NCBI RefSeq assembly: GCF_001292705.1
Contig: NZ_LGAK01000001.1
Coordinates: forward strand, 186,001-250,000
Reading direction: 5' to 3'
Origin: Marinagarivorans algicola
Lineage (GTDB): Bacteria > Pseudomonadota > Gammaproteobacteria > Pseudomonadales > Cellvibrionaceae
DNA: 64,000 nt
Below, piece by piece: positions 1-64,000 of the stretch (positions within the stretch are counted from its first letter, which is position 1; each line of letters begins with the position of its first letter). The notes under the pieces were generated by a model. It made no database searches and was not told the DNA's origin. It saw only the letters and a list, made by a program, of their open reading frames with translations. A program made the position numbers and the translations under genes.

Positions 1-1
1 C

Positions 2-1114
2 GCTTTGCTGGTAGGTGAATCGGGTACCGGCAAAGAGGTCTTGGCGCGCTATATTCATGAGTACTCACCGCGTAAAACCCAGCCCTTTATTGCCATTAAT
101 TGTGCCGCCATCCCTGAAAACATGCTAGAAGCCATGTTGTTTGGCCATGAAAAAGGCGCCTACACTGGGGCTTATAGCTCGGCGCCGGGTAAGTTTGAGC
201 AGGCCAATGGCGGCACTTTATTATTAGATGAAATATCTGAAATGGCCCTACCATTGCAGGCTAAGTTACTGCGAGTACTGCAAGAGCGTGAGGTTGAGCG
301 CCTAGGTGGGCGTAAATGCATACAGCTTGATGTACGAGTCATTGCAACCACTAACCGCGATATGCGCCAAGAAGTTGTCGACGGTAAGTTTAGGGAAGAC
401 TTGTATTTTAGATTGAGCGTATTGCCGCTGCAGTGGGCGCCGTTGCGTGACCGCAAAGAAGATATTTTGCCTTTAGCTAAAAGCTTGTTGCAGCGCCATG
501 CGGCTAAGCAGCACCGCGCAGGTGTGTACCTGAGTGATACGGCGAAGCAATTGTTGCTGCAATACCCGTGGCCTGGCAACGTACGCGAGTTAGATAATGT
601 GATGCAGCGCGCCCTAATATTGCAAGCAGGTAATGTGATAGCGGCAGAAGATCTAGGCCTGCAAGCGGCACAGCACTTTAGCCAAAAGCCTTCATTAGTC
701 GATGTAATGCAAGCCGAGCTAGCGCCCAGTTCTGAGTGTGCTCAAACATTAGTGGCAAATACCGTCGCTGCGGGTAATGGCGGTGATGATTTTGCCCCTA
801 GTCATGCTTCTGGGCCAGTGGTTACGCAAGTGAATGTAGGTAGTGTCGCGCAGCCTTGGGGTGGTGCAAACTGGGGCTCAAGCCCCAAAGATATCCCGGC
901 GTCTTTAAGGGTGCAAGAGCGTGAGCCACTGGCGCCGGTTGCCGAACTGGGGCATGACCTGCGTCAACGCGAGTTTGAAATTATACGCCAAACCTTAAAA
1001 AGTGAACGCGGCAGTAAAAAAGAAACCGCCAAGCGACTGGGCATTAGCGCCCGCACCTTGCGCTATAAAATGGCCAAGCTGCGTGAAGAGGGCTTTGACT
1101 TAGATAGCCTATGA
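2..1114 (+). CDS. Sigma-54-dependent response regulator, FleR/FlrC-like (5' end outside window)
   Basis: The reading frame is open from base 2, so the receiver domain and the start lie upstream. What remains is the AAA+ activator domain and the C-terminal DNA-binding domain. Walker A (GESGTGKE) comes at once, followed by a GAYTGA loop that contacts sigma-54 (the usual form is GAFTGA), Walker B (LLLDEI) and the WPGNVREL sensor segment. After a linker of about 90 residues rich in Ala, Gly and Ser there is a Fis-type helix-turn-helix ([19 protein letters not shown]). The ending resembles FleR/FlrC, activators of class III flagellar genes, but no flagellar gene follows, so that identity is an inference; the family call is firm. 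Confidence 0.88.
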
Positions 1115-1460
1115 GCACACAGTCAATCAAGCCTAATGTTGGTAGCCGATGACAGGCCATAACGCACAAGTCACTAATCACTGAAGTGATGCACTAAGCC
1201 ATTCATAACAGGTGCTTTAAGCGCATTGATATAACAGCACAAAAGAGTCTAAAAAATACGTAAAAGTGTGATTTTTTGACTTTTATACCGCTTTAAAAGC
1301 GGCCATAATCTCAATAAGTGCACAGCTTGCTTAGGGCGAATAGTTAGCCGGCGTTTGTAGTCGGCTATAGCCAATAATACCGTGTACTTAGGCTTACCCC
1401 TAGCGGGTTGCTTGCTCTAGTTTTGTTTTTTGTGTGTTGTTTTACATGAGGAGTTTAGCT
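1115..1460. other. Intergenic stretch with a perfect 7-bp dyad
   Basis: This 346-base gap has no convincing gene. The one clear structure is a perfect palindrome at 1288-1302, CCGCTTT-A-AAAGCGG, a possible operator or short hairpin for the small gene that starts at 1461. A TTGACT at 1276 and a CATAAT at 1304 flank it, but their 22-base spacing is too wide for a normal sigma-70 promoter. Confidence 0.35.
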
Positions 1461-1640
1461 ATGGGTTTAGAAATATTAGAAGGCGATATGAGCCTTCAAT
1501 TAATGCAGCAAGATATTGACGATTTTGTTGAGCAAGAGAGCGATAGAGTCATGGGCGTAGACTCGCGTAGACGCCTAGAAAATAAAATTGACGAACTACG
1601 TCTATTGCGCGAAATGAAAGAGTTTGATTTTGATGGTTAA
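1461..1640 (+). CDS. Small acidic protein, PA3496/DUF3545-like
   Basis: A 59-residue protein. The ATG at 1461 was chosen because GAGGAG (1448-1453) lies seven bases upstream; an in-frame TTG at 1434 has no such site. The C-terminal half has the pattern RRRLENKIDELRLLREMKEF followed by DFDG, which resembles the small gammaproteobacterial family PA3496/DUF3545 (in Pseudomonas sometimes named a putative envelope integrity protein). There is no signal peptide or membrane segment and the N-terminal half is acidic. Function is unknown. An intrinsic terminator follows at 1680, so it is probably monocistronic. Confidence 0.7.
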   Translation: MGLEILEGDMSLQLMQQDIDDFVEQESDRVMGVDSRRRLENKIDELRLLREMKEFDFDG

Positions 1641-1679
1641 TGTGTGTGACCGTGATGCTTAACATAGCCGCACGCCTAT

Positions 1680-1704
1680 AAAAGCCCCCGCTGTGGGGCT
1701 TTTT
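1680..1704 (+). terminator. Intrinsic terminator after the 59-residue gene
   Basis: AAAAGCCCC and GGGGCTTTTT form a GC-rich stem with a short loop followed by a T run, 39 bases after the stop at 1640. The A run on the other side means it could also work in reverse. Confidence 0.85.
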
Positions 1705-1989
1705 GCTAATCGCGTTAAGGCTCTGCTTGCTGTGTGAGTACCCACTATAATTAATGGCGGCAGTCAGTCATAAAAATCAGTGAGTTAAAGGTTTATGTAT
1801 GGGTGTGAAAGTCATCTTTTACGGTGGTGTATGCTGATTTTTGGGGCCTTTAGGCTTTACCAAAAAGCATTAAATCAGCACGCACAGCCGTACTGACTTT
1901 TTAATATGATAAAAGTGTTGTATAACAGCACTCTACAAAAACCTTAAGGTGCCTAAATGGTACCAAATGGATAAGGGGTAGGGTTGAAT

Positions 1990-2292
1990 ATGACAGTCAC
2001 AAGGTCTGAGCTTATAGAGCGTATTACCGATGCACAGCAAGGTATTCAGGTGCGTGATGTGGAGCTGGCGGTAAAAATGCTAGTTGAGCACATGGCGCAA
2101 GCCGTTACCCAGAGTGAGCGTATAGAAATACGCGGCTTTGGCAGTTTTGAATTACACTACCGCCCACCTAGGCGTGCTCGCAACCCCAAAACGGGTGAGC
2201 AGGTTGCCCTAGAGGGAAAGTATGCGGTGCATTTTAAGCCAGGCAAAGAACTGCGCGAAAAAGTCAATGAGCAATTAGCCGAGATACGCTAA
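1990..2292 (+). CDS. ihfB: Integration host factor subunit beta
   Basis: A 100-residue DNA-bending protein that forms the IHF heterodimer with IhfA and shapes promoters, origins and recombination sites. The sequence has the IhfB signature throughout: SELIERI near the N-terminus, [19 protein letters not shown], then [25 protein letters not shown]. The ATG at 1990 has a purine-rich AAGGGGTAGGG site just upstream; a TTG two codons earlier is less likely. In most gammaproteobacteria ihfB directly follows rpsA. Here a terminator and 285 bases of non-coding DNA precede it, so the usual linkage is broken. Confidence 0.95.
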
Positions 2293-2550
2293 AAGCGGTA
2301 TCGATTAAAGGCTGTATTGCACGCCTGTACACCGCTGTGCGTATACATTTAGCACCTATAATAGGGCCTATAGATCTACCTCGGTGCTATCGATGCTTAA
2401 AGGCGGCCAACTGTTGCCAGTTTATTGTATGGCGTATCACCATCGTGTTGTATGACCGGTTTCACGCAATGAGCTGTACAGGCCAGCGCATATACAGACA
2501 CACAGTAATAAACTACTTTCTATTGATGTTAATCCTTACTAAGGACTCTT

Positions 2551-3960
2551 ATGCCGGCTCTTGTTATTCCTGTTGTACTTTCGGGTGGTAGTGGCACACG
2601 CTTGTGGCCTAAATCGCGCCAGCATTACCCCAAGCAATTGCATAAGCTTTATGGCGAGCATACGCTGCTACAGCATACAGTTAAGCGTATAATGGGTGAC
2701 CAAGCCCCTATTGTCGTTTGCAATAATGAACAGCGCTTTATGGTGGCTGACCAATTGGCGGCAGTATGCGCCACCGCCCCTGATATTATTTTAGAGCCGG
2801 TGGGGCGCGATACGGCACCGGCTGTTGCTATTGCCGCCTTACAGGCTATGCAGCGCGACCCCGAGGCTATTATTGCTATATTCCCCGCCGATCACCTTAT
2901 TCAGCACGCAGAAGTGTTTAATACGGCACTGGCGCAAGCGGTTAATATGGCCGAGCAACATAAGCTGGTTGCCTTTGGGGTTACACCCACAAGGGCCGAA
3001 ACTGGCTACGGTTATATTAAAGCGCAGCATATTGGTAATGGCCCAAGCCCCGTCGCGCAATTTGTAGAAAAGCCCAATGCTCAAGTGGCCGAGCAATATT
3101 TAAGCAGTGGTGACTATTATTGGAATAGCGGCATGTTTGTCTTTAAAGCCAGTGTACTGATTGCCGAGCTACAGCAATACCAGCCTGCCATAGTGGCGGC
3201 TTGCCGGCGTGCCCTGCAAGCTAGCTGTACCGACCTTGACTTTATTAGGCTTGATAAAACGGCCTTTGAGCAAAGCCCGGCAATATCAATTGATTACGCA
3301 TTGATGGAGCATACACGCCAAGCCTGGGTGCTACCCTTACATAATAGCGGCTGGAGCGACATTGGTAGCTGGGATGCTCTGTGGCAGGTGAGCCCAAAAG
3401 ATGATAGCGATAATGCCTTTATCGGTGATGTGATTGCCGAGCAAAGCAGCCATTGTTATGTTGATGCGCAGCACCGACTGGTGGCGTTAGTCGGGGTAGA
3501 AGATGTGGCCGTGATTGATACAGCCGATGCCGTATTAGTGATTAACAAAAATAAAGCGCAGCATGTTAAAGCAGTGGTGCAAACACTAAAAAAGCGCAAC
3601 CGCAAAGAGTACACCGCCCACCGCGAAGTGCACCGCCCTTGGGGGTGCTACGATGCCATTGATGGCGGTAAGCGTTACCAAGTTAAGCGTATAAGCGTAA
3701 AGCCGGGTGCAAGTTTGTCATTGCAAATGCATCATCACCGTGCCGAACACTGGATTATTGTCTCTGGTACAGCGCTTGTTCAGCGTGGGAATGATGAAAT
3801 GCTCCTCACCGAAAACCAATCGGTATACATTCCCTTAGGTGAAAAACACAGGCTCACAAACCCAGGTAAATTATTACTGGAGCTGATTGAAGTGCAAAGT
3901 GGAAGTTATTTGGGCGAAGATGATATTGTGCGCTTTGAGGATGTATTTGGACGCAGTTAA
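2551..3960 (+). CDS. manC: Mannose-1-phosphate guanylyltransferase / mannose-6-phosphate isomerase
   Basis: A 469-residue bifunctional-type enzyme (type II PMI/GMP; ManC, AlgA, CpsB) that makes GDP-mannose from mannose-1-phosphate and GTP. The nucleotidyltransferase domain begins with LSGGSGTRLWP (residues 10-20), with VEKP and YYWNSGMF further on. The C-terminal cupin domain has metal-binding histidines in QMHHHRAEHW. AAGGA precedes the ATG by a normal distance. It stands alone, 570 bases before the initiating transferase gene, and supplies GDP-mannose or GDP-fucose-type precursors; no mannosyltransferase is evident in the window. Isomerase activity is not assured from sequence. Confidence 0.95.
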   Translation: MPALVIPVVLSGGSGTRLWPKSRQHYPKQLHKLYGEHTLLQHTVKRIMGDQAPIVVCNNEQRFMVADQLAAVCATAPDIILEPVGRDTAPAVAIAALQAMQRDPEAIIAIFPADHLIQHAEVFNTALAQAVNMAEQHKLVAFGVTPTRAETGYGYIKAQHIGNGPSPVAQFVEKPNAQVAEQYLSSGDYYWNSGMFVFKASVLIAELQQYQPAIVAACRRALQASCTDLDFIRLDKTAFEQSPAISIDYALMEHTRQAWVLPLHNSGWSDIGSWDALWQVSPKDDSDNAFIGDVIAEQSSHCYVDAQHRLVALVGVEDVAVIDTADAVLVINKNKAQHVKAVVQTLKKRNRKEYTAHREVHRPWGCYDAIDGGKRYQVKRISVKPGASLSLQMHHHRAEHWIIVSGTALVQRGNDEMLLTENQSVYIPLGEKHRLTNPGKLLLELIEVQSGSYLGEDDIVRFEDVFGRS

Positions 3961-4075
3961 CAAATTAGTAGTATGCAGTGTGCTGTTTATAACGTTTGTA
4001 ACGACAAGTAACAAATTACACCTTTATTACAGGTGTATAGCTCTGTTAAACTGCGATGTATTCATAACGACTACA

Positions 4076-4108
4076 GCGCCGATGTTTAGAATGCGGCGCC
4101 AGAGTTTT
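4076..4108 (+). terminator. Possible terminator after manC
   Basis: GCGCCG (4076-4081) pairs with CGGCGC (4094-4099), and five Ts follow at 4104-4108 after a five-base gap. The stem is short, so this is only a candidate. Confidence 0.4.
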
Positions 4109-4337
4109 TATCTAACAATTTAGGTGACTATTCACTCGCTATGATTTACTAGCTATGCATGTTAAACAACAATAGCGTGAGTGCCGCAAGCTATGCTTAC
4201 CAAGTGGTACAAACACACCCACATAACCCGCAATACAAACAAACCTTGAGCCAGCGTTGTACCTGATGTGTATCCATTTTGAGGCATAAGTCAAAGTAGC
4301 CATACTTTATATGATATGGTTTACAGACTTCTGCTTT

Positions 4338-4394
4338 TATTAATAGGTGGCTTACATATTAATAGATGGTTTACCTATTAATGTAGGGTTATGT
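4338..4394. repeat. Three tandem 19-bp direct repeats
   Basis: Copies lie at 4338-4356, 4357-4375 and 4376-4394, each starting TATTAAT. Copies 1 and 2 match at 16 of 19 bases; copy 3 is weaker at 12 of 19. A further related TATGGTTTACA lies just upstream at about 4315. They sit in the otherwise empty 568-base gap 3961-4528, about 135 bases before the initiating glycosyltransferase gene, and could be stacked regulator sites. Confidence 0.7.
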
Positions 4395-4528
4395 ATGCGA
4401 TGCGATTTGCTTGGTAGTGACAGTGCGCGCAGCTAAGGCACGCAGTGGTTGCTACATTCCGTGGCTGCTAGAGGGGAGTGCATGCATAAAGTGTTAGATG
4501 TTACCTATTCAGTATTTTGGAGTGCCAG

Positions 4529-5593
4529 ATGGAGTATGGATTTGCGGTATTGGGCGTTGCTTTTTTAGTCACCGTCGCAGCCGTAAAAGTAATAAGGCCG
4601 CTTGCGGTTAGTGTAGGGCTGGTTGATAAGCCCGGTGGCCGTAAACAGCATGATGGCGCTATCCCCTTAATTGGTGGTTTGGCCATGTTTGTAGGGCTGT
4701 TTTTGTCATCTTATATTATGCTAGAGCAGCCCACGTTTGTGCGTGTGTTTATGCTTGGTGGCGCCATGATAGTATTTATGGGTGCTATGGACGATAGATA
4801 CGACATTAGCGCTAGGTTTAGATTAGTGGCGCAGCTATTAATAGCGGCTTTATTTGTATACGGCCTTAAATTGGGTGTGGCCAGTTTTGGCAACTTGCTA
4901 GGCTTAGGTGAAATACGCCTAGGCTGGTTAGGCTACCCATTTGCGCTGGTGGCAATTATTGCTGTTATTAACGCCGTAAATATGCTTGATGGCATCGATG
5001 GTTTAGTGGGCGGCCTGGGCCTAACCAGCTTTATGGGCTTAGCATTGTTGTACTTTGGTGCAAGCGGGCTAAACACCGCTTGGCTATGTTTTGCCTTGGT
5101 GGGCGCGCTAATGGGCTTTTTGGTATTTAACCTGTGGGGTAAGCCTAGCCATAAGCGCTTTAAAAAAGTATTTATGGGTGATGCCGGCAGTATGTTTGTA
5201 GGTTTGGCCTTGGCAGTATTACTGCTATACGGAGCAAGCGAGCAAACAGCCGCCTTTAAGCCAGTAACGGCGCTATGGTTTGTATTGCTACCGCTCACCG
5301 ATATGATTACATTAATGTATCGCCGCGTTAAGCGCGGTAAATCGCCTTTGTCACCCGACCGTACGCACATACATCATATATTAATGCGCGCCGGCTTTAA
5401 TAGCCGCCAAACCCTATACATCATGCTGTTTGTGCAGCTGGTATTAGTATGTATGGGTATGATGTTTAATTACCTGCCTGGCGCCGAGGCAATATCATTT
5501 AGTTGCTGTTTGGTATTTGTATTGGCCTACCAATTATTAATGAAGCGTAGTTGGCGCTTTATTCGCTGGAACAAACGCCGCTTTGCGCAATAG
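4529..5593 (+). CDS. Undecaprenyl-phosphate HexNAc-1-phosphate transferase, WecA/WbpL family
   Basis: A 354-residue polytopic membrane enzyme that moves a HexNAc-1-phosphate from a UDP-sugar to undecaprenyl phosphate and so starts assembly of a lipid-linked glycan. It shows DKPGGRKQHDGAIPLIGG near the N-terminus, the DDRYD metal motif, NMLDGIDGL, MGDAGSMFVG and the late THIHH motif that separates WecA-like enzymes from MraY. The ATG at 4529 is preceded by TTTGGAG; the TTG at 4517 overlaps that site. Whether it accepts GlcNAc or another HexNAc cannot be told. It is the likely initiator for the downstream Wzx/Wzy-type locus. Confidence 0.9.
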   Translation: MEYGFAVLGVAFLVTVAAVKVIRPLAVSVGLVDKPGGRKQHDGAIPLIGGLAMFVGLFLSSYIMLEQPTFVRVFMLGGAMIVFMGAMDDRYDISARFRLVAQLLIAALFVYGLKLGVASFGNLLGLGEIRLGWLGYPFALVAIIAVINAVNMLDGIDGLVGGLGLTSFMGLALLYFGASGLNTAWLCFALVGALMGFLVFNLWGKPSHKRFKKVFMGDAGSMFVGLALAVLLLYGASEQTAAFKPVTALWFVLLPLTDMITLMYRRVKRGKSPLSPDRTHIHHILMRAGFNSRQTLYIMLFVQLVLVCMGMMFNYLPGAEAISFSCCLVFVLAYQLLMKRSWRFIRWNKRRFAQ

Positions 5594-5698
5594 CGGGTTT
5601 TGCGTAATAACGGGGTTTTTGTTATAGGTATGTGCGCAATAATACAAGGGTTAAGGTGTGTAGCGCGGATGCCTAATCAATAAAACTCATCATCAAAT

Positions 5699-5780
5699 AA
5701 AAAGCGAAGCCCGAGGCTTTATATCTTTAAGGTCTTAAAGATATAAAGCCTTAAGGCAATAAAATAGGGCTTTGCTTTTT
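5699..5780. repeat. Nested double inverted repeat
   Basis: An inner hairpin has perfect 17-bp arms (5714-5730 and 5735-5751) around the loop GGTC. An outer pair, AAAAAGCGAAGCCC (5699-5712) and GGGCTTTGCTTTTT (5767-5780), encloses it with one G-T mismatch, so the whole 82 bases can fold on itself. The outer 3' arm ends in a T run, so it may terminate transcription of the initiating transferase gene. The inner arms are longer and more AT-rich than a normal terminator. Confidence 0.85.
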
Positions 5781-5881
5781 ATACTCACCTTACCGACTCC
5801 TTTTTTGTGCCTCCTTGTGTGTCCTTTGTGCTTGTTTTTTGAAGTCACGCTAGGCCTAGATCCCAAAGCGTAAAATGCCAA

Positions 5882-5921
5882 GTGTTCAATGCTTGAACAC
5901 CTAATAAAACTGCCGTAAAAT
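5882..5921 (+). promoter_or_regulatory. Orphan copy of the EPS-regulator promoter and palindrome
   Basis: The palindrome GTGTTCAA-TGC-TTGAACAC (5882-5900) contains a TTGAAC -35, followed after 17 bases by TAAAAT (5916-5921). The same arrangement, almost base for base, lies at 7547-7585 in front of the intact regulator gene. Here the ATG is lost. Confidence 0.8.
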
Positions 5922-5928
5922 ACCACTC

Positions 5929-6000
5929 ATAAAAAAGCCGCCATGCATGGCGAGGTGTACGCGGCGTTAATGCGCAGACCAGAGGCAAGCAACCCAAGGG
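5929..6000 (+). pseudogene. Decayed remnant of the EPS-associated MarR regulator
   Basis: Downstream of the orphan promoter the DNA still resembles the first codons of the gene at 7592. The clearest match is GCGAGGTGTACGCGGCGTT plus AATGCGCA against GACGAGGTACGCTTGGCATT plus AATGCGCA. The start codon is replaced, small indels break the frame, and resemblance fades by about 6000. The rest of the gap to 6272 has no gene I can see. Confidence 0.7.
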
Positions 6001-6272
6001 CATGCTTTAAAAGTGTCTTTGCCCAAGGGGGTAAAAGGCGGGTTAAAAGAGGCGGGTTAAAAAATAAAGCAACTTTTTATACATTATAAAAAATGTGTAA
6101 TACAGCGGCACGCACTGGCACTTAGATTTATGGGCAAGCTAACAAAGCTCGCCTAGCGACCTAATTGCATTTAAAGTATTTTATATCGCGTTGCAAAAGC
6201 AAATAGAAGAATAAAAAAATAGGCTCGTTTAGCCAAAAGCCAACCCTTAACCCCGAGCATAGCGAGACGCCA

Positions 6273-7433
6273 ATGAATATTAAAGAGCTAATACAGCAAG
6301 GCGAAAATAGCGCGGTAGAATTTAAAGCCGCTGATGTACGGCCAGAGTCATTAGCAAAAGAGCTAGTAGCCTTTGTGAATGGTCAAGGCGGCGTGGTGTT
6401 GGTGGGGGTTGATGATAGCGGTAATATAAAAGGCCTAAAGACGGACCTAAATAGGCCGACTGAATTTTGTGATTGGGTCGCCAATATACTACGGACCGCT
6501 GTTAACCCGCCTATTAATGCTGATGTGAGTGTTGCGCAAGTTGACGGCAAAAATATTGGTGTAATTAACGTGCCTAAAGGTACGGATAAGCCCTATCAGA
6601 CCAACGCTGGCCAATATTTAGTGCGTGTAGGCGCAACCAACAGGGCGGCATCGGTGCAAGAGTTAATGCGATTGTTTCAGCAGGCCGGTGTATTTCATGT
6701 AGATGCTAACCCTGTGGCAGGGGCTGGCATTAAAGATTTAAGCCTAAGCAGCCTTGATCAATATTTAACAAGGTATGACTTAAGCCTTGCTGACGATGCC
6801 GATCATACAGCGCTGTTACAGAATATGGATATACTCACCGCCGAAGAGCCGACAATTGCAGGTTTGTTGTTATTTGGTATAAACCCGCAGCGCTTTTTGC
6901 CTAATGCTTGTGTGAGCTATGCGCACTTTGCAGGCAATACAATAGATGCCGAATTAATTGATAAGCAAGTAATAAACGGTACCCTGCCAGAGCAAATTGA
7001 GCGTGCGTTAGCGGTAATAACGAATAATGTAGCGGTAAGCAGTAATATACAAGGCGCCAAAACCGAGCCCACCACAATGAACTACCCACAAAAAGTATTT
7101 AGGGAGTTAATAGTTAATACTGTAGTGCACCGCAATTACAGCATTGTAGGTTCACGCATACGTATACTGCATTTTGGCGATCGCATAGAGTTTATATCGC
7201 CGGGGCGCCTACCCAATACGGTATCTATCCAAAAGTTGCCTTTTGGAGTCTCTTATGCGAGTAACCCTATTATTTTGAAGTTTTTAGAAAATTTAAGGTA
7301 CGTTGATAAATTAGGCCGGGGCTTGCCCATGGTATGGCAAGAGGCCAAAAAATTAATGCGTAAAGTAACGTTTGAAGAAATAGGCGAAGAATTTAAAGTC
7401 ACACTTTCGCTAAAAAGCGGAAGTGGGAATTAG
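6273..7433 (+). CDS. AlbA_2 (Schlafen-type) domain ATP-binding protein
   Basis: A 386-residue cytoplasmic protein. Residues about 8-125 form an AlbA_2/Schlafen-type putative nucleic-acid-binding domain (GENSAVEFKA, AFVNGQGGVVLVGVDDSG). Residues about 270-370 match the HATPase_c_4 domain of RecG-like regulators (FRELIVNTVVHRNYS, then RIEFISPGRLP). Such proteins are usually annotated as putative transcriptional regulators or ATP-binding proteins, and the role is not established. It sits between a broken and an intact copy of the EPS regulator, so it may belong to the same regulatory island. The upstream GCGAGA is a poor ribosome site. Confidence 0.85.
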   Translation: MNIKELIQQGENSAVEFKAADVRPESLAKELVAFVNGQGGVVLVGVDDSGNIKGLKTDLNRPTEFCDWVANILRTAVNPPINADVSVAQVDGKNIGVINVPKGTDKPYQTNAGQYLVRVGATNRAASVQELMRLFQQAGVFHVDANPVAGAGIKDLSLSSLDQYLTRYDLSLADDADHTALLQNMDILTAEEPTIAGLLLFGINPQRFLPNACVSYAHFAGNTIDAELIDKQVINGTLPEQIERALAVITNNVAVSSNIQGAKTEPTTMNYPQKVFRELIVNTVVHRNYSIVGSRIRILHFGDRIEFISPGRLPNTVSIQKLPFGVSYASNPIILKFLENLRYVDKLGRGLPMVWQEAKKLMRKVTFEEIGEEFKVTLSLKSGSGN

Positions 7434-7501
7434 GGTGCGAGCAACAGCAAGTAAAACACCTAAGTGCAGCGAACTTTAAGGGTAAGCCCAGGTAGGGTCG
7501 T

Positions 7502-7535
7502 TTAGTAAAAAGCGAGACGCCAATAAAGAGCAAAT
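7502..7535 (+). repeat. Remnant repeat of the AlbA_2 gene start
   Basis: AGCGAGACGCCAAT at 7511-7524 is identical to 6261-6274, which spans the start codon of the AlbA_2 gene. In both places it is followed by AAAGAGC and preceded by a TCGTTTAG-like stretch. The second copy has lost the ATG and a few bases. Confidence 0.65.
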
Positions 7536-7546
7536 TAAGTATTTTC

Positions 7547-7591
7547 TGTTCAATGCTTGAACACTAAATAAAACTGCCGTAAAATGCACCT
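7547..7591 (+). promoter_or_regulatory. Sigma-70-type promoter with overlapping palindrome; predicted leaderless start
   Basis: TGTTCAA-TGC-TTGAACA (7547-7563) is a perfect 7-bp-arm palindrome. Its right arm contains the -35 TTGAAC (7557-7562); after exactly 17 bases comes TAAAAT (7580-7585). The ATG is at 7592, seven bases after the -10, where transcription would normally begin. There is no ribosome site. The palindrome covering the -35 would suit a repressor, possibly the MarR product itself. Confidence 0.75.
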
Positions 7592-7924
7592 ATGAAAGAA
7601 ACAGCCATACCCGACGAGGTACGCTTGGCATTAATGCGCAAGCTAGCCCAAAACCCCAATGTAAGCCAACGCGAGCTAGCTGCCGAGCTAGGTGTAAGCC
7701 TGGGCAAGGTTAACTACTGCCTAAAAGCATTAGTCAAAGTGGGCTGGGTAAAAGCCGGCAACTTTGCCCGCTCAAGCAATAAAGCCGGTTATGCGTACTT
7801 ACTCACGCCAAAAGGCATTACCGAAAAAGCTGAGTTAACAACCCGTTTTATAGAGCGTAAGCAGCAACAGTACGACAGCTTAAAAAAAGAGATAGAAGAG
7901 CTAAAGGCCGAGGCTAAGCAATAA
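7592..7924 (+). CDS. MarR family EPS-associated transcriptional regulator
   Basis: A 110-residue protein with a winged helix-turn-helix (VSQRELAAELGVSLGKVNYC followed by LKALVKVGWVK, about residues 24-55). A C-terminal coiled coil (RKQQQYDSLKKEIEELKAEA) probably mediates dimerisation. Length and pattern fit the MarR_EPS family found next to exopolysaccharide loci. The start follows from the promoter geometry described at 7547. It directly precedes wzz and the glycan operon, so it is a good candidate for their control. A broken second copy lies at 5929. Confidence 0.9.
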   Translation: MKETAIPDEVRLALMRKLAQNPNVSQRELAAELGVSLGKVNYCLKALVKVGWVKAGNFARSSNKAGYAYLLTPKGITEKAELTTRFIERKQQQYDSLKKEIEELKAEAKQ

Positions 7925-8118
7925 ACAGTCACATAATAAAAAGCTATACAATAAATAGCCGCGAGGCAGCATAAAAATCGTTGTAGCAGTTTGCTGCCCG
8001 CGTTTAATAAGTCAGCAGTGGTTTGAAATAATATAAAAGTATTTTTATTGGCCGCTTGCGGTAGAGCTAAAAGTAGCCCCTAATCCCAATCCCTTATTTG
8101 CAAAGTGATTTAACAACT

Positions 8119-9105
8119 ATGCCCGATAATAAAGATTTAAATCAACGTTTTGATCAACTCGAAAAGCGTTTAGAGTCTATGGCAGTAGCAAGCGTGCTCC
8201 CCCCCTTTGATGGCTCAAATACAAGAGCCGATGAAATTGACTTGCGCGAACTTTTTGGTGTGCTTTGGGAGGGGAAGTGGTGGATTATTGCGATTACCTT
8301 TTTATTTGCGGTGGCGGGCGTGGTTTATGCATTAAGTTTGCCTAATATGTATAAAAGTGAAGGCATTTATGCGCCAGCGCAAAAAGAAAGTACAGGAGGA
8401 GGTATGGCTGGGCAATTTGGTGGTTTGGCTGCGATGGCGGGCGTGAGTCTAGGAGGCGGAGAAAGTAACGATATTGAGCAAGCTATAGCCCTGATCTCTA
8501 GCTGGCCGTTTCTTGAGGGATTTATTGAAAGGCATCAACTGAAGCCATTCATCATGGGTGTTAAGAGTTGGAGCTATTCTTCGGGTGAGATTCAGTGGAA
8601 TACTGAAGTGTACAATCCGACTACAAATACTTGGGTTCTAGATACTATTCCGGCAGAGCCTACTAGTTATGAAACGTTTAAGCAGTTCAGTCGCATGCTA
8701 TCCATTAGTCAAGACTCTACTACAGGGTTGTTAAATATATCTTTAGAGTATTATATTCCTGACTTGAGTCAAAAGTGGATTGAGTTATTGGTGCAGGATA
8801 TTAATACTTATTTTCAGCAGCGTGATATAAATGAAGCGCGCAAAGGTATCGAATTTTTAGAGGCTAGAATTGAGGGGACTAGTATTTCGGAGATGCATTC
8901 TGTTTTTTATAAAATGATTGAATCTCAAACAAAAACACTCATGCTTGCAAAAGTTAATGAACAGTACTTAATTCAAACAGTTGTTCCACCGAAGGCCGCA
9001 GAGATTAAGAGTAAGCCATCTAGGCTATTGCTTTGCATTGTTTTTACTTTGTTGGGCGGCATTATTTCAGTCGTTATTCTATTAAGTCGTTATTTTATTA
9101 AGTAG
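8119..9105 (+). CDS. wzz: Wzz-type polysaccharide chain-length determinant
   Basis: A 328-residue inner-membrane polysaccharide co-polymerase. After about 45 cytoplasmic residues comes EIDLRELFGVLWEGKWWI and the first membrane helix (about residues 55-75). A periplasmic domain follows with a Gly-rich stretch (GGGMAGQFGGLAAMAG), and a second helix near the C-terminus (LLLCIVFTLLGGIISVVILL). No tyrosine-kinase domain is fused, so it is the Wzz rather than the Wzc/BceF type. The ATG at 8119 is preferred to the TTG at 8098; neither has a clear ribosome site. It is the first structural gene of the glycan locus after the regulator. Confidence 0.88.
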   Translation: MPDNKDLNQRFDQLEKRLESMAVASVLPPFDGSNTRADEIDLRELFGVLWEGKWWIIAITFLFAVAGVVYALSLPNMYKSEGIYAPAQKESTGGGMAGQFGGLAAMAGVSLGGGESNDIEQAIALISSWPFLEGFIERHQLKPFIMGVKSWSYSSGEIQWNTEVYNPTTNTWVLDTIPAEPTSYETFKQFSRMLSISQDSTTGLLNISLEYYIPDLSQKWIELLVQDINTYFQQRDINEARKGIEFLEARIEGTSISEMHSVFYKMIESQTKTLMLAKVNEQYLIQTVVPPKAAEIKSKPSRLLLCIVFTLLGGIISVVILLSRYFIK

Positions 9106-9160
9106 TGCTTCGCTAATTCGTAGTTAGTAAATTTCCTGTTGTAGAGATGATACCTTTAGT

Positions 9161-9913
9161 ATGTCAAATGTTTCAGTGATTACACCCGCCTATAATTCAT
9201 TACCTTTTATCAAAGAAGCATACGAATCTTTGAGTGCCCAGAAGTACTCGGGTTGGGAGTGGGTTGTTACCGATGATTGCTCCGATGACGGTACCTGGGA
9301 ATTCCTTCAAAAATTAGCGCAAACCGACTCTAGGGTTATTGTATTAAGAAATGACGTCAATAGCGGTGCGGCTATATCTCGAAATAAATCGATTGATAGG
9401 GCTTCTGGTGAGTATTTGGCTTTTCTAGATAGTGATGACCTCTGGCTCCCAAATAAGCTAGAGCTTCAATTATCTTATATGAAAGCCAACCAAATAGATT
9501 TCTGTTTTACTGCGTACGAGTTGATTGATGAGGCTGGCTCCTTGATGGGGGTAGTGGTTGATTCCTCACAAGCTGATTCCCTTGATTATGAGGATATGTT
9601 AAAGAAAAAAGCCACATTGGGTTGCTCTACTGTAATGCTTAGCCGAGATAGGGTAGGTATATCTAGAATGCCTATTTTACGAACAGGGCAGGATTACGCA
9701 TTTTGGCTGCTTTTATTGAGATCGGGTATACGTGCGCACCCATATACAGAGGTGTTGACGAAATACAGGATTGTTAATAATTCTATATCGCGGAATAAAT
9801 TCAAAAAAGCAAAGCGGCAGTGGAAAATTTACAGAGATGTCGAATCTTTAGGGTTGATTAAGTCTGCTGCCTGCTTCTTGTTTTATGCTTGGAGGGCCGT
9901 TTTTAGGCGGTAA
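9161..9913 (+). CDS. Family 2 glycosyltransferase (TuaG-like)
   Basis: A 250-residue GT-A enzyme transferring a sugar from a nucleotide donor at the cytoplasmic membrane face. It opens with VSVITPAYNSLPFIKEAYES and has the acidic nucleotide-binding DDCSDDGTWE and the metal-binding DSDD at about residue 90. A C-terminal QDYAFWLLLLRSG segment is typical of the TuaG branch. It is the only plain GT2 gene between wzz and the polymerase and is likely to add the second sugar of the repeat unit. Donor and acceptor are unknown. Confidence 0.88.
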   Translation: MSNVSVITPAYNSLPFIKEAYESLSAQKYSGWEWVVTDDCSDDGTWEFLQKLAQTDSRVIVLRNDVNSGAAISRNKSIDRASGEYLAFLDSDDLWLPNKLELQLSYMKANQIDFCFTAYELIDEAGSLMGVVVDSSQADSLDYEDMLKKKATLGCSTVMLSRDRVGISRMPILRTGQDYAFWLLLLRSGIRAHPYTEVLTKYRIVNNSISRNKFKKAKRQWKIYRDVESLGLIKSAACFLFYAWRAVFRR

Positions 9914-9989
9914 TTATTTTTATGAATGTAGATGTGGTTGTTGTGTGGCTGTGTGTGAAATAATGAATCTAACAAAAAATGAGGTCTCA

Positions 9990-11171
9990 ATGTTATCTTT
10001 AATTGGTCGCCAAAAAGAACTTTTTGCTGACGATATTCAATCGCATGATGCTGAGTTGATAAATATTGTAAACTCATCAAAATTTCTAGTTATCGGTGGT
10101 GCAGGCTCTATTGGCCAAGCTGTCGTTAAGGAACTTTTTAAACGCAACCCTTTGAAATTGCATGTGGTGGATATTAGTGAAAATAATTTAGTAGAACTTG
10201 TTCGCGATATCAGAAGTGGTAGCGGGTATATTGATGGTGAATTTAAAACCTTTGCTTTAGATATTGGCTCTATTGAGTATGACGCTTTTATAAAGTCTGA
10301 TGGCGAGTACGATTATGTTTTTAATTTATCTGCACTTAAGCATGTGCGCTCAGAAAAAGATGCATTTACACTCATGCGAATGATTGATGTGAACGTATTT
10401 AATACCGATAAAACTATTGTTCAGTCAATATCATCAGGCGTAAAAAAATATTTTTGTGTGTCTACAGATAAAGCCGCAAATCCAGTGAATATGATGGGTG
10501 CATCCAAAAGAATAATGGAAATGTTCTTGATGAAGCGCAGTGCTGAAATTGCAATCTCGACGGCGAGATTTGCAAACGTAGCATTTTCAGATGGCTCATT
10601 ATTGCATGGTTTTAATAATCGTATTACTAAGCGGCAGCCTATCGTAGCTCCTAGTGATGTAAGGCGGTATTTCGTCACTCCTCAAGAATCTGGCGAGCTT
10701 TGTTTGATGTCTTGTTTGCTGGGCAAAAATCGAGACGTCTTTTTTCCTAAATTAAGCGAAGATTTACATTTAATTACCTTTGCTGAAATTGCGGAGAAGT
10801 TTTTAAAACAGCAAGGTTATAAGCCTTACTTATGTAGCAGTGAAGAAGAGGCTAGGGTATTAATGGATGTGCTGCCACCTAAGGGGCAGTGGCCTTGCTT
10901 GTTTTTACCTAGCGATACAACAGGCGAAAAGGACTTTGAAGAATTTTATACAGCCACAGAAACTCTCGATATGGAATGCTTTAAATCTTTGGGTGTGATT
11001 AAAAATGATTTAAATATTGATGGGTTGAAAGTGGATTTTTTCGAAAAAACCATTAATGCTTTGAAGGCTCGCGGCACTTGGGAAAAGCAAGAAATTGTAA
11101 GTTTGTTTTTTGAGATGCTTCCCGATTTTGGCCATAAAGAGCTGGGCAAATATTTAGATTCAAAAATGTAG
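9990..11171 (+). CDS. Nucleotide-HexNAc 4,6-dehydratase, FlaA1/CapD-like short form (LegB role)
   Basis: A 393-residue short-chain dehydrogenase/reductase. The NAD site is VIGGAGSIGQAV; SALKHVRSEKD and STDKAANPVNMMGASKR follow the FlaA1/PseB/CapD pattern, in which the usual catalytic Tyr is replaced by Met. A C-terminal extension of about 100 residues follows. ATG 9990 is chosen over upstream starts because GAGG lies five bases before it. By position it makes the 4-keto-6-deoxy-HexNAc for the next aminotransferase. Campylobacter LegB belongs to a different SDR branch with YxxxK, so the nucleotide carried here (UDP or GDP) is uncertain. Confidence 0.85.
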   Translation: MLSLIGRQKELFADDIQSHDAELINIVNSSKFLVIGGAGSIGQAVVKELFKRNPLKLHVVDISENNLVELVRDIRSGSGYIDGEFKTFALDIGSIEYDAFIKSDGEYDYVFNLSALKHVRSEKDAFTLMRMIDVNVFNTDKTIVQSISSGVKKYFCVSTDKAANPVNMMGASKRIMEMFLMKRSAEIAISTARFANVAFSDGSLLHGFNNRITKRQPIVAPSDVRRYFVTPQESGELCLMSCLLGKNRDVFFPKLSEDLHLITFAEIAEKFLKQQGYKPYLCSSEEEARVLMDVLPPKGQWPCLFLPSDTTGEKDFEEFYTATETLDMECFKSLGVIKNDLNIDGLKVDFFEKTINALKARGTWEKQEIVSLFFEMLPDFGHKELGKYLDSKM

Positions 11172-11187
11172 TTCTTTGGAGTTGGCA

Positions 11188-12357
11188 ATGACGGCTAGTA
11201 AAATAATTAAAACAGTAAGGGGCATATACGCAACTGAAGATTTCATCCCATTACATGAACCTAGCTTTAATGGTAATGAAAAGCGGTATTTGTTAGATAC
11301 TATTGATAGTACATTTGTTTCGAGTGTTGGTCGGTATGTTGATGAATTTGAGCAAAAAATAGAATCATATACTGGTTGTGAAAAAGCAGTTGCTGTCGTT
11401 AATGGAACGTCAGCTTTACATGTGGCATTGCACTGCGCCGGTGTTAAAAATGGTGACTTTGTGCTTACGCAGGCACTGACCTTCGTTGCCACCTGTAATG
11501 CGATTAGTTTATTAGGGGCCAAGCCTATATTTATCGATGTCTCTAGTGTGAGTATGGGGCTTTGCCCTAAAGCTCTTGCTATTTACTTGGACGAGCATGC
11601 CTTTCTCGATGACAATAATGTGTGCAGACTAAAATCAACATCGGGGCGAATTAAAGCAGCCCTTCCAATGCACACCTTCGGGCATCCTGTGGAGCTTGAT
11701 GAATTGATGGCGGTGTGTGATTTTTGGGGTATCGAGCTAGTTGAAGATGCAGCTGAAAGCTTGGGGTCTTTTTATAAGGGTGTACACACAGGTGTCACAT
11801 CATCTTTTAGCGCCTTAAGTTTTAATGGTAATAAAATTATCACCACAGGCGGTGGCGGTATGGTTATGTGCAATACTAAAGATCGCGGTAAAAGAGTGAA
11901 GCATTTAACCACTACGGCTAAGCAGCCGCATCCTTATGAATATTATCATGATGAGATTGGGTTTAACTATCGGTTACCTAATCTGAACTCTGCTCTAGGT
12001 TGCGCCCAAATGGAGGCATTGCCCTCCTATTTAAAAGCTAAGCGAAAGTTAGCTCAATTATATCGAGAAGAATTAAATAGTTCTTGCTATTCATTTGTTG
12101 AAGAGCCTGATTATGCCATGTCTAATTATTGGTTAAATGCTGTGCTCTGCGAAACAAAAACTGCGCGTGACGCCCTTTTAAAAGAAACTAACGATATGGG
12201 AGTAATGACTAGACCTGTTTGGCAGCTGATGCACCGCTTACCAATGTATAAAGATTGTTTACGCGGCGGCCCTCTAGTGGAGTCTGAAAAACTTGAAGCT
12301 ACGTTAGTTAACCTACCAAGTACTCCGCCAAAGGCGTATTTAGCCGAGTGTAATTAA
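11188..12357 (+). CDS. LegC-like PLP-dependent sugar aminotransferase
   Basis: A 389-residue DegT/DnrJ/EryC1-family enzyme that would convert the 4-keto-6-deoxy-HexNAc to the 4-amino sugar. It shows NGTSALHVALH for phosphate binding, EDAAESLGS with the PLP-contacting Asp, and FNGNKIITTGGGG, where Lys forms the Schiff base. The ATG at 11188 is preceded by TTTGGAG. Its stop codon overlaps the next start by one base (TAATG). Neighbours identify it as the LegC step of a nonulosonate pathway. Confidence 0.9.
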   Translation: MTASKIIKTVRGIYATEDFIPLHEPSFNGNEKRYLLDTIDSTFVSSVGRYVDEFEQKIESYTGCEKAVAVVNGTSALHVALHCAGVKNGDFVLTQALTFVATCNAISLLGAKPIFIDVSSVSMGLCPKALAIYLDEHAFLDDNNVCRLKSTSGRIKAALPMHTFGHPVELDELMAVCDFWGIELVEDAAESLGSFYKGVHTGVTSSFSALSFNGNKIITTGGGGMVMCNTKDRGKRVKHLTTTAKQPHPYEYYHDEIGFNYRLPNLNSALGCAQMEALPSYLKAKRKLAQLYREELNSSCYSFVEEPDYAMSNYWLNAVLCETKTARDALLKETNDMGVMTRPVWQLMHRLPMYKDCLRGGPLVESEKLEATLVNLPSTPPKAYLAECN

Positions 12358-13517
12358 TGAAAATAGCAGTGTTTACAGGTACTCGTGCAGAATATGGCTT
12401 ACTGTACTGGTTGCTTAAAGATATTCAGTCGGATTCTACGCTAGAATTGCAGTTGTTGGTTTCGGGTACCCACTTATCACCTGACCATGGATTGACGTAT
12501 CAGGCAATAGAGGAAGACGGTTTCGTCATTAATGAGAAAATTGAGGTCCTTTTATCTGGAGATACGCCAGTTTCCGTTGCTAAAAGTGTTGGTTTAGGTG
12601 TTTTAGGTTATACCGATGCACTGGAAAGAATGAAGCCTGACTTTTTAGTCGTACTTGGTGATCGATTTGAAGCGTTAGCTGTTGTTCAGGTGTCAATGCT
12701 CCTAAGGATTCCAGTTGTGCATTTGCATGGTGGTGAAATCACTGAAGGAGCCTATGATGATTCCATTCGACATGCTATTTCTAAGTTGAGCTATATTCAT
12801 TGCGCCTCCATGGAGGTCTATCGACATCGTATTATTCGGATGGGAGAAGACCCTAGTCGAGTATTTAATGTTGGGGCTATAGGCTTGGATCACTTAAGGC
12901 GTACTAAGCTAATGACAAGGCGTGAGCTGTCTTCATCATTGTGCTTCACTTTGGATAAGCCTTTTTTTATTCTTACGTATCATCCTGTGACTCTCGCCGA
13001 TGAGGGTCCAGAGAAAACATGCGAAAGTATATTAAGTGCTATTGATTTATTCCCTGATTATAATGTCATCATCACATATCCAAATGCGGATGACGGAGGA
13101 AAAAAAATTATCCCTATACTAGAGCGGTACGCAAAAACCAACCCATTAAGAGCTTTGGTTGTGCCCTCGTTGGGGCAACTTCGTTATTTAAGTGCGGTAA
13201 AAGAGTGCTCGGCAGTACTTGGTAATTCTTCCAGTGGTGTTATTGAGGTTCCATCATTTAAGCGAGCTACAGTGAATATTGGTGCGCGCCAAAGAGGGCG
13301 TGTATCAGCCTGCAGCGTTGTTGATTGCGGTGTTGAAGTTAATGAAATACATGATGCGATAAGTGAAGTGTTAAGTGTTGCTTTTGCAGAGGTGCTTAAT
13401 AATGTAAAAAACCCCTATGGCAGTGGTAATGCAAGTAAGAAAGTAATTGAAGCTATCAAAAATGTAGATGTGAATTTAGCAAAAAAATTCTATGACGGTA
13501 TTGTGGAGGGTGTATGA
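12357..13517 (+). CDS. Hydrolysing NDP-sugar 2-epimerase, NeuC/LegG-like
   Basis: A 386-residue GT-B-fold enzyme that removes the nucleotide while inverting C2, giving the free N-acetylmannosamine-type sugar. It has the family's FTGTRAEYGLL N-terminus, LGDRFEALA, HLHGGEITEGAYDDS-RHAISK and GNSSSGVIEVP. In this setting the product would be the 2,4-diacetamido-2,4,6-trideoxy-mannose used by the NeuB-like synthase. It is translationally coupled at both ends, overlapping the previous gene by one base and the next by four. Confidence 0.92.
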   Translation: MKIAVFTGTRAEYGLLYWLLKDIQSDSTLELQLLVSGTHLSPDHGLTYQAIEEDGFVINEKIEVLLSGDTPVSVAKSVGLGVLGYTDALERMKPDFLVVLGDRFEALAVVQVSMLLRIPVVHLHGGEITEGAYDDSIRHAISKLSYIHCASMEVYRHRIIRMGEDPSRVFNVGAIGLDHLRRTKLMTRRELSSSLCFTLDKPFFILTYHPVTLADEGPEKTCESILSAIDLFPDYNVIITYPNADDGGKKIIPILERYAKTNPLRALVVPSLGQLRYLSAVKECSAVLGNSSSGVIEVPSFKRATVNIGARQRGRVSACSVVDCGVEVNEIHDAISEVLSVAFAEVLNNVKNPYGSGNASKKVIEAIKNVDVNLAKKFYDGIVEGV

Positions 13518-14599
13518 CATTAATAATTGCTGAGGCTGGCGTTAATCATAACGGGTGTGAGGACTTGGCATTAAAATTAGTTGAGGCGGCGCATGCGGCG
13601 GGTGCAGATATTGTTAAATTTCAAACATTTAAAGCAGCGCGCTTGGTAACGAAAAGTGCTAAGCAGGCCAATTATCAACTCGCCAATACAAAAAAAACAG
13701 AAACCCAGCTTGCGATGTTGTCTCGGCTTGAGCTTAGTTATGAAACCCATAAAAAATTACTGGTCCGCTGTAATGAGTTAGGGATTGAATTTTTATCAAC
13801 TGCTTTTGATGAGGATAGCTTAGCATTTTTAGTGAACGATATTGGTATAAAAAGATTAAAGCTCCCTTCTGGTGAAATAACAAATGCACCCTTGGCTTTA
13901 GCTCATGCAAAAACAGGCCTTGACATCATTGTTTCTACCGGGATGGCAACATTATCTGAAATCGAGTCTGTATTAGGCGTTATTGCATTTGGTTATTTGG
14001 AGCATCTTGATGGGCGAAATATTAAGCCTTCGATTCAGGCATTTAAAGAGGCTTATGCATCAATAGAGGGGCAGGCACTCCTGAAAAGAAAGGTTACGCT
14101 CCTTCATTGCACAACGGAGTACCCGGCTCCTGTCAAGGAGGTTAATTTAAATGTAATGGCGGCGTTAAATTTAGCATTTGATTTAACGGTTGGATACTCT
14201 GATCATACGGCTGGAATTGAAATACCTATTGCCGCAAGCGCATTAGGTGCAGCTGTTATCGAAAAACATTTCACGCTAGATAAAAATATGCCTGGCCCAG
14301 ACCATAAGGCTTCATTAGACCCTGTTGAGCTCAAGCAAATGGTTTTGAGTGTGAGAAATGTAGAGCAGGCTATGGGGCGAAGCGTTAAAGTGCCAACATT
14401 ATCGGAAGTTAAAAATATTGCAGTTGCCCGTAAGAGCTTAGTTGCTGCCGCGGAGATCTGTGAGGGCGATTGTTTTACCGTTGAAAATCTAGATATAAAA
14501 AGACCTGGCGATGGCGTCTCTCCTTATCTTTACTGGGAATACCTCGGACGTAGAGCTACTAAAAAATTCAACTTAGGCGATGTGGTTGATGAAAGTTGA
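13514..14599 (+). CDS. Nonulosonic acid synthase, NeuB/LegI-like
   Basis: A 361-residue TIM-barrel enzyme that condenses phosphoenolpyruvate with a six-carbon amino sugar to give a nine-carbon nonulosonic acid. It starts IIAEAGVNHNG, followed by AGADIVKFQTF, LKLPSGEITN, LHCTTEYPAP, GYSDHT and VIEKHFTLDK. The last 60 residues form the SAF antifreeze-like domain (RKSLVAA-EICEGD). The gene begins in an ATGA overlap with the epimerase gene. Whether the product is legionaminic or another nonulosonic acid cannot be settled from sequence; the LegB/LegC-type genes favour legionaminic. Confidence 0.93.
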   Translation: MTLIIAEAGVNHNGCEDLALKLVEAAHAAGADIVKFQTFKAARLVTKSAKQANYQLANTKKTETQLAMLSRLELSYETHKKLLVRCNELGIEFLSTAFDEDSLAFLVNDIGIKRLKLPSGEITNAPLALAHAKTGLDIIVSTGMATLSEIESVLGVIAFGYLEHLDGRNIKPSIQAFKEAYASIEGQALLKRKVTLLHCTTEYPAPVKEVNLNVMAALNLAFDLTVGYSDHTAGIEIPIAASALGAAVIEKHFTLDKNMPGPDHKASLDPVELKQMVLSVRNVEQAMGRSVKVPTLSEVKNIAVARKSLVAAAEICEGDCFTVENLDIKRPGDGVSPYLYWEYLGRRATKKFNLGDVVDES

Positions 14600-15236
14600 G
14601 TGGCGAACCTATCTTATTGGTGGCGGAGGGCATGCTAAGGTTGTTGCGGACATGTTAACTTCCATGTCGACTTCACCCTATTGCTTGGTGCTGCAGCGTG
14701 GAGAGGTTCCGTCAAGTTTTTTTAGCGGTATAGCATTTGTTTACGATGATGAATTATTAGAAACTAACCCATCGTTATCACGGCTCTACAACGGTATCGG
14801 CAGCTTGCCCGGGTCTCGTGTCAGGTGTAGTATTTTTAATCAATATAGTCAGCGCAGCTTTTTATTTCCTGAGTTAGTGTCAGCTGCAGCCACTTGCGTG
14901 CCGAGTGCAAAATTAAGTCGCGGTGTGCAAGTTATGGATGGAGCTATTATCCATGCAGATACAACTGTTGGCGAAAATAGCATTGTAAATACAGGAGCTA
15001 TTCTAGAGCACGATTGTATGATTGGTTCGAATTGCCATATTGCTCCTTCTGCAACTATATGTGGCGGCGTACTGATAGGTGACGGCGTACATGTTGGGAC
15101 TGGGGCAAATATCATTCAAGGTGTACAAGTTGGTGACCGTGCCGTCATTGGTGCGGGGGCAATTGTTACTCGTGATGTGCTTAGTGATGCAGTCGTTTAC
15201 CCCGCAAGAAGCTACACAAAAAACCATAATGAATAA
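14589..15236 (+). CDS. PglD/NeuD-like sugar N-acetyltransferase (LegH role)
   Basis: A 215-residue acyltransferase. The N-terminal Rossmann-like PglD domain (YLIGGGGHAKVVADML) binds the sugar nucleotide, and the C-terminal hexapeptide repeats (GENSIVNTGAILEHDCMIGS onward, GVHVGTGANI, VIGAGAIVTRDV) form the left-handed beta-helix that binds acetyl-CoA. His in EHDC is the likely catalytic base. It would acetylate the 4-amino group made by the LegC-like enzyme. The gene overlaps the synthase gene by 11 bases; the ATG at 14580 is an alternative but is too close to its ribosome site. Confidence 0.88.
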   Translation: MKVEWRTYLIGGGGHAKVVADMLTSMSTSPYCLVLQRGEVPSSFFSGIAFVYDDELLETNPSLSRLYNGIGSLPGSRVRCSIFNQYSQRSFLFPELVSAAATCVPSAKLSRGVQVMDGAIIHADTTVGENSIVNTGAILEHDCMIGSNCHIAPSATICGGVLIGDGVHVGTGANIIQGVQVGDRAVIGAGAIVTRDVLSDAVVYPARSYTKNHNE

Positions 15237-15269
15237 AATCTAATGAGTAAGGCAAAGTAGAAGGTTAAT

Positions 15270-16334
15270 ATGATCAATGATTGGATGGATGTAGTTGTTC
15301 GCCCCTCTCAGAGTATTAGAGAAAGTTGGCGTATTCTGAATGATGGTGCTTTACGTTTTGTTATGGTGACAGACGACAGTTATAAGCTACTAGGTGTAGT
15401 GACTGATGGCGATATTCGTCGAGGGTTATTATCTGGTATGGAGCTGGGTGATAGCATCAGTGCGGTAATGAATAAAAGCCCCATAACTATTCCTCGTAGT
15501 ATGGAGAAGCAAGCGCTGATTGATTTGATGGAAGAACGTAAGGTTTTAGCGCTTCCTCAAGTTGACAATGGTGTTTTAGTTGGTTTGGCGGTCTTGCAAG
15601 ACTTGTTACAAGTCCCTGTTATTGATAATCCGGTCTTCATAATGGCAGGAGGCTTTGGCACGCGCTTACGACCATTAACCGACAGCTGCCCAAAGCCAAT
15701 GCTGAAAATTGGCGGTACGCCAATGTTGGAAATTCTCATCAAAAGCTTTAAAGCGAAGGGGTTTAGGAACTTTTATATATCTACACATTATTTACCCGAA
15801 GTTATTACTGAGTATTTTGGTGACGGATCTGATTTTGGTGTGTGTATCACCTATGTTCATGAAAAAAGCCCGTTAGGTACAGGTGGGGCTTTAGGCTTAT
15901 TACCTAGCAATATTCCAAAGCTCCCTCTTATTGTAATTAATGGAGATATTTTAACCAATTTAGATTACAAGCTTCTCTTAGATGAGCACTCATTGAGTGC
16001 GGCTTCGGCCACTATGTGTGTGAGGGCTCATGAAGTTAATATTCCTTTTGGCGTAATAGAAGCAGATGATAATAAAATTACTGCTATGGTTGAAAAGCCA
16101 ACATATAGGTACTTCGTGAATACGGGTATTTACGTGATATCCCCAGAGGTTTTAGCTTTTGTTAAAAAAGACGTAAGATTGGATATGCCAACATTATTAC
16201 AATCTCAAATTGATAACGGTAAGTTGGTGAAAACTAAGTTAATGCATGACTATTGGCTTGATATTGGTCGTATGGATGATTTTAATAAAGCGCAAGTGGA
16301 TATCTTAACCTTAGGGTTAAAGGGTGTTTTATGA
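15270..16334 (+). CDS. CBS-domain sugar nucleotidyltransferase, PtmE-like
   Basis: A 354-residue fusion. Residues about 1-115 are two CBS domains (GVVTDGDIRRGLL is diagnostic). Residues about 121-354 are a nucleotidyltransferase beginning IMAGGFGTRLRPLTD with the signature lysine in CPKPML, and later VEKP. In Campylobacter the equivalent PtmE makes GDP-glucosamine as entry to legionaminic acid, so its presence argues for a GDP-linked route here. AAGG precedes the ATG. It overlaps the next gene by four bases. Confidence 0.88.
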   Translation: MINDWMDVVVRPSQSIRESWRILNDGALRFVMVTDDSYKLLGVVTDGDIRRGLLSGMELGDSISAVMNKSPITIPRSMEKQALIDLMEERKVLALPQVDNGVLVGLAVLQDLLQVPVIDNPVFIMAGGFGTRLRPLTDSCPKPMLKIGGTPMLEILIKSFKAKGFRNFYISTHYLPEVITEYFGDGSDFGVCITYVHEKSPLGTGGALGLLPSNIPKLPLIVINGDILTNLDYKLLLDEHSLSAASATMCVRAHEVNIPFGVIEADDNKITAMVEKPTYRYFVNTGIYVISPEVLAFVKKDVRLDMPTLLQSQIDNGKLVKTKLMHDYWLDIGRMDDFNKAQVDILTLGLKGVL

Positions 16335-17017
16335 GGGTTGTAGCACTGATTCCTGCTCGTGCGGGGAGTAAACGGTTACCGCAAAAAAACGTATTACCCT
16401 TAATGGGTAAGCCGCTAATTACTTGGACGATTGAGGCGGCAGCCCAGTCCGGTGTATTTGATGAGATTGTTGTCTCTACTGATTGCGAGTATGTTGCTGA
16501 GTTGGCGCAAAAAGCCGGTGCGAAGATCCCTTTTTTAAGACCCTCAGAGCTTTCAGGGGATATGGCTTCGAGTGCAGATGTTATCTTGCATGCTATTCAT
16601 GAGTTGCAGTTGGGATATAGCGATGTTCTTGTTTTACTGCAGCCAACCTCACCCTTAAGGCGGGCGGAGGATATTATTAATGCAGTACAGTTATTGAGAG
16701 ATGATGATACCGCTAACTGTATTGTCTCCCTTACAGAGTGCGAACATAGTCCTCTGTGGTGTGGTCAGTTGCCACCTTCTGGCTCGATGGAAGGGTTTTT
16801 TGATAAGTCTGTGAGTAATAAAAGAAGTCAAGACTTACCAGTTTACTTTAGGTTGAATGGGGCGATTTATGTGTCTTATGTGGAGTCAATAATTAGCAAT
16901 AAAGGCTTTGCTTATGATAAAGGTTCACGTGGTTATGTGATGCCTCGTGAGCGCTCAGTTGATATAGATAGTCAATTTGACTTTGATGTAGCAGAAGTGC
17001 TAGCTAAGTATTTGTAA
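16331..17017 (+). CDS. CMP-nonulosonate cytidylyltransferase, NeuA/LegF-like
   Basis: A 228-residue enzyme that activates the nonulosonic acid with CTP to its CMP form for transfer. It has ALIPARAGSKRLPQKN (residues 5-20), VVSTD, LLQPTSPLR and FRLNGAIYVS, all standard for this family, and lacks the C-terminal phosphatase/esterase domain of longer NeuA proteins. Start in an ATGA overlap with the CBS nucleotidyltransferase gene. It completes the synthesis set; the product should feed the candidate transferase at 18251. Confidence 0.93.
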   Translation: MRVVALIPARAGSKRLPQKNVLPLMGKPLITWTIEAAAQSGVFDEIVVSTDCEYVAELAQKAGAKIPFLRPSELSGDMASSADVILHAIHELQLGYSDVLVLLQPTSPLRRAEDIINAVQLLRDDDTANCIVSLTECEHSPLWCGQLPPSGSMEGFFDKSVSNKRSQDLPVYFRLNGAIYVSYVESIISNKGFAYDKGSRGYVMPRERSVDIDSQFDFDVAEVLAKYL

Positions 17018-17021
17018 CGAT

Positions 17022-18251
17022 ATGTATAAGCGTCTACATAATCTAATCGGTTCTTCTGGTGCAAAAACAGCGTTAATATTTATTGGCGGTGATACCTTAA
17101 ATAAGGCAATCCCTTTTCTGTTACTTCCGTTAATTATTAACAAAACAACGGGATATGAATTTGGTTTGTATTCTCTGGGTATTCTATTTGTGCAGTTTTC
17201 TCAGGCCTTTTGCTTGTCCGGCATGAGCGCAAAAGTCATACTTGCCATTACTAAAAAGAAGCCTTTTGAATCTGTTTTGGGTGCCGGTTTACTGATAGCT
17301 ATTTTTTCAGCCTTATTATTAGCGGTGTTGTTAAAGTACTTTTCTGATCTGGAAGTGTTTTCAGGGTTCGAACTAAATAGTATTCTACTTTTAATACTCT
17401 CTGGTTTTTGCAATGCATTAGTTGCATTGTGTATGTCGGTATATCAAGCTCGTTTAGACGCATTTAGGTATGCATTATTACAGCTTACCCAAACGATTTT
17501 AGTTTTTCTATCTATAGTGACGGGTGTTTTATTATTCTCATTGAATACTGTGTGGATGTTAATCTTCTTTGCATCTTTTATTATGCTAGCGATACATTCG
17601 TATTTGATGTTTAGGGAAAGACTAGCTTACCGTAATGTTTTTGGCGAACTTGAAGAAAATGTGCGGTTTGCTTTGGCTCAGTTACCTCATGTTATGTCTA
17701 GTTGGGTGCGCTTGGGGTATGATCGTATGATTCTAGCATCCTTAGTTGGGGTTGTGGCTGTTGGTGGGTACTCGGCTGCTTTACAGGTGGGCTTAGTTGT
17801 TAGTGTTGTTGTGATGGGAATGAATAAATTCATGTCTCCTAAGATTTTGACAGCATTGTTTGCCGGTAGTAGCGTTGCTTCATATCTCCGTCGTGCATTT
17901 GCTGGGGTGCTAATTTTGTTTTGCATAGTCTCTGTTATGGGGGCGCTGTTGTTTTATTATTTCTTTCCCGTCGACTATCTTGAGTATACTTACCTAATCC
18001 CCGTTTTTTGTTTGGCATACGCTTTTCAGGGGGCGTATTTCCTAGTTGTAAACTTTTTACATTTCCATGATAAAAGCCATTTTATCTTTATTCCTTCGGT
18101 GGCTTCTTTGGTGGTGCATATTTTTATTGCACCTTTATTGATTGCAAAATATGGAGTTGCAGGTGGGGCGTTAGCTTTACTGGTAAGTTGGTTTTTACTA
18201 TTCACTTTCACATTAGTGTTAGTTTTTGCTGTGTCTAAGAGGTCGAAGTGA
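17022..18251 (+). CDS. Wzx-type polysaccharide flippase
   Basis: A 409-residue polytopic protein with about twelve hydrophobic helices, of the MATE/MOP flippase type. It would turn the undecaprenyl-linked repeat unit to the periplasmic side. There is little motif conservation in this family; the call rests on length, helix pattern (for example IFIGGDTLNKAIPFLLLPLI at the N-terminus) and position between the CMP-sugar gene and the transferase and polymerase genes. Four bases separate it from the upstream gene. Base composition becomes clearly AT-richer from here to 20.9 kb. Confidence 0.85.
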   Translation: MYKRLHNLIGSSGAKTALIFIGGDTLNKAIPFLLLPLIINKTTGYEFGLYSLGILFVQFSQAFCLSGMSAKVILAITKKKPFESVLGAGLLIAIFSALLLAVLLKYFSDLEVFSGFELNSILLLILSGFCNALVALCMSVYQARLDAFRYALLQLTQTILVFLSIVTGVLLFSLNTVWMLIFFASFIMLAIHSYLMFRERLAYRNVFGELEENVRFALAQLPHVMSSWVRLGYDRMILASLVGVVAVGGYSAALQVGLVVSVVVMGMNKFMSPKILTALFAGSSVASYLRRAFAGVLILFCIVSVMGALLFYYFFPVDYLEYTYLIPVFCLAYAFQGAYFLVVNFLHFHDKSHFIFIPSVASLVVHIFIAPLLIAKYGVAGGALALLVSWFLLFTFTLVLVFAVSKRSK

Positions 18252-19210
18252 TGCCGCCTGAAATAGTTTTTATAGAATCTCCTTTACAGCTTAAAAGTGC
18301 ACTTAGGATGACATCCAGTAGTGGTAATTTATTGATTGTTTGTCGTCTAAATGGTGAGGCCGAAAATGATTCTAGAATTAAGTCTTCTGCATGTGGTGCT
18401 GATATAGAATATCGCTTTATCGTCGCTCCTCCAGGCAGTGCTTGGGGACTGATGAAGCTTATTGTGCTTGCTGTTTATATTAGGTTAAGGCAGGTTTTTA
18501 GTGTTAAGTGCTCGACTGTTTTTATCGGGGACTATCGTGCATTTTGGATGAGGATTTGTGCGTCCTTCTTTAGTTTAAGGTCTATAAATATCTTAGACGA
18601 TGGTATGGCAACAATTCATGTTGTTTCTAAGTTAGATGAGTCTCTTGTTAAACAGGGGGGGCTGTTGCGTTTATTGATGCCTTCGGTGTGTTTTTATACC
18701 GCATTTAACATAAAAGCAGAGAAGGTTGATATCGTATATCTTCCTGTAGAGCGTTTTACTGATGATCGTGATACTGATAGCTCTGTTGCATACTTTATTG
18801 GTGCCCCTCTTGTTGAAAAAGGCATAGTTACAGCGCAGAGCTATAAATCCTTAATGGCCGATGTCGCAGAATATTTTTATCACAAACACCGTTCTATTAA
18901 AAAAGTTGTATATGTCCCACACAGGGCCGAGCTTGAAGAAAACTACTCGGCAAGTGTTGATGGGCTGAATCTATTTACCGTGAAATCTCTCAATGAAGAT
19001 GTCGAGTCATATATGCAAAAACTGAAGATGGCACCTGCATGCGCGGCATCATTTTATTCAACGGCTTTATTTATGTTGAGAGAGAGTGGTTTTGACGTCA
19101 TATCATTTAAAATTCCTTTGGATTTTGTTGCGCTAAAATTTTCAAAAGATATTGATCAGGTGTATGATTTTTATCATGTGTTAAATAATGTTGAGGTGGT
19201 TGAGTTATGA
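18251..19210 (+). CDS. Candidate nonulosonic-acid transferase (sialyltransferase-motif protein)
   Basis: A 319-residue protein I could not place in a family outright. It shows the ordered short motifs shared by bacterial sialyltransferase families such as GT52 and GT38: DDG at residues 116-118, a His in YVPHRAE (H224; the classical form is HP), and a Ser-Thr pair at 270-271 in SFYSTAL. IGDYRAFW before the first motif also fits a GT-B fold. With CMP-sugar synthesis upstream and no other candidate in the operon, transfer of the nonulosonate onto the repeat unit is the best guess. ATG 18251 overlaps the flippase stop; GAGG lies upstream. Confidence 0.6.
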   Translation: MPPEIVFIESPLQLKSALRMTSSSGNLLIVCRLNGEAENDSRIKSSACGADIEYRFIVAPPGSAWGLMKLIVLAVYIRLRQVFSVKCSTVFIGDYRAFWMRICASFFSLRSINILDDGMATIHVVSKLDESLVKQGGLLRLLMPSVCFYTAFNIKAEKVDIVYLPVERFTDDRDTDSSVAYFIGAPLVEKGIVTAQSYKSLMADVAEYFYHKHRSIKKVVYVPHRAELEENYSASVDGLNLFTVKSLNEDVESYMQKLKMAPACAASFYSTALFMLRESGFDVISFKIPLDFVALKFSKDIDQVYDFYHVLNNVEVVEL

Positions 19211-19689
19211 GATTTTTGCGCAACATGATGACATATTTTTGGAGTTTTTGGGCGCGTACATCACTAGGCGGTGGCCGACCTAAGGTGAATGCATTGTCGC
19301 GCTTTACAAAAAATACATATATTGGCGATGATTGTCACTTTAACGGCTTTAAAGTTTTAGGTGTTGGTAGGGTCACTATTGGTAAGGGATTTCATAGTGG
19401 CAGTGGCTGCAAGGTGATTACTGATGTACATAACTATAATGGTACCGCTTTACCGTACGATAATACATATATCACCAAAGATGTATCTATCGGCGATTAT
19501 GTTTGGCTTGGGCAAGATGTTACAGTGCTCGGTGGCGTAGTAATTGGTGAGGGTGTAATTGTTCAAGCGGGTAGTGTTGTTGTATGTGATATTCCTGCAT
19601 TAAGTATAGCTGGCGGTCACCCCGCTACCGTCTTTTCTATGAGAGATGAGTCACATTACTTCACTATTAAGAGTAAGGAGTTTACTTGA
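19207..19689 (+). CDS. Hexapeptide-repeat O-acetyltransferase
   Basis: A 160-residue left-handed beta-helix acyltransferase of the NodL/LacA/WbbJ type. Hexapeptide repeats run through YIGDDCHFNGFKV, TIGKGFHSGSGC and VSIGDYVWLGQDVTVLGGVV. The acetyl-CoA site includes VIVQAGSVV and GGHPATV. The His in DVHNYNG is the likely catalytic base. It probably O-acetylates the repeat unit. Coupled to the upstream gene by a four-base overlap and to the polymerase gene by a one-base overlap. Confidence 0.85.
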   Translation: MRFLRNMMTYFWSFWARTSLGGGRPKVNALSRFTKNTYIGDDCHFNGFKVLGVGRVTIGKGFHSGSGCKVITDVHNYNGTALPYDNTYITKDVSIGDYVWLGQDVTVLGGVVIGEGVIVQAGSVVVCDIPALSIAGGHPATVFSMRDESHYFTIKSKEFT

Positions 19690-20867
19690 TGATCTTGGGG
19701 TTTTTTTTTCTCACATTAGCACTTTTTTTTGTATTGTGGGTGTATATCCTAACTGGTGAAATCAAAAAGCCCACTGTTTTATATTCTTTGTCATTGATAA
19801 CTATATTTTATACGCCATCACTGTATTTTTATTTTGGTGGTACTACATATCGTTTTTTTAATAATGAATCATTAGTGTTGTTTTTTCACATAGGCGGGGT
19901 GTTTTTATTTATTTATGGACTGTTGATGTTTTTTATTCGCCTCATTTTTTCCCCTTCTGGTAATATTAGATTTCAGTCCACTGTTCTAATTAAAATATAT
20001 TTTTCGTTCTTTGTCGGTATTATAGTTGTGTATTACGCTATGTACTTTAAATCTATGCCTTTAATGTACTTTTTGATTTCTGGTGAAATGATAGATAGGC
20101 CCGATTTGACAGGGAGTATCCCTCATTTCTATACAATATCTAGCTTAGTTATGGTGTATCTTGGTTCTACATATTTCTACTATTTCGATGCTATTTGTAG
20201 CAAATATCTGCATGTAGTTATTAATTTGTTAATGTGTTTTATTTATGTTATGGCTGGCCATAAAGGATTTGTTGTTTATTATTGTCTTTTTTTATGGGTC
20301 TTCGTTTTCAAACTCTCAGTTGATTTCAAAATATTTGCTATTTTCTTTGCTTTACTTTTTGTCTATATGCTAACTAAGGGCATAACTCATATAGATGCAG
20401 ATGTGTTGGCGTATATGATGGACTCTCCTTTTCGTCGTTTCTTTGTTACTCAGGGGACAGGGTTTATTCATCGTTTGGACCTTCTTGAATTTGGAGGTGT
20501 TATTGAGCATGTGAGGGGGATAAAGTTTGCTGTTTTTCAGAAGATGTATAATGTGTCTTTTGATGGTTCTGCTCCAACATTTTATACCGGCGATCTTATC
20601 GTCAAATACGGGTATCCGTTTTCTATATTGATATTTATATTTATATCTTCTGGATTATTGTTCTTCTGTCAATGTATTACTAAGTTGAGTTGTAATAAAC
20701 ATTTGTTTTTATTTTGGAATTTCTACGTAATTACATTCCTCATTAGTATGGCTGAGATAAGTTTTTCAAGTAGTATTAGGATTCTACTAGTTATTATAAA
20801 CTTAATTATTGTTTATAGTTTAGGTCGCATAACCATGCTTAAGACTTCTGTATATCGGCTAGATTGA
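19689..20867 (+). CDS. Wzy-type O-unit polymerase
   Basis: A 392-residue integral membrane protein with about ten to twelve hydrophobic segments, very rich in Phe, Tyr, Ile and Leu. A larger periplasmic loop lies around residues 225-310 (FFVTQGTGFIHRLDLLEFGG). Wzy proteins have little sequence conservation, so the call rests on topology and on its place as last gene of the operon beside wzx. It would join lipid-linked repeat units in the periplasm, with Wzz setting the length. Low GC marks it as the most foreign-looking gene here. Confidence 0.75.
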   Translation: MILGFFFLTLALFFVLWVYILTGEIKKPTVLYSLSLITIFYTPSLYFYFGGTTYRFFNNESLVLFFHIGGVFLFIYGLLMFFIRLIFSPSGNIRFQSTVLIKIYFSFFVGIIVVYYAMYFKSMPLMYFLISGEMIDRPDLTGSIPHFYTISSLVMVYLGSTYFYYFDAICSKYLHVVINLLMCFIYVMAGHKGFVVYYCLFLWVFVFKLSVDFKIFAIFFALLFVYMLTKGITHIDADVLAYMMDSPFRRFFVTQGTGFIHRLDLLEFGGVIEHVRGIKFAVFQKMYNVSFDGSAPTFYTGDLIVKYGYPFSILIFIFISSGLLFFCQCITKLSCNKHLFLFWNFYVITFLISMAEISFSSSIRILLVIINLIIVYSLGRITMLKTSVYRLD

Positions 20868-20908
20868 TGAACCTGTATGCATTCCCCCTAATTTCATGAT
20901 GGTTTTTA

Positions 20909-21961
20909 ATGGGTATTTTTTATGAAGAGGTCAGTGCTCTGAAATATTTAGTCACCGGCGCTGCTGGCTTTATTGGCTTTTTTGTTGTGCAGCGTTTAGT
21001 TGCACAGGGGCATAATGTAATAGGTATTGATAACCTGAATGACTATTACGATGTGAATTTAAAGCTAGCGCGCTTAGCCGAGCTAAAGCCTTTAGCGGGC
21101 TTTACATTTATGCAATTAGATTTGGCCGACCGTGAAGGTATTGCCGCTTTATTTGAGTCGCAGCAATTTGACCGCGTGATTCATTTAGCGGCGCAAGCGG
21201 GTGTGCGTTATTCGCTCGATAACCCGCTGGCCTATGCCGATAGTAATTTGGTGGGGCATTTAACCATTTTAGAAGGCTGCCGCAATACCCAAGTTAAGCA
21301 CTTGGTGTATGCCAGCAGCAGCAGTGTGTATGGCTTAAATACTAAAACGCCCTTTAGCACAAGCGATAGTGTCGATCACCCGATATCGCTCTATGCGGCC
21401 AGTAAAAAAGCGAATGAGCTAATGAGTCATACCTATTCGCATTTATACCAAGTGCCTACCACCGGTTTACGCTTTTTTACTGTTTACGGCCCTTGGGGCC
21501 GGCCCGATATGGCCTTGTTTAAGTTTACTAAGGCCATTTTGGCGGGCGAAGCCATTGATATTTATAACAACGGCAAGCTAAGCCGCGACTTTACCTATAT
21601 CGATGATATTGTTGAAGGCGTCATGCGTATACAAAATGTAATACCCCAAGGTAAAGGCGTAGATGCGCAAGGCAATGCGTGGACGCCCGAAACCGGCAGC
21701 CCAGCCAATAGTAGCGCACCCTATGCGGTGTACAATATCGGCAACGGCAACCCGGTTAAATTAATGGATTTTATTACGGCATTAGAGGCGGCTTTAGGCG
21801 TAGAGGCCAAAAAGAACTTTATGCCCATGCAGCCAGGCGATGTTTACCAAACCTATGCCGATACCCAAGGCCTAGAGACCGCTACAGGCCACACGCCTGC
21901 GGTTGGCGTTAAAGAGGGTGTGGCTAGGTTTGTTGAGTGGTATAAGGCGTTTTACGGGTAA
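20909..21961 (+). CDS. UDP-glucuronate 4-epimerase-like NAD-dependent epimerase
   Basis: A 350-residue extended SDR that should interconvert UDP-glucuronate and UDP-galacturonate. It has YLVTGAAGFIGFFV, DNLNDYYDVNLK, HLAAQAGVRYSL, SSSSVYG, YAASKKANE (catalytic Tyr-Lys) and RFFTVYGPWGRPDMA, typical of GlcA epimerases. Homologues normally begin MKYLVTG; here that Met codon is a CTG at 20939 preceded by AGAGG at good spacing, while the ATG at 20909 adds ten residues and has only a weak site. Codon use returns to the GC-richer host style. Ugd, its donor enzyme, lies at 24474. Confidence 0.9.
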   Translation: MGIFYEEVSALKYLVTGAAGFIGFFVVQRLVAQGHNVIGIDNLNDYYDVNLKLARLAELKPLAGFTFMQLDLADREGIAALFESQQFDRVIHLAAQAGVRYSLDNPLAYADSNLVGHLTILEGCRNTQVKHLVYASSSSVYGLNTKTPFSTSDSVDHPISLYAASKKANELMSHTYSHLYQVPTTGLRFFTVYGPWGRPDMALFKFTKAILAGEAIDIYNNGKLSRDFTYIDDIVEGVMRIQNVIPQGKGVDAQGNAWTPETGSPANSSAPYAVYNIGNGNPVKLMDFITALEAALGVEAKKNFMPMQPGDVYQTYADTQGLETATGHTPAVGVKEGVARFVEWYKAFYG

Positions 21962-22069
21962 AAATGTCGGAAATGGTTTTGTTGCAAGAATGCTTCGCGC
22001 GAGTGGAGCATACCGTACTTTCCCAGTATCAAGCTCCGCTATAGCAGTGCTCCGGTTTCTTGACTCTGG

Positions 22070-23626
22070 TTATCCTAATTTCTGCGCTTCTAGCGCAACT
22101 ACTTGCCTTTGCACCTTACTAAATTCGACCCCAATACCATAAATAGCCCACCCCTCACGCACATATTTTTGCGCATAATTATTCGCCTTAATTTGTGCCA
22201 AGGCATTGCCTAAGGGTTTATCGTCGACTACTTTAAATTCAAAAATAAACGTCGTGTTATTAAATTGAATGGCCATATCCACTTTACCGTTAACACTGGC
22301 CTCTTCCACGGTTACATGCAAGCCCAAAGCGGCGAAGTGGCTGTAAAAGATGCTGGCATAGTGGCCTTCGTAATTATTTAAAGGATTATTTCGGTACCAG
22401 TCGTGGGGGATGCTGGCGTATAGGGCTTTTAAATGGGTGGCGAGTAATTCAAAGTTGCAGGTTTTTAGGGCTTTTAATAAGGTAGATCGCGTTTTAGTAA
22501 CGGCACTAATACTAAAACCTTGGGTGGGTAGCAGGGCTTTATTAAGACTAACTTCTACCTCAACATTGGGGTAACTCAGGGTGTATTCCCAAATGCCGGG
22601 GATGGGTTCATCCGCCGCCGCAATGGTTAAATAACCGGTTTGAAATAACAGTGCTTCGGTGCCTATGGCATCTACATCAAAATGGCCGAGTAAATCTTGG
22701 TCGGAATGTAGGGCGGCTAAATCTAGCGTATTAATTTGCCGCTTGCCCAATTCTTTGATTAAAAAAGTCGGCGTGGCGCTTTCAAACCAAAAGGGTTTAA
22801 ATTGTCGCTCTTGCAGCAATAAAAGCACATCAAACGGATTATACACCGACGTACCTAGCCAATTGTAGCCGTTATACCACGTGCGTATTTTGTCGCGGTC
22901 TAGGCCTTCTAGCTCCGGTTTAAATACTTCATCGATATCGTCGTCGGTATAACCACAAATAGCCGAATACTCTGGGCTTAAGGTAATATCGCGCAGATTA
23001 TTCAAACCACTAAACAGGCTCACCTTACTAAATTTACTCACACCCGTTAGCAGCACAAATTTTAAAAATGGGTCGGCGTCTTTTATTACGCTGTATAAGT
23101 TTTTTAAACCTTCGCGGTTTTGCGTGGCAATGTCGGTATTTTCGATATTATCTAAAATAGGTTTGTCGTATTCGTCGATCAGCAATACAGCGCCTTGGCC
23201 GTATTTTTGGTGGGCGGCCATTAATAAACTGCGAAAATTACCGGGTATATCTAATGCTGTGTTGGCGGGTAGGCCTAAACGTTCGCGGTTGTCGCTCAGT
23301 TGCTGGTTGATGCGGTCATCTAATGATGCACGCCCTTGTACCACGCCATCACCAAAACCAAAACGCACCACAGGGTAGGTTGTTTGCCAGTCCCACTTAT
23401 CGTCAATAAACAGGCCTTTAAATAAAGCACGCTGACCTTCAAATAATTGCTGTAAGGTGTCTAAAAACAAGCTCTTACCAAAGCGGCGCGGACGGGACAA
23501 AAAGTAGAACTTACCCTGCTCTATTAGCGCATGGGCATAGGGCGTTTTATCAACATAATAATAGCCGCCGTTAATAATCTCGCTTAATGATTGAATGCCA
23601 ATGGGGAGCTTGCGTTTAGTTGTCAT
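22070..23626 (-). CDS. AAA-ATPase with C-terminal PD-(D/E)XK nuclease domain
   Basis: A 518-residue protein of the common AAA_31-like plus PDDEXK_9 (DUF1703) type. It begins KLPIGIQSLSEIINGGYYYVDKT, has a Walker A-like RPRRFGKSLFLDTL at about residue 46 and a Walker B LLIDEYDKPILDN at about 148. The C-terminus holds the nuclease core GKVDMAIQFNNTTFIFEFKVV, with Asp and Glu-Phe-Lys. These proteins are abundant, often repeated within a genome, and of unknown role; mobile or defence-linked roles have been proposed. It is opposite to the glycan genes and likely inserted between the epimerase and ugd genes. Confidence 0.9.
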   Translation of the reverse strand: MTTKRKLPIGIQSLSEIINGGYYYVDKTPYAHALIEQGKFYFLSRPRRFGKSLFLDTLQQLFEGQRALFKGLFIDDKWDWQTTYPVVRFGFGDGVVQGRASLDDRINQQLSDNRERLGLPANTALDIPGNFRSLLMAAHQKYGQGAVLLIDEYDKPILDNIENTDIATQNREGLKNLYSVIKDADPFLKFVLLTGVSKFSKVSLFSGLNNLRDITLSPEYSAICGYTDDDIDEVFKPELEGLDRDKIRTWYNGYNWLGTSVYNPFDVLLLLQERQFKPFWFESATPTFLIKELGKRQINTLDLAALHSDQDLLGHFDVDAIGTEALLFQTGYLTIAAADEPIPGIWEYTLSYPNVEVEVSLNKALLPTQGFSISAVTKTRSTLLKALKTCNFELLATHLKALYASIPHDWYRNNPLNNYEGHYASIFYSHFAALGLHVTVEEASVNGKVDMAIQFNNTTFIFEFKVVDDKPLGNALAQIKANNYAQKYVREGWAIYGIGVEFSKVQRQVVALEAQKLG

Positions 23627-23840
23627 GTGCTGTGCCTGTACGTGAATACTGGTACGCAGTATAACAGCTAAAGCGGGGCTTTAGCTGTGTGCTATGGCGG
23701 CATTGATGTGCGTAGTGACTTAGAGGATAGGGGTGTTATTACCAGAGGGGGACTTTTTTGAGGCTTTATAGCGTACTGCTGACTGCAGTGTTCAGCAGGG
23801 CGATGTATCTCTTTCGGCATACCGAGTGCCGCCTCTATCA

Positions 23841-23876
23841 TTACAATTTCTGAGCTTCTAGTGCAACGATCTGCCT
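23841..23876 (-). pseudogene. C-terminal scrap of another AAA/PD-(D/E)XK gene
   Basis: On the minus strand these 36 bases read RQIVALEAQKL and stop, matching the last residues (RQVVALEAQKLG) of the intact protein at 22070. Nothing upstream of it continues the homology. Confidence 0.7.
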
Positions 23877-23905
23877 GTTCTAGTAGAGTAGAGTAGAGTG
23901 TGCAT

Positions 23906-24224
23906 TTATAATTGCTGTGTTTCAAATGCCACAATTTGCTGATCAGTTTTGCTAAACTCAACCCCTATGCCCCAAACTTCGGCTGTTTGGTGTCGGTACT
24001 TCTCGGCGCAATTGTTATCAATAATTTGCTGCAGGGCTTTGCCCGTGGCTTGTTCTTTTACCACTTTAAATTCAAAAATAAAGGTTTTATGGTTGTATTG
24101 AATCGCCATATCCACTTTGCCGTTAACACTGGCATCTTTTACAGCCACGTGCAACCCTAGGGCGGCAAAGTGGCGGTATTATGCAAATTGTCCAAAATAG
24201 AATTGTCGTATTTATCGGTCATGG
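23906..24224 (-). pseudogene. Internally deleted AAA/PD-(D/E)XK paralogue
   Basis: The 3' part (23906-24165) encodes the nuclease end, HFAALGLHVAVKDASVNGKV then DMAIQYNHKTFIFEFKVV and VAFETQQL, with the catalytic residues intact. Immediately upstream (about 24183-24224) the frame changes and reads TDKYDNSILDNLHNT, matching the Walker B stretch of the intact gene. Some 250-300 codons between them are deleted with a frameshift at the join, and the N-terminal third is absent. The remaining sequence up to ugd holds only a 40-codon frame on the minus strand (24225-24347) that I do not recognise. Confidence 0.8.
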
Positions 24225-24473
24225 CTACGATATCGAGATCGTACGTTGCTTCGCGTCATTATGGACTTCGCTGAATAAAGGGGTAAAGCCACCAAGAATC
24301 TCAATGGCGCTCTGGACTTTACGGTTTACGTGACCCAAGCTCTCCAACCTCCATATGTTGGGCAAAAGCACATTAATGCCTATCCATTTGTGTTTTTTGC
24401 ATTAAAATATGCCGCCTAACTAGCGCTTTTTACATTGGGCTAAAGATTAAAAAATAAAGAGCAAAGAGTACAT

Positions 24474-25646
24474 ATGAAAATTGCAATTGCAGGTACAGGC
24501 TATGTGGGCCTTTCGAATGCGGTATTATTGGCTCAGCACAACACTGTGGTGGCGTTAGATATTGTACAGGCCAAAGTAGATTTAATTAATAACAAAAAGT
24601 CCCCAATAGACGATAAAGAGCTACAGCAATACTTGGCCCAGGCCCCGCTAAGCTTGCGCGCCACGACCGACAAGCACGAAGCTTACGAGGACGCGGCGTT
24701 TGTGGTTATTGCCACCCCTACCGACTATGACCCAGATACCAATTATTTTAATACAGGCAGCGTAGAGGCGGTTATTAAAGAGGTGATGGCGATAAACCCT
24801 AATGCTGTAATGGTGGTTAAATCGACCGTGCCGGTCGGTTTTGTTGAGCGCATTAAAGCAGAGCTGGGTACTAATAATGTGATGTTCTCGCCGGAGTTTT
24901 TGCGAGAAGGCAAGGCACTGTACGACAACCTGCACCCCTCGCGTGTGGTTGTGGGCGAGCAATCAGAGCGCGCTAAGCTCTTTGCAGGCCTATTAGTGGC
25001 CGGAGCCCTAAAGCCCGCCGATGATATACCCGTACTGTTTACCGACAGTACCGAGGCCGAGGCTATTAAGCTATTTGCCAATACCTATTTGGCAATGCGA
25101 GTGGCTTATTTTAACGAGCTAGATACCTACGCCGAAAGCCATGGGCTTAATAGCCGCCAAATTATCGAAGGCATAGGCCTAGACCCACGTATTGGTAACC
25201 ACTACAACAACCCAAGCTTTGGTTATGGTGGCTATTGTTTACCCAAAGACACTAAGCAATTATTGGCCAATTATAACGAGGTGCCCAATAATATTATCCG
25301 CGCCATTGTTGACTCTAACACCACCCGTAAAGACTTTATTGCCGATGCTATTGTGCGCAAAAACCCCAAGCGTGTGGGCATTTACCGTTTAATTATGAAG
25401 GCCGGCTCCGATAACTTTAGGGCCTCGTCTATTCAGGGCGTCATGAAGCGTATTAAAGCCAAGGGCATCGAGGTGGTTATTTATGAACCCGTATTAACAC
25501 AAACTGAGTTTTTTAACTCTGCGGTTATGACAGACTTAGTTGAATTTAAAAATACCTGCGATGTGATTGTGGCTAACCGCATGGTTGATGATATTAAAGA
25601 TGTCGCCGATAAGGTGTATACCCGCGATTTATTTGGCAGCGATTAG
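24474..25646 (+). CDS. ugd: UDP-glucose 6-dehydrogenase
   Basis: A 390-residue enzyme oxidising UDP-glucose to UDP-glucuronate with two NAD. The Rossmann site is GTGYVG at residues 7-12; [20 protein letters not shown] and the catalytic Cys255 in [12 protein letters not shown] are all present. The size matches the short E. coli-type Ugd. It feeds the UDP-GlcA 4-epimerase 2.5 kb upstream, and the two were probably adjacent before the AAA/nuclease genes intruded. The start follows a GAGCAAAGAG stretch. Confidence 0.95.
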
Positions 25647-25690
25647 CCGCTGTTGTATCTTTAGCGCTCAATAATATACCGCGTATCAAG

Positions 25691-25720
25691 CATGTTATCT
25701 ATGCGTATATAGATAACATG
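25691..25720. repeat. Perfect 12-bp inverted repeat between ugd and rmlA
   Basis: CATGTTATCTAT and ATAGATAACATG are separated by GCGTAT, 45 bases after the ugd stop. There is no T run, so an operator or processing hairpin is as likely as a terminator. Confidence 0.75.
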
Positions 25721-25816
25721 CGCATAATGGGTAGGCTCATAAGATATCGCTTTACGTATTGGTGCCTTTTTGTTCGAACTTTGCTACTCTGGTTCTAACA
25801 ACATTTAGGAGGTGTT

Positions 25817-26695
25817 ATGCGCAAAGGTATTATTTTAGCCGGTGGCAGTGGTACAAGGCTTTACCCATTAACGCAGGTGGTCAGTAAACAGCTTATGCCT
25901 GTTTATGACAAACCCATGATTTACTACCCCTTAGCCACGTTAATGCAGGCGGGTATTCAAGATGTACTAGTGATTACCACCCCAGAAGAGTCTGACCGCT
26001 TTAGGCAGTTACTGGGCGATGGCGGCCAGTTTGGCATCACCATTAGCTACCAGGTGCAGCCCACCCCCGATGGCCTAGCCCAAGCCTTTATACTGGCCGA
26101 GGCCTTTTTAGCGGGTAGCCCTGCCGCCCTGGTACTGGGCGATAACCTTTTTTATGGCCACGATTTAGTCAAGCAATTGCGCGCAGCTGCCAATAAAACA
26201 AACGGCGGCACGGTATTTGGTTATCATGTGGCCAATCCTAGCGCCTACGGCGTTGTCGATTTTGATGCTAAAGGCAAAGTGCTTAGTATCGAAGAAAAAC
26301 CCCAAACCCCCAAAAGCAATTATGCCGTGCCAGGCATTTACTTTTTTGATGCCCAAGTGGTAGATTTTGCCAAAGCTGTTAAGCCCAGCCCCCGTGGCGA
26401 GCTAGAAATTGCCGATATTATGCAAATGTACTTGGCGGCAGGGCAGTTAGATGTACAACTTATGGGGCGTGGCACGGCTTGGCTCGATACCGGTACCCAC
26501 GATGACCTATTGGCGGCGGCGCAATTTATCGCCACACTCGACAAGCGCCAAGGCCTAAAAGTCAACTGCCCCGAAGAGGTTGCTTACCGCAATGGCTGGA
26601 TAACCGCCGATGCACTGCGCGAAATAGCCAAACCCTTGGTCAAAAGCGGTTACGGCGCTTACTTACTCAAACTATTAGATAGCACCGTGTATTAG
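25817..26695 (+). CDS. rmlA: Glucose-1-phosphate thymidylyltransferase
   Basis: A 292-residue enzyme, first step of dTDP-L-rhamnose synthesis: glucose-1-phosphate plus dTTP to dTDP-glucose. It has [13 protein letters not shown] (residues 7-19), the invariant [29 protein letters not shown] and [10 protein letters not shown]. An exceptionally good ribosome site, AGGAGGT, precedes the ATG. The four rml genes follow in the order A-C-D-B with 105-138-base gaps, looser than the usual overlapping rml operon. Confidence 0.96.
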
Positions 26696-26833
26696 CCTAC
26701 TGTTGGTGTTGGTGTTGGTATTAGTATTGCTGGCTCCAGTTTATAGGCGTTCTTTGATTAAGCTTTTTTGCTAGTCGCTTTTTTGTTAATGCTTTTTTTA
26801 TACATATTTTTTTATTAATGATTTAACCCCCCT

Positions 26834-27400
26834 ATGAAATTTATTGATACGAGTATTCCCGATGTCAAAATACTTGAGCCCACGGTATTTGGCGATGAGC
26901 GGGGTTTTTTTATGGAAACCTTCAGGGCCGATGAGTTTATTGCGGCGATAGGCGTAAATAGCTGCGGCGTTGCCGCCAAACCCTTTGTACAAGATAACCA
27001 CAGTAAGTCGGCGCAGGGTATATTGCGCGGTTTGCACTACCAGCAAACCCAAACCCAAGGCAAATTAGTGCGTGTGGTAAGCGGTGCAGTGTTTGATGTG
27101 GCGGTTGATATGCGCCAACAATCGCCTACGTTTGGGCAGTGGGTGGGCGTTGAGCTATCGGCCGCTAACAAGCGCCAGTTATGGGTACCCGAAGGGTTTG
27201 CCCATGGCTTTTATGTGACTAGCGAAAGTGCAGAATTTATTTATAAATGCACCGATTTATACCATCCCCAGTCAGAGGCCTCGGTTAAGTGGGATGACCC
27301 TGCGCTAGGTATACAATGGCCTTTGGTTAACGGTGAGGCGCCTGCGTTATCGGCCAAAGACGCCAGCGGCTTAAGCTTTGCCGATGCCCCTAAATTTTAA
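26834..27400 (+). CDS. rmlC: dTDP-4-dehydrorhamnose 3,5-epimerase
   Basis: A 188-residue cupin enzyme that epimerises C3 and C5 of dTDP-4-keto-6-deoxyglucose. It has EPTVFGDERGFFMETF, the substrate-binding QDNHSKSAQGILRGLHYQ with the catalytic His, VFDVAVDMRQQSPTFGQW, and WVPEGFAHGFYV. Length is typical. Third step in pathway order, second in gene order. Confidence 0.95.
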   Translation: MKFIDTSIPDVKILEPTVFGDERGFFMETFRADEFIAAIGVNSCGVAAKPFVQDNHSKSAQGILRGLHYQQTQTQGKLVRVVSGAVFDVAVDMRQQSPTFGQWVGVELSAANKRQLWVPEGFAHGFYVTSESAEFIYKCTDLYHPQSEASVKWDDPALGIQWPLVNGEAPALSAKDASGLSFADAPKF

Positions 27401-27505
27401 GCCTGCGATGAGCCATATCGGCTGATGAATGTGTGCTTTGAATATCGCTCAGATAGAGCAGGGGTGTTGATGACACCTTGATTACATGTTAATTAGAGTC
27501 AATCA

Positions 27506-28399
27506 ATGAATATTTTAATTGTGGGTAAAACCGGTCAGTTGGCCAACGAGCTATTAGCCTGCGCGCCAGCTAATACAACGGTAACCTGTGTGGGCCGACC
27601 CGAGCTGGATATTACCGATGCCGGCGCCGTATTAGCATTCATGCAGCGCATTAAGCCTGCGGTGGTGATTAATGCCTCGGCGTATACAGCGGTCGACCAA
27701 GCCGAAGCCGAGCAAGCCCAAGCCTTTGCCGTTAATGCGCAAGGCGTTAAACATCTTGCCGAGGCGGCAAAATACGTGAACGCACGGTTATTGCATGTAT
27801 CGACGGATTTTGTTTTTGGCAATACCAGCGCCGTTACCATTAATGGTATTGCACCGCTACTGCCTAGCGCGCCGGCCAACCCTGTCAGTGTGTACGGCGC
27901 CTCTAAATTAGCGGGCGAGCAGCATATACAAACAATTTTGCCACACGCGAGCGTTATTGTACGCACTGCGTGGGTATACTCGGTTCACGGTAATAATTTT
28001 GTTAAAACCATGCTCAATTTAATGGCCACCAAGCCGAGTCTGGGTATTATTGCCGACCAAATAGGCACACCCACATGGGCGAAAGGGTTGGCGCAGTGGT
28101 TGTGGGCAGTAGCGGCTAAGCCCCAAGTACAAGGCATACACCACTGGAGCGATGCCGGCGTGGCCAGCTGGTACGACTTTGCCGTGGCTATTCAACACTT
28201 AGCGCTGCAAAAGGGTCTTTTAACACAGGCAATACCCATTAACCCCCTACCCACATCGGGCTACCCGACCCCCGCCAAGCGGCCAGGTTACTCGGTACTC
28301 GATAAAACCAGTGCCGAGCAAGCGACCGGTCTGCACGCTAAGCATTGGCAGCAACAGTTAAGTACGATGCTCGATGAGCTACATGCACTGAATTTTTGA
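27506..28399 (+). CDS. rmlD: dTDP-4-dehydrorhamnose reductase
   Basis: A 297-residue SDR enzyme that makes dTDP-L-rhamnose with NAD(P)H. It has VGKTGQLANEL as the nucleotide site, ASAYTAVDQAE, STDFVFG, YGASKLAGEQ with the Tyr-Lys pair, and RTAWVYSVHGNNFVKTML. The C-terminal half carries the TSGYPTPAKRPGYSVLD stretch typical of RmlD. Confidence 0.95.
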   Translation: MNILIVGKTGQLANELLACAPANTTVTCVGRPELDITDAGAVLAFMQRIKPAVVINASAYTAVDQAEAEQAQAFAVNAQGVKHLAEAAKYVNARLLHVSTDFVFGNTSAVTINGIAPLLPSAPANPVSVYGASKLAGEQHIQTILPHASVIVRTAWVYSVHGNNFVKTMLNLMATKPSLGIIADQIGTPTWAKGLAQWLWAVAAKPQVQGIHHWSDAGVASWYDFAVAIQHLALQKGLLTQAIPINPLPTSGYPTPAKRPGYSVLDKTSAEQATGLHAKHWQQQLSTMLDELHALNF

Positions 28400-28527
28400 A
28401 TATTAAACATTAAACATTAAAACTTGCAACGTGAGCGTTTGGCTTTCACTGACCGGCTGCGTTTAGCCAGCTAAAACATTCGGCTAACTGGCCGCATCAT
28501 TGACATTATTTTGAAGATAATACTTTT

Positions 28528-29643
28528 ATGAAAACATTATTAGTTACCGGCGGCGCCGGTTTTATTGGCGCTAACTTCGTCCATTATTGGTTAGCGCAGT
28601 ACCCGCAAGATAAAGTCATTGTGATTGATGCCTTAACTTATGCCGGTAATATGGCCAACCTAGCGACGGTCAATAGCAACCCTAACTTTACTTTTGTGCA
28701 AGGCGATATTTGTAATACCGCCTTAGTCGAGCAATTATTGCGCGCGCATAGCGTCGATACTTTAGTGCACTTTGCGGCCGAGTCGCATGTTGACCGCTCG
28801 ATTACCGGGCCAGATGCTTTTATTGAAACCAATATTTTAGGCACCTACAGTTTATTAAAGGCCGCTAAAATAGTGTGGTTAGATAATAAAGACACCGGTG
28901 TTAGCAATCATCGTTTTCACCATGTTTCTACTGATGAGGTGTACGGCACCTTAAGTGCGACCGACCCCGCCTTTACCGAAGAAACAGCCTACGCACCTAA
29001 CTCGCCGTATTCTGCCAGTAAAGCGGCCTCCGACCATTTGGTGCGCGCCTACCATCATACCTATGGCTTGAATGTGACCACCAGTAATTGCTCAAATAAT
29101 TACGGGCCTTACCACTTCCCCGAAAAACTCATTCCCCTAGTGATTACCCATATTTTACACAACGAGGCGCTGCCGATTTATGGCGATGGTCAGCAAATTC
29201 GTGATTGGCTATATGTAACCGATCATGCCTATGGTATTGATTTGGTGCTGAATAAAGGCCGGGTAGGGGAAAATTATAATATTGGCGGCAATAACGAATG
29301 GGCCAATATCGATATTGTCAAAACCATTTGCACGTTAATGGACCAGCAGTTTGCCAGCAATAGCGCACTAGCGGCGCAGTTCCCTAAAGCGGCCGCCGCG
29401 CAAAAAGGCGACAGCGCGTCATTAATCACCTATGTCAAAGACCGCCCAGGTCACGACCGCCGCTACGCCATTGATGCGACCAAAACCAATAACGAGTTAG
29501 GCTACCAACCCAAAGAGTCTTTTGAAACAGGCATCACTAAAACCGTAGCATGGTACTTAAATAACGAGGCGTGGTGGCGTGCCGTGATGGATGGCAGCTA
29601 TAAAGATTGGCTACAAAAACAATATGACGCACCGGCATCTTAA
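28528..29643 (+). CDS. rmlB: dTDP-glucose 4,6-dehydratase
   Basis: A 371-residue SDR enzyme converting dTDP-glucose to the 4-keto-6-deoxy sugar. It has VTGGAGFIGANFVHYW, HFAAESHVDRSITGP, STDEVYGTL with the Asp-Glu pair used for water elimination, YSASKAASDHLVRAYHHTYG, and a KDRPGHDRRYAIDATK C-terminal motif. It is last in the rml set, an unusual place since rmlB commonly comes first. A MITE-like element starts 41 bases after its stop. Confidence 0.96.
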   Translation: MKTLLVTGGAGFIGANFVHYWLAQYPQDKVIVIDALTYAGNMANLATVNSNPNFTFVQGDICNTALVEQLLRAHSVDTLVHFAAESHVDRSITGPDAFIETNILGTYSLLKAAKIVWLDNKDTGVSNHRFHHVSTDEVYGTLSATDPAFTEETAYAPNSPYSASKAASDHLVRAYHHTYGLNVTTSNCSNNYGPYHFPEKLIPLVITHILHNEALPIYGDGQQIRDWLYVTDHAYGIDLVLNKGRVGENYNIGGNNEWANIDIVKTICTLMDQQFASNSALAAQFPKAAAAQKGDSASLITYVKDRPGHDRRYAIDATKTNNELGYQPKESFETGITKTVAWYLNNEAWWRAVMDGSYKDWLQKQYDAPAS

Positions 29644-29684
29644 GTCTTACCCTAGCAGGTGTTATGGCATAGACTTAAAGTCAG

Positions 29685-29894
29685 GTAACTATTCAGGGGT
29701 ATCGAAATTAGGCGCTCATGAATCATTGATTGGGCCGCTCAAGCCATCCATGGTCGCTATACAAGTGCTCTGGGCAGTTTGCTCCTGCACTGTCTAACCC
29801 TTGCTTTCCCTGCAAGGCCCGGCGCTTAAATACCCAGAAAATAATCCATCAGCACCTTATCAGGTGAGGTTTGTCAGCTGAACTGAATAGTTAC
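29685..29894. mobile_element. MITE-like element, copy A (210 bp)
   Basis: The element begins GTAACTATTCAG and ends CTGAATAGTTAC, a perfect 12-bp terminal inverted repeat. The 8 bases outside are AAAGTCAG (29677-29684) and AAAGTAAG (29895-29902), a target-site duplication with one change. There is no gene inside. A second 210-bp copy lies at 40118. Both share TACCCAGAAAATAATCC and GGCTCAAGCCAT. The GTAA end and 8-bp duplication are what IS66-family transposases produce, so mobilisation by an IS66-type element is an inference. It fills most of the 395-base gap after rmlB. Confidence 0.85.
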
Positions 29895-30038
29895 AAAGTA
29901 AGTTGCATCGTTTTAAAATCAGCTTAAAAATCCGTTTTAACGACTACAAGTTTAACTACTTTAGGCTTAACTACTCCAGGCGCATTAGCGCCTATTTTTT
30001 TGCCTGTTATTTTGTCACTATTGAGCCAAACAAAAAAC

Positions 30039-31292
30039 TTATTTATTTTTACAAAAAAACAGTAAAGCAACGGCAATCAGCGCACATAGGGTATTGGCTA
30101 AGTATAAGTGCTGATAGCCAACCCAGGCTGCCATAAGGCCAATTAACAAGCTTCCTAAAATATTACCCAGGTTAATGGCATTGCTAAATAGCGATGATGC
30201 GGTGCCGGTTAAGTGTGGCATTTGATCTTGGAACCATGTCATGCCCAAACCTGCCACAAAGCCAATAAATACTGCGTTAAATATTTGTAAGGCAATAAGT
30301 TGCCATAAACTATTGGCCAGCCACACCCCTAAATACAAGCTAGCGGCAGCGGCGGCGCCTATGCGCACCAATGGCAATACCGGTAAGCGTGCGGCCAGCC
30401 AGCCACCTAGCAGCATAATGGGTATTTCGAGTGCAGCGGCTGCGCCTAAAATGTAGCCTGTATTATAAATGGGTATGTGTAAATGCTGCTCTAGCAGTTG
30501 CGGCAGGGCAATAATGTAGCTGTGATTCACACCAAATAAAATGGCGCATGCAACAAAGCCTAACTTTAAATTAAATGGAATACGACCTGAATGGTTATCG
30601 TCGCTCACCGGTGGTGCGCCAACGTTAGGTGCCTGTACTTTAGATGGTTTGACCTTAGCCCGCTGTACTTTGGGTAATAAAAACCATGCCATAATACCAA
30701 CACCCAAGTAGGCGATACTCAAGCTAAGATAGTGGTTTATGCTGCCGAGTGTATGCTGAAAATAAAACCCTATAGGCGGGCCGGCTACCCAAGCAAGGGC
30801 AAAGCTGGCGCGCAGTATGGCATTAAATAAAGGGACTTGTTGCGCCGCAAAATGCTGGTCGGCATATTCGCGTCCTTGCGCCATAATTTGCGGTAACGTC
30901 ATGGCGCTAAAGCTATAAATAAAAACCCCGCATGCCAAGGCCTGCCAATAATGAGCACTCAGCGCAAAGCCCGCACACGCCAGTGCGCCGGCGACCATAC
31001 CGGCAAAAATTAGCCATAAGCGGCTCATGCCTTTATCTGACAGTACGCCTACAATTTGTGACACCGTCATAGCACTGGCAGCCAGCGAAACAAAAAACAC
31101 CCCTAAATAAAAAGGCGTTATCTGGTAGCGCTCAACGATATAGACACTCAGTGTGGGCAGGGTTTGTGCATAGAGCGAGCCAATCAAAAAAGACATTAAA
31201 TAAGTGAGTAGTGCGGCAGGTTGAAGCAGGGGTAAGTAGTGTTTCACAGGATGTGCAGGCTCGGTAAGTCGGGGCAGTGGGAAGTGAGTCAT
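30039..31292 (-). CDS. MFS transporter, SetA-like sugar efflux type
   Basis: A 417-residue, twelve-helix major facilitator. It resembles SetA/SetB sugar exporters: GSLYAQTLPTLSVYIVERYQ in the first helix, SQIVGVLSDKGMSR between helices 2 and 3 (the MFS motif A position), and ILRASFALAWVAGPPIGF in helix 5. A long hydrophilic loop with KVKPSKVQAPNVGAPPVSDD separates the two halves. The substrate is unknown; sugars or sugar-phosphate analogues are the family precedent. It is divergent from the radical SAM gene and has a long inverted repeat at its start. Confidence 0.85.
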   Translation of the reverse strand: MTHFPLPRLTEPAHPVKHYLPLLQPAALLTYLMSFLIGSLYAQTLPTLSVYIVERYQITPFYLGVFFVSLAASAMTVSQIVGVLSDKGMSRLWLIFAGMVAGALACAGFALSAHYWQALACGVFIYSFSAMTLPQIMAQGREYADQHFAAQQVPLFNAILRASFALAWVAGPPIGFYFQHTLGSINHYLSLSIAYLGVGIMAWFLLPKVQRAKVKPSKVQAPNVGAPPVSDDNHSGRIPFNLKLGFVACAILFGVNHSYIIALPQLLEQHLHIPIYNTGYILGAAAALEIPIMLLGGWLAARLPVLPLVRIGAAAAASLYLGVWLANSLWQLIALQIFNAVFIGFVAGLGMTWFQDQMPHLTGTASSLFSNAINLGNILGSLLIGLMAAWVGYQHLYLANTLCALIAVALLFFCKNK

Positions 31293-31294
31293 TA

Positions 31295-31344
31295 GATAGT
31301 AATGCTATTAAGTAACACGTTTTTTATTTAATAACATTACTATC
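31295..31344. promoter_or_regulatory. 17-bp inverted repeat at the MFS gene start
   Basis: GATAGTAATGCTATTAA (31295-31311) and TTAATAACATTACTATC (31328-31344) pair over 17 bases with one mismatch around a 16-base loop. The near arm ends two bases from the MFS start codon, in the shared upstream region of two divergent genes. No ribosome site for the MFS gene is visible. It may be an operator or a translation-blocking hairpin. Confidence 0.7.
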
Positions 31345-31473
31345 CAAAAATGTCAGAAGAATTCATATTGTAGTGACAGATACTCCCTAAAGCTAGCGAT
31401 CGATAACGCCACAGTGTCACTGTTTAAGGGAGGGGCTAATCAGCACGGTGAAACAACACAGTAGAGGTAAGCG

Positions 31474-32544
31474 ATGACAACAAAAATATGTACCAAACCC
31501 TTTGAGTGGTTAGAGGTGTTTAATCAGCCCGAAGGAGAGCTGTATTTATGTTGCTCTGGTTGGTTGCCGAAGTCGATAGGAAATATTCACAACCATGATG
31601 CTAAAACATTATGGCACAGTGCTGTAGCTTCAGATATTAGACAGTCAGTGATTGATGGCTCTTTTCGCTATTGCAGTGCAGAATTTTGCCCGTATTTAGC
31701 CGAGCCTAATGCACCCGAAAGCCCTATTAAATATGTGGATGACATACAGCTGGCCGAATACCAGTTGGCAGTAAACCAGCCAGAGCTTTTTATGTCGGCG
31801 CCGAAAACCATGAATTGCGCTTACGATCGCTCGTGCAATTTAGCCTGCCCCTCGTGTCGCGATGAGGTGATGCAGGCCTCTTCACACGAGCGTCAAGCGT
31901 ACGATGCCCTCATTGGTCGTGTGCTGGATGTCTTTGCCGATGATTTAGGCACTTTGTATGTCACGGGCTCTGGTGACCCTTTTGCTTCGCGCCATTACTG
32001 GCAGCTGCTCACTTCAGATATCGTATCGCGCTACCCAAAACTGAGCTACCGTTTGCACACCAATGCAATTTTGTTTACTGAGAGACGCTGGCAAAAAATT
32101 GCCTCGTTGCACCCTAAAATTGAGTTAATCGAGGTCTCGATTGATGGCGGGACAGCCAGCTCATACGAGCAAAATCGCTACCCTGCAAAATGGGCGGTCT
32201 TACTCGAGCGCATGGCTTTTGTGGCCCGTATTCGTAGGCAACTGCCGCATATAGTGCTAAAAATAAATTGTGTTGTGCAGGCGAATAATTGGCGCGATAT
32301 GAAGGCGTTAGTGGCATTGGCAAAGAGTTGGGGGGTCGATATTTTAAAGTTTTCTAAAATTAATAATTGGGGCACTTATTCTCCGGCCGAGTACCAGCGT
32401 GTGTGCGTACATCAAACTGATCATCCCGATAATGCGGCTTTTATGGCGATGCTTGGCGATCCTGTTTTTAGTCAGCCCATGATTATGCTAGATGATTTTA
32501 CTACCAACGCACAGCCGCAATTAATTGCCACAGATTGCGTGTAA
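31474..32544 (+). CDS. Radical SAM protein with N-terminal SPASM-like cysteine domain
   Basis: A 356-residue iron-sulfur enzyme. The radical SAM cluster motif CX3CX2C is at Cys121, Cys125 and Cys128 (RSCNLACPSC), and SIDGG and TGSGDPF lie further on in the barrel. Before the core, residues 1-75 carry five cysteines (6, 26, 27, 67, 72) in a pattern like a SPASM auxiliary-cluster domain: GELYLCCSGW, SIGNIHNHDAKTLW, CSAEFCPYL. SPASM domains usually follow the core, so the order is reversed. No peptide precursor or partner gene is nearby. Substrate unknown. Confidence 0.85.
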   Translation: MTTKICTKPFEWLEVFNQPEGELYLCCSGWLPKSIGNIHNHDAKTLWHSAVASDIRQSVIDGSFRYCSAEFCPYLAEPNAPESPIKYVDDIQLAEYQLAVNQPELFMSAPKTMNCAYDRSCNLACPSCRDEVMQASSHERQAYDALIGRVLDVFADDLGTLYVTGSGDPFASRHYWQLLTSDIVSRYPKLSYRLHTNAILFTERRWQKIASLHPKIELIEVSIDGGTASSYEQNRYPAKWAVLLERMAFVARIRRQLPHIVLKINCVVQANNWRDMKALVALAKSWGVDILKFSKINNWGTYSPAEYQRVCVHQTDHPDNAAFMAMLGDPVFSQPMIMLDDFTTNAQPQLIATDCV

Positions 32545-32686
32545 CGGCGACCGGTGATGCACAATAGTACAAAATGCTAACGCACAGCCCAGCGAACAAG
32601 TTTGCTTGGATAGGGTGCTAACGGTTTGGCAGGCCCAGCTTATAATTCATGAGCGCCTACTTGCGCTGTATCTGAAACAGTTGCGT

Positions 32687-34144
32687 TTATGTTGTGATAG
32701 TTTTGCTCACGGTTGCAAGGGGGGCGAGTGCGCGCATGAGTTTGTGTACTTTAAATAAAGACTCTTGGTATTCTTCTTGTGCCACCGAGTCGAGCACCAC
32801 ACCGCCACCACCCCAGCAATGTAACTGGTTATTATTCGCTTGTAAGGTGCGTATGGTAATGCTGCTGTCGGCATTACCATTATTGCTAAAATAAGCAATG
32901 CTACCACAGTAAATACCGCGGCTGTGTTTTTCTAGCTCGGCAATAATGTGCATGGCGCGCTTTTTGGGTGCCCCAGTAATCGATCCCCCCGGAAAGCACT
33001 GGGCAAATAATGCAATGGCATCGGTATCCTCTTTAAGTGTGCCGACAACAGTGCTGATAAGATGGTGCACATTGGCAAAGCTGTGTAGCTCGCACAGGCT
33101 GGGTACTTTGACGCTAAATGGCTGGCAACCTTGACTTAAATCATTGCGTAACAAATCAACAATCATAATGTTTTCGGCACGATTTTTATCGCTGTTTTGC
33201 AGTGCCTTGGCGAGTTGCTCATCGTGGGCGGGAGTGGCACCGCGTGGTGCGCTGCCTTTAATGGGTTGGGTCAGTACTTGCCTATCGTTAATCTGTAAAA
33301 ACCGCTCGGGCGACAGGCTGAGTATGGGGTTGCTTACATGCTTTAAATACGCCGAAAAAGGGCTTGGCGTGGCTTGGCGCAATGTGAGATAGGCCGTATC
33401 TAGGCTGCCATTATAGCGCGCGCTAAAGCGTTGGCTAAAGTTTACTTGGTAGCAGTCACCCGCCAAAATATAATCGTGTATGCGCGCTAAGGCCTTTAAA
33501 TACTCTTGCTCTGTTGTGGCGGCGATAAAGGGCTCACACTTAAAGGGCTCACGCGCTGCTTGGGCTTGTAAGGTCGTGACAGGTGCGATGGGTACTAAAG
33601 GCAGTGTGTGCAGTAAAGGCATGACTTGGTGAGCCACTTGGCTATCGGGTAAAAAAAACACTTGGCATTGCTGCTTTTTATGATCCACGATTAAAGCCCA
33701 GTCATAAGCGGCAAGTTGCGCGTGAGGGGTGTCGCTTGAGTACACTTGCTGGGCAAGTTGAAAGTGCTCATCTTGCCAGTGATAGCCTAAATAACCCAAT
33801 ACGCCGCCGGTAAACGGTAAGTCGCGTGGCGCAGCGGCGTTGTTGGCGCTGTATTTTGCAAGCCATGCCTTTAAAGTACTGGTATGCGAGTCGGTGCAGC
33901 TAAAGTGATGGGTGTGATCAATCATTGCGTGGCTAATGGCGCAGGCGGTAAAAATATCGTACCGGCCTTGTGTACTTGCTGGCCGGCCGCTATCTAGCCA
34001 ACTAAAGTCGGGTAAATGCTTAAGCTGGTTGAAATAAACTTCTGGGTTATTATGGTAAGGTAATGCGGTACTGCAGGTCATGTTCGAGGGCGGCTTATTC
34101 GTTATAGGGCAAGTTGGGGGGTGTTGAGCGCTAGGCCGAGCCAT
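32687..34144 (-). CDS. pabB: Aminodeoxychorismate synthase component I
   Basis: A 485-residue chorismate-utilising enzyme that aminates chorismate in p-aminobenzoate and folate synthesis. The N-terminal part resembles the TrpE/PabB tryptophan-binding region. The core shows PIKGSAPRG, the PIKG form that marks PabB rather than anthranilate synthase (PIAG), then VDLLRNDLSQ, CFPGGSITGAPKKRAM and GIYCGSIAYF. The Met at 34144 or a second one 21 residues later could be the start. It is convergent with the radical SAM gene and divergent from the Rieske gene. Confidence 0.93.
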   Translation of the reverse strand: MARPSAQHPPTCPITNKPPSNMTCSTALPYHNNPEVYFNQLKHLPDFSWLDSGRPASTQGRYDIFTACAISHAMIDHTHHFSCTDSHTSTLKAWLAKYSANNAAAPRDLPFTGGVLGYLGYHWQDEHFQLAQQVYSSDTPHAQLAAYDWALIVDHKKQQCQVFFLPDSQVAHQVMPLLHTLPLVPIAPVTTLQAQAAREPFKCEPFIAATTEQEYLKALARIHDYILAGDCYQVNFSQRFSARYNGSLDTAYLTLRQATPSPFSAYLKHVSNPILSLSPERFLQINDRQVLTQPIKGSAPRGATPAHDEQLAKALQNSDKNRAENIMIVDLLRNDLSQGCQPFSVKVPSLCELHSFANVHHLISTVVGTLKEDTDAIALFAQCFPGGSITGAPKKRAMHIIAELEKHSRGIYCGSIAYFSNNGNADSSITIRTLQANNNQLHCWGGGGVVLDSVAQEEYQESLFKVHKLMRALAPLATVSKTITT

Positions 34145-34235
34145 AGCAAATTATCCAGCAATAGATTTTACCCTAGTTACGTACCCACACCGTGATTATA
34201 TGAAAATAAACTGTAGAGATGTTTGAGAGACAGTG

Positions 34236-34577
34236 ATGCCTTTTTATGCTTTAGCAAAAACCAACGAATTAGAAGACGGGTTTAAGCGGACCGTCAAACT
34301 ACCCCATATTAATGTCTTCATTTTTGTGCACCAAGGCGAAGTGCATGTCATTGAAGACCGCTGCCCTCATATGGATGTACCCTTAGCGACAGGCACCTTA
34401 GAGCCCAATAGCATTCGCTGCCGTGCGCACGGCATTGGGTTTGATTTAACAACAGGAAAAGCTGATGGCATATGGCACGATACTTTAACGTGCTTGAGGC
34501 GCTTTGAGGTCGTTTACCGCGATTACGCAGTGGGTATTGCGCTAGACGATGATTTTTTGCATGAGTCCCCGCTTTAA
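34236..34577 (+). CDS. Small Rieske [2Fe-2S] protein
   Basis: A 113-residue soluble ferredoxin-like protein with the two Rieske ligand pairs, CPH (DRCPHMDVPL) and CRAHG (SIRCRAHGIGFDL), about 16 residues apart. Such small proteins act as electron carriers for dioxygenases or nitrite reductase, but no partner is near. ATG 34236 preferred to the adjacent GTG; GAGA lies upstream. Function unassigned. Confidence 0.88.
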   Translation: MPFYALAKTNELEDGFKRTVKLPHINVFIFVHQGEVHVIEDRCPHMDVPLATGTLEPNSIRCRAHGIGFDLTTGKADGIWHDTLTCLRRFEVVYRDYAVGIALDDDFLHESPL

Positions 34578-34649
34578 AGAGGCCGGTGGTCAGACTGACA
34601 TAACGATTGATACCGCCACCCATATTATCACCCACACGAGCCTGCCGAC

Positions 34650-35912
34650 ATGAGCCGTCTATTAAAAGACTTAAAACGCCTTACTCCAGATGGAGTACTT
34701 TGCCATTTTGCCCGGAGCCTACGTGTAGGCAGCTTGCTGCTAACGTGTTTTGTTGTCGTTGCCTGCCAGTCGTTCGAATCAGTCGAGCCAACCAAACACA
34801 CCGAATCAGGTGTCGCTATGAGCCCGAGCCGCTTTGAGCTGTTGCCGCACTGGCCGCAAGAGCGCCATTTGCATGCCTTTCGGGCATTGATGCACTCGTG
34901 CCCTAAAATACTCAAGCAAAGCGCGCAGCGGCCATTACTGTTGGCAGCTCCAATGCATGTGTTTGGCGACTTGCAAAAAGTCTGTCAGGCTAAAGTGAGT
35001 GTCACAACTGATGCGCAGGCAAAAACTTTTTTTGAAACATATTTTAAGGTCTATGCCGTGACCAATAACGGTTCAAATAAGGCTTTTTTTACGGGTTATT
35101 ATGAACCTCAAATATTAGCGACTCGGCAAAAGCAGGCGGGTTTTACGGTGCCATTAAGAGCGCCGCCGAGTGATATTGTTACGGTTGATTTAGGGGCTTT
35201 TGATACGGCATTGGCCGGTAAAAAGCTGTATGGCCGCTTGGATGCTAATCAACTTAAACCTTACTGGACAAGGGCCGACATTAACAGCGGTGCGCTTGGG
35301 GCACAACACGATAAGCCCATCGCTTGGGTGGCTAATGATGTTGATAAATTCTTTTTACAGGTTCAAGGTTCTGGGCTATTAGTCTTACCCGATGGGCAAA
35401 CACTGCGCGTAGGGTTTGCAGGGCGTAATGGCCACCCTTATACCGCGATTGGTAAGCCGTTGATTGAACGCGGCGAACTAGAGCGCGAAACGATTTCGAT
35501 GCAAGCCATTCGTGCGTGGCTATTAGCCCATCCCAGCGAGGCCATGCAGGTAATGAATCTAAATGCCTCTTATATCTTTTTTAGCGAAAATACTGCACAA
35601 GCCACTGTGGGGGCACAAGGTGTGCCGCTAACGCCCGAGCATTCAATAGCCATTGATCCTCAGTATTGGGGTTATGGTTTGCCTTTGTATATAACAGCCG
35701 ATGTACCACAAGCTCAGGCGTCAAACACTGGCGCGCGCGCAGATCATACAGCAGCATTGGCCCGTTTGGTCATTGCCCAAGATACTGGTAGCGCCATAAA
35801 AGGTGCGTTGCGGGGCGATTTTTTTTGGGGCAGTGGCAGCGATGCGGCAATAAAAGCGGGCCAAATGAAAGCAAACGGTATTTTGTGGGTTTTATTACCC
35901 AAACAATCATAA
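34650..35912 (+). CDS. mltA: Membrane-bound lytic murein transglycosylase A
   Basis: A 420-residue outer-membrane lipoprotein that cleaves the MurNAc-GlcNAc bond to give 1,6-anhydro ends. A signal peptide ends in the lipobox VVAC with Cys39. The MltA domain has FFTGYYEPQILATR and YGRLDANQLKPYWTRADI; the C-terminal 3D domain shows IAQDTGSAIKGALRGDFFWG with the conserved aspartates. The N-terminal extension before the lipobox is long, so a later start is possible. Confidence 0.93.
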   Translation: MSRLLKDLKRLTPDGVLCHFARSLRVGSLLLTCFVVVACQSFESVEPTKHTESGVAMSPSRFELLPHWPQERHLHAFRALMHSCPKILKQSAQRPLLLAAPMHVFGDLQKVCQAKVSVTTDAQAKTFFETYFKVYAVTNNGSNKAFFTGYYEPQILATRQKQAGFTVPLRAPPSDIVTVDLGAFDTALAGKKLYGRLDANQLKPYWTRADINSGALGAQHDKPIAWVANDVDKFFLQVQGSGLLVLPDGQTLRVGFAGRNGHPYTAIGKPLIERGELERETISMQAIRAWLLAHPSEAMQVMNLNASYIFFSENTAQATVGAQGVPLTPEHSIAIDPQYWGYGLPLYITADVPQAQASNTGARADHTAALARLVIAQDTGSAIKGALRGDFFWGSGSDAAIKAGQMKANGILWVLLPKQS

Positions 35913-35934
35913 TCAGTATTGAGGTACGCTAGGC

Positions 35935-35981
35935 CATCAATTCGCACAGCCAATAAATAGTACTGGCCGTGCGAATTGATG
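35935..35981. terminator. Stem-loop between convergent mltA and metH
   Basis: CATCAATTCGCAC (35935-35947) and GTGCGAATTGATG (35969-35981) are perfect 13-bp arms around a 21-base loop, between the stops of two convergent genes. No T run follows on either strand, so a bidirectional terminator is plausible but not typical. Confidence 0.55.
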
Positions 35982-35990
35982 CGTGACAAA

Positions 35991-38900
35991 TTAATTGAGC
36001 AGCGGTTGCAGCCATTTTTGGGCTGTTTTAAGATCCCAGCCTTTACGTGTTGCCACGGTATTGAGCTGATCGCGATCTATTTTGCCGATTCCAAAATACT
36101 TGGCTTCTGGGTGAGAAAAGTACCAACCGCTTACCGCCGCCGCAGGGAACATCGCAAAGTGCTCAGTCAGGCTAACGCCTGTTTCGGCGGTGGCGTTTAA
36201 TAGCTCAAATAATTGCGTTTTTTCGGTGTGATCGGGGCAAGCTGGGTAGCCGGGTGCTGGGCGAATACCCGTATACTGCTCTTTAATTAAGCTGTCATTA
36301 GGTAGCGCTTCATCACTGGCATAGCCCCAAAATTCTTTGCGCACTCGCTCATGTAAACGCTCGGCAAAGGCTTCGGCTAAGCGGTCGGCCAAGGCTTTAA
36401 CCATAATGGCGCTGTAGTCATCGCCTTTTGCTTCATAGGCTTTGGCAAGTTCTTCGGCGCCCATGCCTGCAGTGACCACAAAGCCCCCAATATAGTCTTG
36501 TAAGCCGGTGTCCTTGGGCGCAATGAAATCGGCCAATGAGTACAATGTATCGGTTTGTGCGTTTTTGTCTTGTTGTTGGCGCAGGTGATATAAGCGCGAT
36601 ATTTCGGTGCCCGCCTCGTCACTGACGGTCAGTACATCGTGATCGACACTATTGGCAGGCCAAAACCCTAGCACACCGTTGGCTTGCAATTGTTTTTGTT
36701 CGACCAGTTGCTTGAGTATGGTTTGTGCGTCTTCAAATAAATGTGTAGCTGCTTCACCGACAACATTATCGGTTAATATGCGGGGGTATTTACCGGCTAA
36801 ATCCCAGCTGATAAAAAAGGGTGTCCAGTCAATATAAGGCACGAGCTCTTCTAAGGGATAGTTTAGTAGCGTTTTGGTGCCAATAAAAGAAGGCTTAGGC
36901 GGTATGTAATCTTGCCACTGTGGTTGAAAGCGGCGTGCACATGCATCTGCATACGGAATCATGGGGCGTGCGCGACGGTTGGCTGTGCGCTCGCGTATTT
37001 TGATATATTCGTCTTTAATGTCTTGAATAAACTGCGGGCGCTGCTCGTCAGATAGCAGGGCGGTTGCCACCCCCACAGCACGTGAAGCGTCGGCGACATA
37101 AACGGCTTGGTTAATATTAAAGCTTGGGTCTATTTTAACGGCGGTATGGGCTTTGGAGGTGGTAGCACCGCCAATCATTAGGGGTAAATTAATGCCCCGA
37201 GCTTCCATTTCTTGGCCCACATAGACCATTTCATCGAGCGAGGGTGTAATTAAGCCCGATAAGCCAATAATATCGCAGCCTTCTTGAATGGCGGTATCGA
37301 GTATTTTCTCGCAAGGCACCATGACACCCAAGTCTACAATTTCGTAGTTATTACACTGTAAAACTACACCCACAATATTTTTGCCAATATCGTGCACATC
37401 ACCTTTAACCGTGGCCATTAAGATTTTCCCGTTGGCTTTGGTTTCTTCGCTTTTTTCGGCTTCAATAAAAGGGTTAAGGTAGGCTACGGCTTGTTTCATT
37501 ACTCGTGCTGATTTAACCACTTGAGGCAAAAACATTTTTCCTTCGCCAAATAAATCACCCACGACATTCATGCCATCCATGAGCGGCCCTTCGATCACAT
37601 CAAGTGGGCGGGCGCATTCTTGGCGAGCCAACTCAGTGTCTTCAATAATAAAGGCAGTAATACCTTTAACCAGTGCGTATTCGAGGCGCTTTTTGACAGG
37701 CTTTTCACGCCAAGCAAGGTCTTCTTTTTTGCTTTGTGCCTTGCCGTCGCCGCGGTATTTTTCTGCAATATCGAGCATGTTTTCGGTAGCGGCATCGGTG
37801 CGGTTATTAACAACGTCTTCGACAGCATCGCGCAGCTCGGTGGGTAGGTCATCATAAATGGCCAGTTGGCCGGCATTCACAATCCCCATATTCATGCCGG
37901 CTTTAATGGCATGGTATAAAAAGACAGAGTGAATCGCTTCGCGCACTGGGTTATTACCGCGAAATGAGAAGGACACATTACTCACCCCACCCGAAATACC
38001 GGCATAAGGCAGGTTAGCGCGTATCCACCTCGAAGCTTCAATAAAATCGACTGCGTAGTTATTGTGCTCTTCAATACCCGTTGCAACAGCAAAAATATTA
38101 GGGTCAAAAATAATATCTTCAGCAGGAAAGCCACTGCCGACTAATAGATCGTAACTGCGCTGACAAATTTCGATTTTGCGCGCGGCGGTATCGGCTTGCC
38201 CTTCTTCATCAAAGGCCATCACAATAATAGCGGCACCGTAGCGCCGGCATAATTTGGCCTTGGCTAAAAACTCAGCTTCGCCTTCTTTCATGCTGATGGA
38301 GTTTACAATGGGTTTGCCTTGAATACACTTAAGACCCGCTTCGATGACATCCCATTTTGACGAGTCAACCATAATGGGTACGCGTGAAATATCGGGTTCG
38401 CCAGCAATTAAATTTAAAAAGCGCTCAATGGCGGCTTGCGCATCGAGCATGCCCTCATCCATATTAATATCAATAATTTGCGCGCCGTCTTCAACTTGTG
38501 CAAGGGCAACTTCGAGTGCGGTGGTGTAATCTTCGTCGATAATAAGGCGTTTAAAGCGTGCAGAGCCTGTGACATTACAGCGCTCGCCTACGTTTACAAA
38601 GAGCGAATCCTGCGTGATATTAAAAGGCTCGAGCCCGGACAAGCGGCAGGCCGGTTCTATATCGGGAATTTTGCGCGGGGGTATAGATGCCACGGCGTTG
38701 GCGATGGCAGCAATGTGAGCGGGTGAGCTACCGCAGCAGCCACCAATAATGTTAATAAAACCGCTGTGGGCAAATTCGGCCACAATGCCAGCCATTTCGT
38801 TGGGACTTTGATCGTATTCGCCAAATTCGTTGGGCAAGCCGGCATTGGGGTGTGCTGACACTAAGCAGTTGGCCACGCGCGATAATTCTTGTATGTAAGG

Positions 38901-39674
38901 GCGCAATTCTGCCGCACCGAGCGCGCAGTTAAGGCCAATAGACAGAGGGTTGGCATGTGCTAAGGCGTTGTAAAAGGCCTCAGTGGTTTGGCCGGATAGC
39001 GTGCGGCCCGAGGCATCGGTAATAGTGCCCGAAATCATGATAGGTACTTCAAAACCGAGTTCATCAAATACGCTCTGTACCGCAAAAATGGCCGCTTTGG
39101 CATTGAGCGTATCAAAAATAGTCTCGATAAGAATAATATCGGCACCACCTTCAATTAGGCCTTTAGTGGCTTCGGTGTAATTGGTCACCAGTATGTCAAA
39201 GGTCACATTGCGTGCACCAGGATCGTTAACATCGGGCGAGATAGAGCAGGTGCGGCTCGTGGGGCCTAGTACACCGGCGACAAAGCGTGGCTTTGCAGGG
39301 TTTTGTGCTGTTAGTTCGTCGGCCACTTCGCGAGCAATACGCGCGCTTTGCACGTTAAGCTCATAGGCGATAGCCTCCATATCATAATCGGCTTGCGATA
39401 CTTGGGTGGAGTTAAAGGTATTGGTTTCGACAATATCAACACCCACATCAAAATAAGCGCGGTGAATATCTTTGATAATTTGGGGCTGGGTGATACTGAG
39501 TAGATCATTGTTGCCTGCTATATCTTGATGATAGTGAGCAAAGCGTTCACCGCGGTAGTCGGCCTCTTGCAGCTTGTAGCCTTGAATCATTGTACCCATG
39601 GCACCGTCGAGAATCAGAATGCGGTCTTTGAGTGCTTGTTGCAAAAGGGCTGAGCGGGCAGAGTGTGCAGACAT
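35991..39674 (-). CDS. metH: Cobalamin-dependent methionine synthase
   Basis: A 1227-residue four-module enzyme that methylates homocysteine from methyltetrahydrofolate via cobalamin. The homocysteine domain (about 1-330) starts [17 protein letters not shown] and ends with the zinc site [10 protein letters not shown]. The folate domain (about 360-640) has [13 protein letters not shown]. The B12 module carries [14 protein letters not shown], where His is the axial ligand. The C-terminal SAM-dependent activation domain (about 900-1227) includes [12 protein letters not shown]. Full length, so reactivation should be possible. Its upstream region holds MITE copy B. No cobalamin riboswitch was recognised. 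Confidence 0.97.
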
Positions 39675-40117
39675 GGAGTACCTATAGTTAAGTGCGAGTG
39701 GCTAATGGTCTAGTCGCTAATAGTTTGCGGATTAATAATGGAGTTGGTCATAGTTTAGCGGCTAATATTTGAGCAGTAACTCAGCGTTAGCAATATCAAA
39801 CCCAGCTGTTAATTAGGCTGGGCGAGCGGCGTGTGTATGCGCTCAATCACTGCGGTAGCGAATGAACTTAGTTAGTCTGAGTTCAGTCAAAACCTGATGC
39901 GTATACTCAAGCCGAAAAACCTATATTGAAAAATATTGATATAGGTTTGTTGTTTGCTCGATTGTATCAGGTTTGATCGCCGACCGCTCTGGAACTTTAT
40001 GCCTGTCAACAATTTTAATGTGACTGCGGCTGTGCTGATGTTCTCATCGGCGTATTGAGCGATGTACTGGCAGCGATATTTATTGCGCTGGAGCAATACT
40101 TTTTAGGGTAAAATTTT
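39675..40117. other. metH upstream region with two short inverted repeats
   Basis: No gene is convincing in these 443 bases. Two structures are visible: CCCAGC/GCTGGG at 39801-39822 and AAACCTATAT/ATATAGGTTT at 39917-39926 and 39939-39948. Either could act in control of metH, which is transcribed leftward from here. I could not match a known riboswitch consensus. Confidence 0.4.
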
Positions 40118-40327
40118 GTCACTGTTCAGAGGCGCCGGAATTGGGCACTCCTGATTGATTGGCTGGGAGGCTCAAGCCATTGGCGACTTTGTGCACCTCG
40201 ATCGTAAAGTCGCCCTTCATCATCTAAGCGGAGCGGGCGCTATATTAGTGCTCTCGGTGATGAACTACCCAGAAAATAATCCGTCAGTACCCTGTTATAT
40301 CGAGGGTTGTCAGTATGGCTGAGTGAC
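40118..40327. mobile_element. MITE-like element, copy B (210 bp)
   Basis: Starts GTCACTGTTCAG and ends GGCTGAGTGAC; the outermost six bases are a perfect inverted repeat, with further matching after a short gap. Flanking 8-mers are AAAATTTT (40110-40117) and AAAATCTT (40328-40335), again a near-duplication with one change. Same length as copy A at 29685 and the same internal landmarks in the same order: GGCTCAAGCCAT near the left end and TACCCAGAAAATAATCC about 65 bases from the right end. The middle differs strongly between copies, implying age or variable cargo. No gene inside. Confidence 0.82.
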
Positions 40328-40340
40328 AAAATCTTTAGGC

Positions 40341-40371
40341 AAAAAAAAGGCGCCGTGTCTACTTCGGCGCC
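40341..40371 (-). terminator. Intrinsic terminator of the zinc-ribbon gene
   Basis: On the minus strand GGCGCCG pairs with CGGCGCC and eight Ts follow, 117 bases past the stop at 40488. A textbook rho-independent terminator. Confidence 0.88.
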
Positions 40372-40487
40372 AAAAACTTCTACGATAAAAACGGGCGTTT
40401 ACTCATAACTACCGAGCTATCGCTATGTTAGCTAACCCGCTGTGGCCGTCTTCTTAAAATGTGATCGTCATCTTAGAGTGTGCCGGC

Positions 40488-41474
40488 TTAGAGTGTGCCG
40501 GTCATCGTAGTTGCGTCATCTACCATGGGGTTATCGGCTAGTAACGCTGTGCCGCTGGCATTAACCGTGATATTGGCGTTATTTTGGTCGACCATTTTCA
40601 TGGCGTTTTTAATCTCAATATCAGCAACAACATTAGCGCCTAAGTCTCGCGCGATTTTGCGCAGTTGCCCTAGGGTATCTTTTTTGCCCTGTTTGAGTGC
40701 TGCCTGAATTTTTGGGCTTTTGACTCCTGCAAATTTGCCCTTGATAAACAAATCAGCGGTTAACTCAATATTCAAAATACAGGTGGCAGAGACCTCTTCA
40801 AATAATTTGAGTGCATGAAGCTCGTAAGAGGGGCTTGCTGTTAACGTAATATCGGCACCGACCTTTTTGGGCTGGGTTTTAGCCGGTTTGGGCTGAGTAA
40901 TATCAGCAATGGGTGCTTTAGCCTTTGGCGCGTGAGATTTTGGCGTGCCAGTCATTGTACTGGCAGTCACGGGACTTGCAGTGGCTAAATTGGCCGTGGC
41001 TAAGTGACTCGCCAATGATGGGTTGGGTCGAGCTTTAGGCGCTGTATTGGCTTTAGTGCTTGTTGAGGGTGCGGCTGTTGGTATTGATGCCGTTGTTGAT
41101 GTTGTTATTGGTCTTGTTGTTAATGTTGATGTTGTTGATATAGCGACAACAGGCTTGTGACTTGCCGATTGAGGTTTAACAGGTTCGGCCGGTGCTTCTT
41201 CAGGCTTTAACGGCTCAGTATGTGTTTGCTTGGCGGGTATCGGTGTAGGTTGAGTCGCAACGCTGGATTGTGCTGTTACCGCTACAGCCTCAGCAGCAAC
41301 AGTGCGTGGCTGCATAGGTTGGGGTGCCATAGCGCTCTGTTGTGCCAAGCTTTTGGGTGTTTTTTTGTTACTGGGGTGCTCAAAGTGGCAATGTGGGCAA
41401 ATATGAGGGGCGCGGTAAAGCCCGCCGTTCATGTTTTTGTGACATTTTTTGCAGGATTTCGATAGTGATCGCAT
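40488..41474 (-). CDS. Zinc-ribbon protein with Thr/Ala/Pro linker and YbjQ-like C-terminal domain
   Basis: A 328-residue protein of unknown function. Residues about 8-30 form a zinc ribbon with two CXXC pairs (CKKC and CPHC). About residues 35-205 are low-complexity, rich in Thr, Ala, Pro, Lys and Ser. The C-terminal 120 residues form a folded domain (ASPSYELHALKLFEEVSATC onward, then LGQLRKIARDLGANVVADIE) that resembles the YbjQ/heavy-metal-binding fold; that link is tentative. No signal peptide, so probably cytoplasmic. Its own terminator suggests a single-gene unit. Confidence 0.75.
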   Translation of the reverse strand: MRSLSKSCKKCHKNMNGGLYRAPHICPHCHFEHPSNKKTPKSLAQQSAMAPQPMQPRTVAAEAVAVTAQSSVATQPTPIPAKQTHTEPLKPEEAPAEPVKPQSASHKPVVAISTTSTLTTRPITTSTTASIPTAAPSTSTKANTAPKARPNPSLASHLATANLATASPVTASTMTGTPKSHAPKAKAPIADITQPKPAKTQPKKVGADITLTASPSYELHALKLFEEVSATCILNIELTADLFIKGKFAGVKSPKIQAALKQGKKDTLGQLRKIARDLGANVVADIEIKNAMKMVDQNNANITVNASGTALLADNPMVDDATTMTGTL

Positions 41475-41718
41475 AATTATAATTCTGTTGTCCGGTACAA
41501 AAAGTATGCAAATGTTAGGTTATTTTGACTATATCCTCAAGAATTGAAACGAGTAGTTGATTAAAATGTACTAATTATTTAGTTATAAGAGACGATAATG
41601 TTGCTTTTTATGCCAAGTAAAAATGCGCCTAAGTCATGACTACTGGAGGGGTTGACGCTTATGCCTGTATTGGCAGTGTCACTGCTTTTTTATTGCCTGC
41701 TTGATGCTAAAAAAAGCA

Positions 41719-41754
41719 TAAAAAAAAGCCCTCTTTTTGATGAGAGGGCTTTTG
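41719..41754 (-). terminator. Intrinsic terminator of prc
   Basis: AGCCCTCT (41727-41734) pairs with AGAGGGCT (41743-41750); read on the minus strand a T run of about eight follows. It lies about 30 bases past the prc stop. Confidence 0.88.
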
Positions 41755-41783
41755 GGGGCATTAGTCAAAGCTGTTTAGTGCAG

Positions 41784-43892
41784 TTAGCGCTTTTTGTGGA
41801 GGGGCGCTTGCAGTGCGACCATATCCGAGCTGAGTGCATTGGCAAGGTCGACCAAAATATACCCTGTTTCAGTCAGCATGGCATCGTCTTTGATATCAAT
41901 CTGGCTATCTTTACTGCCATAGTTGGCATTACGCTCTTCTTCTTTGTTTTCTTGATCGTCCTTGTAGGCTTGAATATTGGCAAAAGGCTTTTCTTTTTTA
42001 GCGATTCTACGCTTGTTTTCGATAGCAAGTGCCTGTGCTTCCATATCGGCTTTTTCGGCTTCACGTGTCTTTTTATTGAGTGACACATGTGTGCGCTCGG
42101 CGTTTTTGCTGCTCAGCGCAAATTGCTCTTTAATAAAAATAAAGTCGGGGTTATCTTTAATCCGCGCTTCATGGTTTTTGGTTAGCGTAGGCATTATTTT
42201 GCTGAAGTCGAAATAACGCGCGTGTGCAGCAGCATGAATGGTATCCCAGGGTAAGGCGTTTTCGTAGGCTGATTCGCCGACCTCGTCGTGATTAACAATG
42301 GCCGGCATGGTAATGTCGGGTACGACACCGCGATGCTGTGTGCTTTCGCCGGAGACTCTGTAAAACTTGGACTCGGTGAGTTTTAGCTCGCCTTCAGGCA
42401 TACGTGTTAGCAATTGCACAGTCCCTTTACCAAAAGACGGCGTGCCTACTACTAAGCCGCGCTGATAGTCTTGGATGGCACCGGCAAAAATTTCCGAAGC
42501 CGAGGCACTTAAGCGGTTGATGAGTACGGCCATGGGGCCGCTATACAGTGCGCTCGAATAAGCGCGATGGTCGCGTGCAACGCGGCCATCTGAGCTGCGA
42601 ATTTGCACCACAGGACCTTGGTTAATGAATAAGTCCGTTAGCTGTGTGGCTTCTTGCAAAGAGCCGCCGCCGTTGCTGCGCAAGTCGAGCACAATACCGT
42701 TAACACCTTCGTTTTTCAGTTCGGTGACTAATCGAGCAACATCGCGTGTGGTACTGCGGTAATTAGGGTCTCCTGCGCGGGCGGCTTTAAAGTCAATATA
42801 AAAGGCTGGAATATCAATCACGCCTACTTTGCGCTTAACACCATTGTCGTCTATTTCTAAAATGGCCTTTTGCGCGGCTTGGTCTTCCAGTTTCACTTGG
42901 TCGCGTTTAATGGCGATAACGCGGGTAGTGTCATCTTCATCGAGTACTTCTAAGCGTACAATTGAGCCTTTTTTGCCGCGTATTTTGTCTACCACTTCGT
43001 CTAAACGCCAGCCAATAACGTCGGTAATTTCGCCTTTTTCACCTTGCCCAACACCCACAATTTTATCGGCTGGTTTCAGTTGGCCTTGTTTGTGCGCTGG
43101 GCCGCCAGCGACTAAGCGCACAATCTTAGTATGTTCGTCTTCAGATTGTAAAACAGCGCCAATACCTTCGAGCGATAAGGACATATTAATGTTGAAATTT
43201 TCGGAGGTGCGCGGTGAAAAGTAATTAGTATGGGGGTCATACAGCAGTGTTAACGAGTTAATCAGTGACTCGTAAACATCGGCACCTGTTTGTTGTGCAA
43301 TGCGCTTTAATTGGTTTTGGTAGCGTTTGAGTAGTGTCTCGCGGGCTTTCTCAGGCTCTTTACCGGATAACTTTTGATTAAGAATACTTAAACGCAGGCG
43401 TTTATCCCAAAGCTCATCGGCTTCGGCAAGGGTTTTGGGCCAAGGAGATTCTTCACGATCGAGCTCAACCATCTCGTCTTTCGTAAAATCAAAGAGGTGT
43501 TTTTTGTCTTCTAAAATACGAATAACGCTTTCTAGGCGGCCTGTTAAGCGTTGGCGATATCGGTCATAAATACTAAAGCCATAGGCCAGATCACCACTTT
43601 TGAAGTCGTTATCAAACTGGTGTTTATGTTTGGTGAATTCTGCGATATCGGCGGCTAAAAAAAACATGCGAGCAGGGTCTAGGCTGCTTAAATATTTATC
43701 TAAAAAAGCCTCAGAGAGCGCATCATCAACAACGAGGTTGCGATAGTGTCTGCTGCTGAGCATTTCCACTAGTTTGCGTGTGGTCACCGATTGCATTTTG
43801 GTGGGTTCTATCGTCGGCGCTGTAGTGGGTATTGCCAGCGCTTGAATACTTAAGCCTAGAAGGCATCCGGTCACGAAAAGTTGTTTAATCAA
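41784..43892 (-). CDS. prc: Carboxy-terminal processing (tail-specific) protease
   Basis: A 702-residue periplasmic S41 serine protease that trims or degrades proteins from their C-termini, including cell-wall hydrolases in E. coli. A signal peptide (MIKQLFVTGCLLGLSIQALA) leads. A PDZ domain lies around SLEGIGAVLQSEDEHTKIVR. The catalytic Ser is in RLSASASEIFAGAIQDY and the Lys in TPSFGKGTVQ. The C-terminal 150 residues are the lysine- and glutamate-rich DUF3340-type tail of long Prc proteins. The upstream 1 kb is empty, so it has its own promoter. Confidence 0.95.
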   Translation of the reverse strand: MIKQLFVTGCLLGLSIQALAIPTTAPTIEPTKMQSVTTRKLVEMLSSRHYRNLVVDDALSEAFLDKYLSSLDPARMFFLAADIAEFTKHKHQFDNDFKSGDLAYGFSIYDRYRQRLTGRLESVIRILEDKKHLFDFTKDEMVELDREESPWPKTLAEADELWDKRLRLSILNQKLSGKEPEKARETLLKRYQNQLKRIAQQTGADVYESLINSLTLLYDPHTNYFSPRTSENFNINMSLSLEGIGAVLQSEDEHTKIVRLVAGGPAHKQGQLKPADKIVGVGQGEKGEITDVIGWRLDEVVDKIRGKKGSIVRLEVLDEDDTTRVIAIKRDQVKLEDQAAQKAILEIDDNGVKRKVGVIDIPAFYIDFKAARAGDPNYRSTTRDVARLVTELKNEGVNGIVLDLRSNGGGSLQEATQLTDLFINQGPVVQIRSSDGRVARDHRAYSSALYSGPMAVLINRLSASASEIFAGAIQDYQRGLVVGTPSFGKGTVQLLTRMPEGELKLTESKFYRVSGESTQHRGVVPDITMPAIVNHDEVGESAYENALPWDTIHAAAHARYFDFSKIMPTLTKNHEARIKDNPDFIFIKEQFALSSKNAERTHVSLNKKTREAEKADMEAQALAIENKRRIAKKEKPFANIQAYKDDQENKEEERNANYGSKDSQIDIKDDAMLTETGYILVDLANALSSDMVALQAPLHKKR

Positions 43893-44303
43893 AATTAACC
43901 CCTAAATTATGTGCGCTCATCAATGACTAGCTCATAGTCTCGCCGCTTTGAGCGTGTTGCTGAGCTATTGGCTCTTCTATGGTTCTTGTTCAAAGCTACC
44001 TTAGTTCTATTGATACTAAACCTGCTCGTACTTAGCCGGTGAATTCTTGCCAAATAGCCTATACCTATTGCAGCTCATGTCACAATGGTGACACCTTTCA
44101 TCCAGTGGCATACTGTATAACGTTAAAAACATATAGCAAAGTTAAACATCAGAAAAACCTGCATTTCACGCTATTTTGCTTGTTGCGTCGCGCTGTGTCT
44201 TTGCGGCTGTTGTCATTTTATGTTTGTGTCTTATACCTTTTGATTTGCCTCTTAATAGCCGTTTGTTTGTATCTCAGTGCCTACTGTTATTGCTACTTGC
44301 TTA

Positions 44304-44348
44304 GTGACTACTTAGTTAGTGGCTACTCAGTTAGTGACTACTCAGTGA
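44304..44348. repeat. Three tandem 15-bp repeats
   Basis: GTGACTACTTAGTTA, GTGGCTACTCAGTTA and GTGACTACTCAGTGA follow each other without spacers, with one or two differences per neighbouring pair. Confidence 0.85.
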
Positions 44349-44696
44349 TTGCTGTCGGTAGCAGTCATGAGTATCGGTGTTATCTTCAATGCTACCTTAG
44401 GTGCTATTTGATGTTCATAAAGCAATATCGAGCAAAGTTAAAATCGTACTAAAACTAAGGCCATACTAACGTTTAGGCGGTACTAATGTTAATACAGTAC
44501 TGTGCCCGAGATCGCACTATAGCTGAAAAAAGCTCAAAAATTCACGACCACATACGCTCGCGTTAGCGCTTTGGTTGAGCGCCCTGTGACCGCTAATATA
44601 GTCATTGGTTCGAATCTCTTCATCCGCTGAGTAAAACTTGCACGTTATTATGAGCCTTGTTTATTCCATCAATCGTATTCCATACAGCCTGTGTTC

Positions 44697-44741
44697 AAAA
44701 GCATAGCTCTTAAAAGCACAGTCCTTAAAAGCATAGCGCTT
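44697..44741. repeat. Three tandem 15-bp repeats
   Basis: AAAAGCATAGCTCTT, AAAAGCACAGTCCTT and AAAAGCATAGCGCTT are contiguous. Unrelated in sequence to the set at 44304, but of the same period and copy number. Confidence 0.85.
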
Positions 44742-44913
44742 ATCAGCCGATGGATGATATGTTTGTGCTGTTTTTCCTCTGCGCTTTAGCAGTACTGTGC
44801 TTGCGTAGGTTAAATTGTACAGTGCAGGGTTGCTCGATACGTGCGCTCATTGTCAGCGTGCACAATAAGGGGTAATCCTAGTATTTATATCTTCACTTAA
44901 GGTAGGGTTCGTT

Positions 44914-45831
44914 ATGAAAGTTCACAATATTTTACACACCATCGGCAACACACCGCATGTGCGAGTGAATCATTTGTTTGGCGATAAAGTCGAGGTATGG
45001 ATGAAGGTTGAGCGCTCAAACCCTGGCGCCAGTATCAAAGACCGCATTGCTCTGGCGATGATTGAGCAAGCTGAAGCCGATGGCATATTGAAGACGGGCG
45101 TCGAAATTATTGAGGCAACATCAGGTAATACAGGTATTGGATTGGCCATGGTGGCAGCGGTTAAGGGTTATGCACTTACACTGGTTATGCCTGAGTCTAT
45201 GTCGATTGAGCGTCGCCAAATCATGAAAGCTTATGGGGCAAAGTTGGTATTAACACCCAAAGAGCAAGGTATGGATGGCGCTATTGAAAAAGCAAAAGCG
45301 CTTGTTGAGCAATCGGATCATGCGTGGATGCCTCAGCAATTTGATAACCCTGCCAATGTGGCCGTTCACAAATCAACAACTGCTCAAGAAATACTCAAAG
45401 ACTTCCCTGAGGGTTTGGATTATTTGATTACCGGCGTAGGGACTGGAGGTCATATTACCGGTTGTGCCGAGGTGCTCAAAACGGCTTTTCCGGCTTTGAA
45501 AGTGCTTGCTGTAGAGCCCGAAAAATCACCAGTCATTAGTGGTGGAGCAAAAGGGCCGCACAAGTTGCAGGGTATTGGTGCGGGGTTTATTCCTAGTATT
45601 TTAAATAAAGGGATACTCGATGGTACGGTGCAAGTCAGTGAAGAATCTGCCTTTGAAATGTGTACTCGAGCTGCACGCCAAGAGGGATTGTTTGTCGGTA
45701 TTTCGTCAGGTGCTAGCTTGGCGGCCGTTGCGAAAACGCTCTCCGAGATACCTACAGGCGCGCGTGTTTTAATCTTTAGTTACGATACGGGTGAGCGCTA
45801 TTTGTCGATGGAGGGCTTATTTGACGCTTAG
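44914..45831 (+). CDS. cysK: Cysteine synthase (O-acetylserine sulfhydrylase A type)
   Basis: A 305-residue PLP enzyme making cysteine from O-acetylserine and sulfide. The Schiff-base lysine is in [11 protein letters not shown], the substrate loop in [12 protein letters not shown], and the phosphate-binding loop in [18 protein letters not shown] and [12 protein letters not shown] near the end also fit. Its length and lack of a C-terminal extension fit both CysK and CysM; I favour CysK from the [10 protein letters not shown] opening, but the A/B split is not certain. No cys genes are adjacent. Confidence 0.88.
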
Positions 45832-46038
45832 CGACCGAGTATCGCTGTTGAATATAACGATGGCATATAAAAAATCGGTACCTATTTCGCCCCCCCATTT
45901 TGTGGGATTTGTCAGCTTGCCTTAGGGGGGATAAGTACCGTTATGTTATTGTTTATTGTCGATGTCATCGAAAGGCTACGCATTTAAAAAATTGGACTAC
46001 ACTCAGAGTAATTCGATATAAATGTGGTGGCCTTTTTT

Positions 46039-46782
46039 ATGCTTTATCTATTTGCTGGTTTAGCGCTGCTGTTTTTAATAACAACGCTTTTTTTGGCAGT
46101 GAACCACGCTCATTTACGTAAAAGTCTCGATGTGGCGCAGGATGAACTAGCGCAAGACCAGCAACGCTTACGCGATATGCAGGCAGAGCTGAGCGCTGCC
46201 GTTAAATTGCAAGCCCCTGCCTCTTGTGAGTCTGATTTTGAACAGCTCACCCAGCAGTATAATAGCTTGAATACACAATTTGAAAACTGTAATGAACGTT
46301 GCTTACAGGCAGAAAGTGAGCTTGCTCAAGCTAAAATTGAATTGAATAACTATAGCAGTCAGCAAAGTAATAATGAGGTAGTGCTGCAAGGCTTAGTGAA
46401 AGAAATGGAGCGTTTAAAAGATTTACTATTAACCTTTGAGCGATGGAATGCTGAGCTGACGGCATTAATTGACCATAATAAAATGATGCAAGCGCAAAAT
46501 GAAGGTTTTAGTACTATTGTTAAACAAACGATTATTCTAGCGCTTAATGCGAGTATTGAAGCTGCTTGCGCTGGCGAATATGGGCGAGGTTTTGCGGTGG
46601 TTGCCGATGAGGTGCGCTCGTTGGCGGTAAAGTCGGAAAATTTAAATAATGAATATAAATCACATTTATCTAAAAACGAAGTCATTACGATTTCTACTTT
46701 TCAAGATATTCAAGCCAGTAGCCAATTGATCCTCACAGCGATCAATAATTTCTCGAGTCGTTTGAATCAAATACAGCTTTAG
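46039..46782 (+). CDS. Minimal methyl-accepting chemotaxis-type signalling protein
   Basis: A 247-residue protein with one membrane helix (about residues 2-22), a coiled coil to about residue 130, and a truncated MCP signalling tip: [20 protein letters not shown] followed by [11 protein letters not shown]. There is no periplasmic sensor and no HAMP domain. The cytoplasmic bundle is shorter than in normal MCPs, so contact with standard CheA/CheW arrays is doubtful. ATG 46039 has GGTGG upstream; a GTG at 46024 is an alternative. First gene of a cassette with a CheX-like and a CheY-like gene. Confidence 0.82.
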
Positions 46783-46845
46783 CCTTGGTGATATCGTCAG
46801 CAATGTGGCTGAGCAAGCATAACGAAATACCATGAAGGACAATTT

Positions 46846-47430
46846 ATGGCTTACTCTTTACGCTCTCAAGAATGTTTTAATAAAGTATTGACGCATTCTT
46901 TGCGATCGGCTGCAAGTGATATTTTAGATGCTTCTAGCTTGAGTGAATCGGCCGCGAATGATGCTGATTTATCCAAGCATGTTATGTCGCGCATCATGTT
47001 AACGATTGCAGGTATTGATTTTAGAATTACATTTTTATTGCATTATGCTGATAGTCAAGCCATACGCGGCATTATTAAGTCGACCATTAGTGAAGAGGGT
47101 GTGCCAGCTTCATCAGTCGAGCACAGTGAAGAGCTTGATGCTTATTTTTTAGAAATGGGTAATCGATTGTGCGGCGAAGCTAAGCGATTGTGTTATGAAA
47201 GTTTTGACCACTTAGGTATGTCTACGCCATGTGTTTTGTCAGAAAGAACAACGCTTGCCGATATGCATAATGATGATTTGAAATGTGAAGGTCATGTTGT
47301 TTTTCAGCAGATGGATAAAACGCTGATGGCGGGTAGTGTCTTTGTGTATAGCAAGGGTGATTTAGAGCTTGCATTGGATGAATCGCATTTTGCTGAGCAA
47401 GAAGGCACAGGTGAACTAGAATTTTTTTAG
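46846..47430 (+). CDS. CheX-like chemotaxis phosphatase-family protein
   Basis: A 194-residue soluble protein. It carries one ExxN motif, Glu103 and Asn106 in FLEMGNRLCGE, the catalytic signature by which CheX/CheC dephosphorylate CheY-P. Downstream helices and strands fit a CheX-like fold, but overall similarity is modest. The acidic C-terminus (QEGTGELEFF) is unusual. It lies 63 bases after the MCP-like gene and 155 before the cheY-like gene, the expected phosphatase-substrate pairing. Confidence 0.72.
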   Translation: MAYSLRSQECFNKVLTHSLRSAASDILDASSLSESAANDADLSKHVMSRIMLTIAGIDFRITFLLHYADSQAIRGIIKSTISEEGVPASSVEHSEELDAYFLEMGNRLCGEAKRLCYESFDHLGMSTPCVLSERTTLADMHNDDLKCEGHVVFQQMDKTLMAGSVFVYSKGDLELALDESHFAEQEGTGELEFF

Positions 47431-47585
47431 GCGAACTCTTTTGCCTATGGCTTTATGATTTGGGTATTTACACGCATGTTAACTATGAAGTGCTATAAAG
47501 CAGCGTGTGATAAAAAGAAGTGTTATAAAATTTTTTATAAAGAAGTCTTATACAACGAGAAATTGCCTATTTGGAGGGCGAAAAT

Positions 47586-47951
47586 ATGGCTGAAGTTTTA
47601 GTGGTCGATGATTCTGCAACTGTGCGTAATGAAGTTAGTGGTTTTTTGGCTTCGCAAGGCATTAATGTTGACACTGCTTGTGATGGGCAGGATGGCTTGG
47701 GTAAAATTCAAGCTGATGGTGGGTTAAAACTGGTTATTTGTGATGTGAATATGCCGCGTATGGATGGCTTGACAATGTGTGAGAAAGTGAGGGCTGCAGG
47801 TAACACCGCGCTCCCTATTATTATGTTAACCACAGAGAGCGACCCGAGCATGAAAGAGCGCGGTAAAGCGGCAGGCGTTAAAGGTTGGATTATTAAACCT
47901 TTTAATGGCCAGGCGGCATTGGGTGGTATTAAATCGTTACTGGGCAAATAA
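47586..47951 (+). CDS. CheY-like single-domain response regulator
   Basis: A 121-residue receiver domain. Acidic pocket Asp8-Asp9, phosphoacceptor Asp53 (VICDVNMPRMDG), switch Thr82/83 (MLTTESDP) and Lys104 (WIIKPF) are all in place. No output domain. GGAGG sits eight bases before ATG 47586; the in-frame TTG at 47571 overlaps that site. With the CheX-like and MCP-like proteins it forms a small signalling set with no histidine kinase nearby. Confidence 0.92.
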   Translation: MAEVLVVDDSATVRNEVSGFLASQGINVDTACDGQDGLGKIQADGGLKLVICDVNMPRMDGLTMCEKVRAAGNTALPIIMLTTESDPSMKERGKAAGVKGWIIKPFNGQAALGGIKSLLGK

Positions 47952-48078
47952 TAAAAGCCTAAAGGCAAATATGTCTTTAATACGGCTACGCTAAAAGCCT
48001 TTGGTCTGCTGGCGCGTGAACGCTAGCTGCTAAGCGTGCTAATGACATGAAGTTGTACTTGTAGTCAAACTGAGTACT

Positions 48079-48181
48079 ATGGATAAAGTGCTATCGATAA
48101 AGCACGATGGATAAAGCACTGAGTCAAAAGGGTTTAGCATGATGCGCTAAGCCCTTTCTAACCTTCTAACCTTCCAACCTT
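48079..48181. repeat. Two adjacent short tandem-repeat sets
   Basis: ATGGATAAAGTGCT, ATCGATAAAGCACG and ATGGATAAAGCACT form three 14-bp units at 48079-48120. At 48158-48181 the 8-mers CTAACCTT, CTAACCTT and CCAACCTT follow. Both sit in the 297-base gap between the cheY-like gene and ubiG, which holds no gene. Confidence 0.8.
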
Positions 48182-48248
48182 CGAGCCAAGCTGAAAAACG
48201 TGACTATATAGCACTGAATAGTTGCCGCTCCCTTTGGTTTTACATGGC

Positions 48249-49001
48249 CTAATGCGGTGACTGTTTGACAGCGTGGATAATATAATTAATTGCGACAGTA
48301 TCAGCTTCTTTAAATTTTTGCGTCAAAGGGTTGTAGCTCAGGCCAGTAATTTTTTTGACCGATAGGCCTGTTTGTCGGCATGCATGACTGAGTTCGGCGG
48401 GGGTGATAAATTTAGTGTAGTCGTGAGTGCCGCGCGGCAATAAATTGGCAATATATTCTGCCCCCAATACAGCAATTAAATAGGCCATGGGCGTGCGGTT
48501 AAGGGTTGAAAAAAAGACGCTGCCACCGGGCTTCACGAGAGTGGCGCAGGCGTTAATCACACTTTGTGGATCGGGTACATGCTCCAGCATTTCTAAGCTG
48601 CAGACGATGTCGTAAGTATTGGCGTTATTGTGAGCATGCTCTTCGGCGGTTGTTTGATGATAATTAATCGTTAGGCCGCTTTGCTCGGCATGCATGCGGG
48701 CAACCTCTAAAGGTGCCTTGCCCATATCAATCCCGGTAACTTCTGCGCCGCGATGGGTGAGTGCTTCGCTCAATAAGCCGCCACCGCAACCCACATCGAG
48801 TGTCTTTTTGCCTGCTACGTGACTTAAGCGGTCAATAAAATTGGCGCGCACGGGATTCATTTGGTGGAGCGGTTTAAATTCACCGTTAGCGTCCCACCAG
48901 CGACTGGCGGCGCGTTCAAATTTTGCGATTTCACTCGGGTCGACATTGTGTGAGGTATCGGTCGGCTCGTGCAGTGTAGATTTGGGCATCATAAGGTCCA
49001 T
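48249..49001 (-). CDS. ubiG: Ubiquinone biosynthesis O-methyltransferase
   Basis: A 250-residue SAM-dependent enzyme that performs both O-methylations in ubiquinone synthesis. It has the UbiG opening EIAKFERAASRWWDANGEFK followed by PLHQMNPVRANFI, the SAM site LDVGCGGGLLSE, and CSLEMLEHVPDP. The start could be the Met at 49001 or the Met pair three codons on. It lies 61 bases downstream of the deaminase gene, a neighbourhood also known from Pseudomonas. Confidence 0.95.
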   Translation of the reverse strand: MDLMMPKSTLHEPTDTSHNVDPSEIAKFERAASRWWDANGEFKPLHQMNPVRANFIDRLSHVAGKKTLDVGCGGGLLSEALTHRGAEVTGIDMGKAPLEVARMHAEQSGLTINYHQTTAEEHAHNNANTYDIVCSLEMLEHVPDPQSVINACATLVKPGGSVFFSTLNRTPMAYLIAVLGAEYIANLLPRGTHDYTKFITPAELSHACRQTGLSVKKITGLSYNPLTQKFKEADTVAINYIIHAVKQSPH

Positions 49002-49062
49002 GGTTATCTAGTCGTATTGAGAGGGTGAGCGTCTTGGCCTTTTTGTTTTTAATTTCTAACGG

Positions 49063-50391
49063 TTAACTGATTTTGGTCGCCCAAGCTTTGGCTCTATGTT
49101 TAATATTATCTTCGTTGAGTGTACACAATTTCCCGTCTTGCAGTAGTCGTTTACCCTCAACCCAGACATCACTCACTTGTCGACTTTGATGGGTGTAGAC
49201 CAGCTGCGAGGCGAGGTTGTACAGCGGTAAGCTGCTCAGGTCATCGAGTTTAATTGCAATAGCATCACAGGCTTTACCGATATCTAAACTCCCTGTTAAG
49301 TGCCCTATACCGAGCGCTTTGGCGCCGCCGAGCGTAGCCATATGCAAAGCCTGGTAGGCGTTAATGGCCGAGGCGCTATTGGCCGATAGTTTACCTATTA
49401 GTGCGGCGGTGTGCAGTTCGCCAAATAGGTCTAAATCATTATTGCTGGCGGCTCCGTCGGTGCCTAAGCCTACCGTAATGCCTGCATCAAGTAGCTGCTG
49501 AGTAGGACACAAGCCGCTGGCTAGCTTAAGGTTGGACTCGGGGCAATGTATGACGCTAGCGCCGCTCTGACTAAGCCGTTCTATGTCGTGATCATTAAGA
49601 GTGGTCATGTGTACGCATTGGGTGAGCGGCGTGATGACACCTAATTTGTGCAGGCGACTGATAGGTCGTTCGCCGGTGTTTCGTATCGCCTCGCTGACTT
49701 CTTGTGCGGTTTCGTGTAAATGGACCTGAATGGGTGCTTGCCGTTCGGCGCTGAGTATGCCAATACGCTCAAATATTTCGTCACTCACAGTATAGGGGGC
49801 ATGGGGTCCAAAACCGACGGTAATACGCTCAATATCGAGGTAGCGATCATGCAGCGCAAGGCATTTGTTGATGGCTTCATCTGGAGTGCGAGCACAGGGT
49901 GTTGGAAAGTCTAAGATAGGGCAAGTTATTTGTGCGCGTATACCACTAGTGTGGGCAACCTGTGCGCTGGTTTCTGGGTAAAAATACATATCGCTGTAAC
50001 AGGTCGTGCCGCTTTTGAGCATTTCAGCGATGGCTAATTCGGTTCCGTCCTGCACAAAGTGCTCATTCACCCAGCGGTTCTCGGCAGGCCAAATATACTC
50101 CTGTAGCCATTGTGTTAATGGTAGGTCATCGGCGTAGCCGCGCAATAGCGTCATAGCGCTATGGCCGTGCGCATTAATGAGCCCAGGCATGAGTACATGC
50201 TCACTGAGAATAATATGATCTTGTGGTGTATAGGTTTTATGCGCCTGTGCGGTAGGGCTAATCGCAATGATTTTACCCTTATCGACAATTAAACTGCAGT
50301 TGTTAAAAACGCGGGCATCGGAGCCTACAGGCAGTATTTTGGCGGGGCTAATCATCAGCTCGACCGCTTGCGGTAAGGGGTGACTTGGCAT
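49063..50391 (-). CDS. mtaD: 5-methylthioadenosine/S-adenosylhomocysteine deaminase-type amidohydrolase
   Basis: A 442-residue metal-dependent hydrolase of the TRZ/ATZ family. Metal ligands are visible in LINAHGHSAMTLL (HxH), VHLHET, HCPESN and LGTDGAASNNDL. Family members deaminate 5-methylthioadenosine or S-adenosylhomocysteine, products of SAM use, but relatives act on guanine or other purines, so the substrate is not certain. AAGG lies eight bases before the start. Probably co-transcribed with ubiG, a SAM-dependent methyltransferase. Confidence 0.87.
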   Translation of the reverse strand: MPSHPLPQAVELMISPAKILPVGSDARVFNNCSLIVDKGKIIAISPTAQAHKTYTPQDHIILSEHVLMPGLINAHGHSAMTLLRGYADDLPLTQWLQEYIWPAENRWVNEHFVQDGTELAIAEMLKSGTTCYSDMYFYPETSAQVAHTSGIRAQITCPILDFPTPCARTPDEAINKCLALHDRYLDIERITVGFGPHAPYTVSDEIFERIGILSAERQAPIQVHLHETAQEVSEAIRNTGERPISRLHKLGVITPLTQCVHMTTLNDHDIERLSQSGASVIHCPESNLKLASGLCPTQQLLDAGITVGLGTDGAASNNDLDLFGELHTAALIGKLSANSASAINAYQALHMATLGGAKALGIGHLTGSLDIGKACDAIAIKLDDLSSLPLYNLASQLVYTHQSRQVSDVWVEGKRLLQDGKLCTLNEDNIKHRAKAWATKIS

Positions 50392-50545
50392 GCTTAACCT
50401 TATTAGCTTATGGCTTATTGCGTTGAACTTAGGCTAGAGGCTTGCACACCAGTGTGACAACGGATATGTGAGTCTCACCAGGGGCAGGCCCTAGGCCACG
50501 GCCTGTATTGAGCGAGCTATGCGGCTCGCTCTTAGTGTTTTATCA

Positions 50546-51520
50546 CTAGTGAAGCTTGTCCTCATCAGGAAAAATTTTGTCCAAGTCTTCGCGTTTTAAC
50601 GTGTAAAACTGACCACAAAATTGACAATCAATGTTAATGGCGGTTTGTTCTTCAATTAAGGCGTAGGCATCAGCCTTACCCAGTGCAACGACAGCATTTT
50701 CACTGCGTTCTTGTGAGCAACTGCAACGAAATAGGGTGGGAACACTGCCGCTAATATGCAATTTGAATTCGTGAAATAAGCGCGTCAGTTGGGTTTGATG
50801 AGGAAGTGTTAGGCTTTCTTGCGCCGTGAGTGTATCGGCAAGTACCTCAAGCGTATGCCATTGCTCTTGTTGTGTGGCGCGTTCGGTTTTGGCTTGCTCG
50901 GCACTGGCAGGTAGTGCTTGCAAAAAGAAGCCGCCGGCATGAGTTGCATCACTAAATAGCCATAATTTGGTGGCGAGTTGTTCGGATTGACTAAAATAGT
51001 AACTTAAGCATTCAGCAATGTTTTTGCCTTCTATAGGTACAATGCCCTGGTAGCGTTGACCTTGTTCGGGGTCGATGGTGAGTGTCAGCACGCCGTTGCC
51101 CACTAGCTCTCTTAGGTTTTTACCCTCTAGCATGCTGCCGTCAATTGTTGTGCCGTCGGCCTCTTGGCGCAAGCGTACAATACCGCGCAAATGCCTTTCG
51201 TGGGTGGCTTCGGCCATAATTAAAGGCAGGTCGCCATCACCGCGAATTTGTAGTGTTAGTAGCCCTTCAAATTTTAAAATACCCGCTAGTAACGCTGCAC
51301 TGCTTAAAAATTGTGCCAGTAAGGCTTGCGCGCTGCTGGGGAGATCTTGATGGGCAACGGCTTCTTCGACGCTCTGATTGAGGGTAATCATTTCGCCGCG
51401 CATATCGCAGTCATCAAAGTAGAAGCGCGTGATGGTGTCGGTGCTAGTATGTTTGGTATCGGTCATGTGGTTAGTCATATCGGTCAGTGGTGTATTCGGT
51501 GGCGGCATGGCATTGCTCAT
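50546..51520 (-). CDS. hslO: Redox-regulated chaperone Hsp33
   Basis: A 324-residue cytoplasmic holdase activated by oxidation. The C-terminal redox switch has the zinc-binding CxC (FRCSCSQER) and CxxC (DCQFCGQFY) pairs. The N-terminal domain starts after about 30 weakly conserved residues with ITRFYFDDCDMRGEMITLN. The ATG at 51520 is preferred to the adjacent GTG. hslR follows upstream on the same strand, the standard hslRO neighbourhood. Confidence 0.95.
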   Translation of the reverse strand: MSNAMPPPNTPLTDMTNHMTDTKHTSTDTITRFYFDDCDMRGEMITLNQSVEEAVAHQDLPSSAQALLAQFLSSAALLAGILKFEGLLTLQIRGDGDLPLIMAEATHERHLRGIVRLRQEADGTTIDGSMLEGKNLRELVGNGVLTLTIDPEQGQRYQGIVPIEGKNIAECLSYYFSQSEQLATKLWLFSDATHAGGFFLQALPASAEQAKTERATQQEQWHTLEVLADTLTAQESLTLPHQTQLTRLFHEFKLHISGSVPTLFRCSCSQERSENAVVALGKADAYALIEEQTAINIDCQFCGQFYTLKREDLDKIFPDEDKLH

Positions 51521-51586
51521 CACGGGTAAGGGGCTTTATTCTTGAGGGTTCCTTTTCAAGGCTCTTCAGCATAGAGTCAGCGATGA

Positions 51587-51994
51587 TTACCCATCGTCTT
51601 GGTGAATATTCATGAAGCGATGAATTTGCCGGCGCTGTTTTTTATTGGGGCGGCTCTCGTGCTGGCTAGCCGATAAGCCCGCGGCTTTGCGATCTAGGGC
51701 CATGGCTTCGCGCTTGGCAATGCTTTGTGCGGTTTCTTGATACAGTAAGGCGGCCTCGGGTGCGCCACGTCTATGCTCTGACAGCCCTGTTACGAGCACC
51801 TGCTTTTGAATATGCGATTGGGTGATACTTAGCCGCATATTGAGCTGTATCTCTTTGCTGGGTTTGACGCGAGCGCCATCGAGATGTACTTTGCCGCCGT
51901 CTATAGCTTGTTTAGCTAAGCTACGAGTTTTGTAAAAGCGAGCAGCCCAAAGCCATTTATCAATGCGTACGCGAGAGAGTGAATTATCGGTCAT
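51587..51994 (-). CDS. hslR: Ribosome-associated heat shock protein Hsp15
   Basis: A 135-residue S4-domain RNA-binding protein that recycles free 50S subunits carrying nascent chains. It opens VRIDKWLWAARFYKTRSLAK with the S4 fold continuing through GGKVHLDGARVKPSKEI. The C-terminus is basic (RPNKKQRRQIHRF). It lies between hslO and yrfG on the same strand, the gene order known in enterobacteria (yrfG-hslR-hslO). Confidence 0.95.
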   Translation of the reverse strand: MTDNSLSRVRIDKWLWAARFYKTRSLAKQAIDGGKVHLDGARVKPSKEIQLNMRLSITQSHIQKQVLVTGLSEHRRGAPEAALLYQETAQSIAKREAMALDRKAAGLSASQHESRPNKKQRRQIHRFMNIHQDDG

Positions 51995-52101
51995 GGTGTT
52001 TGTCTGTCATGATATATTTATTGGCCGGAATTACGAGGGAGCCTGCTTTTTGGTTGTATCGCGCATGCTCATAATGTATGGCTGGCCTGAGTTTTGTGGG
52101 T

Positions 52102-52803
52102 TTAAATAATTTCATCAAAGTCTTTAATATAAAGGCAGTGTTGTTGGCACGGTGGGCGAGGGGCTTTTTGTGAGTCGGGGTGAGTAATACACACCAAGTG
52201 CTTAATGCCAAATTCGCCTGCTTTACCTACAATGCGGGGGGTATCATCAATAAACAAGGTGCGAGTAGGGTCAAAGTGCTCTGCACGGTGTAGATGCTGC
52301 CAAAATTGCGGCGATTCTTTGGGAAGTTGATAATCGTGCGATGAAATGACTAAGTCTAGCCATTGATCTATGGCGGTAACCTCTAATTTAAGCTGTAAGC
52401 CACGGCGGTGGGCATTGGTGACTAAGATGACTTTTTTATGCTGGCTTTTTAAAAAGGCTAAAAACCGTTGAGTGTGTGGACGCTGTTTGATTTTGTGGCT
52501 GATTTCGCGTTTGAGTGTCGTGATGTCCATTTGCACCAGTTCACTCCAGTGGTCTAGGCAATACCATTGTAGCGTGCCTTCATAGGCTTGAATGTGTTGG
52601 TGCAGTGTTTCGCGCGCTTGTTGCTCATCTATTTTATGGTGCTCAGCGTAGCGCGTAGGCAGATGCTCTAGCCAAAAATAGTTATCAAAGTGTAAATCCA
52701 GTAGTGTACCGTCCATATCCAGTAATACGGTGTCAATCGCTGGCCAATCAATAGGGCTTTTAGTGTCAGTTTGTACTTGTTGGGTATCTTGTGGCTCAGT
52801 CAT
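52102..52803 (-). CDS. yrfG: HAD-family GMP/IMP nucleotidase
   Basis: A 233-residue HAD hydrolase removing phosphate from purine nucleotides. Motif I is LLDMDGTLLDLHFDNYFWLE, motif II ILVTNAH, motif III near LVISSHDYQLPKES, and motif IV LFIDDTPRIV. Length and the HFDNYFWLEHLP cap sequence fit YrfG. It is divergent from nudE, the same arrangement as in E. coli. Confidence 0.93.
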   Translation of the reverse strand: MTEPQDTQQVQTDTKSPIDWPAIDTVLLDMDGTLLDLHFDNYFWLEHLPTRYAEHHKIDEQQARETLHQHIQAYEGTLQWYCLDHWSELVQMDITTLKREISHKIKQRPHTQRFLAFLKSQHKKVILVTNAHRRGLQLKLEVTAIDQWLDLVISSHDYQLPKESPQFWQHLHRAEHFDPTRTLFIDDTPRIVGKAGEFGIKHLVCITHPDSQKAPRPPCQQHCLYIKDFDEII

Positions 52804-52868
52804 AATGGCTCAATATTCTTTTAGCGCGGAAGTCAGCGTGCAATACGTCATAAAACGGAGCTACTAGT

Positions 52869-53420
52869 ATGCCTACCCCCCCCAAAATATTAAAGCGCGA
52901 AGCGGTCTGTCACAGCCGTTTATTTAAAGTAGAAGCTGTGCAGTTGCAATTTAGCAATGGTGTTGTGCGAGATTACGAGCGGTTGCTGGGTCAGCATGCG
53001 GCGGTGATTATTGTACCCATTATAGAAGGGGCTAATGGACTTGAAGTTGTTTTGGTGCGTGAATATGGCGCAGGCCTTGATCGCTATGAGCTGGCGTTAC
53101 CAAAAGGGAAGGTTGATGCCGGAGAGAGTTTTGAGCAAGCGGCCAACCGCGAGCTACAAGAGGAGGCTGGTTTTATGGCGGCCCAATTAACACCGCTCAA
53201 GTGTATGAGCCAGTCGCCAAGCTATATGCAGCACAGCACGCAAATTGTATTGGCTGAGCAGTTAACGCCGAGTTGGCTAGAAGGCGATGAGCCCGAGCCT
53301 ATGGACGTTGAGCATTATCCACTGTCGGACCTTAATGCCTTAATCGCCAAAGACGATATGACCGAGGCGCGCTCAATTGCCGCCTTATTTTTAGCGAAAG
53401 CGTACTTAGAAGCCCGGTAG
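52869..53420 (+). CDS. nudE: ADP compounds hydrolase NudE
   Basis: A 183-residue Nudix hydrolase acting on ADP-ribose, NADH and diadenosine polyphosphates. The Nudix box GKVDAGESFEQAANRELQEE with AGF is complete. The N-terminus (PKILKREAVCHSRLFKVEAV) fits NudE. GGAG precedes the ATG by nine bases. Divergent from yrfG across 65 bases. Confidence 0.93.
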   Translation: MPTPPKILKREAVCHSRLFKVEAVQLQFSNGVVRDYERLLGQHAAVIIVPIIEGANGLEVVLVREYGAGLDRYELALPKGKVDAGESFEQAANRELQEEAGFMAAQLTPLKCMSQSPSYMQHSTQIVLAEQLTPSWLEGDEPEPMDVEHYPLSDLNALIAKDDMTEARSIAALFLAKAYLEAR

Positions 53421-53750
53421 TACAGTCATGAACGATGTATACGTGCCGCAATCGCTGGCCTGCTGTGAGTCAATGGGCATCATGTCGCTGCCAAATTATT
53501 GGCGGTGTTAAGCAGCGTTTTGCGCACTGTGAGTGTGCTAAAAATATTGGCACGCTTCTCGTTATCGCTCCGTATTTTTGCTGCTTTGTGTCGGTATTAT
53601 TCGCTATGATTGTTTATCTTGGTCTTGGTGCTCGGTTATTGCTTGGTGCTCGGTTATTGATAGGGGCGATCTTTTGGTGGTTATCTTGTACCAATATGCT
53701 GGCAAGGCCACGGTCACCCACCCTCCATCTGTGTAAAGGGCTTAAAATCA
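53421..53750. other. Intergenic stretch with an 18-bp tandem duplication
   Basis: CTTGGTGCTCGGTTATTG occurs twice in perfect tandem at 53624-53641 and 53642-53659. A frame across it (53435-53845) would encode a repeated hydrophobic segment but overlaps the better-supported small gene at 53751, so I see no gene here. Confidence 0.6.
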
Positions 53751-53981
53751 ATGCGTTATTTATCAAATACAACGACAGGCATATTAGGTGCGCTCGGCGC
53801 CGATCTCAACGATACTCGATTGCTGAAATTGCAATTGACGCGTGAAATTGCGTCTTTAGAGGGTCAGTTGTTTCGCCTGAAGACGCGCAATGATGTGATT
53901 GATTACACAACAATCGAAACCTACGAAGAGATGCTTTTAAGCCGCCAGCGCATCCTTGAAACACTTAGCTGGGATGAGTAG
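53751..53981 (+). CDS. Small helical protein of unknown function
   Basis: A 76-residue frame starting ATG 53751 with AAGGG about ten bases upstream. The product is polar and predicted helical (RLLKLQLTREIASLEGQLFR then LKTRNDVIDYTTIETYEEML), compatible with a coiled coil. It has no signal peptide and no Cys. I do not recognise it. Codon balance looks gene-like, but independent conservation is unproven. The following 263 bases to gspA appear empty. Confidence 0.5.
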   Translation: MRYLSNTTTGILGALGADLNDTRLLKLQLTREIASLEGQLFRLKTRNDVIDYTTIETYEEMLLSRQRILETLSWDE

Positions 53982-54244
53982 CACCTGTGTATAAAAAGAC
54001 ACGCAATGGCATCACCCCCTTAAAATACGCTTTTTTTGTGGCTAAAATTTGCTTATTACATCATTAATGCTTGGTTTTTTGCCTATTGCCGAGTAATCAC
54101 GCTATCATCGCCAAAATTTTTATGCTTTAGCAAATTAGTGGGGTGGCATAGTCGGGTTGCGAGTCGTAATTGGGCTGTTATGTGTCGTGACCACTTTGTT
54201 GGCTAGTTATCTCTTTCGACTATTCAGGGTGAATGATCTAGTTT

Positions 54245-55906
54245 ATGTACCACAGTTATTTTGGTATCGAAGAACAAGCGTTTTCTATTGCGGTGAACCC
54301 GCGCTACATGTACATGAGTGCTCAGCATCGTGAGGCGCTGGCGCATTTATTGTATGGCGTCAACAGTGGCGGCTTTGTGATGTTGACAGGCGAGGTTGGC
54401 ACGGGTAAAACCACCACCATCCGCTGTTTGCTCGAGCAATTACCCGCTAATGCCGATGTTGCAATGATTATGAATCCCGCTGCCAGTGCGCGCGATTTAA
54501 TGTGCAGCATTTGTGATGAGTTTGGGGTGAGCTATGACGTTGATGAAACCAGTATTAAAATTCTGACTGATAAGCTCTACGCTTTTTTGCTGCAAAACCA
54601 CAGTGATGGTCGCAACAGTATTGTCTTGATTGATGAGGCGCAACTCTTGCGCATTGCTACGCTTGAGCAAATACGCCTGTTGACCAACCTAGAAAGCAAT
54701 ACGCAAAAAATGCTTCAAATTATTTTGGTCGGTCAGCCTGAGCTTAACGAGCTTTTGGCGAAACCGGCCTTGCGCCAGTTAAGTCAGCGGATTACCGCAC
54801 GCTATCATTTGCGGCCTTTAACCGTTGATGAGACACGCGCCTATATTCGCCACCGATTAACGGTAGCGGGTATGCCGCCCGGACGCGATCCGTTTCCGGT
54901 GAATGTGGTTAAAAAAGTACACGCTATTAGTGGCGGTATTCCCAGGTTGATTAATATTATGTGCGATCGCATGCTCTTGGGTGCTTATACCCAAGAGTCA
55001 ACTCAGGTTGACGGCGCTATTTGTAAGCAAGCAACCGAAGAGGTGTTGGGGGATCCGCGTGAGCGAGCTTTTAAGCGCAAACACATGATTTCATCACCGT
55101 TAATTTACGGTGGTTCAGCTGTATTGGTGTCTTTAATTGCCTCAACACTGATCTGGTTATTGCTTAACCGCGAGCCCGTTGCGCAGCCGCCTGCTACGTT
55201 GCCACCAGCAGCAACAGGGACCATTATTACTGACGAGGCGGTACCCGTTGATGCAGATACACCGGCTGACGAGGTGCCAGTTCCCGACGCTTGGGTGCGT
55301 AATAAAGATACCGCACTGACCGCGCTGCTGCAGCATTTGGGTGTGACTGACGATACCGCGGTGTATCCTTGCTGGTTGGCCATTAAAAAAGGGTTTTATT
55401 GTGAAATGCTTGAAGCGAGTACTTGGCAAGATTTTTTAATCACCAATAGGCCGGCTGTTTTAACGCTGAATACATCATCGCGCCACGCCGCTTATGTCAC
55501 ATTAATTGACATGCAAGGCGATACTGCGACGGCCTTAGTCGATGGGCAGCGTATCGCGGTGAATTTAGATAAACTAGGAACGCTGTGGACAGGTGAGTAT
55601 ACGATTTTATGGCAAAAACCAGTGGCTTTTGAAAAGGCGATTGGGGTTGGCTCGTCGGGGCCTATTGTGGACTGGCTGGCGGAGCAATTTGCCGCCTTAG
55701 ATCAGCAGGAAACACCCTTGGCACAAGGCACTTTTAATAGTGCGCTGGAGCAACGTGTTAAATTGTTTCAGCAGAGTTATCGCCTTGAGCCTGATGGCTT
55801 GGCAGGATTACAAACGCTGCTGCGTTTAAGCGAGGCGTTAGGCCGTGAACTATCCCTTACCCACATAACACCGCAGCTGGCACCCGATGCCCTTTTGGAG
55901 CCGTGA
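54245..55906 (+). CDS. gspA: GspA/ExeA-type ATPase with peptidoglycan-binding domain
   Basis: A 553-residue inner-membrane protein that helps type II secretin assembly through the peptidoglycan. The cytoplasmic AAA domain has Walker A TGEVGTGKTTT (about residues 48-58) and Walker B IVLIDEAQLL (about 122-131). A membrane helix lies around 289-310, then a Pro/Ala/Asp-rich linker and a periplasmic part. The C-terminal peptidoglycan-binding repeat includes RVKLFQQSYRLEPDGLAGLQ. gspB follows after three bases. No other gsp gene is in the window. Confidence 0.92.
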   Translation: MYHSYFGIEEQAFSIAVNPRYMYMSAQHREALAHLLYGVNSGGFVMLTGEVGTGKTTTIRCLLEQLPANADVAMIMNPAASARDLMCSICDEFGVSYDVDETSIKILTDKLYAFLLQNHSDGRNSIVLIDEAQLLRIATLEQIRLLTNLESNTQKMLQIILVGQPELNELLAKPALRQLSQRITARYHLRPLTVDETRAYIRHRLTVAGMPPGRDPFPVNVVKKVHAISGGIPRLINIMCDRMLLGAYTQESTQVDGAICKQATEEVLGDPRERAFKRKHMISSPLIYGGSAVLVSLIASTLIWLLLNREPVAQPPATLPPAATGTIITDEAVPVDADTPADEVPVPDAWVRNKDTALTALLQHLGVTDDTAVYPCWLAIKKGFYCEMLEASTWQDFLITNRPAVLTLNTSSRHAAYVTLIDMQGDTATALVDGQRIAVNLDKLGTLWTGEYTILWQKPVAFEKAIGVGSSGPIVDWLAEQFAALDQQETPLAQGTFNSALEQRVKLFQQSYRLEPDGLAGLQTLLRLSEALGRELSLTHITPQLAPDALLEP

Positions 55907-55909
55907 TTT

Positions 55910-56878
55910 ATGTCGCTCATTCTTGATGCTTTAAATAAAGCTGATCGTCAGCGCGAACACAAAGCTCCTGTTCCTCACTTAGGGAGCTACCATAGCGAGC
56001 CCAAGGCGCATGTCTCGGGTGTGCCTGTATGGGCAATTTATGCGGTCGTTGGGCTGCTGGTGTTAGTGGTATTGGCGTTAATGTTGTTAGTTTTTAAAGG
56101 CGGTGACTGGACGATGCCGAGACCTAGCGCGCAAGTGTCTGCTATATCTGCTGCAGCTGAGGCCTCTGACTTTTCTAAACGCGAGGCTGCCCAAGCCCAG
56201 CCTGCTGAGCCGCAGCAGACCGAGAAGCGCTTAGAGACTCACAGCAAAGGTGCTGGGGCTCATAATATGGCAGTTCAAAGCCCCTCAGCGCATAATGCGG
56301 ACGCTCAATATCGTCAGTCATCGCAGGCGGGCCTTAATGCCGACGCCGCGCAAACAGTCATAGAGCAAGACCCCGTGCTTTCGCAAAAAGTCGCTTCTAT
56401 TTATCAGCGTGTGGGTGATCAAGCTGCACAGCGTTCACGCGCTAATAGTGCGCGTGAGCCCGATGTAGCGACCGATTTATACACCGAAAAGCCTACAGCG
56501 CAGGGCTCCACCGAGATCTCAAAGGATTCGCGCGCGTCAGCTGCCTCTTCGCAATTACAGGCCCTGTGGGAGGCCACTCAGCAAGAAATATCGGGTGCGC
56601 GTTCTGCGGCTGTGCCCTCAGATCCCTACCGTAGTATTCCATACCTTCATCAGTTGCCCGAGAGTTTTAAAGCTCGCATACCGACCCTGGCATATGACAA
56701 TCATATTTTTAGCCCTAAAGGTGGCGCCGTTATTTTGAACGGTAAAACCTATCGCGTAGGTGATCGTTTGGCACAAGATCTAGTCATCGATGCAATTGCA
56801 GAAGAATATCTGGTACTGAGTTACCTGCAAAAGCCCTTTAGATTAAAAGCGCTAAGCAGTTGGATTCAAATGAATTAA
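55910..56878 (+). CDS. gspB: GspB-type type II secretion accessory protein
   Basis: A 322-residue protein that pairs with GspA in placing the secretin. It opens MSLILDALNKADRQRE, the conserved cytoplasmic start of GspB/ExeB, then has one membrane helix (about residues 41-63). A long Ala/Gln/Ser-rich periplasmic linker follows, and a C-terminal globular domain, SFKARIPTLAYDNHIFSP, with GGAVILNGKTYRVGDRLAQD. The gene starts three bases after gspA, so the two are co-translated. Confidence 0.92.
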   Translation: MSLILDALNKADRQREHKAPVPHLGSYHSEPKAHVSGVPVWAIYAVVGLLVLVVLALMLLVFKGGDWTMPRPSAQVSAISAAAEASDFSKREAAQAQPAEPQQTEKRLETHSKGAGAHNMAVQSPSAHNADAQYRQSSQAGLNADAAQTVIEQDPVLSQKVASIYQRVGDQAAQRSRANSAREPDVATDLYTEKPTAQGSTEISKDSRASAASSQLQALWEATQQEISGARSAAVPSDPYRSIPYLHQLPESFKARIPTLAYDNHIFSPKGGAVILNGKTYRVGDRLAQDLVIDAIAEEYLVLSYLQKPFRLKALSSWIQMN

Positions 56879-56896
56879 TACCGTTAGCGCATTGTG

Positions 56897-56950
56897 TGCA
56901 GTTACAAAAACAGTATGCAGTTACAAAAGCAGCGTGCAGTTACAAAAATA
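56897..56950. repeat. Tandem 19-bp repeats running into the FHA gene end
   Basis: TGCAGTTACAAAAACAGTA (56897) and TGCAGTTACAAAAGCAGCG (56916) are followed by a partial third copy TGCAGTTACAAAAATA (56935-56950). The third copy includes the stop codon of the FHA gene (56940-56942, minus strand), so repeat expansion here reached coding DNA. Confidence 0.85.
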
Positions 56951-57764
56951 AATAGGCCGATAGACCAAGCAGTAACCCCACCATAATAAAGCTAAATAGA
57001 TATACCATTGGGGGTGGACTGTTTGCGTTAGCTCGTGACTCTGAGCGGTTGCCGGGTGAGGTTGGGCGAGTGACCCATTGTTTGGGAACTTCGGTGGGCT
57101 CGTCGTCTGAGTTGGAGGCTTTCTCGGTCTCGCGCATTAGAGTAATCGCTGAGCGCGGTGTATCAATGCCGGGTCCAAATACCCGAAAGCTGTACACATC
57201 TAAGCGCACTTTATCGCCGGCGCGTAGCAGAGCTTGGGGGACGCGCTTATCATTTACAAAGACCCCATTTTCTGAGCTTAGGTCTTTCACGTGTAGCCCT
57301 TTGGGGGTAGGGGTGAAGCGTGCATGCTCTTTTGACAGGTGAGTGCCGGGAAAGGCAATATCGCAATGCTTGCCGCGGCCTATGGTAATACCGTGATTAT
57401 TTTGGCTGCGAAGGGGAAACTCTTGGCCAGTTAAAAAGCTGGAGCTGGCAATTAAAGACCATTCATAATCGCGCTGCTCGGTGGCGGGGTCTACAATAGT
57501 GAGCTCAACATCGCCAAACTTTAAAGTGTCGCGACAGGCAACGGCATGTTGGTTGACCGCCTGGTTATTGACTCGCGTACCGGCAGCGCTACCTAAGTCT
57601 TTCAGTACGTAGGTTTGACGGGTGCAGGTGATTTTGGCGTGCTGCGGACTCACCGAGGCATCATCAATCACCAAACTGTTATCGTCGCCGCTCCCAATGG
57701 TGAAGTTTTTTTCGACCATCCATACGGGGTCTTGTCGATCATCATTAAATTGTAGTTTGAGCAT
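56940..57764 (-). CDS. Double FHA-domain membrane protein
   Basis: A 274-residue protein. Two forkhead-associated domains lie in tandem, about residues 15-90 (FTIGSGDDNSLVIDDASVSP-HAKI, then SAAGTRVNNQ) and 115-200 (ITIGRGKHCDIAFPGTHLSK-HARF, then SSENGVFVNDKRV). Both keep the Arg/Gly, Ser-x-x-His and Asn residues that bind phosphothreonine, except that the first has Ser instead of Arg. A single helix at the C-terminus (VYLFSFIMVGLLLGLSAYLF) anchors it with the FHA domains in the cytoplasm. ATG 57764 is chosen for its GGGGTGAG site. It converges on gspB; no kinase gene is nearby. Confidence 0.88.
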   Translation of the reverse strand: MLKLQFNDDRQDPVWMVEKNFTIGSGDDNSLVIDDASVSPQHAKITCTRQTYVLKDLGSAAGTRVNNQAVNQHAVACRDTLKFGDVELTIVDPATEQRDYEWSLIASSSFLTGQEFPLRSQNNHGITIGRGKHCDIAFPGTHLSKEHARFTPTPKGLHVKDLSSENGVFVNDKRVPQALLRAGDKVRLDVYSFRVFGPGIDTPRSAITLMRETEKASNSDDEPTEVPKQWVTRPTSPGNRSESRANANSPPPMVYLFSFIMVGLLLGLSAYLFL

Positions 57765-57991
57765 TCTCACCCCTTGTTTAACGCGAAGAGTATACAGGGT
57801 CACAGCTGTAAATATAAAGAGGTCAAGCACTGCTAAAGCGTGTCATTAGCGGTAGAATACGTGGCTGTTTTAATGTGTGGTGTAATTATGGTACTCATTG
57901 TAGTGTGTGCAGCGCCAGTACGCCATTGATGCGGCCTGTGTCTAACACGGGTTCTATTCGGTTTTTTTATTGTTAAGTATAGAGGAAGATT

Positions 57992-60571
57992 ATGATCGAC
58001 CAAGCGGCCGCTAAATGGTTAAATTTTGTCGTCAAATACCCCAAGGCCATATTATTACTTATTGTACTCGCCTTAGCCGTTGCGGTTGCAGGGCTCCCAA
58101 AATTACGTCTCGATGCGTCCTCTGACTCTTTGACATTAGAGCGTGATGCGGATTTAGATTACTTTCGTGAAGTGAGTAAACAATACGATAGCGGTGATTT
58201 TTTGGTGGTGACTTACTCTCCCAACACGCCTTTGTTTGAAGATGCTGCACTTAACACACTCAATGAGCTGCACAAAGAGCTCGCTAATATAGAGGGTGTG
58301 ACAGGTATTAATAGCATCTTAAATGTTCCCTTGCTGTACAGTCCAAAACTCAGTTTGCGTGATATGGCCAAAGAACCGCGCAATTTATTAGACCCTGGGG
58401 TAGATCGTGCGCTGGCGAAAGCGGAGTTTTTAGAGAGCCCTATTTATCGCAAGTTAATTTTAAGCCCCGATGGTAATACAACAGCATTGCAACTGAATTT
58501 AGCCGTCGACCTTGAATATATCCGGTTGGTGAGTGCGCGTGATGACTTGCGATTAAAACAAAAAAAACAAGGCTTAAATGCACAAGAGGCCGCTGCGCTT
58601 AAAGCGGTGAGCGCCGAGTTTGCGGTACATAAAACTAAAGCCGAGGCGGCCGCGCGCGCGCGCGTGCAAGCGGTGCGCGAGGTAGTCGGCCAGTATAAAT
58701 CTGATGCACAGATTTACGTTGGCGGTATCACCATGATTACAGCCGATATGATTACCTTTATCCGTAAGGATTTGGTTGTGTTCGGGAGTGCGGCTTTACT
58801 GTTTATGGTGTTTATCTTGGCGTTTATTTTTCGCTCGATAAAGTTTGTGGTTATTCCGTTAGTGACTTGCGTGAGTGCGGTAACAATGACCTTAGGGATT
58901 ATCTCTTGGGCCGATTGGCACCTCACCGTGATATCGTCTAATTTTGTGGCGTTACTGTTGATTATTGCGTTAGCGATTATTATTCACTTGGTCGTGCGCT
59001 ATCGTGAATATGCCGAAGAGCAGCCCAATTGGACACAGCAGCAACTTGTGCTGGCAACATGTCAATATATGATTAAACCGTGCTTGTATACGGCGTTAAC
59101 AACAATTGTGGCTTTTGTTTCTTTAGTCGTTAGTGACATTCGCCCAGTTATGGATTTTGGCTGGATGATGACAATAGGCCTGATACTGGCTGTAGTATTA
59201 GCTTTTGTTTTGTTGCCTGCTGCATTGGTGCTCTTGCCGCGTGAAACCGTCAAGCCGACCTCGCCCGCTCAGCAAGGTAAACCCTTTACCGCTTATTGTG
59301 CTGTAGCGGTGGAGCGTTTAGGTCGTGGGATCTTAGTGATATCTATTGTGGTATTGGCTGTAAGTATCTGGGGAATTAGTCGTCTGCAAGTAGAGAACCG
59401 CTTTGTAGATTATTTTCATGATGAAACCGAAATTCACAAAGGTTTATCACTGATCGACCAAAAGCTCGGCGGTACAACATCGTTTGATATTATATTGGCA
59501 CCCGAGGCGGCGACGGCATTACTGATGGCGTCAGCAGCCTCCGATGAAGGTTCTGCTGCCATGAATGCCGATGGCGATGATATTGATGAATTTGGTGGCG
59601 TAGATCCTTTTGCGCAGCCGGCTGCTACAGAAGAGGATCCTTTTGGTGATGCTGATCCGTTTAATGAGCAAACGCCTCAGCAGGCCAGTATTTGGATGAC
59701 TGTAGCAGGCTTGCAACTGATTGAGCAAATTACCGATTATCTTGATGCTTTGCCAGAAGTGGGTAAGGTGCAGTCGTTAGCAACGTTATATAAAGTCGGT
59801 AAAGATATTAACGGGAGCTTGAACAACTTTGAACTGGCCTTGATGGAGCAAGCACTGACCGATGATGTCAGTCAAGTGTTGGTGGCCCCTTATTTAGATG
59901 CCAATAATGATCAAGCGCGTATTACTATGCGTATTATCGATACTTACCCAGGTTTGCAGCGTGCAAAGTTGGTCGAGCGTATTCGCTCTGATTTAGCGGC
60001 GATGGACGGCGTAGATATCGATCATGTACGTTTTAGTGGGCTGCTCATTTTGTATAACAACATGTTACAAAGCCTATTTAGCTCACAAATTGTCACTATG
60101 GGCGCGGTATTTTTAGGTATTGGTTTTATGTTTTTGCTGTTGTTTAGGAGTTTGACGATTGCGTTGGTGGCACTGGTGCCCAATATTTTAGCGGCGAGTG
60201 CCATTTTAGGGGGAATGGGTTTGGTGGGTATTCCGCTAGATATGATGACCATCACCATTGCTGCAATTACTGTGGGTATTGGTGTCGACGATACCATTCA
60301 TTATATCCATCGCTTTAAAACCGAGTTAGCTATAGATGGCGACTATATGCAGGCGATGCATCGTGCACATAGCTCTATTGGGCGAGCCATGTACTACACC
60401 TCTGTGATTATTATTTTCGGTTTTTCCATTATGGTGCTATCGCAATTTATACCCACTATTTACTTTGGTTTATTGACTGGTCTAGCCATGCTTGCCGCAC
60501 TTTCGGGGGCGTTATTTTTATTGCCGCAGCTTATCTTGCTCGCCAAACCTTTTAAGGTAAACGCTCAGTAA
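57992..60571 (+). CDS. RND-superfamily exporter (MMPL/HAE3 type)
   Basis: An 859-residue inner-membrane protein with the RND plan twice: one helix, a large periplasmic domain, then five to six helices. The first half starts with a helix at about 15-35 and has a block of helices after residue 255; the second half ends IFGFSIMVLSQFIPTIYFGL. VGIGVDDTIHYIHRFK carries the proton-relay aspartates. The second periplasmic domain holds an acidic insert (residues about 510-560, DGDDIDEFGGVDPF then EEDPFGDADPFNEQ). No membrane-fusion or TolC gene is adjacent. Relatives move lipids or hopanoids; substrate unknown. AGAGGAAG precedes the start. Confidence 0.88.
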   Translation: MIDQAAAKWLNFVVKYPKAILLLIVLALAVAVAGLPKLRLDASSDSLTLERDADLDYFREVSKQYDSGDFLVVTYSPNTPLFEDAALNTLNELHKELANIEGVTGINSILNVPLLYSPKLSLRDMAKEPRNLLDPGVDRALAKAEFLESPIYRKLILSPDGNTTALQLNLAVDLEYIRLVSARDDLRLKQKKQGLNAQEAAALKAVSAEFAVHKTKAEAAARARVQAVREVVGQYKSDAQIYVGGITMITADMITFIRKDLVVFGSAALLFMVFILAFIFRSIKFVVIPLVTCVSAVTMTLGIISWADWHLTVISSNFVALLLIIALAIIIHLVVRYREYAEEQPNWTQQQLVLATCQYMIKPCLYTALTTIVAFVSLVVSDIRPVMDFGWMMTIGLILAVVLAFVLLPAALVLLPRETVKPTSPAQQGKPFTAYCAVAVERLGRGILVISIVVLAVSIWGISRLQVENRFVDYFHDETEIHKGLSLIDQKLGGTTSFDIILAPEAATALLMASAASDEGSAAMNADGDDIDEFGGVDPFAQPAATEEDPFGDADPFNEQTPQQASIWMTVAGLQLIEQITDYLDALPEVGKVQSLATLYKVGKDINGSLNNFELALMEQALTDDVSQVLVAPYLDANNDQARITMRIIDTYPGLQRAKLVERIRSDLAAMDGVDIDHVRFSGLLILYNNMLQSLFSSQIVTMGAVFLGIGFMFLLLFRSLTIALVALVPNILAASAILGGMGLVGIPLDMMTITIAAITVGIGVDDTIHYIHRFKTELAIDGDYMQAMHRAHSSIGRAMYYTSVIIIFGFSIMVLSQFIPTIYFGLLTGLAMLAALSGALFLLPQLILLAKPFKVNAQ

Positions 60572-60687
60572 ATACACTCCCGCTTGGCTTGAGCTTGGTC
60601 AATAGCTGGGCTCAAGTGCGGTACTCAGTTGAGCGATGGCCTATTATTAGGCGGCTACACCTTATAGAGGCAGTACAGGAAATCATT

Positions 60688-62049
60688 ATGAAAAAAATCA
60701 CAACACGTATTACGCCCGATGCCACTTTAGATGTTCTTTCGCAATGGGAGGTCGAGCGTTTAGCGCAAACAAGTAGTACGCATATGTACGATACGTTTAG
60801 ACGCTGTGCTTTAGCCGTACTCAACACGGGTAGCGAAGTTGATAGTACGCAAGAAGTTCTTGATGCGAACAAAGACTTTGCTGTTGAATTAATTCAACAA
60901 GAGCGCGGCATTAAGCTCGAAATTACTAATGCTCCAGCCAATGCCTTTGTAGATGGCGAAATGGTGGTGGGTATTAAGGAGCATGTTTTTGCCGCCTTGC
61001 GCGACTTGGTTTATATTAATAATGAGCTCAATGCTAATTGTGCACTGAACATGGAGAAGCAAGAAGATATTACAAATGCGGTCTTCCATATTTTACGTAA
61101 TGCTGCAGCCTTTAAAGGCAATGATCAATGCAATTTGACGGTATGTTGGGGGGGGCATTCGATTGGTGAGATTGAATACCAATACACCAAACAAGTGGGT
61201 TATGAGTTGGGGTTGCGTGGTTTAGATATTTGTACCGGCTGCGGGCCAGGTGCGATGAAAGGCCCCATGAAGGGTGCGGCGATTGCGCATACTAAGCAGC
61301 GCATCAAAGGGCGCTATTTGGGGATTACCGAGCCGGGTATTATTGCCGCCGAGTCGCCTAACCCGATTGTTAATAATTTGATCATCTTACCCGATATTGA
61401 AAAGCGCCTAGAAGCTTTTGTACGCACGGGCCACGGCATTGTGGTGTTTCCAGGAGGTGCCGGTACAGCCGAAGAAATTCTCTATATTTTAGGCATTCTG
61501 CTACACCCTAAAAATAAGGACATTCCTTTTCCATTAATATTTACCGGCCCTAAAGAAGCGGCGGGGTATTTTGAGCAAATTGATGATTTTATTGGCAAAA
61601 CCCTAGGGCCGCAGGCGCAGGCGCTATACACAATCATTATTGATGACCCCGCCGCAGTGGCACGTGTCCAGCGCGATGCTCTCAAAGAGGTGCAAGCTTT
61701 TAGGCGTCTAAAGCAAGATGCTTATTATTTTAATTGGTTATTGTATATAGAAGAAGATTTACAAAAGCCCTTTAAGCCTACACATGAATCAATGAGCGGC
61801 TTAAATCTCGCTAAAAATCAGCCGGTACATACGCTTGCCGCTAATTTACGTAAAGCTTTTTCAGGTATTGTAGATGGTAATGTTAAAGCCGAGGGCATCA
61901 AAGCGGTGGCTGAGCATGGGCCATACCCTATTCGTGGCGAGCTCAGTATTATCGAGCCACTTGATGCCTTACTTAAAGCGTTTGTAGTGCAGCAGCGTAT
62001 GAAAATACCCACCCAAGAATATATCCCGTGTTACACCATAGTTCGTTAA
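60688..62049 (+). CDS. ppnN: Nucleotide 5'-monophosphate nucleosidase PpnN
   Basis: A 453-residue LOG-type enzyme that splits purine and pyrimidine monophosphates into base and ribose-5-phosphate; in E. coli it is stimulated by (p)ppGpp. The central lysine-decarboxylase-like fold has GCGPGAMKGPMKGAAIAH and VVFPGGAGTAEEILYILG. The N-terminal (ITPDATLDVLSQWEVERL) and C-terminal extensions match PpnN. ATG 60688 is used since AGGA lies nine bases upstream; frames starting at 60589 add a poor N-terminus. Confidence 0.95.
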   Translation: MKKITTRITPDATLDVLSQWEVERLAQTSSTHMYDTFRRCALAVLNTGSEVDSTQEVLDANKDFAVELIQQERGIKLEITNAPANAFVDGEMVVGIKEHVFAALRDLVYINNELNANCALNMEKQEDITNAVFHILRNAAAFKGNDQCNLTVCWGGHSIGEIEYQYTKQVGYELGLRGLDICTGCGPGAMKGPMKGAAIAHTKQRIKGRYLGITEPGIIAAESPNPIVNNLIILPDIEKRLEAFVRTGHGIVVFPGGAGTAEEILYILGILLHPKNKDIPFPLIFTGPKEAAGYFEQIDDFIGKTLGPQAQALYTIIIDDPAAVARVQRDALKEVQAFRRLKQDAYYFNWLLYIEEDLQKPFKPTHESMSGLNLAKNQPVHTLAANLRKAFSGIVDGNVKAEGIKAVAEHGPYPIRGELSIIEPLDALLKAFVVQQRMKIPTQEYIPCYTIVR

Positions 62050-62124
62050 ACGTTAGTGAAAAGATAAGTGGGCGCGGCTGCATACCGTCGGCGCCCTGAT
62101 GTAAAATGTACGTGAGACAAAGAG

Positions 62125-62691
62125 ATGACAGATGATTTTTTAGCGTTATTAGGAGGGGACGTAACCCCTTTGGTGGTAGCTGAGCGCGTCGAATTAAATA
62201 AATCATCGGTAGACCCCAAAGCGTTAGCCCAGCGGCGAGAGGCCGCGCAGCTTGAAGCGACCATACCTGACGATCCTTTATCGGGCGATCCCATAGAAAT
62301 GGTTGAACCTATGGCCTTGTTAGCGTTTGTACGACCGGGAGTACAGCACGGTGTGTACAAAAGTATGCGCATGGGCAAATATGCTATAGATGCTCGGTTA
62401 GACCTGCATAAAATGACAGTAGAGCGTGCCCGTGTGATTGTTTATCAGTTTATTAAAGACTGCGTTGCCAATGATGTGCGTACGGCACTCATTACTCACG
62501 GTAAGGGCGAAGGGCGTAAGCAACCAGCATTGTTAAAAAGCTGCGTGGCCTATTGGTTGCCGCAAATGGATCATGTTTTAGCCTTCCATACAGCACAAAA
62601 ACATCACGGCAGTTACGGCGCGACCTATGTACTACTTAAAAAAAGTGCTGCCAAAAAAAATAAAACACGTGAGCAGTACCTCAAACGTTAA
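62125..62691 (+). CDS. smrA: Smr-domain nuclease-family protein SmrA
   Basis: A 188-residue protein with a C-terminal Smr domain. The LDLHKMTVERAR and ITHGKGEGRKQP motifs are intact; in SmrA these support DNA-nicking activity, while relatives cut RNA at collided ribosomes. The N-terminal 90 residues fit the SmrA family (FLALLGGDVTPLV). The basic tail (KKSAAKKNKTREQYLKR) may bind nucleic acid. It lies 28 bases before truC. Confidence 0.9.
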   Translation: MTDDFLALLGGDVTPLVVAERVELNKSSVDPKALAQRREAAQLEATIPDDPLSGDPIEMVEPMALLAFVRPGVQHGVYKSMRMGKYAIDARLDLHKMTVERARVIVYQFIKDCVANDVRTALITHGKGEGRKQPALLKSCVAYWLPQMDHVLAFHTAQKHHGSYGATYVLLKKSAAKKNKTREQYLKR

Positions 62692-62718
62692 CACGCACCT
62701 CTTGACGATAGTTTTTAA

Positions 62719-63534
62719 ATGACACGTATTCTTACCGCGCCACCCCTAATACCTTTAACGGCTAAGGCAGCAGCGTCGATACCGCTCACCATTTTATTTG
62801 AAGATAGCAAGTATGTGGCGGTTGATAAGCCGGCTGGATTATTGGTGCACAAGAGTGATATCGATAAACACGAAACGCAGTTTTTATTGCAGCAGCTGCG
62901 CGATCAAATAGGGTGCTACCTTTATCCTATTCACCGTTTGGATAAGCCAACCTCGGGCGTTATTATTTTTGGTAAAACCCCTGAGGCCGTTGCAGCACTT
63001 AAAAAGCAAATGGAATCCAATACAGCGGTCAAAGAGTATCTATTGGTATGTCGTGGTTATTGCCCTGAACAGGGGGTTATTAATCATGCTTTAAAACCGG
63101 TTAGTGATTTTAAAAGAAAGCGCGATAAGTTAGCTTCTCAATCGGCCACTCAAAAACCACCGCAAGAGGCTGTTACAGAGTTTAAGCGGTTAGCTAAAAT
63201 TGAAGTCGCTGCACAGATTGATCGTTACCCCCAAAGTCGATTCTCACTGGTAAGCGCACAACTGCGCACAGGGCGCAAGCATCAAATACGCCGGCACTTT
63301 AAGCACTTAAGCCACCCAATAATTGGCTGTCCTAAATATGGTAAATCGACATATAATCACTATTTTGCGCAACAGCTATTGGTGCCACGACTGTTGTTAC
63401 ATGCCTATCGCTTGAGCTTTTGCCACCCAATGAGCGGTGCGAATTTGGATATTGTGGCTCAACCCAGCGGTAGTTTTGCTGCATTGTTAAGGCGCTTTTG
63501 TTGGGATAGCGCACTGACTGTACCGCGCGACTAA
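62719..63534 (+). CDS. truC: tRNA pseudouridine(65) synthase TruC
   Basis: A 271-residue RluA-family pseudouridine synthase. The catalytic Asp lies in HRLDKPTSGVIIFGKT. EYLLVCRGYCPEQGVINHAL and DRYPQSRFSLVSAQLRTGRK then HQIRRHFKHLSHPIIG are the TruC-type motifs. There is no S4 domain, as expected for TruC. About 20 residues precede the usual start (LTILFEDSKYVAVDKPAGLL). Confidence 0.9.
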   Translation: MTRILTAPPLIPLTAKAAASIPLTILFEDSKYVAVDKPAGLLVHKSDIDKHETQFLLQQLRDQIGCYLYPIHRLDKPTSGVIIFGKTPEAVAALKKQMESNTAVKEYLLVCRGYCPEQGVINHALKPVSDFKRKRDKLASQSATQKPPQEAVTEFKRLAKIEVAAQIDRYPQSRFSLVSAQLRTGRKHQIRRHFKHLSHPIIGCPKYGKSTYNHYFAQQLLVPRLLLHAYRLSFCHPMSGANLDIVAQPSGSFAALLRRFCWDSALTVPRD

Positions 63535-63582
63535 CCCCTCAGGCGTGTAATTCGGGCATATACTTTGTACTTAGCTCAGTGA

Positions 63583-64000
63583 TTAAGCGACTTGATACTT
63601 ATCGATAGATTGATTGAAGACGGCCATATGAGGTGACGTAACTTGCGCCCATAACTGCTCGGCTAAAATATGAGTGTCTTGCAAATTAGAGTGTTGTAGC
63701 CACTCAACAATCGCCTCGGCTACATTAGGGTAATGGACCTGCTTGGCTTCAAAATTATCAAGCCAGCCTTTCACGGTGCGACTATTAAGGCTATTCATCG
63801 TCATACCGATATTCAAAAGCTCTAAAGCTTTTGCGTTAGAGAGTTGTTCCATTTGTCCATGCAGCGGTTTCACTAGCAGCTTTTTGCCTAGTTGAATTGC
63901 TTCACTGGCAAGCTCAAAACCAGCATTACAAATAACGCCGTTGCAAGTGGCTAAATCTTGTTGAAAGCCTTCACGCGATAACGGTTTAAATTGAATGTTC
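63583..64000 (-). CDS. MJ1255-type glycosyltransferase, C-terminal part (start outside window)
   Basis: The frame is open to the right edge of the window on the minus strand; the visible 138 codons are the C-terminal third. It has CNGVICNAGFELASEAIQLG followed by KKLLVKPLHGQMEQ, the nucleotide-sugar-binding pattern of the MJ1255/VC2487 glycosyltransferase family (GT-B, MurG-like). The function of this family is not settled. It converges on truC. Confidence 0.8.
   Translation of the reverse strand, partial: NIQFKPLSREGFQQDLATCNGVICNAGFELASEAIQLGKKLLVKPLHGQMEQLSNAKALELLNIGMTMNSLNSRTVKGWLDNFEAKQVHYPNVAEAIVEWLQHSNLQDTHILAEQLWAQVTSPHMAVFNQSIDKYQVA

Follow-up and report, generated by a model that had tools for sequence, protein, structure and literature searches.

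In a polysaccharide locus of Marinagarivorans algicola we found a 319-aa protein, P0001, that most likely, and with rather high confidence, transfers legionaminic acid from CMP-legionaminate to a surface polysaccharide. Its gene lies in the window, i.e. the whole 64,000-nucleotide stretch of DNA analysed here (contig NZ_LGAK01000001.1, positions 186,001 to 250,000; Table 1). The analysis established the ORF, its conserved residues, a relationship to the bacterial sialyltransferase superfamily, a predicted GT-B fold and a linkage to nonulosonate synthesis; from these we infer the activity, the donor, the acceptor and the roles of individual residues.

Table 1. Genes of the polysaccharide locus and motifs of P0001 (positions in the window)
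Feature	Coordinates	Strand	Basis
GT2 glycosyltransferase	9161..9913	+	PF00535 E 3.7e-34
UDP-HexNAc 4,6-dehydratase (LegB role; Polysacc_synt_2)	9885..11171	+	PF02719 E 1e-42
LegC-family aminotransferase	11176..12357	+	TIGR04181 515 bits, cut-off 420
NeuC/LegG hydrolysing 2-epimerase	12357..13517	+	TIGR03568 458 bits, cut-off 236
NeuB/LegI nonulosonate synthase	13514..14599	+	TIGR03569 466 bits, cut-off 400; PF03102
NeuD/PglD-type sugar acetyltransferase (LegH role)	14580..15236	+	TIGR03570 191 bits, cut-off 161
PtmE-like nucleotidyltransferase with CBS domains	15270..16334	+	PF00483 and PF00571
CMP-nonulosonate synthetase (LegF/NeuA role)	16331..17017	+	PF02348 E 7e-27
Wzx-type flippase	17022..18251	+	PF01943 34.5 bits, cut-off 28.2
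P0001, candidate divergent GT-B nonulosonate transferase (319 aa)	18251..19210	+	ORF, profile-profile and fold match
P11-L-Q13 (N-terminal PxQ)	18281..18289	+	invariant in ten-protein alignment
DDG 116-118	18596..18604	+	invariant; aligned to DDG of NST and the GT52/PF07388 set
H224-R225 (within YVPHRAE 221-227)	18920..18925	+	invariant HR; H aligned to HP His
E252	19004..19006	+	invariant; aligned to conserved Glu of GT52/PF07388
S270-T271	19058..19063	+	S270 in 9/10 proteins
Hexapeptide acyltransferase	19207..19689	+	PF00132
Candidate Wzy polymerase, hydrophobic protein	19686..20867	+	inferred from hydrophobic sequence and position

The P0001 gene directly follows wzx and a complete set of genes that, judged by published pathways, is for CMP-legionaminic acid synthesis; UDP and GDP versions of this pathway have been described (PMC11356810). 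An earlier reading of the sequence alone had placed P0001 in an operon making a CMP-nonulosonate, and this is borne out by LegC, NeuC, NeuB and NeuD homologues that score above curated cut-offs, accompanied by PtmE-like and CMP-nonulosonate synthetase-like genes. Together with Wzx, a Wzz-like protein (matches under cut-off) and the Wzy candidate, for which NCBIfam gave no match, this is a Wzx/Wzy polysaccharide locus. From the Wzz-like gene to the wzy candidate, the GT2 enzyme is the only other recognised glycosyltransferase. The polysaccharide region also contains a 518-aa ORF on the reverse strand (22070-23626), which looks like a mobile-associated protein of the AAA-ATPase/PD-(D/E)XK type. 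The P0001 ORF is intact (319 codons) and overlaps both wzx and the hexapeptide acyltransferase gene by a few bases: it starts at ATG 18251 or, alternatively, at GTG 18248, where it overlaps the stop codon of wzx, and its own stop at 19210 overlaps the following ATG at 19207.

That P0001 belongs to no recognisable family, as had been claimed, holds insofar as it has no NCBIfam match and no Pfam match above cut-off, and needs qualification for its sole Pfam match, a sub-threshold hit to GT52 (PF07922; 21.0 bits, E 2.3e-4, gathering cut-off 26.1). Nothing was obtained with PF07388 (GT38; gathering cut-off 23.3), even at E 10, nor with PF01973 (Maf). The Maf gene of this genome lies in a separate Pse-type locus, and we rejected a Maf-type assignment. 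Sequence searches with P0001 returned no match in the PDB, none in phages and nothing of note in plasmids, and neither P0001 nor A2 as query found a relative in the genome collection and viral contigs.

Relatives of P0001 are very distant. A single-sequence search found none in 97 other genomes of the genus, family and order, and only one further genome with a relative, G233 (E 9e-10), in 369 genomes of the class. The G233 relative led to loci L009-L012, and a six-row profile, searched against 299 genomes of the phylum, brought in further loci from G570, G692 and G542. The resulting nine relatives share 17-27% identity with P0001 and come from gamma- and other proteobacteria and from Myxococcota. 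Eleven positions are invariant in all ten proteins (P11, Q13, D116, D117, G118, T121, G184, H224, R225, E252 and A272). The DDG, the His of YVPHRAE and the Ser-Thr pair named in the sequence-only reading are exactly where it had put them, and their conservation at such low identity (DDG and HR in 10/10, S270 in 9/10) is above chance; these three motifs are real, and the conserved Glu, E252, had been overlooked.

What sets these proteins apart is the loop around the His, and we refer to them as HR proteins. The residue following the His is Arg in 10/10 of them and Pro in 8/8 GT52/PF07388 proteins used for comparison. P0001 has H224-R225 in place of the HP of the GT38/GT52/GT80 superfamily, and V222 two residues before the His, where (K/R)xHP has Lys or Arg; among HR proteins only that of L032 keeps an Arg at this position, and the consensus of the altered loop reads [hydrophobic]-[P/A]-H-R. 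In a tree of 18 distant proteins, P0001 clusters with the L033 protein (support 95/95) and the HR proteins all lie to the same side of one weakly supported branch (51/72); we therefore make no claim of a single origin.

The affiliation of HR proteins emerges from profile comparison. Aligned with hhalign against the eight GT52/PF07388 proteins, the ten HR proteins give a probability of 97.9% (3.4e-13, 299 columns), with the DDG on DDG/EDG/DEG, H224 on the His of HP, E252 on the conserved Glu, and the Ser also in register. Control enzymes taken from the same loci as the HR genes remain at or below 1% against the same ten proteins (heptosyltransferases 0.5%, NeuC epimerases 0.9%, GT4-like enzymes 0.8%). 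Moreover, among the relatives, L010 matches PF07388 over its full length and above the cut-off (39.5 vs 23.3 bits). No solved structure is matched significantly by sequence similarity alone: a profile built on six proteins, the first to be collected, found nothing in the PDB, the ten-protein profile reached NST (the GT52 sialyltransferase of N. meningitidis) only at E 0.16, and the GT52/PF07388 set used as a profile retrieved no relevant chain.

Structure prediction followed by a fold search, in which an unrelated fold would have spoken against the assignment, points to the same enzymes. The AlphaFold model built from ten sequences (pLDDT 75, pTM 0.73) has as its top Foldseek match the M. haemolytica polysialyltransferase of GT38 (5wcn 9e-11, 5wc6 7e-10), followed among distinct proteins by the GT52 NST (2yk6 2e-7); the GT80 sialyltransferases 4r9v and 2z4t match as well (8-9e-4). 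An earlier model from six sequences (pLDDT 57, N-terminal half weak) gave the same order (GT38 E 8e-9, GT52 NST 3e-5). The structural match is moderate (TM 0.58-0.62, rmsd 6-7 A across the whole chain), other GT-B enzymes match the model more weakly, and a viral fold search returned general GT-B glycosyltransferases only. According to DSSP, DDG, H224 and S270 sit in loops right after beta-strands of the model and E252 at a helix start, a placement that would fit, as expected, a cleft between the two domains of a GT-B enzyme.

P0001 thus combines resemblance to the GT-B fold with the D/E-D/E-G motif and, after the His, the ribose Glu and phosphate Ser/Thr typical of the superfamily. These data support its placement in a divergent branch of the GT38/GT52 superfamily that Pfam and NCBIfam miss, rather than in a new fold. 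The suggestion of a new family of nonulosonic acid transferases is therefore mostly borne out: such a function is probable, and as to novelty, since L010 passes PF07388, a divergent branch is the better description.

Known enzymes of the superfamily suggest roles for the conserved residues. In the M. haemolytica polysialyltransferase (MhPST), E153 of D/E-D/E-G is the base and E153A is inactive, Q41/Q44 help the base, the leaving phosphate is stabilised by H291 and bound by S339/T340, and E323 binds ribose; base and acid are about 13 A apart in the open form (PMC5517516). In the polysialyltransferase NmB-polyST, E153A and G154A abolish activity (PMC2169525). By analogy, the proposed P0001 equivalents are D117, H224, S270/T271 and E252, and Q13 of the PxQ motif may be the counterpart of Q41/Q44. 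P0001 would belong to the bacterial sialyltransferase superfamily as a GT-B glycosyltransferase with an inverting mechanism, its closest families being GT38/PF07388 and GT52/PF07922. D117 would act as the base on the acceptor hydroxyl; H224, the proposed acid or phosphate contact, would together with S270/T271 bind the phosphate of the departing CMP; and E252 would hold the ribose. Legionaminic acid would pass from CMP-legionaminate, the presumed product of the seven genes just upstream, to a lipid-linked oligosaccharide on the cytoplasmic side, which Wzx would then flip. Sialyl- and Kdo transferases read cytosine through (K/R)xHP, with the Pro lying against the base and the Lys/Arg forming a hydrogen bond with it (PMC12887879). 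Because both are lost, apart from the Arg of L032, HR proteins must read the base differently, and R225 would be the obvious candidate for this altered recognition. We further propose, tentatively and with a little less than an even chance of being right, that the ten HR proteins are CMP-nonulosonate transferases that deserve a family of their own at the CAZy level; their invariant Arg would contact the base, the phosphate or the donor carboxylate, and P0001 would be the legionaminyltransferase among them.

Concerning the donor, HR genes are linked to nonulosonate synthesis outside M. algicola too. NeuB is present in all five whole genomes carrying the HR family, against a background of 24/58 relatives, and each of the four other than M. 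algicola (G570, G233, G542, G692) encodes a NeuB-family synthase no more than 15 kb away from an HR gene. The G570 locus has a neuC-neuB-neuD-ptmE-neuA set adjoining flagellin genes, that of G233 a legB-legC-neuD-neuB-ptmE set beside LPS-core genes; in G542 neuB and neuA lie downstream with two genes in between, and in G692 neuA-neuB-neuC head the same gene run. On the MAG contigs L009 and L010, NeuB is encoded upstream of the HR gene. With one or two NeuB per ~4 Mb, the two genes would come to lie within 15 kb by chance in ~1% of cases per genome, a figure that is too optimistic, the linkage statistic being inflated because polysaccharide genes cluster. The HR genes of L011, L012 and L036 sit among LPS-core heptosyltransferase or Kdo-transferase genes, that of L036 beside waaA, so not every HR member need use a nonulosonate; at these three loci CMP-Kdo is the likely ulosonate. 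No nonulosonate genes were recognised near the L035 HR gene. A CMP-ulosonate donor is likely the common denominator of the family, and for P0001 gene context makes CMP-legionaminate the likeliest donor.

Several of these genomes hold further genes of related interest. M. algicola has PseB/PseC/PseF-like genes of a second nonulosonate pathway beside Maf (L051:11099-14140, G000 contig 40), and a different contig carries a second NeuB (L052:9433-10485, G000 contig 18); as Maf and the second NeuB lie in separate Pse-type loci, the flagellin sugar would have its own transferase. Between the HR gene and neuB of G542 is a DUF6716 'putative glycosyltransferase' (L043:7841-9184; PF20471, E 1e-60), a candidate for another nonulosonate-related transferase. 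In a polysaccharide locus of G692 (L039:15707-19661 and L053, contig 55, ~59-65 kb), one fusion protein combines a hexapeptide acyltransferase with a lipoyl/biotinyl domain, and a fused E1 dehydrogenase (E1_dh and transketolase domains) and a dihydrolipoamide-dehydrogenase-like gene adjoin; the set is possibly a dedicated 2-oxoacid dehydrogenase complex passing an acyl group to a sugar. Also in G692, an IspD-type cytidylyltransferase, a short-chain dehydrogenase, a CDP-glycerol phosphotransferase-like protein (PF04464) and an ABC transporter (L039:10862-14886) make up a polyol-phosphate set of teichoic-acid-like character, which shares its gene run with neuA-neuB-neuC.

Three other explanations were weighed. 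P0001 might belong to the GT38/GT52-like superfamily and yet use another donor, for example CMP-Kdo or a non-cytidine one, in which case the addition of legionaminic acid would fall to the GT2 enzyme or take place elsewhere. The replacement of the cytosine-reading (K/R)xHP (PMC12887879) in HR proteins and the LPS-core setting of L011, L012 and L036 are in its favour, but it would leave the NeuB linkage in seven loci unexplained, and the members in an LPS context are close to CMP-Kdo, a chemically similar donor; we consider it rather unlikely. We know of no GT2 nonulosonate transferase, which counts against the GT2 enzyme in this role.

Far less probable is a retaining CMP-ulosonate transferase like the beta-Kdo enzymes GT99/GT107 or GT118 KpsS1, working by double displacement via an Asp nucleophile. 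Although GT99/GT107 use CMP-ulosonates and carry the HP motif (PMC12887879), their nucleophile motif QxxxD is absent from P0001 and unconserved among its relatives, on which ground we rejected a Kdo-type retaining enzyme; besides, the fold search ranks GT38 and GT52 highest and names no GT99/GT107 enzyme among its best 50. It is equally hard to credit that P0001 is a degenerate, non-catalytic member of the superfamily with a regulatory or structural role. Its HP motif is altered, and in NmB-polyST H278A or P279A leaves <10% of the activity (PMC2169525); yet the base, the His, the ribose Glu and the DDG are strictly kept across very distant relatives, unlike in decay, and the change from Pro to Arg is fixed in 10/10 HR proteins. 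Catalytic legionaminic acid transfer from CMP-legionaminate remains the reading that we prefer.

Information on legionaminyltransferases 'is very limited in general' (PMC11356810), and as of 2020 there were 'no reports' of them, SpsA/SpsB being excluded (PMC7439481). With a soluble-looking candidate of 319 aa whose fold is predicted, whose active site is mapped and whose donor operon is known, the question can be tested directly. The HP motif, a hallmark of bacterial sialyltransferases for which published alignments contain one HA exception (PMC2169525), misses the HR branch linked to nonulosonate synthesis, and motif or Pfam annotation therefore undercounts such enzymes. A PF07388-like protein with VDDG and KHHPRS (weak, 22 bits) is encoded at L021:1396-3236 immediately after a NeuB gene, downstream of it; the longest ORF of this protein overlaps the NeuB end, and the true start is probably further in.

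Among known systems, the closest is the GT38/PF07388 polysialyltransferase of M. haemolytica (PDB 5WCN/5WC6), with which P0001 shares the predicted GT-B fold, D/E-D/E-G, the catalytic His, the ribose Glu, the Ser-Thr pair and an N-terminal Gln near the base; it differs in having HR for HP and no Lys/Arg two before the His, in being shorter, and in an identity of only 13-14% in structural alignment. The GT52/PF07922 NST of N. meningitidis (PDB 2YK4-2YK7) is the second fold match and its DDG aligns, but P0001 again has HR for HP, its Pfam score is below gathering, and its donor is probably CMP-Leg, that of NST being CMP-Neu5Ac. Maf (PF01973), a flagellin nonulosonate transferase that uses CMP-Pse or CMP-Leg, showed no sequence relation to P0001. 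Another transferase of a bacterial nonulosonate, GT118 KpsS1, is a retaining pseudaminyltransferase in the description cited in PMC12887879, and by that description is set apart from P0001, which is proposed to be inverting. Finally, a PF07388 protein of G169 (L047:6958-8073; the same gene in L013) occupies the same slot beside a CMP-Leg synthetase and a PtmE-like gene. Unlike HR proteins it keeps KPHP, and it is distant from them in the tree; since a KPHP-type protein fills the same position in a Leg operon, CMP-Leg loci seem to draw on two branches of the superfamily.
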